DNA of 5,582 bases from Chloroflexota bacterium (lineage in GTDB: Bacteria; Chloroflexota; FW602-bin22; JACPRP01): assembly GCA_016210495.1 (NCBI GenBank), contig JACQUC010000089.1, positions 1 through 5,582 of the forward strand. The letters are read 5' to 3'. This document shows positions 1-5,582 of the stretch, piece after piece (position 1 is the first letter of the stretch; each line of letters begins with the position of its first letter). A program made the translations under genes and the position numbers. The notes below the pieces were generated by a model, which was not told where the DNA came from, ran no database searches, and was given only the letters and a program-made list of their open reading frames with translations.

Positions 1-1
1 C

Positions 2-346
2 ATCGGCGAAGCAGAGCGGACAAGCCATGTTGCAGGAACTGTTTACTTCGATGATCCCCACGCATACGTGCTGTTGATGATCGGGACAAAGGCCGCAATC
101 GTGGGGGCAACCGTTCTCTATCCCAGTCGTATGCTGGAGTGGAATCGTGCCTGGCTTGTTGAACTTTGCCGAGGAGGTATAAGCTTGCGCGTCGCCGTAG
201 AAAAGCGCCTCGAAATTGCCATGATCGGCACAGAGCTTGCGCAAGTAAACTCTGTTGTTACGCAAGATGATCTGAGCGTCGATGACTTGACGGCACTCCG
301 GGCAGACGCTGCGCGTGAGCTCGTAGAACACGTAGTTTACGCTTAG
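2..346 (+). CDS. C-terminal part of an unrecognised protein (5' end outside window)
   Basis: The frame is open from the left edge and ends at a TAG (344-346), giving about 114 visible residues, so the real start is probably outside the window. GTG at 68 and ATG at 77 are possible internal starts, but neither is needed because the coding look continues upstream to the edge. The visible protein has a hydrophobic stretch (YVLLMIGTKAAIVGATVLY), then a Trp/Arg-rich segment (MLEWNRAWLVELC), then a charged, probably helical C-terminus (DDLTALRADAARELVEH). No catalytic motif or family is recognisable to me. The acidic and helical tail looks like genuine protein rather than chance translation. A weak hairpin follows the stop. 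It has no evident link with the redox genes, which lie on the other strand. Confidence 0.5.
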   Translation: MGEAERTSHVAGTVYFDDPHAYVLLMIGTKAAIVGATVLYPSRMLEWNRAWLVELCRGGISLRVAVEKRLEIAMIGTELAQVNSVVTQDDLSVDDLTALRADAARELVEHVVYA

Positions 347-347
347 A

Positions 348-379
348 GCCGTCTTCTTTCCAAAGACTTCCGGCATTTT
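348..379 (+). terminator. weak hairpin after the first gene, possible terminator
   Basis: Two bases after the stop codon, GTCTT (351-355) pairs with AAGAC (363-367) across a 7-nt loop. An outer GCC/GGC (348-350 with 372-374) is possible across an asymmetric bulge, and ATTTT (375-379) follows. The stem is short and the T-run is only four bases, so this is a marginal intrinsic terminator. Confidence 0.25.
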
Positions 380-398
380 CCCCAGCTTCCCCCTTAAA

Positions 399-418
399 CA
401 TACCACCACATACCACCA
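399..418. repeat. tandem 10-bp direct repeat, two copies
   Basis: CATACCACCA occurs twice in immediate succession (399-408 and 409-418). The 10-bp period puts both copies on the same face of the helix. It may be a fortuitous short duplication. There is no adjacent promoter or gene start that would identify it as an operator. Confidence 0.7.
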
Positions 419-535
419 CTAACCGGATGCTGAGCCTGCGATTAATTTGTCCTTAGTTCCTGTACTCGGTAGCCATTCCGTTAGTGCCATTTTAGAAGGC
501 AAGGGACCAAAACAGTGTCGTCTAGCTTACAAATC

Positions 536-567
536 AAGTCTCCGTAAAAGATGTCGTATACGGACTT
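536..567. repeat. imperfect inverted repeat (hairpin) in intergenic DNA
   Basis: AAGTC-t-CCGTA (536-546) pairs with TACGGACTT (559-567), giving nine base pairs with a single bulged T and a 12-nt loop. No T-tract follows on either strand, so it does not look like an intrinsic terminator. It could be a processing or structural element, or the relic of a mobile element. Confidence 0.45.
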
Positions 568-661
568 ACCCAGGGACTAACCAATCAATAGCGGAACATC
601 TGCAGGAGTCGATGTTGCCAGAGGGCTCAACCGAAACAGACCGGTCGATCTTCTCCATCAG

Positions 662-2068
662 CTACCGCCGCACCAAAACACTCAGCAATCGCTTCCTCCA
701 GCCATTGATGAGGCGTGACGCGACCGCTTCTGCGCTGGCCTGCTGAATTCCAAAGCCGTAGGTCGGGTAGGCATGAATTGTTGTCGCAATGTGACTCACG
801 TTCAGTCGCTTCTCGATCGCCAGCGACAATTCGTTGATCAATTCGCCTGCGGAGCTTGCTACTACTGTCCCACCCAAGAGCCTGCCATTTGGACCGGTAA
901 TTAGTTTCAGAAACCCATCGTGTTCGCCTTCTGTCTGCGCCCGGTCGATGCGTTCGAGAGGCCACCGGTGAACCTTTGTCGGCATATTCTCGTCACGTGA
1001 CTGCTTCTCGCTGATCCCAACTTGCCCAATCTCCGGGTCAGTGAAGACCACCCATGGAACCGTTGGGCGGATTCCTCGGCTGGAGCCTGGAAGTAGTGCG
1101 TTGCGCGCAGCCATTGCGCCTTGCCAGCCGGCGTAATGAGAGAATTGAAAACTCCCTATTACGTCGCCACACGCGTAAATGTGTCTCTGACTGGTGTGCA
1201 AGTGGGCATCTACTCTGATCCCTTGAGCAGTGTAATCGATTTCAGCGCGTTCCAGCTCCAGGCCGCCGACGTTGGGCCAGCGCCCAACGGCTACCAGGAG
1301 AGCATCTCCCGCGCACTCCTCTTTGCCCGCGAAGGCGAGTAGGGCGCCGTCTCGGCTCTCGATCTTTGTGACCTCAGCACCTGTCAGGATTCGCACGCCA
1401 TCCGCGGACAACTGGTCGGCCAGCACGGCGCTGGCTTCCCGATCGGCGATTGGCAGAATGCGATCGGGTCGCCCTATCAACGTCACGGACGAGCCCAACC
1501 GCTGGAATGCCTGGGCTAATTCGACGCCAACAGGACCAGCGCCAAGAACTATTAGGCGACGAGGGAGTTCCTCAAGACCAAAGATGCTCTCATAGGTTAG
1601 ACAGGGTGTATCGGCCAAACCCGGGATAGTTGGAAAAAAGGGATTGGCCCCGGTGCAAATGATGAAATGTTTAGCATGGATAACGCGTCCGTCGACGCTG
1701 ATTTTGGTCGGATCGACAAAACGGGGCGCTCCGAGGATCACATCGATCCCTTTCGCGCCCAGCGCCTCTGGTGTCTCGAACTGGTAGACGCTCTCGATAA
1801 CCCCCCGAACTCGGGCCATAACCCGTTTCAGATCGATAGTAGGATATACTGGAGGCAGGCCGAATTCGGCCGCTCGTCGCATATCCTGCGCCACTTTCGC
1901 AGCCTTGAGCAATGCTTTGCTCGGCACACAACCCGTCCAGGTGCAGTCCCCACCGATGCGATGCCGCTCCACCAGGGCTACCCGTGCGCCTAACCTTGCC
2001 GCAAATGAGGCTGCTGTCAGGCCGGCAGACCCCGCGCCAATGACGACTAAGTCGTAGTTGGGTGACAC
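662..2068 (-). CDS. MerA-like FAD/NAD(P)-dependent disulfide oxidoreductase
   Basis: A class I pyridine nucleotide-disulfide oxidoreductase, related to mercuric reductase and dihydrolipoamide dehydrogenase, probably cytosolic. Numbered from the GTG at 2068 (468 aa, normal family length), it has the N-terminal FAD motif VIGAGSAG (9-16), redox-active Cys42 and Cys47 in GGDCTWTGCVPSK, the NAD(P) Rossmann motif GAGPVGVE (176-183), the second FAD contact ACGD (299-302), and a dimerisation domain with His432 in HAYPTYG. The His is the expected base, but the usual Glu partner of the HPT-x-x-E motif is not there. It lacks the N-terminal heavy-metal domain and the C-terminal Cys pair of true MerA (the protein ends VLVRR), so mercury reduction is not established. 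A TTG at 2074 would add two residues. Neither start has a strong ribosome site. It lies 14 nt (8 nt from TTG) after the upstream reductase gene, so the two are surely co-transcribed. Confidence 0.9.
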   Translation of the reverse strand: MSPNYDLVVIGAGSAGLTAASFAARLGARVALVERHRIGGDCTWTGCVPSKALLKAAKVAQDMRRAAEFGLPPVYPTIDLKRVMARVRGVIESVYQFETPEALGAKGIDVILGAPRFVDPTKISVDGRVIHAKHFIICTGANPFFPTIPGLADTPCLTYESIFGLEELPRRLIVLGAGPVGVELAQAFQRLGSSVTLIGRPDRILPIADREASAVLADQLSADGVRILTGAEVTKIESRDGALLAFAGKEECAGDALLVAVGRWPNVGGLELERAEIDYTAQGIRVDAHLHTSQRHIYACGDVIGSFQFSHYAGWQGAMAARNALLPGSSRGIRPTVPWVVFTDPEIGQVGISEKQSRDENMPTKVHRWPLERIDRAQTEGEHDGFLKLITGPNGRLLGGTVVASSAGELINELSLAIEKRLNVSHIATTIHAYPTYGFGIQQASAEAVASRLINGWRKRLLSVLVRR

Positions 2069-2082
2069 TCTCAATTGCCCGC

Positions 2083-3291
2083 TCAGTCGTTTCTGCTGCT
2101 CGGCAGCACCTTAGCGCTTTGGAGGAAGTGGCGAATCATCAATGCCGATGCCGCTCCCTCACCCGCCGCGCTTACCAGTTGCTTGGTGCTGCCCTTTCGC
2201 GCGTCGCCCGCGGCGAACACGTTCGGCATGTTGGTTCGGAAAGAGCTATCGGTAACGATAAATCCCATATCGTCGAGTTCGACAGAGCCTTTCAGCCATT
2301 TGGTGTTGGGCTCCAGGCCGATGAAGACAAATACCCCGCTGCAGGCGACCTCGTTCGTCTCGCCGGTCCTCACGTTGCGGATCACTACCGACGAGAGGCG
2401 CGCCTTGCCCCGAAACTCAGCCACAACTGTCTCATAATGCACCGCGATTTTCGGACTGGCAAGCGCCTTTTCTCGAGCAACTGCGCTTGCTGTGAGCTGG
2501 GTGCCACGGTAGGCAATGTTGACTTTGCGCGCAAACTTGGTGAGGAAGACAGCCTCCTCGACGGCCGAGTTTCCGCCGCCGACGACCAGGACCTCCTGAT
2601 CTTTGTAGAAAGGCCCATCGCAGGTAGCGCAGAAGTGTACGCCCGCCCCAATAAAATCTTCTTCCCCGGGAACTCCCAGCCGCCGATACTTCGAGCCGGG
2701 AGCAAGCAGGATGGCACGACAACTTGCCCGCTGCCCGTTCGCAAACCCGACCCAGCAGTCCTCCCCGTCCAATCCCATCGCCGTGACCTCCGTTGCCGAC
2801 AGCATTTCGACGCCAAACTGGCGACACTGCTGGACCAGGCGTTCGGCGAATTCCGCTCCCGTTACGCCTTCCGGAAAGCCGGGGTAATTGTCTATCCGCT
2901 CGGTGACACCCGCCTGGCCACCAAGCGCGCTTCGCTCTACGACCAGGGTCTCGATCTTCTCGCGGGCAGTGTATAGCGCAGCGGTCAGCGCCGCTGGTCC
3001 ACCTCCGATGATTATCAGGTCGTAGTATGGGCAGCTTGGGGAAGTCTGAAGCCCGAGCTTCGCCGCCAGGTCGGCATTCGATGGCTCGACCATTACAGAG
3101 CCATCGGGAAAAAGGATGGTGGGGACGATTCGCTTACCCCGGTTCACTTTCTCGACGATGCGCAACCCGCCCTGGTCCTCCTCTACGTCGATGAACTGAT
3201 AGCGCACGCGATGCTCGCCAAAGAACTTCTTGGCCCTCTTGCAGTCGATGCACCAGGTGGTACCGTACATCCGGATGCCGTCGTTATCCAT
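2083..3291 (-). CDS. trxB: glutaredoxin-thioredoxin reductase fusion protein
   Basis: A 402-residue cytosolic flavoprotein joining an N-terminal mycoredoxin-like glutaredoxin (about 5-80) to a complete thioredoxin reductase (about 90-392). The first domain has Cys14 and Cys17 (TTWCIDCKRAK), the cis-Pro of IVPT (56-59) and FPDGS. The second has the FAD motif GGGPAALTAA (96-105), GGQAG, the redox pair CATC (221-224), the nucleotide motif GGGNSAVEEA (238-247) and the FAD contact AAGD (360-363). The attached redoxin is probably the reductase's own substrate or electron carrier. The usual HRRxxxR signature that binds the NADPH 2'-phosphate reads YRGTQLT (261-267), which suggests altered cofactor preference. 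I chose ATG 3291 because AAGGA (3304-3300) lies 8 nt upstream. ATG 3300 would have its purine tract touching the start. The frame stays open upstream to 3534, but that part is repeat and regulatory DNA. It is first in a two-gene operon with the MerA-like reductase. Confidence 0.92.
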   Translation of the reverse strand: MDNDGIRMYGTTWCIDCKRAKKFFGEHRVRYQFIDVEEDQGGLRIVEKVNRGKRIVPTILFPDGSVMVEPSNADLAAKLGLQTSPSCPYYDLIIIGGGPAALTAALYTAREKIETLVVERSALGGQAGVTERIDNYPGFPEGVTGAEFAERLVQQCRQFGVEMLSATEVTAMGLDGEDCWVGFANGQRASCRAILLAPGSKYRRLGVPGEEDFIGAGVHFCATCDGPFYKDQEVLVVGGGNSAVEEAVFLTKFARKVNIAYRGTQLTASAVAREKALASPKIAVHYETVVAEFRGKARLSSVVIRNVRTGETNEVACSGVFVFIGLEPNTKWLKGSVELDDMGFIVTDSSFRTNMPNVFAAGDARKGSTKQLVSAAGEGAASALMIRHFLQSAKVLPSSRND

Positions 3292-3299
3292 ACCGTCCA

Positions 3300-3304
3300 T
3301 CCTT
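3300..3304 (-). promoter_or_regulatory. ribosome binding site deciding the reductase-fusion start
   Basis: On the minus strand AAGGA lies 8 nt before the ATG at 3291. The alternative ATG at 3300 overlaps this sequence and has no properly spaced site of its own, so translation most likely begins at 3291. Confidence 0.5.
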
Positions 3305-3343
3305 CCCGAATTCGTTTCCCTTGTGCTCTTGATCAATCGTACC

Positions 3344-3352
3344 AGAATATCA
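3344..3352 (-). promoter_or_regulatory. candidate extended -10 promoter of the reductase operon
   Basis: Reading the minus strand, TGATATTCT fits an extended -10 element (TG-n-TATTCT). Transcription would start near 3337 and leave a leader of about 45 nt before the ATG at 3291. No good -35 hexamer is seen 16-18 nt upstream, which is tolerable for an extended -10. The 8-bp palindrome TTGATCAA (3329-3336) would sit just at the start point and could be an operator. Confidence 0.3.
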
Positions 3353-3476
3353 CACTGAGCGCACACCTGTTTGTAGCGTAGCTGACAGAACGTCTTTGTC
3401 TTCGGGAGACGCGACACCAGAGCGAGGGAATAAAAGCCGGGTATTTGGTGTTGTATCTGTGTGTAGAGACGGGGCC

Positions 3477-3518
3477 GACATCTCGATGGAATCGGATCCC
3501 GGCCGGGGACGCCCCTAC
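3477..3518. repeat. dispersed palindromic repeat, copy 1
   Basis: This segment matches 4542-4587 closely, sharing GATGGAATCGG, ATCCCGGC and GGGACGCCCCTAC with a few short indels. It contains two small hairpins, CGAT-GGA-ATCG (3484-3494) and TCCC-GGCCG-GGGA (3497-3509), and ends in CGCCCCTAC (3510-3518). It behaves like a non-coding REP- or MITE-like intergenic repeat. Confidence 0.8.
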
Positions 3519-3548
3519 AGGTTGCATTTCGCACCGAACACGAGTCAA

Positions 3549-3566
3549 CTGTAGTTCAGACTACAG
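3549..3566. promoter_or_regulatory. perfect 7-bp inverted repeat, candidate operator
   Basis: CTGTAGT (3549-3555) and ACTACAG (3560-3566) are exact inverted repeats around TCAG. The centre lies about 40 bp upstream of the start point predicted from the TATAAT box, the usual position for an activator that contacts polymerase next to -35. The poor -35 hexamer (ACAGAG, overlapping the right arm) agrees with dependence on an activator, but a repressor would also fit. The regulator family cannot be named from the site. Confidence 0.5.
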
Positions 3567-3585
3567 AGTTACCTGGAGGATGCGC

Positions 3586-3591
3586 TATAAT
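3586..3591 (+). promoter_or_regulatory. consensus -10 box of the glutaredoxin/MerT-like gene
   Basis: A perfect TATAAT with no matching -35 at 17 bp. Transcription would begin near 3598 and give a leader of about 40 nt before the GTG at 3637. It would also place the upstream ATG at 3580 outside the transcript. Confidence 0.5.
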
Positions 3592-3624
3592 TGGATCCTG
3601 GGATTCCCGGCGAGATCCATAGAA

Positions 3625-3630
3625 GCGGAG
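3625..3630 (+). promoter_or_regulatory. ribosome binding site supporting the GTG start at 3637
   Basis: GCGGAG ends 6 nt before the GTG. The only nearby ATG in frame (3580) has GGAGG directly touching it with no spacing, and would add 19 residues before the domain begins. Confidence 0.5.
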
Positions 3631-3636
3631 ATCATT

Positions 3637-4395
3637 GTGGTAAGCGAATCGATCACGGTGTACGCAACAGATTGGTGCGGCGACTGCCGTCGAGCGAAGC
3701 AGGTTCTCGACGAGCACGGGGCGAGCTATGACTGGATCGACATAGAAGCGGACCTGGAAGCCCAGGCCCTGGTTGTGCGGTTGAATGGCGGAATGAAGTC
3801 TGTGCCCACTATCGTCTTTCCGGATGGCTCGATTCTCACGGAGCCATCGAATCGGGAACTTTTGGCTCGATTGAATAGTCCGGCACGACATGGGTCTGTG
3901 GTAGGGGCGGTTCCTCCTTCTGCGGAAGGAGCCCTACCAGGCGATCAGGATGCAATTGCTATGGCGGTCCATCTGGACAAACCCGGCCCAAAGATGGACG
4001 AGAAGGCTCCTGAGCCGGTTGACGCTGGCGCCAGCGCTCCGTCTCACTGGAAAGGGAGAACGATAGCGTCCGGCATAACTGGCTCGGTCATCGCCAGCTT
4101 TTGCTGCCTCCCGACGGCGCTGGCGATCGCGCTGGGCTTGAGTCTGAGCACCGCCGCGACGTTAAGTCAGTTGTTGGCGTATCAGCGGGCCTTCCAGTTG
4201 GCGGGGTTGGTCTTCGCCGGGCTCGCCACGTGGTGGATACTGCGTCGAAGCCGCTCGACCTGTGGCTTATCAGCACGCCAGCGCGAGCGGGTGCCACTGT
4301 TCGTTTTGGGGGCGTTTGCGGCGGGCTTCGCCACGTTGAATGTGGCGGTGATCCCGTTGCTCGAGCGGCTTCCGTGGCTGCTGGCCGGGCGATAG
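3637..4395 (+). CDS. glutaredoxin domain fused to MerT-like three-helix membrane protein
   Basis: A 252-residue inner-membrane protein. Residues 5-80 are a mycoredoxin-like glutaredoxin with Cys14 and Cys17 (TDWCGDCRRAK), cis-Pro57 (SVPT) and FPDGS, clearly paralogous to the domain on the divergent reductase. A Pro/Ala/acid-rich linker (81-140) follows. Three hydrophobic segments lie at about 143-169, 184-203 and 219-241. The first contains the vicinal pair Cys156-Cys157 in IASFCCLPTALAIALG, matching in position and context the first helix of the mercuric transporter MerT, whose Cys pair takes Hg(II). Cys209 follows helix 2, where MerT has its second Cys pair, so only one of those two is kept. 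There is no signal peptide, so the redoxin should be cytosolic. The likely role is metal or thiol transfer across the membrane to the redoxin, but the substrate is unproven. The linker is partly encoded by a palindromic repeat (3901-3937). The GTG start is chosen from the ribosome site and domain boundary. Confidence 0.85.
   Translation: MVSESITVYATDWCGDCRRAKQVLDEHGASYDWIDIEADLEAQALVVRLNGGMKSVPTIVFPDGSILTEPSNRELLARLNSPARHGSVVGAVPPSAEGALPGDQDAIAMAVHLDKPGPKMDEKAPEPVDAGASAPSHWKGRTIASGITGSVIASFCCLPTALAIALGLSLSTAATLSQLLAYQRAFQLAGLVFAGLATWWILRRSRSTCGLSARQRERVPLFVLGAFAAGFATLNVAVIPLLERLPWLLAGR
3901..3937. repeat. palindromic repeat inside the coding sequence (linker)
   Basis: CTCCTTC (3914-3920) pairs perfectly with GAAGGAG (3925-3931) across a TGCG loop, and GTAGGG (3901-3906) pairs with CCCTAC (3932-3937) outside it, leaving 3907-3913 unpaired. 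The left end GTAGGGGCG is the complement of the CGCCCCTAC end of the intergenic repeats in this window. It encodes about residues 89-101 of the interdomain linker, reading VGAVPPSAEGALP, without breaking the frame. Confidence 0.7.
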
Positions 4396-4410
4396 GCGGT
4401 TCGATGGCGT

Positions 4411-4506
4411 GCAGCCTGTAGGAATGTGCTTAGCTGCCTCGCCAATGATTTCCAAGCGCCGGATCACGGCGTCCTGCGGCTCTGGTAGTTTGCGCCAGAT
4501 TGCAGA
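4411..4506 (-). pseudogene. remnant of a HepT-family (DUF86) toxin gene
   Basis: On the minus strand this reads IWRKLPEPQDAVIRRLEII followed by GEAAKHIPTG. The core QDAVIRRLEIIGEAAK is the conserved helix of HepT-like HEPN ribonucleases of the MntA-HepT toxin-antitoxin systems. Only about 30 residues survive. The rest, including the catalytic R-x4-6-H motif expected downstream, is missing, because the sequence runs directly into the 3' end of the glutaredoxin/MerT-like gene on the opposite strand. Upstream the frame has no HepT N-terminus and enters repeat DNA. It is therefore a vestige without function, marking a past rearrangement. The match is from memory of the family, but the motif is distinctive. 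Confidence 0.6.
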
Positions 4507-4541
4507 GCGCCTGAGCCCAACCCCACCCCAGGGCGGACAGC

Positions 4542-4587
4542 GGACGTCTCCCGATGGAATCGGGATCCCGGCTCGGGACGCCCCTAC
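4542..4587. repeat. dispersed palindromic repeat, copy 2
   Basis: The more regular of the two long copies. TCCCGAT-GGA-ATCGGGA (4549-4565) is a perfect 7-bp hairpin, followed at once by TCCCG-GCT-CGGGA (4566-4578) and the end motif CGCCCCTAC (4579-4587). It lies between the HepT remnant and the surface-protein remnant. A third CGCCCCTAC occurs at 5230-5238 without the rest of the element. Confidence 0.8.
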
Positions 4588-4628
4588 GTTTCTGCAATGG
4601 TCCGTACAGTGTCGACATTCAAGGCAGA

Positions 4629-4642
4629 GACTTGGGGAAGTC
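4629..4642. terminator. small hairpin beyond the surface-protein remnant
   Basis: GACTT-GGGG-AAGTC is a perfect 5-bp stem starting 9 nt past the minus-strand stop codon at 4652. No T-run follows on the minus strand, so termination activity is doubtful. Confidence 0.2.
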
Positions 4643-4651
4643 CCGAGGGGG

Positions 4652-5089
4652 TCAGTTCTTGTATATACCGGGCAGAAAGAGCGGGGAAACGGTACGCTGG
4701 CCCACGAGGGCGAACTCGCCAACGCGGCATATGGGCAGCGCGATGCGGTTCTCGGTGGGATAGCGGGTGTAAGCGGAAGTGGGCGTGCAGGTGGTCGAGG
4801 CGTCCTGCCACTGGGTGCCGCTCCAGTACAGCAGGGCAAGCTGGTTTTCGTCCATGCCGAGGACGTCGGCGGCACTGTAGTAGACGGTGGTGACGACAGG
4901 GGCACTGAATTGGAAGCCGGGTATCACGGTGCCGGCGGGATAGGCCAGGGCGTCGAGGCTGAAGGCGTGCCCGGCAGAGCTCAAGGCCGCCGTGAGGGCG
5001 TTGGAGGGCCGGCGCAGCGCGGTGAAATCCAGCATCGTCGTGCTCGTGACCGAGTCGATGGCCGACCGGACGGTGGTGGTCAACGCCCG
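4652..5089 (-). pseudogene. C-terminal remnant of an exported surface protein
   Basis: About 145 residues read as a typical C-terminal beta-rich module of large exported proteins: SSAGHAFSLDA, then IPGFQFSAPV, YYSAADVLGMDENQLALLYW, SGTQWQDA, a pair Cys-Thr-Pro and ICRVGEFALVG, closing with SPLFLPGIYKN before the TGA. The final Leu-Pro and Lys-Asn tail resembles endings I recall on Chloroflexota cell-surface proteins, possibly a sorting or anchoring signal. No signal peptide or N-terminal domains exist. The frame stays open to 5257, but residues before about 5089 are translated from GC-rich repeats, and the only convincing ATG inside (5035) would begin within the fold. It is best seen as a 5'-truncated gene. 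A short expressed protein cannot be excluded. Confidence 0.6.
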
Positions 5090-5100
5090 GCTGTCTCGAC

Positions 5101-5126
5101 CCCCACTCCGGCAGGGGACAAGCGTC
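5101..5126. repeat. GGGGACAAGC repeat, unit 1
   Basis: A C-rich left side (CCCCACTCCGGC), then GGGGACAAGC (5114-5123). The same order is seen in the second unit 62 bp away. It sits exactly where recognisable coding sequence of the surface-protein remnant stops, which suggests that repeat insertion or recombination cut the gene. Confidence 0.6.
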
Positions 5127-5167
5127 CATCTCGGCGCGATGTTTGGCCAGGTGAGCCCCCGGCCGCA

Positions 5168-5189
5168 CCCCAGCGGGGGACAAGCCCCC
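5168..5189. repeat. GGGGACAAGC repeat, unit 2
   Basis: CCCC-AGC-GGGG (5168-5178) overlaps a second stem GGGGG-ACAAG-CCCCC (5175-5189), two mutually exclusive hairpins. The shared core GGGGACAAGC is at 5176-5185. Confidence 0.6.
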
Positions 5190-5290
5190 GCACTACAGGC
5201 TTCTCCCAGCGTCCAGGGTGCGGAGAGCGCGCCCCTACGCCAGTTGCGTCCAACCAAGCCGCAGATAAGCCTGCGCCGAACACCTCGCTA

Positions 5291-5581
5291 TTACCGCCTA
5301 ACGTACTCGATTTTGTCTTTCAGGAACGCGGGGGTGAAGCCGAAGTGAGTTGGGACGGAGTCGAGGTCGGTGACGTTGCTCAGCGAGAGCATAGCCAACT
5401 GGGCGGTGGTGATGGGTGGGCTGGGTAGCACGGTCTCCATAGCCCGCACCATTGGTCTCATTAGCGCTAATGGGATGTGGAGCTTGGGACGCCGCTTGCC
5501 AAGGGCTCGGACGATTTCGTCGACGATCTGCTCGTTGCTGAGATGTTCGGGCCCGCCCACCTGGATGGTTTTGCCAAGGAA
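5291..5581 (-). CDS. C-terminal part of an NAD(P)-binding epimerase/NDUFA9-type protein
   Basis: The frame is open from the right edge of the window and ends at TAA (5293-5291), giving 96 visible residues. The opening GKTIQVGGPEHLSNEQIVDE matches the substrate-side region of atypical short-chain dehydrogenases of the NmrA/NDUFA9 complex I-like and sugar-epimerase group, where a VGGPE(x)LS/T motif precedes a helix. It continues with a helix (LMRPMVRAMETVLPSPPITTAQLAMLS) and a short C-terminal segment with FGFTPAFLKDKIEYV, also typical. The Rossmann fold and the catalytic Tyr-Lys lie outside the window, so enzyme activity and substrate cannot be judged. GTG at 5560 is an internal codon rather than the start, since the family features begin upstream of it. 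It is separated from the redox genes by remnants and repeats. Confidence 0.72.
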   Translation of the reverse strand, partial: FLGKTIQVGGPEHLSNEQIVDEIVRALGKRRPKLHIPLALMRPMVRAMETVLPSPPITTAQLAMLSLSNVTDLDSVPTHFGFTPAFLKDKIEYVRR

Positions 5582-5582
5582 G

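Follow-up and report, generated by a model that had tools for sequence, protein, structure and literature searches.

A glutaredoxin fused to a MerT-related membrane module in Chloroflexota

A gene from an uncultured Chloroflexota bacterium encodes, in a single chain, a mycoredoxin-type glutaredoxin joined to a three-helix membrane module that profile comparisons identify as a distant homolog of the mercury transporter MerT. The gene lies in a 5,582-nucleotide stretch of contig JACQUC010000089.1 (assembly GCA_016210495.1), hereafter the window. Because relatives share the fusion, we regard it as real and as an apparently unnamed architecture.

Architecture, topology and selection

The fusion gene (3637..4395; this and all features of the gene given below are on the plus strand) encodes 252 residues between a GTG start at 3637 and a stop codon at 4393-4395, with a possible ribosome-binding site, read from the sequence as GGAG (3627..3630), 6 nt 5' of the GTG. 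A scan of window positions 3280-4700 returned no sigma-70-like promoter, and no Rfam family matched the window at its gathering score. A 25-nt direct repeat, 92% identical, is found at 3494-3518 and 4563-4587, on both sides of the gene.

The N-terminal domain (residues 1-82; 3637..3882) carries the redox motif Cys14-Gly-Asp-Cys17 (3676..3687) within WCGDC, as seen in the sequence and in alignments, and scores 49.5 bits against Pfam Glutaredoxin (PF00462; cut-off 22.9). With a confident glutaredoxin fold in the AlphaFold2 model, this bears out the CxxC redoxin domain proposed in the first-pass annotation of this DNA. The NCBIfam mycoredoxin model TIGR02200 is narrowly missed (88.4 bits versus a cut-off of 89.5), and the best match in fold comparison by Foldseek and VIA is the mycoredoxin Mrx1 (2lqo), 46% identical in the Foldseek alignment; the fold-comparison matches span residues 2-86 only, that is, the glutaredoxin part, and thus leave the membrane part uncovered. 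Mrx1 differs in being a single soluble domain, and the glutaredoxin of the fusion is called mycoredoxin-type for its sequence and fold. A weakly conserved linker of low model confidence follows (residues 83-138; 3883..4050), which AlphaFold2 leaves unstructured over residues 84-141. The MerT-related module (residues 139-252; 4051..4392), delimited by PF02411, by the profile A3 described below and by the AlphaFold2 model, comprises three membrane helices according to both hydropathy and the model, in which the helices span residues 139-169, 173-181/183-204 and 213-249 with a block pLDDT of 53-77. Within the first of them lie Cys156-Cys157 of a Cys-Cys-Leu-Pro (CCLP) motif (4102..4107), and Cys209 (4261..4263) sits in the loop, rich in Arg, that connects helices 2 and 3, both positions being supported by the alignment of relatives.

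Averaged over 44 members, Lys plus Arg residues number 5.3 in the loop between helices 2 and 3, 1.1 in the loop between helices 1 and 2 and 2.0 before helix 1. By the positive-inside rule, the redoxin is therefore probably cytosolic, the side on which it had been placed earlier. In comparison with the closest ortholog, encoded at locus L001 of genome G001, 168 of 231 aligned codons encode an identical residue. The nonsynonymous divergence (dN) is 0.18 for the glutaredoxin, 0.10 for the membrane part and 0.77 for the linker, with a dS of 0.83 for the membrane part and values near saturation elsewhere, a pattern indicating purifying selection on the two domains and drift in the linker.

A modular family within the MerT superfamily

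Relatives were collected in a first protein search (7999 candidates scored, 139 matches, the best 120 of the 139 being listed) and a second with the membrane part (7994 candidates scored, 91 matches). Among the listed matches of the first search, P0002-P0006 are full-length fusion relatives with 46-67% identity. Classification by motif was applied to 49 relatives from these two lists (P0001-P0009 and P0121-P0160); outside it stand P0010-P0120, mostly glutaredoxin matches by coverage and Pfam labels, and the more distant P0161-P0207 (six read from each group). The 49 comprise 10 Grx-MerT chains, 4 Trx-like-Grx-MerT chains, 2 Trx-like-MerT chains and 33 MerT-like proteins alone, so that glutaredoxin and MerT-like module share a chain in 14 and a different thioredoxin-like domain takes the glutaredoxin's place in 2. 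The fusion is thus best described from these sequences as one architecture of a modular family that also includes split ORFs. A third search, with the window membrane part against 1729 candidates under length limits that exclude short stand-alone proteins, yielded five proteins including the window's own, all with a glutaredoxin.

The CCLP motif is present in 47 of the 49 relatives, the exceptions (P0147, P0148) beginning downstream of it, and Cys156, Cys157, Leu158 and Pro159 are invariant in an alignment of nine. A loop cysteine accompanies the motif in 45 of these 47 (exceptions: P0143 and the broken P0009). Some relatives, e.g. P0003, have two loop cysteines; the window protein has Cys209 only. 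The N-terminus of P0007 contains no CxxC, and the membrane part looks broken or cut in P0009, P0145 and P0150. The close relatives named by their source (P0002, P0004, P0008) are all annotated as hypothetical proteins. Related glutaredoxins also occur in chains bearing methyltransferase Pfam labels (P0014, P0015, P0017-P0022, P0025, P0027, P0052, P0053).

The identical two-domain chain recurs in independent records, including a groundwater MAG (P0002), another NCBI Chloroflexi MAG (P0004) and entries from ENA, JGI and further sources, which rules out a frameshift or a chimeric chain. Of the three outcomes that would have overturned the first-pass annotation (a membrane part from an unrelated family, an unconserved Cys156-Cys157 pair, an artefactual chain), none was found. 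The fusion may have arisen once or repeatedly: on a 46-row tree, parsimony counts five changes and the starred branches force only one, with bootstrap values unsettled and P0008 scored as stand-alone despite its overlapping glutaredoxin ORF. Among 72,556 plasmid records, six match the fusion, every one in the glutaredoxin part only, and a plasmid search with P0008 gave no match. The full-length alignment A1 matches 245 of 400 Chloroflexota genomes, nearly all of those listed doing so through the glutaredoxin part, so this count says little about the fusion.

The membrane part matches Pfam MerT (PF02411) at E 1.1e-5, its 25.9 bits falling short of the 32.9-bit cut-off, and the window protein reaches 20.1 bits with the NCBIfam MerT model NF010314 (cut-off 150); by neither curated cut-off is it a MerT. 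The stand-alone relative P0008, at 33.6 bits, falls just above the Pfam cut-off. A3, a profile of 20 stand-alone MerT-like relatives, finds the canonical MerT of one genome, G202, at E 6.9e-12, a protein that itself scores 104.7 bits in Pfam MerT, and it matches at E 2.1e-11 an ORF of G063 that reads by eye as a MerTP fusion. At E<=0.001, 16/20 of its members match Pfam MerT and 16/20 match NF010314. Because A3 reaches canonical MerT and its members match the MerT models, we place the module in the MerT superfamily as a distant homolog, in keeping with the earlier view of the membrane part as MerT-like. Matches of 2/20 members to PF03772 Competence (best E 2e-4) were taken as chance matches of a membrane helix. 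No PDB sequence matched the membrane profile A2 up to E 1. Pfam MerT matches 15 of 400 Chloroflexota genomes at E<=0.01, two of them above the cut-off (G202, G162), and a family match at E 1e-6 occurs in 5 of 397 sampled genomes, with 10 or fewer candidates scored per genome, namely G001 (fused), G162 (split), G270, G202 and G063. Within the class of G001 it occurs in 3 of 29 genomes (G001, G162, G202).

Like MerT, the window protein has three helices, a vicinal cysteine pair midway in helix 1, a cysteine in the cytosolic loop and detectable profile homology. It differs in its scores below the cut-offs, in its N-terminal redoxin and in the lack of mer neighbors found in the window. The loop of Tn-type MerT has two cysteines (Cys76 and Cys82, according to PMC5715351), where the window protein has Cys209 alone. 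MerTP (NF033556) likewise embeds a MerT module in a fused chain, but it adds a C-terminal MerP-like domain (in the G063 ORF, a GCEGC domain judged by eye) in place of a glutaredoxin at the N-terminus, probably in the cytosol. NCBIfam names a further MerT-module fusion, the MerT/CopZ fusion-like selenoprotein (NF045683); by its model name it has a different partner domain and selenocysteine, and its match to the window protein is at chance level (E 0.13, 11.7 bits, cut-off 375). Fusions of glutaredoxin with thioredoxin reductase (Grx-TrxR), frequent among the listed matches of the first search, carry a related glutaredoxin but join it to a soluble flavoenzyme. No redoxin-MerT model appeared among the Pfam and NCBIfam matches of the window, loci and relatives, and no such fusion was recognized in the literature searched, most subscription papers being outside its reach. 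The architecture is therefore apparently unnamed, MerT fusions with other partners being already in NCBIfam; the earlier suggestion that no MerT with an N-terminal glutaredoxin had been described holds to this extent, although the fusion is not unique among its relatives.

Genomic neighborhoods

Divergently from the fusion gene runs a gene for a 402-aa Grx-TrxR fusion (2083..3291, minus strand; Pfam and NCBIfam), the glutaredoxin of which is 46% identical to that of the Grx-MerT fusion. This homology accounts for a 51-nt inverted repeat (75%; 3076-3126 and 3802-3852) in the glutaredoxin-coding stretches of the two genes. Next to it lies a MerA-like FAD disulfide oxidoreductase (662..2074, minus strand) with 374.5 bits in the MerA model TIGR02053 (cut-off 454.45). 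It has no cysteine beyond residue 302 and hence no C-terminal vicinal pair, one signature held essential for MerA in PMC8261052 and PMC3466566. The pair is present in the MerA proteins of G270, G017 and G001 (contig C53), and by this test the window enzyme is not a MerA. At the contig end is the start of a radical SAM gene of TrsS/tetraether-lipid-synthase type (2..409, minus strand), the best NCBIfam matches of this cut piece being 114.9 and 111.1 bits against whole-protein cut-offs of 490 and 450. The window ORFs scanned with Pfam and NCBIfam include neither MerP nor MerR. A classic mer operon in the window was ruled out on the lack of both and of the C-terminal cysteine pair in the FAD enzyme.

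In G001, the Grx-TrxR, FAD enzyme and radical SAM genes share synteny and 87% DNA identity with the window as far as window base 3318, where synteny ends and the divergent pairing with Grx-MerT is lost. The window contig may accordingly be a chimera with its junction between 3318 and 3637. The Grx-MerT gene of G001 is on another contig, at L001 (the contig of G001 C29), near rhodanese, deiodinase-like, PrdB-like, flavodoxin-like, Crp/Fnr and DVU_1556-type methyltransferase genes; none of these matches reaches its family cut-off. The deiodinase-like and PrdB-like frames (L001 2053-3667) look incomplete and are possible selenoprotein genes. Contig C53 of G001 holds a true merA (579.7 bits, above the cut-off, with C-terminal LSCCAS), preceded by MerP- and MerT-like frames recognized by eye (L080 1-2154), so the mercury genes of G001 are probably separate from its Grx-MerT. 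These frames have in-frame TGA codons at cysteine positions (T*VSC; SSIC*LGVP), and the stretch looks like a selenocysteine mer operon. SelB is above cut-off in both G001 and G162. PMC9312934 already lists a MerT that is a selenoprotein.

The glutaredoxin and MerT-like protein of G162 are separate ORFs with a four-base overlap, the former preceded by a short, Trx-like-looking stretch; downstream of the pair come Crp/Fnr, sulphur transport (PF04143, also known as YeeE/YedE) and rhodanese genes. No MerA above the cut-off was found in this genome, which is of unstated completeness. Locus L034 encodes a rhodanese and an AhpC-TSA/thioredoxin-type protein with WCPPC; both, like the L001 rhodanese, are lipoproteins by eye. 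The scanned ORFs of L001 and L034 include no MerP or MerR, and none of MerP, MerA and MerR is encoded with the module among the scanned ORFs of the window, L001 or L034. In one run of G270 genes, a MerA (C-terminal SCCVE) and an adjacent MerP-like HMA protein, by eye a lipoprotein, precede a family member (A3 E 1.4e-24).

Candidate functions

We give an even chance to the reading that the fusion imports a thiophilic metal species, whether Hg(II) or another soft ion, as a MerT relative equipped with a cytosolic thiol partner of its own; the MerT homology and the G270 locus are what favor this reading. In the view set out in PMC5715351, Hg(II) is taken up by MerT at Cys24-Cys25, the counterpart of the CCLP pair and required for Hg(II) transport, and goes on to the loop cysteines and then to MerA. 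In the fusion, Cys156-Cys157 would be the entry point of the ion and Cys209, at the cytosolic face, its next stop, from which the glutaredoxin CxxC (Cys14/Cys17) would accept it on its flexible tether; by analogy with MerT, these cysteines could be an ordered series of thiols leading across the membrane. The glutaredoxin would hand the ion to a cytosolic reductase or thiol, re-reduce the transporter cysteines, or both, and would do the job that falls to a second loop cysteine in Tn501-type MerT and, in some MerA proteins, to an N-terminal metal-binding domain. The sequence data show the domains, the conserved cysteines, the MerT homology and the selection on both domains; topology, substrate and direction, like each transfer step, are what we infer under this import reading. 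Also speaking for it are the conserved CCLP and loop cysteines, the charge distribution of the loops, the purifying selection on both domains and the recurrence of redoxin partners (Grx in 14 of the 49 and a Trx-like domain without Grx in 2, and one overlapping-ORF pair). A precedent comes from Synechocystis, where Grx1 binds to a MerA-like enzyme, restores its activity and gives protection from Hg (PMC4307280).

Several observations count against import: the lack of MerP and MerR among the scanned ORFs of the window, L001 and L034, the FAD enzyme without its Cys-Cys pair, the separate merA locus of G001, G162 without a MerA above cut-off, the Grx-TrxR pairing not kept in G001, the window scores below the MerT cut-offs, the 33 of 49 relatives without a fused redoxin, and the L001 and L034 neighbors, for which sulfur or selenium chemistry is at least as good a reading. 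The mercury interpretation of the first-pass annotation thus survives as MerT homology and is weakened for mercury as the substrate, by the scores, by the window's neighbors and by the mercury genes that G001 carries elsewhere.

As fused partners, the module has two kinds of redoxin (Grx and Trx-like CPxC) rather than metal-binding HMA domains, as would suit the main rival reading, a transmembrane thiol or electron relay with a DsbD/CcdA-like role on a MerT scaffold, in which electrons would run from NADPH through thioredoxin reductase, cytosolic glutaredoxin, Cys209 and Cys156-Cys157 to extracytoplasmic thiol proteins. The divergent Grx-TrxR gene in the window and the putative lipoproteins of L034 and L001 would fit such a relay, but the Grx-TrxR linkage is lost in G001, the G270 family member adjoins MerA and MerP, and we know of no MerT that carries electrons; we consider the relay unlikely. 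Flow from thioredoxin reductase to glutaredoxin is known in Synechocystis (PMC4307280). Still more doubtful is the specific proposal that the helix-1 cysteine pair and the loop cysteine make up a minimal three-helix thiol relay that links the cytosolic glutaredoxin pool with the exterior and takes electrons, perhaps also soft metals, through the membrane. It also seems improbable that the glutaredoxin serves protection only, freeing the transporter cysteines of low-molecular-weight thiols or disulfides with no role in metal hand-off. Grx1 does reactivate glutathionylated MerA in Synechocystis (PMC4307280), and the 33 of 49 relatives without a fused redoxin imply that it is not essential for the membrane module. 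A soluble glutaredoxin could suffice for protection, however, and the fused, split and Trx-fusion forms suggest closer coupling, gene context having been seen for a minority of the stand-alone members. We hold it very unlikely that the protein handles sulfur or selenium (persulfide, selenide or organometal species) in selenocysteine-using Chloroflexota, as might be suggested by the sulphur transport and rhodanese genes near the G162 pair, the rhodanese, PrdB-like, deiodinase-like and methyltransferase genes of L001, the Crp/Fnr and rhodanese genes common to L001 and L034, SelB in G001 and G162, and the TrsS-type piece in the window. That argument draws on the context of two relatives only, and rhodanese and Crp/Fnr are absent from the short window and placed differently in L001 and L034.

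In a conserved redoxin-MerT fusion, cysteine mutants can tell metal hand-off, thiol protection and electron relay apart within one chain. The fusion bears on how MerT-type proteins hand cargo to the cytosol and on the variety of their partner domains; were the relay true, MerT-type membrane modules would not be only metal channels. It also represents a branch of the MerT superfamily, apparently without a name, in Chloroflexota, a group with some selenocysteine-using members.
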